Part shown: positions 1 to 7,875 of the stretch, piece after piece
How the letters are laid out: each line of letters starts with the position of its first letter
Position numbering within the stretch: position 1 is the first letter of the stretch
Origin: Desulfobacterales bacterium
GTDB lineage: Bacteria > Desulfobacterota > Desulfobacteria > Desulfobacterales > JAUWMJ01
Assembly (NCBI GenBank): GCA_030613225.1
Contig: JAUWMJ010000124.1
Coordinates: forward strand, 1 to 7,875
Reading direction: 5' to 3'
Length of the DNA stretch: 7,875 nt
Notes under the pieces: generated by a model
Database searches by the model: none
What the model saw: only the letters and a program-made list of their open reading frames with translations
What the model was told of the DNA's origin: nothing
Translations under genes and position numbers: made by a program

Positions 1-409
1 CCCATAAAGCCGCCTGCTTAATGCTTTCCTCAACACGCTGGGCAACATAGGCTTTATCTTTTATACCGTTTACTATAAGCCCGTAGGCAACATTATCATA
101 AATCGATTTGGGAAAAGGATTTGGTTTTTGAAAGACCATTCCCACGCGCCGCCTTAGCATCACAACATCTAAGGACGAGGCGTACATGTCCTGATCTTCG
201 ATCATGACTTTGCCCTCCACACGGGTTCCCGGGATTAACTCATTCATCCTGTTCAGACAGCGCAAAAAGGTGCTTTTGCCGCATCCTGAAGGGCCTATAA
301 GCGCAGTAACCTGACGCTCATAAAAATCAAGGGAAACATCATGGAGAGCCTGAAAGCCTCCATAAAAGAAATTAAGATTTTTTGAGGTTATCTTATAAGG
401 TTTATCCAT
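1..409 (-). CDS. pstB: Phosphate ABC transporter ATP-binding protein PstB (N-terminal part, runs off the window)
   Basis: PstB is the cytoplasmic ATPase of the high-affinity PstSCAB phosphate importer; it hydrolyses ATP to drive phosphate through the PstC/PstA channel. The reverse strand encodes 136 residues here, about half of the usual 250-260. Visible motifs are the Walker A loop GPSGCGKST followed by [11 protein letters not shown], which is typical of PstB, and the Q-loop [20 protein letters not shown], which is close to diagnostic for PstB among ABC ATPases. The ABC signature, Walker B and H-loop lie beyond position 1. The ATG at 409-407 is preceded by an AAAGGA ribosome site about 5 nt upstream. 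The gene upstream on the same strand is not pstA, so pstB is either separate from the permease genes or starts its own transcript; phoU may follow outside the window. No convincing Pho box was seen in the 217 nt upstream. Confidence 0.95.
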
Positions 410-418
410 TGTTTTTCC

Positions 419-516
419 TTTGAGCCAATTTCAAAACGACCCAGTTTGCCCAATTTCTGCGTCAGGCTCAAATTTTAATCCTCGAAATCCTACATGTATT
501 CCTGTGGTTAAAATTT
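419..516. repeat. Two adjacent inverted repeats in the pstB leader region
   Basis: The 217-nt gap between pstB and the upstream gene holds two perfect inverted repeats side by side. TTTGAGCC (419-426) pairs with GGCTCAAA (465-472) across 38 nt. AAATTTTAA (470-478) pairs with TTAAAATTT (508-516) across 29 nt. They share bases 470-472, so the two stems are mutually exclusive at that point. The first lies about 10 nt upstream of the pstB start codon. They could be leader RNA structure or simply decayed repeat DNA. No gene is supported here: the open frames on both strands lack a ribosome site and resemble no known protein. Confidence 0.35.
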
Positions 517-626
517 TCGCCTTCCTTGAACTTGAACAAACTGAAACGTTTTGTAACTGGCTCCCTCTTTTAAAAAAAGAACGCTTTTCAAGGGTCTCGA
601 TTAAGGCGTTTGACTTGATAACAATA

Positions 627-959
627 CTAACGCCCGCCTGAGCCTCTTCCGGATATACCCCTTCCTGCAAGCGGATTATAAAGCTTTATGATAGCAAATT
701 TCATACAATCAAGGGTCTTTACTTCAGATATGACTGTCATAAGCGTATTCTCCCCATCTTCAGGTAGTACGCATGCATTAGAATCGTCGAATGTAAGATC
801 TTTAAAGCCTTTTAGCAGTTTCTTTTTATCCTTTTTTGTCATTTCCACCTGAATAGCCTTCTTACCGTCTATTTCAGTAACCTTATCGGCTATGCCGGCA
901 TCTTCAATCTGCTTGAGTTTTGCATCATCCAAAAAAACATTAATGTAAAAATCCGCCAT
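627..959 (-). CDS. Hypothetical protein, 110 residues, unrecognised
   Basis: I do not recognise this family. The start is fixed by a strong AGGAGG ribosome site (970-965) five nt before the ATG at 959; a longer frame starting at 986 would put that site inside the coding region. The protein begins MADFYINVFLDD and has a highly charged middle with the run TKKDKKKLLKG near residues 50-60. A hydrophobic segment near residues 90-98 follows, then a Gly/Arg-rich tail (GRGISGRGSGGR). No signal peptide or convincing membrane helix is seen, so it is probably cytoplasmic. A near-consensus promoter lies about 70 nt upstream. The gene points the same way as pstB, 217 nt ahead of it, so co-transcription is possible but loose. 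The glycine-rich end may be readthrough into non-coding sequence after a late frameshift. Confidence 0.7.
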   Translation of the reverse strand: MADFYINVFLDDAKLKQIEDAGIADKVTEIDGKKAIQVEMTKKDKKKLLKGFKDLTFDDSNACVLPEDGENTLMTVISEVKTLDCMKFAIIKLYNPLAGRGISGRGSGGR

Positions 960-1033
960 GAGTACCTCCTTCTTTTTAAATTTCAAATAAAAATATTAAA
1001 AGCCCCTTTTTTCTCCAACCTTTATATCTGGTT

Positions 1034-1062
1034 TTTATATTATCAATACTTTCTCCTGTCAA
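1034..1062 (-). promoter_or_regulatory. Sigma-70 type promoter for the 110-residue gene
   Basis: On the minus strand, TTGACA (1062-1057) is separated by exactly 17 nt from TATAAA (1039-1034). Initiation would fall near 1027, giving a leader of about 68 nt before the ATG at 959, with AGGAGG near its end. The -35 box lies inside one arm of a 10-bp inverted repeat (1057-1066 and 1113-1122). Confidence 0.6.
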
Positions 1063-1122
1063 GAAACTATTCTTCCGTTTTTTATTAAGACAATGTATAT
1101 TGCCACTTGTTTTTTCTTGACA
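1057..1122. repeat. 10-bp inverted repeat carrying divergent TTGACA boxes
   Basis: TGTCAAGAAA (1057-1066) is the exact reverse complement of TTTCTTGACA (1113-1122), with 46 nt between. The left arm provides the -35 box of the minus-strand promoter. The right arm holds a TTGACA facing the TPR gene, but 17 nt further on there is only TACTTA, a poor -10. The pair may be a regulator target between divergent genes. Confidence 0.35.
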
Positions 1123-1202
1123 ATCAACAGTTGCTGCCGTACTTACCCTGAAAGTTTTCAATCTAAAAGAGACCTTGGAAAAATGGTAATTTTTGTATGT
1201 CG

Positions 1203-1219
1203 TCCCGCCGTTGGCGGGA
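1203..1219. repeat. Short GC-rich hairpin, 7-bp stem and 3-nt loop
   Basis: TCCCGCC, loop GTT, GGCGGGA form a perfect tight stem in an otherwise AT-rich intergenic region of about 320 nt (960-1280). No T-tract follows on either strand, so a classical intrinsic terminator is unlikely. It lies about 60 nt upstream of the TPR gene start and may be a REP-like unit. Apart from this hairpin, the promoter and the 10-bp inverted repeat, I see nothing else in this gap. Confidence 0.35.
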
Positions 1220-1280
1220 AACAAAAAGTGCCGGTTTGCAAAGATCTCGCAAAATAACTATCATTTATAAGGATAAAACC

Positions 1281-1904
1281 ATGACTAAAGCAAAAAATGC
1301 CGAAGAATATATCGCCATGCAACGGGCTGCCATTGCCGGCAACCCGGAATGCGGAACATCTCATTACAACCTTGCGGTTGGGCTTCTGGGGCTGAAAAAA
1401 TACGATGAAGCTGAAAAAGAGCTTTTTGCTGCTATTGACTGCAGCCCGAATCTTGCCGAGGCTTATGTGCAACTCGGTGGAATTTGTCTGCAGAGGGGGG
1501 ATATGGAAGGTTGCCTTGATTATAATAAGCGGGCAGTCAAGTCAAGAGCCGGATTTTCAGAAGGATGGGCAAACATAGGGTTTGCACAGCTTCAGCTGGG
1601 AAAGATTGAAGATGCGATTTACGCTCTTGAAAAAGCGATAAGATGGAACCCGAACTTCCTTCAGGCTTACACAACACTGGCAAATGCATATCTGATAAAA
1701 GGGATGGTAGATGAAAGCATAGAGACAAACTTAAAGGCTCTTAAACTTGAAGAGGGCTTTGCCGTTGCACATAATAATCTGGCAGTCGCATATCTGGAGA
1801 AAAAACATTATGAAATGGCCGTGCAGCATTGCGACAAAGCTGTTGAACTCGGTTACGAAGTCGCGCCGGAAATACTCAAAGAGATTGAACAGCACAGGAC
1901 CTAA
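1281..1904 (+). CDS. Tetratricopeptide repeat (TPR) protein, 207 residues
   Basis: This is a soluble protein made almost entirely of TPR units, helix-turn-helix repeats that act as protein-protein docking scaffolds. Five units of about 34 residues can be placed near residues 25-58, 59-92, 93-126, 127-160 and 161-194. Typical signatures include HYNLAVGLLGLKKYDEAEKE, AYVQLGGICLQRGDMEGCLD, WANIGFAQLQLGKIEDAIYA, AYTTLANAYLIKGMVDESIE and AHNNLAVAYLEKKHYEMAVQ. There is no signal peptide, membrane helix or catalytic domain, so it is probably a cytoplasmic adaptor; the partner cannot be told from sequence. The ATG at 1281 is chosen because AAGGA (1269-1273) lies 7 nt upstream; an in-frame ATG at 1197 lacks such a site and starts across the 1203-1219 hairpin. 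A weak promoter (TTGCAA 1236, 17 nt, TATCAT 1259) precedes it but would initiate very close to the ribosome site. It is flanked by a divergent gene and a palindromic repeat, so it is probably monocistronic. Confidence 0.9.
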   Translation: MTKAKNAEEYIAMQRAAIAGNPECGTSHYNLAVGLLGLKKYDEAEKELFAAIDCSPNLAEAYVQLGGICLQRGDMEGCLDYNKRAVKSRAGFSEGWANIGFAQLQLGKIEDAIYALEKAIRWNPNFLQAYTTLANAYLIKGMVDESIETNLKALKLEEGFAVAHNNLAVAYLEKKHYEMAVQHCDKAVELGYEVAPEILKEIEQHRT

Positions 1905-1909
1905 CGATA

Positions 1910-2017
1910 AATTGAAGATTGTCGATTGAAAATTGATGATTGAAGGATGAAAATCTTTTTAATAAAATCGATTGAGCGTAACGACTTCCACCAATCTTCA
2001 ATCATCAATCTTCAATT
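1910..2017. repeat. Foldback array of 14-nt units, three direct and two inverted
   Basis: Just after the TPR stop codon there are three tandem 14-nt units related to ATTGAAGATTGATG (1911-1924, 1925-1938, 1939-1952). After a 39-nt unrelated spacer come two units in inverted orientation (about 1991-2018), with cores CAATCTTCAAT at 1992 and CAATCTTCAATT at 2006. The outer arms AATTGAAGATTG (1910-1921) and CAATCTTCAATT (2006-2017) are perfect 12-bp complements. The whole can fold into one long hairpin. It might work as a bidirectional transcription stop, but it has no U-tract typical of an intrinsic terminator. No coding sequence is present in 1905-2080. Confidence 0.7.
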
Positions 2018-2044
2018 ACTAACATTCCCATTCGGCAACATCGC

Positions 2045-2077
2045 CAACAACTTGTTGATATAATGGCGCTAAGCGCC
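2045..2077 (+). promoter_or_regulatory. Possible -10 element with palindromes before the kinase-like gene
   Basis: A perfect TATAAT (2059-2064) follows a 13-nt palindrome CAACAACTTGTTG (2045-2057) and precedes a small hairpin GGCGC-TAA-GCGCC (2065-2077) that ends 3 nt before the ATG. No good -35 lies at the expected distance, so activator dependence or chance is possible. Initiation near 2071 would leave a leader of only about 10 nt. Confidence 0.3.
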
Positions 2078-2080
2078 TAA

Positions 2081-3274
2081 ATGAAAATACCCATGCCGAA
2101 CAAGCCGCAATTTAATTATTTCCTCTCAAACATAAAAAATCAGGTTCAAAAAGACAGCAAGATCTGGAAATCCTCAATACCTGTGAGCTTAAAGCAGCCC
2201 AAAGAGACTTCCGGCATTTTTTTTTGTTATGGGGATTATTTTGCAGCAGCCCGATCTTTCCTTTCGGCAAACGACTGCAAAACAATCATAACTGCTGTAT
2301 CACAGTCCACAAATCAAAATATAAAGCTTTCAGACATCAAGAGTGTTAATATCTTTCAGGAAAAACACGGAGAATTTTATCATCCTGCACGGATCGAAAC
2401 GATTGTCGGAGAAAAAAAATTTTCGTTTGTATTGAATGTTGCTGTTTCCGAAACAGGAATAAGCTGTATTAAAAGAGAATATGAACTATTGCAAAAATTG
2501 AGCAGGAAATTTAAAAATTCATACATCCCGGATGTTTACGGCAAAGATGAAATCCGACTTACCAACAATCTTAACATTAGCATGTTTTTAGGGCAATGGT
2601 TTGAAGGTTATAACGAATTTCACATTTCACATGAGCAGGCTGATTCGAGCAAAAAAATACTTGTATGGGACCCTGTTCGCGGCGGCTTTTTCCTTTCAAA
2701 AAATCAGACAAGGAACCTTTACAGGCAGGCCGCAATGATTCTTACCTTCTATTATGATATTGAGACCTTTAACCAAATATTTCCATGGCACCATGCAGCA
2801 GGAGATTTTGTTATAAAAATTAAAGACGATGAGATAGACCTGAAGCTCATTACTGTCCGGCAATATGCGCCCATATTTGATAATAATAGAATTGAAATAA
2901 AAGACAGAGATTTAAAATTCATCATTGAAGGTATGCTTGTATTTTTTTTAAATCTGTCAATCAGGATGCGTCTTGACAGATTAGACGGAGTCGGAGATAT
3001 TGTATGGTCTGATGATTGCGCTGTTGAAGAAACCCTTAAAGGATTTTACCAGGCTCTGGCTTTAAAACCACAGATTCCGTTAATTCCTGTGCCCCAGGTT
3101 GATTTTTTCCTGGATTATCTGTCAGCTTTGCCTGAGTCACAACTATATGATCTGTCTTTATCCATTGCAGATGCATATAATCCTGTGTCCCCGGAAGTTC
3201 CGGTCATTAAAGATCAGCTTAAATCGCATGTTGCTTCTCTTTATAACTCAATCAAAGAACATCCTCCCTGTTAA
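2081..3274 (+). CDS. Hypothetical protein, 397 residues, possible kinase-like (APH) fold
   Basis: No family is recognised with certainty. Several features recall the aminoglycoside-phosphotransferase/protein-kinase fold in order. A beta-rich stretch (residues 104-121) is followed by a helix with KREYELLQKL (131-140), like helix C with its conserved Glu. A hinge-like FLGQWFEGYNEFH follows (169-181), then WHHAAGDFVIK (236-246), which resembles the catalytic-loop pattern HGDxxxxN/D. This is inference, since the ATP-binding lysine is not clearly placed. There is no signal peptide or membrane helix. A stop codon (TAA) sits directly before the ATG at 2081, so translation cannot start further upstream. 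Neither this ATG nor the one at 2093 has a Shine-Dalgarno sequence, so initiation is unusual or leaderless. The 3' end overlaps the convergent transglutaminase-like gene by 23 bp. Confidence 0.85.
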   Translation: MKIPMPNKPQFNYFLSNIKNQVQKDSKIWKSSIPVSLKQPKETSGIFFCYGDYFAAARSFLSANDCKTIITAVSQSTNQNIKLSDIKSVNIFQEKHGEFYHPARIETIVGEKKFSFVLNVAVSETGISCIKREYELLQKLSRKFKNSYIPDVYGKDEIRLTNNLNISMFLGQWFEGYNEFHISHEQADSSKKILVWDPVRGGFFLSKNQTRNLYRQAAMILTFYYDIETFNQIFPWHHAAGDFVIKIKDDEIDLKLITVRQYAPIFDNNRIEIKDRDLKFIIEGMLVFFLNLSIRMRLDRLDGVGDIVWSDDCAVEETLKGFYQALALKPQIPLIPVPQVDFFLDYLSALPESQLYDLSLSIADAYNPVSPEVPVIKDQLKSHVASLYNSIKEHPPC

Positions 3275-3947
3275 AATCTCGGGGCGATAGTCCTCCTGAC
3301 TTTTCGAAAGCCTCTATCCATTTCCTGACCCTTTCTTTTCCATAAGTTCCCTCCCATGCGGTTACAATATCATCAACCGGAATATCTGCATAAGTTCCGT
3401 GATCCTCCAGATATTCCATGAACTGTTTTTTTTCCAGGCTGTATGGCTGGAAGATGGAATCCTCCAGGCCGTTAAATTCGAGGGGGACGACTTTATGTCT
3501 CTTGCAGAGTTCAACATTAAAGGCGGGTGTGGCTTTAACCCATCTGCCATCCAGGTAGAATTCTGTAAACCCATGATAGACAAACAGATCCGTACCCAGA
3601 AACTCTATCAGCTGCCTGGTGGCCAGGTGATTTCTCACAGTGGCAAAACCGACGCGTGACGAAACCCCGCACGCTCTTCCCAATGCACATAGGAGCGACG
3701 CTTTGCTCACACAATATCCCCGTCCGCTTTTCAATACATTGCTTGCCCGGTAATGCTCGGCACGGTAAAATGGATAATAGGGATCGTACCAGATTCCATC
3801 TCTGACTGCGTAGTAGAGTTTTACGGACTTTTCAACCGCTGAACTTACGGCAGTACCGATAATCTTTTCAGCATGTTCAAGAATAATCGGACTGTCGCTG
3901 TCTATCATGGCTGTCGGTAAAAGATACGCTTCGTCGATCTTGTCCAT
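3252..3947 (-). CDS. Transglutaminase-like (papain-fold) protein, 231 residues
   Basis: This belongs to the bacterial transglutaminase-like superfamily, whose members use a Cys-His-Asp triad mostly for proteolysis or amide chemistry. The nucleophile motif is SGRGYCVSKASLLCALGRA with Cys79, followed by CGVSSRVGFATVRNH, a typical core continuation. The histidine motif is VYHGFTEFYLDGRWVKATPA with His125. The third triad position, normally Asp in a W-V-x-x-D-P pattern, reads Thr140 here (WVKATPAFN), so the chemistry may differ or another residue may serve. No signal peptide is seen, so it is probably cytoplasmic. I chose the ATG at 3947 (MDKIDEAYLL) because GGAG lies 11 nt upstream; an in-frame ATG at 3980 would add 11 residues but has a weaker site. 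It converges on the kinase-like gene. Substrate unknown. Confidence 0.85.
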   Translation of the reverse strand: MDKIDEAYLLPTAMIDSDSPIILEHAEKIIGTAVSSAVEKSVKLYYAVRDGIWYDPYYPFYRAEHYRASNVLKSGRGYCVSKASLLCALGRACGVSSRVGFATVRNHLATRQLIEFLGTDLFVYHGFTEFYLDGRWVKATPAFNVELCKRHKVVPLEFNGLEDSIFQPYSLEKKQFMEYLEDHGTYADIPVDDIVTAWEGTYGKERVRKWIEAFEKSGGLSPRDFNREDVL

Positions 3948-4011
3948 TTTTCTATTTTCTCCATACAATGTCATTGACATTTCGTCATCTTTCGATTTTT
4001 CTTTATCAGAA

Positions 4012-4030
4012 GGTTATCCGCAGTAATTAT
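4012..4030 (+). repeat. Left inverted repeat bracketing the higBA module
   Basis: GGTTATCCGCAGTAATTAT lies 3 nt beyond the stop codon of higA. Its reverse complement, with one mismatch in 19, occurs at 4671-4689 upstream of the higB promoter. The sequence is also the outer arm of the attC-like site there, so this may be the surviving edge of a truncated site. Homology to that site stops outside 4012. Confidence 0.7.
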
Positions 4031-4033
4031 CAT

Positions 4034-4318
4034 TTAAGCCGCTATACGTTTTAGATGTTTGATATCCACGTCTTGCTTTGCTCTCCACAAATCATATTGA
4101 AGTTGCAGTCTTAACCACCCTTCTGGTGAACGACCGAAAACCTTCGAAAGCCTAAGGGACATTCCAGGACTAATACCTGATTTGCCGTTCAAGAGCATTG
4201 ATAGTGTTTTTCTGGTAACACCAAGAGATTCCGCTGCCTTAGTGACAGTTAAATTAAGTGGCTCAACACAGATTTCCTTTATTATTTCGCCCGGGTGCGG
4301 TGGATTATGCATAGCCAT
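4034..4318 (-). CDS. higA: HigA-family antitoxin, XRE-type helix-turn-helix, 94 residues
   Basis: HigA neutralises the HigB toxin and, bound to it, represses the operon. The N-terminus [13 protein letters not shown] is the family hallmark. A helix-turn-helix spans about residues 24-47, with [20 protein letters not shown] and then [20 protein letters not shown]. The C-terminal [13 protein letters not shown] is the usual dimer/toxin-contact end. Length is normal for the family. The ATG at 4318 has an AAAGGAG ribosome site that overlaps the higB stop codon; 11 nt separate the two frames, so translation is probably coupled. Toxin-first order, as here, is the classic higBA arrangement. The intact frame and motifs indicate a working module. 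Confidence 0.95.
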
Positions 4319-4329
4319 AATATACTCCT

Positions 4330-4608
4330 TTAGTGATAATCTTCATAATTTACATCGAAGACATCTCCTTTTTTAAGTTTAAATGTAACTCGCCAGTTTC
4401 CTGACACTTGCACTGACCAAGTCCCTTTTCGTTTACCTTTAAGTGCATGAAACTTTAGGCCAGGCAAATCCATATCATCAAGAATTTCAGCCGTTTCAAG
4501 GAGTGCCAGGATTTGCCTTAAGCGCTTTAAATGCTGTTGTTTGACTCCAGAGGAAATGCCAGATTCAAATAATTTCTTTAATCCTTTATGTTTGAATTTT
4601 TGTATCAT
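4330..4608 (-). CDS. higB: HigB-family toxin (RelE/ParE superfamily mRNA interferase), 92 residues
   Basis: HigB toxins cut mRNA on the ribosome and stop growth when the antitoxin is lost. The protein shows the family pattern: N-terminal [17 protein letters not shown], a helical region with [35 protein letters not shown] (residues 48-66), then [10 protein letters not shown] (69-78) and the C-terminal end DVNYEDYH. Length matches the usual 92. The start at 4608 has no clear Shine-Dalgarno sequence, but the promoter places initiation about 10 nt upstream, so the mRNA is almost leaderless. That would keep toxin synthesis low relative to HigA, whose ribosome site is strong. It forms an operon with higA downstream. 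Complete toxin-antitoxin cassettes with their own promoter are typical cargo of chromosomal integrons, which fits the attC-like sites nearby. Confidence 0.95.
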
Positions 4609-4623
4609 GTATCATGCAATCAT

Positions 4624-4652
4624 ATTGTAACCAGATACGTAACAGGTGTCAA
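4624..4652 (-). promoter_or_regulatory. Promoter of the higBA operon
   Basis: On the minus strand, TTGACA (4652-4647) and TACAAT (4629-4624) are spaced by exactly 17 nt, close to the sigma-70 consensus. Initiation would be near 4617, about 9 nt before the higB ATG. The tandem GTATCATGTATCAT just downstream and the near-repeated GTTAC around the spacer could be the HigA operator, but no clean palindrome is visible. Confidence 0.75.
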
Positions 4653-4670
4653 GTGAAAAAGGAGGCGAAT

Positions 4671-4689
4671 ATAATTATTGCGGATAACC
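4671..4689 (-). repeat. Right inverted repeat bracketing the higBA module
   Basis: Read on the minus strand this is GGTTATCCGCAATAATTAT, matching the left copy at 4012-4030 in 18 of 19 positions and facing it. The pair encloses exactly the higBA operon with its promoter. This arm is at the same time the end of the attC-like site at 4671-4777. Confidence 0.7.
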
Positions 4690-4777
4690 AGCGGGCCTAG
4701 GTACTAACGAATGAGCTTAAAACTTGAATGGGAAACGGCCAGATTTCTTCCCGTCCGGTTCATCCGCTATATTATGC
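4671..4777 (-). repeat. attC-like foldback site A, 107 nt
   Basis: Read on the minus strand, the site starts GCATAAT, then GCGGATGAACCGGACGGG. It ends CCCGCTGGTTATCCGC, then AATA and ATTAT. The two long arms pair as three blocks (GCGGAT, AACCGG, CGGG) with two unpaired bases, a G and an A, on the first arm only. The short outer boxes ATAAT/ATTAT pair again after a small unpaired spacer. Paired outer box, spacer, inner arms with extrahelical bases on one side and a variable centre is the architecture of integron attC sites. The canonical AAC/GTT is changed to AAT/ATT here, with pairing kept. The higA-remnant stop codon lies inside the outer box, as is common for cassettes. It could instead be an unrelated palindromic repeat. 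Confidence 0.5.
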
Positions 4778-5011
4778 TCCGGTAGTATGCTCAAATCCTG
4801 TCTGTGTGGTTTTAACTGGAATAATTCTTTGCTTGATATCAAACCATATTTTACGCTTCATCATTCTCAAATCAAATTCAGTCTGCAAATTCAGCCAAAA
4901 CTGAGCCTCAAGCCCAAAATAGCGCTGTAGTCTCAATGCGGTGTCGGCAGTGATGGATCTTTTCCCGTTAACAATCTCGCTGATCCGATTGGGAGGGACA
5001 GAAAGATAATG
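4772..5011 (-). pseudogene. C-terminal remnant of a second HigA-type antitoxin (79 codons)
   Basis: On the minus strand from 5011, the frame reads HYLSVPPNRISEIVNGKRSI, then TADTALRLQRYFGLEAQFWL and NLQTEFDLRM. This matches the second half of the helix-turn-helix and the C-terminal region of HigA/VapI-type antitoxins. The N-terminal half, with the PGE motif and first helices, is missing. A TAG stop sits directly upstream of the first homologous codon, and no start codon or ribosome site is available. No matching toxin gene remains nearby. The sequence differs clearly from the intact higA at 4034-4318, so it is not a duplicate of it. The broken edge coincides with the 3' end of the HAD phosphatase gene, so the junction arose by deletion or recombination. 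Confidence 0.8.
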
Positions 5012-5675
5012 CTATGTCCGGTGTTGTCTCCGATTCAATAAAAACGGCCAAATCGGAAATGGTGTCGAAGATAAAATCCGGTTTTGATAAGGTAAGTTCC
5101 TCCCGGGAACCATAACCGTAACTCACCGCTGCGGTCAATATAAAATTCTTTTTTCCGCCAACGATATCATGAGATCGATCACCGACGATTAGAGTAGTTT
5201 TTGGATCAAGGTTCTCAGTATTAAGAATATGAGCTACAAGTTCACTTTTATCCGATAAGTGGCCATTAAGTTCACTTCCATAAACAGCATTGAAAAATGG
5301 AGTGAGGTTGAAATAGTCAAGAATTTGTTTTGCGAAAACTTTGGGCTTGGATGTTGCCAAAAAGACACGAAACCCTGCTGCCTTTATTCTTCGAAGAGAT
5401 GGAATAACATCAGGGTAAATAACGTTTTCGAACATTCCGCACTCAGAGAATCTTTTTCGATAATGGAATAGAGCCTGATCGAGCAGGGTGCCATCCTTTG
5501 TATTCAAAAGTCGAGAGAAAGAGCCTCTAAGGGGTGGACCAATACACCAGTCGAGTTGATCAACTCCAGGTGATATTGCACCAAGCTGATCAAGAGCAAA
5601 TTGAATGCAACGAGTTATACCATCCTTAGGATCTGTAAGTGTCCCATCTAAATCAAATAAAATATTTGAAAGCAT
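4968..5675 (-). CDS. HAD-superfamily phosphatase, phosphoglycolate phosphatase-like, 235 residues
   Basis: This is a HAD hydrolase that removes phosphate from a small metabolite through an aspartyl-phosphate intermediate; it resembles the Gph/PGP branch. Motif I is LFDLDGTLTD with nucleophile and acid/base Asp near residues 8-10, followed by a helical cap. Motif II is VFLATSKPK, motif III is probably the Lys in DKSELV, and motif IV is LIVGDRSHDIVGGKKN. All catalytic motifs are present. The ATG at 5675 is chosen because the motif-I strand follows at once; it has no evident Shine-Dalgarno site and lies 12 nt from the attC-like site B, a spacing usual for cassette genes. The last 14-15 residues (about ALSFCPSQSDQRDC) are encoded out of frame within the higA remnant, so the native C-terminus is probably replaced. 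Substrate specificity cannot be read from sequence. Confidence 0.9.
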   Translation of the reverse strand: MLSNILFDLDGTLTDPKDGITRCIQFALDQLGAISPGVDQLDWCIGPPLRGSFSRLLNTKDGTLLDQALFHYRKRFSECGMFENVIYPDVIPSLRRIKAAGFRVFLATSKPKVFAKQILDYFNLTPFFNAVYGSELNGHLSDKSELVAHILNTENLDPKTTLIVGDRSHDIVGGKKNFILTAAVSYGYGSREELTLSKPDFIFDTISDLAVFIESETTPDIALSFCPSQSDQRDC

Positions 5676-5687
5676 AATTTTGCATTC

Positions 5688-5795
5688 ACAGAACGATTGA
5701 GGATAACCAGCGGGCCTGATGCATTTCAAGATAGCACAACGTTTTACGAAAAAATCCGTAAGTAATTCCCGTCTGGTTCATCCGCCTGGTTGTAT
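5688..5795 (-). repeat. attC-like foldback site B, 108 nt
   Basis: Read on the minus strand, the site starts ATACAAC, then CAGGCGGATGAACCAGACGG. It ends CCCGCTGGTTATCC, then TCAATC and GTTCTGT. The inner arms pair as GGAT, AACCAG, CGGG with the same two unpaired bases (G, A) as in site A. AAC and GTT are present at the outer boxes, as in integron attC sites. Compared with site A, the plus-strand left ends match in 21 of 22 bases (5696-5717 with 4677-4698) and the right ends in 19 of 20 (5766-5785 with 4748-4767), while the centres are unrelated. The site lies just upstream of the HAD gene, so A and B together bound one putative cassette of about 1.0 kb. No integrase is in the window. Confidence 0.5.
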
Positions 5796-5815
5796 GCCGG
5801 GCACGGCACACATTC

Positions 5816-6040
5816 TTAAGGGTAAGCCTATACGTTCCAGTTATGGAAGTCAAGGCAAGTCCCAAGCCCAGCCAGATGGAAGCGAAGGGTAGCCTAAGGC
5901 AACCACCTTCGCGTAAAAAACTATGGCGGTCAAGAGAGTGTTGCAGTGATGTAACATCTGAAGGAAGTCGGCGGCAAAAAGCGTGGTTCGACGTACAGGT
6001 ATGCCCCGTATCAAAGGTAGAGGGCAGGCAGATTTAAGGC
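5816..6040 (+). mobile_element. Probable group II intron fragment (5' domain I part), no reverse transcriptase
   Basis: This stretch is non-coding but strongly structured, and its wording recalls bacterial group II intron domain I, notably CTGAAGGAAGTCGGCGGCAA near 5958. Hairpins seen are TTCCA-GTTA-TGGAA (5835-5848), GCGAAGG/CCTTCGC (5882-5888 with 5906-5912, enclosing GCC-TAA-GGC), and TGTTGCA-GTGA-TGTAACA (5939-5956), whose loop is a GNRA tetraloop. A 64-codon open frame at 5843 lies across these hairpins and is not credible as a protein. No reverse transcriptase, no domain V hairpin and no clear GTGYG start were found, so at most the 5' part survives. It lies directly beside attC-like site B, in opposite orientation to the cassette genes, as for group IIC-attC introns. 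Recognition is from memory and needs a covariance search. Confidence 0.45.
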
Positions 6041-6049
6041 GGGGGGCGC

Positions 6050-7103
6050 TCAGTGATGAGCATCCCTATCCTGATATGTGTTTTCTTCATTGCTTTTCAA
6101 AAGTTTTTTAATTTCACGGTCAAAATCCGATTCTATTTTTTGTACTTTATTAAATTTATCATATTCTGACGATGCTTTTTCCATTGCTTGCTTGTGCGGA
6201 AACAGTGCCCTTTCCAGTCAATATTTTATATTCATTAAAGGATAGAAAATTATTTACACTTTGGGCAAACTCTTCCATTTTAAAAGAGATTCTGTTTTCA
6301 ATAATGTTTTCGATATAGTCGAAAAAACCGGAAATGATTCTTTCCAATCTTTATATCTCTTTTTCTTGTAGATAGTTTTTGGCAATTCTTGCATCTGATT
6401 TTAATATTCTGCCATCAGGAGAATTTTTCCAGGTAGTTAGTCCCATAAACTCTTTATCAGAATCAGCATTTTGGTACAAAATCTCGGCTGCTGTTTGTCC
6501 TGAAATTGCAAAATGAAATTTGTTCTGTATTGTCGCATAAAAATCTTTTGTAATATCTGATTTTGAATCGTAATCTATGCTGCATTCGGCAAAAATATCA
6601 GTTATCTGTTGATAAATTCTCCGTTCACTTGCACGAATAGAGCGGACTCTTTCAAGCAGCTCACGAAAATAATCTTTACCAAAATATCTGCCATTTTTAA
6701 GTCTTTCATCATCAAGTATAAAACCTTTGATCATATACTCTTTTAGACGCTCTGTTGCCCAAATTCTAAACTTTGTTGCCTGCGAAGAGTTTACTCTATA
6801 ACCGACGGATATGATTGCGTCCAGATTGTAGTATTTTGTCTTATAATTTTTACCATCTTCGGCAGTATGTTCCAGAATGGAACTAACTGAATTTTCTTCT
6901 AACTCTCCTTCTTTTTTAATGTTGTTCAAGTGTTTGGTTATAGCAGGCCGCTGAACACCAAAAAGCTCTGCCATTCGTTTTTGGGTAAGCCATATATTTT
7001 CATTATGAAAAAATATTTCAACTTTAACCTTTCCATCTGGGGAGGAGTAAAGCAGAAATTCGGTTAATTCGTCTTTTACCGTTAGTTTATTTTTATTAGA
7101 CAT
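6050..7103 (-). pseudogene. rhuM: RhuM-family (virulence-type) protein, broken by one stop and one frameshift
   Basis: RhuM proteins are accessory DNA-binding-like proteins, first named in a Salmonella pathogenicity island; their biochemical role is not established. The N-terminal 250 residues are intact and typical: IFFHNENIWLTQKRMAELFG (a helix-turn-helix), EGELEENSV, YYNLDAIISVGYRVNSSQAT, FRIWATERLKEYMIKGFILD and DERLKNG. After KEI an in-frame TAA (6353-6351) interrupts; the same frame continues with RLERIISGFFDYIENIIENR and FLSFNEYKILTGKGTVSA. An extra base near 6194 then shifts the frame, and KQAMEKASSEYDKFN to SDFDREIKKLLKS continues to a TGA at 6052-6050. Joined together it gives about 350 residues, the usual family length. 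Both lesions hit the C-terminal third; a truncated 250-residue product could still be made. The start at 7103 has only a weak ribosome site. Confidence 0.85.
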
Positions 7104-7333
7104 TCTTTATCAATTTTCCTCAAAACAATCAGTATCAATTGTTTTAACATGATAGGTGTTTACCGTTGATAGACCACAACACTTGTCCCGCAGTACAAGA
7201 ATGCAGGAAAAAGCCCAGTTTGGCAGAAACAGTTTGAAAAGCTCGGACGATACGTTTAATAAGCGGGATGATGGATAAAACTCTATACGATAGTTGTACA
7301 ATATAAATCAAGAATAAATGAACTACGCACTTT
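7104..7333. other. Intergenic stretch upstream of rhuM with no supported gene
   Basis: A 63-codon open frame on the minus strand (7110-7301) has no ribosome site and no recognised domain, so I do not call it. It may derive from a dispersed repeat. No tRNA, strong promoter pair or terminator was recognised here. Confidence 0.4.
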
Positions 7334-7477
7334 TCACATTATTTTATTTAATAAAACTTTAAAATTGGTGGGATGTCTCCTTGATTTTCCTCCAGGCAGT
7401 CGGAACGGAAACCCTGTAATATCAGCAAATCCATGTTCTATATGTTTAATTCGGTTGATGAACTTTTCAATAGTCAT
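7334..7477 (-). CDS. Small orphan reading frame, 47 residues, unrecognised
   Basis: The minus strand encodes MTIEKFINRIKHIEHGFADI followed by TGFPFRLPGGKSRRHPTN and a lysine-containing end. It has a protein-like composition, with an amphipathic N-terminal helix, a Pro/Gly-rich turn and a basic patch (GGKSRRHP), unlike the low-quality frames nearby. I do not recognise the family. In-frame stops bound it on both sides, so it is either a complete small protein or the surviving N-terminus of a longer decayed one. No clear Shine-Dalgarno site precedes the ATG at 7477, which lowers confidence. It reads in the same direction as rhuM, 230 nt upstream of it. Confidence 0.35.
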   Translation of the reverse strand: MTIEKFINRIKHIEHGFADITGFPFRLPGGKSRRHPTNFKVLLNKIM

Positions 7478-7597
7478 ATTTTCTATTTTTTATGTCTAAC
7501 CGCACAACTAAAGGGCCGGGAAACGATGACAGAAGTGCTTTGAAAAAGGCTTTTAAATATCGAGCAGATATATCTTTCAAAAAAGTCCCGGTCCCAC

Positions 7598-7809
7598 TTA
7601 GGGCTCGGAAAATAATAACTTGGCATTTTATGCACCCCAAGGGCATTTGCTTCGCGGCACATCCCAGCTTCAGGCCGGATTTGGCCGTTCCTCAATCGCG
7701 AAGTCCTCGAAATAGCTTGCTATTCCTGTGGCTTCACTCAATCGGATCGACCAAATCCGACCTAAATCTGAGCGCCTAAAATACCAATTTATTTTTTACC
7801 GAGCCCTTA
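7598..7809. mobile_element. MITE-like foldback element with 33-bp terminal inverted repeats
   Basis: The ends are inverted repeats of 33 bp matching in 28 positions without gaps. The left end (7598-7630) starts TTAGGGCTCGG and ends CATTTTA; the right end read in reverse (7809-7777) starts TAAGGGCTCGG and ends TATTTTA. Inside lies a 92-bp palindrome. The element encodes nothing credible, which fits a miniature inverted-repeat element moved in trans. Bases just outside (CAC and TCT) do not form an obvious target duplication, so age or a different mechanism is possible. Confidence 0.6.
7672..7763. repeat. 92-bp palindrome inside the foldback element
   Basis: AGGCCGGATTTGGCCG (7672-7687) pairs with CGACCAAATCCGACCT (7748-7763), 14 of 16 exact and the other two G-U compatible. 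The tip AATAGC-TT-GCTATT (7711-7724) has exactly the same centre (7717/7718). The middle pairs only partly. CTCAATCG also occurs as a direct repeat on both arms (7691 and 7737). Confidence 0.65.
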
Positions 7810-7875
7810 TCTATTATATCAAAATGTTATAATTTAGTTAGCAGTAGATGAGACTTTCTACGACGCCATCATCAT

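Follow-up and report, generated by a model that had tools for sequence, protein, structure and literature searches.

CALINs, clusters of attC sites that lack an integron-integrase, are defined as at least two attC sites lying less than 4 kb apart, and they outnumber the integrons with intI in Bacteria (PMC9668308). Integrons have been reported in Deltaproteobacteria (PMC2426708), and a covariance model was made for the attC sites of this group (PMC8352920). One of the extrahelical bases of the folded site, a G, was described as absolutely conserved and essential for strand selectivity, and its replacement by C lowered integration only 2.7-fold (Bouvier 2009, PMC2727003). According to a later account, most attC sites have this G and blaVIM-2 is the one cassette named with C, despite the fact that wild-type attCdfrA1 is written A-N7-8-C in the same paper, where mutation of the bulge to C raised excision by IntI3, IntI2*179E and SonIntIA (PMC3053210). 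The bulge nearer the R box is counted first in PMC2727003 and second in PMC3053210. For group IIC-attC introns, insertion at TTGT/T was described, within the R'' box on the bottom strand of attC and in the orientation opposite to the cassettes (PMC7923331).

The window analysed here is a stretch of 7,875 nt, whose host is probably a Desulfobacterales species, a sulfate reducer. We are highly confident that its sites A and B, when read on the minus strand, represent integron attC sites and that the window holds the decaying end of a chromosomal cassette array. This assignment is based on the fold and ends of the two sites, the one-strand arrays formed by their relatives, the covariation of the stems and the integron integrases of the lineage. 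On this strand both sites have the attC layout, in which an R'' box and a spacer precede the L'' arm with its two extra bases, and the variable centre is followed by L', a second spacer and R'. In site A (4669–4777, minus strand), the R'' box lies at 4771–4777 (GCATAAT), the L'' arm at 4750–4765, the L' arm at 4682–4695 and the R' box at 4669–4675 (ATTATAT, where the conserved G of GTT is lost), thus both R-box triplets deviate (AAT and ATT). T4754 and C4761 are extrahelical on the plus strand. Site B (5688–5793, minus strand) includes the R' box at 5688–5694 (GTTCTGT), the L' arm at 5701–5714, the L'' arm at 5768–5783 with T5772 and C5779 extrahelical on the plus strand, and a remnant of R'' at 5789–5793 (GTTGT on the plus strand), the box being cut by an intron. 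The near-identical ends claimed by the original prediction were borne out by comparison within the window, where the left ends (4677–4698 and 5696–5717) agree at 21/22 and the right ends (4748–4767 and 5766–5785) at 19/20 positions (95% each), and the core end occurs twice with up to three mismatches allowed, compared to a mean of 0.01 in shuffled sequences. The two sites are 908 bp apart, well within the 4 kb limit applied to CALINs.

When either strand of A and B was folded as a single strand, each site formed a single stem in which two bases, six pairs apart, stayed unpaired on the same arm; this was the right arm in the plus and the left arm in the minus strand reading. The L'' and L' inverted repeats therefore fold on the bottom strand, as also seen in the covariation of 59 sites (see below), and the extrahelical bases are restricted to the R''–L'' arm, so the prediction that both sites carry the same two extrahelical bases on the same arm proved right. 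The folding energy of the sites compared with shuffled sequence showed no excess stability (z values of 0.01, −0.40, −1.13 and −0.81), thus the case for A and B had to rest on comparison rather than on energy.

Read on the minus strand, the cassette block consists of a RhuM-family gene (probably a former cassette), site B, a HAD gene with a truncated higA, site A, higBA and a cut-off attC, followed by the chromosome at 4009. The HAD-superfamily phosphatase gene (4968–5675, minus strand) starts with the ATG at 5673–5675, about 12 nt from site B as had been stated, and its last residues (VPPNRISEIVNGKRS...) read into an N-terminally truncated HigA antitoxin remnant (4772–5011, minus strand; the right limit given is just where the open frame ends). 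The stop codon of the remnant (4772–4774) falls inside the outer box of site A, also in agreement with the original prediction. The remnant matched TIGR02607 on 4772–4936 with 29.7 bits, under the cut-off of 47.7, and a Pfam scan gave no antitoxin match. The intact type II toxin–antitoxin pair beyond site A is composed of a HigB-like toxin gene (4330–4608, minus strand; PF05015, 67.4 bits, with no NCBIfam match) and a HigA antitoxin gene (4034–4318, minus strand; TIGR02607, 105.1 bits). Immediately after higA, a putative cut-off third attC was found at 4010–4032 (minus strand), composed of TGATAAT, a spacer and GGATAACC without the bulged G. On the minus strand this half-site reads TGATAATTACTGCGGATAACC, and it is one arm of an inverted repeat of 19 nt (95%); we interpret it as the R'' box and the start of L'' of a truncated attC. 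Its left edge coincides with the end of the synteny with a relative (junction 4009/4010). This third site and the intron fragment starting inside B had both been missed previously.

The chromosomal flank ends with a transglutaminase-like gene (3252–4009, minus strand), which is syntenic with the related genome G026 to base 4009. Window positions 618–4009 are about 84 to 86% identical to G026 with the same gene order and a few hundred extra bases in the latter. Synteny with G127 stops at 3960 and that with G026 at 4009, and since the far side of G026 differs from the right part of the window, no clean empty site was found in these two relatives. The same flank encodes a 397-aa protein (2081–3274, plus strand) without Pfam or NCBIfam match, which represents a conserved family: at E ≤ 1e-20 it was found in 216 of the 291 genomes from the order. 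A TPR gene lies upstream of it in G026, G091, G031, G095 and G001, and in the window an inverted repeat (1910–2017; 29-nt arms 86%, 21-nt arms 95%) separates the TPR gene from the 397-aa gene.

To the right of site B, a RhuM-family gene is split into two frames (6159–7103, minus strand; 6351–7103 and 6159–6347, covering PF13310 positions 3–177 and 180–235, respectively), and this pseudogene was probably the cassette that ended in site B. RhuM-family relatives with 68% identity occur in L008 and L010, contigs that also bear one of these attC sites. The block can be regarded as a relic, as originally proposed, because ATT stands in place of GTT in the R' box of A, the intron interrupts the R'' box of B, the third site is cut off, the HAD gene runs into the truncated HigA remnant and the RhuM gene is broken.

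A search for further copies of the ends had been suggested, and a scan of genome contigs with a pattern of both ends and 40 to 70 free bases between them detected 15 contigs, all with deltaproteobacterial titles (ten Deltaproteobacteria bacterium, two Desulfobacterales bacterium, one Desulfobacteraceae bacterium and two Olavius-associated proteobacterium Delta 1), while no match was obtained among viral contigs with both ends as a pattern or among plasmids with site A as the only query. Fourteen of the 15 contig sites (L010 was left out, having the same site as L008) were aligned with A and B. In these 16 sites the outer triplets, which the pattern did not demand, were AAC ahead in 13, GTT behind in 11 and both in 10, placed as RYYYAAC and GTTRRRY boxes would give; L005, for instance, has GCCTAAC and GTTATGT. 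The failures comprised A and L008 (both triplets), L006 (R'') and L002, L009 and L011 (R'), and the AAC counted for L014 is out of register. The covariance model R1 was built from these 16 sites, and consequently the scores of A (88.8 bits) and B (107.6 bits) are not independent of the model that they helped to build. R1, with up to 150 candidates scored per genome, gave at least 80 matches at E ≤ 0.01 in the ten genomes behind these loci, with at least one in each of the ten. At E ≤ 0.05, 84 matches were found in 36 sources, from which two reverse-strand echoes (L004 and L011) were removed, leaving 82 sites for the arm, array and ORF counts. At least 36 attC-model matches occurred in G003 (Olavius-associated proteobacterium Delta 1, one 9.9-Mb assembly), representing a large scattered cassette population; this genome also has 70 TIGR02249 matches, most of them under the cut-off and probably belonging to other tyrosine recombinases.

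All sites lay on one strand in each of the 21 multi-site loci, and in 40 of 41 intervals between neighbouring sites (up to 2.5 kb apart) the longest ORF had the direction of the sites, the window being included in both counts and the exception lying in L080. The median gap between sites was 697 bp, and 17 of the 41 ORFs started, and likewise 17 stopped, within 20 bases of a site. Sites on one strand with small co-directional ORFs between them indicate cassette arrays; thus, the copies of the ends found elsewhere belong to same-strand arrays with small genes between the sites, each site having a gene of the same direction ahead of it.

Integron integrases, for which the original prediction had suggested a search, were found in the same lineage. 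TIGR02249 was matched above its curated cut-off in six of the ten genomes behind the matched loci, in 59 of 116 genomes of the order of G005, and in none of 14 controls (G005 and G007 are common to the two sets). We take this order to be Desulfobacterales, since it includes G010, whose contig L015 bears the title Desulfobacterales bacterium. The closest relatives by the 397-aa protein, G127 (89%), G026 (80%) and G091 (74%), are all from that order. At E ≤ 1e-30, G026 has one integrase match, along with one R1 match, while neither G127 (two R1 matches) nor G091 (none) has any. In one relative, L040, a broken integrase gene lies on the plus and a site on the minus strand, divergent as in an integron. 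Up to E = 1, R1 detected no site in L036, L037, L038, L039 and L041, that is, in five of the seven integrase-contig loci L036–L042, nor in the loci of weaker recombinases, L023–L026; it found one site in L042 (E = 0.28) and two in L040 (1.5e-7 and 0.25).

The linkage was also surveyed by structure only, with a scan for AAC, an arm of 3+1+6+1+3 bases, a loop, the opposite arm and GTT in 61 loci beside integrase genes, some of which are fragments or score under the cut-off. The 61 loci were taken from 67 fetched ones (in L036 and L037 the integrase is close to the contig end; L145, L153, L167 and L171 are too short), and matches with fewer than four of eight R-box agreements were excluded. In 25 loci the scan detected sites on the expected cassette strand, 49 in total, compared to six on the other strand and one in DNA shuffled in three-base blocks (one other shuffle moves single bases). 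In the relatives, the sites are thus linked to integron integrases and divergent from them. The strand of the sites beside integrases identifies the minus strand, on which the HAD gene and higBA lie, as the cassette strand of the window, as originally predicted together with the placement of the bulges in L''.

Within the window, no integrase was found among ten ORFs scanned with profiles, the other listed ORFs being short, and about 2 kb is visible to the right of site B. The claim that the array lacks an integrase holds for the window and reaches no further. The sites may belong to a complete integron, rather than a CALIN, with its integrase gene past position 7875, which would be compatible with A and B being attC sites and would change only the label of the locus. 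In favour of such an arrangement, integrases are frequent in the order, the visible part on the right is short and the minus-strand order of the cassettes puts the integrase on the right side; against it, the array is decaying and the right flank consists of the broken RhuM gene and repeats, with no frame longer than 95 aa beyond that gene. On balance, we regard a complete integron as possible, though unlikely. Concerning the repeats of this flank, an inverted repeat at 7600–7807 (34 nt, 85% complementarity, 140 nt between the arms) is MITE-like, and a 31-base stretch at 7841–7871 is a dispersed repeat of these genomes, 93% identical in L189 (4030–4060) and L194 (2630–2659).

Whatever the label, the sites could in principle be miniature transposable elements or ordinary palindromic repeats, to which higBA and the HAD gene became adjacent by chance. 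The nearly identical ends would fit this, as would the position of higBA between inverted 19-nt half-sites, resembling terminal inverted repeats, even though the cut-off attC also explains the inverted half-site near higBA. The centres likewise deserve attention, since shared centres had been named as a sign of a repeat. The centres of A and B differ from each other, as claimed, while that of B closely resembles the centre of L001 and a loose centre motif is common to many relatives, so they are not unrelated in general. This partial sharing is outweighed by the covariation and the array layout. In 59 sites (E ≤ 2e-6), standard pairs made up 94.1% of the stem cells compared to 73.9% after shuffling, double changes numbered 152 compared to 42.6 and the covariation score was 0.481 compared to 0.142, or at most 0.071 for slid versions, all from an alignment that was fitted to the model and therefore leans towards structure. 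The stem letters thus change pairwise, and the extra bases are found mainly on one arm: the 5' arm (L'') has exactly two in 46 of the 82 sites, six apart in 32 of those 46, and two or three in 65, whereas the 3' arm (L') has none in 46 of the 82. These counts include several short or partial sites that the aligner misplaced, and in some sites, A and B among them, it added gaps outside the stem. Taken together with the one-stranded multi-site loci, the co-directional ORFs and the 49 to 6 preference for the expected strand beside integron integrases, the covariation and the asymmetry of the arms led us to reject the repeat interpretation, which we consider very improbable.

Separate support for B being an attC site came from a truncated group II intron (5794–6050, plus strand; domain I onward, the right end is approximate), which lies after TTGT in the R'' box of the bottom strand, opposite to the cassettes, as the insertion rule of the IIC-attC introns requires. 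The Rfam family group-II-D1D4-3 (RF02001) matched 5940–6047 on the plus strand with 35.5 bits (gathering score 32), and this was the sole Rfam match above the gathering score in the window. Neither a domain V match nor a reverse-transcriptase frame was found for it there, thus its class is deduced from the position and domain I, both pointing to a fragment of the IIC-attC type. The junction 5793/5794 reads GTTGT|ATGCC; the first intron base is A, where the relatives have G. Nine starts of related introns were compared in G005 and G003: GTTGT|GTGCC was seen in eight and GATGT|GTGCC in the ninth (L101). Several related group II introns are present in G005 (L093–L104, including loci from G003), and the hairpins before two of the introns (L097 and L103) resemble attC bottom strands by eye, the second bulge being C in one and G in the other. 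The weakest alternative, namely that A and B are rho-independent terminators or intergenic hairpins that drew a group IIC intron, could appeal to the use of a hairpin upstream of the insertion site by such introns (PMC7923331) and to several related introns adjoining sequence without proof of attC, but we rejected it as still less probable than the repeat, because no T-run follows the stems of A and B, because terminators are not characterised by R-box triplets, an asymmetry of two bulges, an arrangement in arrays or linkage to integrases, and because the stems covary while the bulges keep their positions, which contradicts this reading.

Accepting A and B as attC sites, the identity of their bulged bases still had to be considered. 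The bottom-strand bulges of both sites are T, six bases and C; thus, C occupies the position where an extrahelical G is expected in the bottom-strand L'' box. In the structure survey, whose sites were selected by their integrase, the first bulged base was T in 43 of the 49 sites, and the second base of these, given for the bottom strand, was C in 26, G in 10, A in 5 and T in 2. The 43 T-first sites are spread over 22 loci. A T-N6-C site occurs at least once in 16 of these (of 61 loci surveyed), and 11 of the 16 have a neighbouring integrase that exceeds the cut-off and has no inner stop. With spacings of 5 to 7 allowed, the 62 sites had G in 29, C in 14, T in 14 and A in 5 on the cassette strand (29/62 being C on the bottom strand), but eight sites then appeared on the other strand and six in shuffled DNA, so the wider spacing dilutes the class. 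Since T-N6-C sites were excised by integron integrases (PMC3053210), the C marks a variant and does not exclude membership among attC sites. Accordingly, the divergent attC type suggested by the original prediction stands as regards the second bulged base of the folded strand, C for G, and falls as regards the architecture and the R boxes of the relatives, which are canonical.

The residues that contact this second bulged base in other IntIs were compared in the integrases of 35 loci (VchIntIA numbering via 2A3V). Position 145 was K in 20 of 35 (Q in 8, H in 4), 157 was R in 33, 209 was K in 35, 210 was Y in 32 and 219 was W in 34, the contact residues of IntI1 being K, R, K, Y and W (PMC3053210). 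With C common in the order and integrases that mostly keep the IntI1 contacts, the choice of strand would rest on the presence of the bulge and not on its letter. We therefore favour, with some reservation, the view that T-N6-C is the commonest attC class of the order (taken as Desulfobacterales), with the strand chosen by bulge presence, and that A and B are members of it; the survey of the bulged base covers one order and was made with one script. An integron on a Thiodictyon plasmid, tried as a comparator beyond the order, yielded only two structural matches, too few for comparison, hence the contrast with textbook attC sites rests on the papers of 2009 and 2011. No statement of C as a common second bulge was found among the passages on attC bulges in the papers cited here. 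The T-N6-C population offers unaltered natural pairs of integrase and site, which allow asking whether such sites are more mobile in nature.

Considering these results together with established integron biology, we propose that an integron integrase of the lineage, encoded elsewhere in the genome or acting in trans, bound the plus strand in its folded form (the attC bottom strand, which bears the T-N6-C bulges) and brought in or rearranged the cassettes. Decay of the array would have followed: a deletion may have fused the HAD gene to the HigA remnant, site A would have lost the G of the crossover triplet, and an intron of the group IIC-attC type presumably inserted into the R'' box of B, later becoming truncated as well. 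Judging from the state of the R boxes, A, and probably B, are now predicted to recombine poorly or not at all.

Compared with the known systems, the window resembles a CALIN in having two complete attC sites 0.9 kb apart and a cut-off one around small genes, with no integrase seen in the window, but it differs in that no more than two sites are complete, and both of these have a damaged R box. A and B probably belong to the same population as the chromosomal attC sites of Deltaproteobacteria, and the passages on these in PMC8352920 and PMC2426708 do not mention the bulged base. The intron shares with group IIC-attC introns its position behind the TTGT of the bottom-strand R'' box and its orientation against the transcription of the cassettes (PMC7923331); it differs from them in being truncated, with neither domain V nor a reverse transcriptase detected in the window, and in starting with A instead of G. 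Like T-N6-G sites such as VCR, A and B possess a variable terminal part, R and L boxes and, on one arm, extrahelical bases at a spacing of six to eight, whereas on their bottom strand the bulge closer to the R box is C instead of G (PMC2727003, PMC3053210). By these comparisons an attC call made by eye is settled and placed in an abundant integron population: the locus is of a known kind, an attC cassette array with an intron fragment, and the bulged C is its departure from the textbook site.
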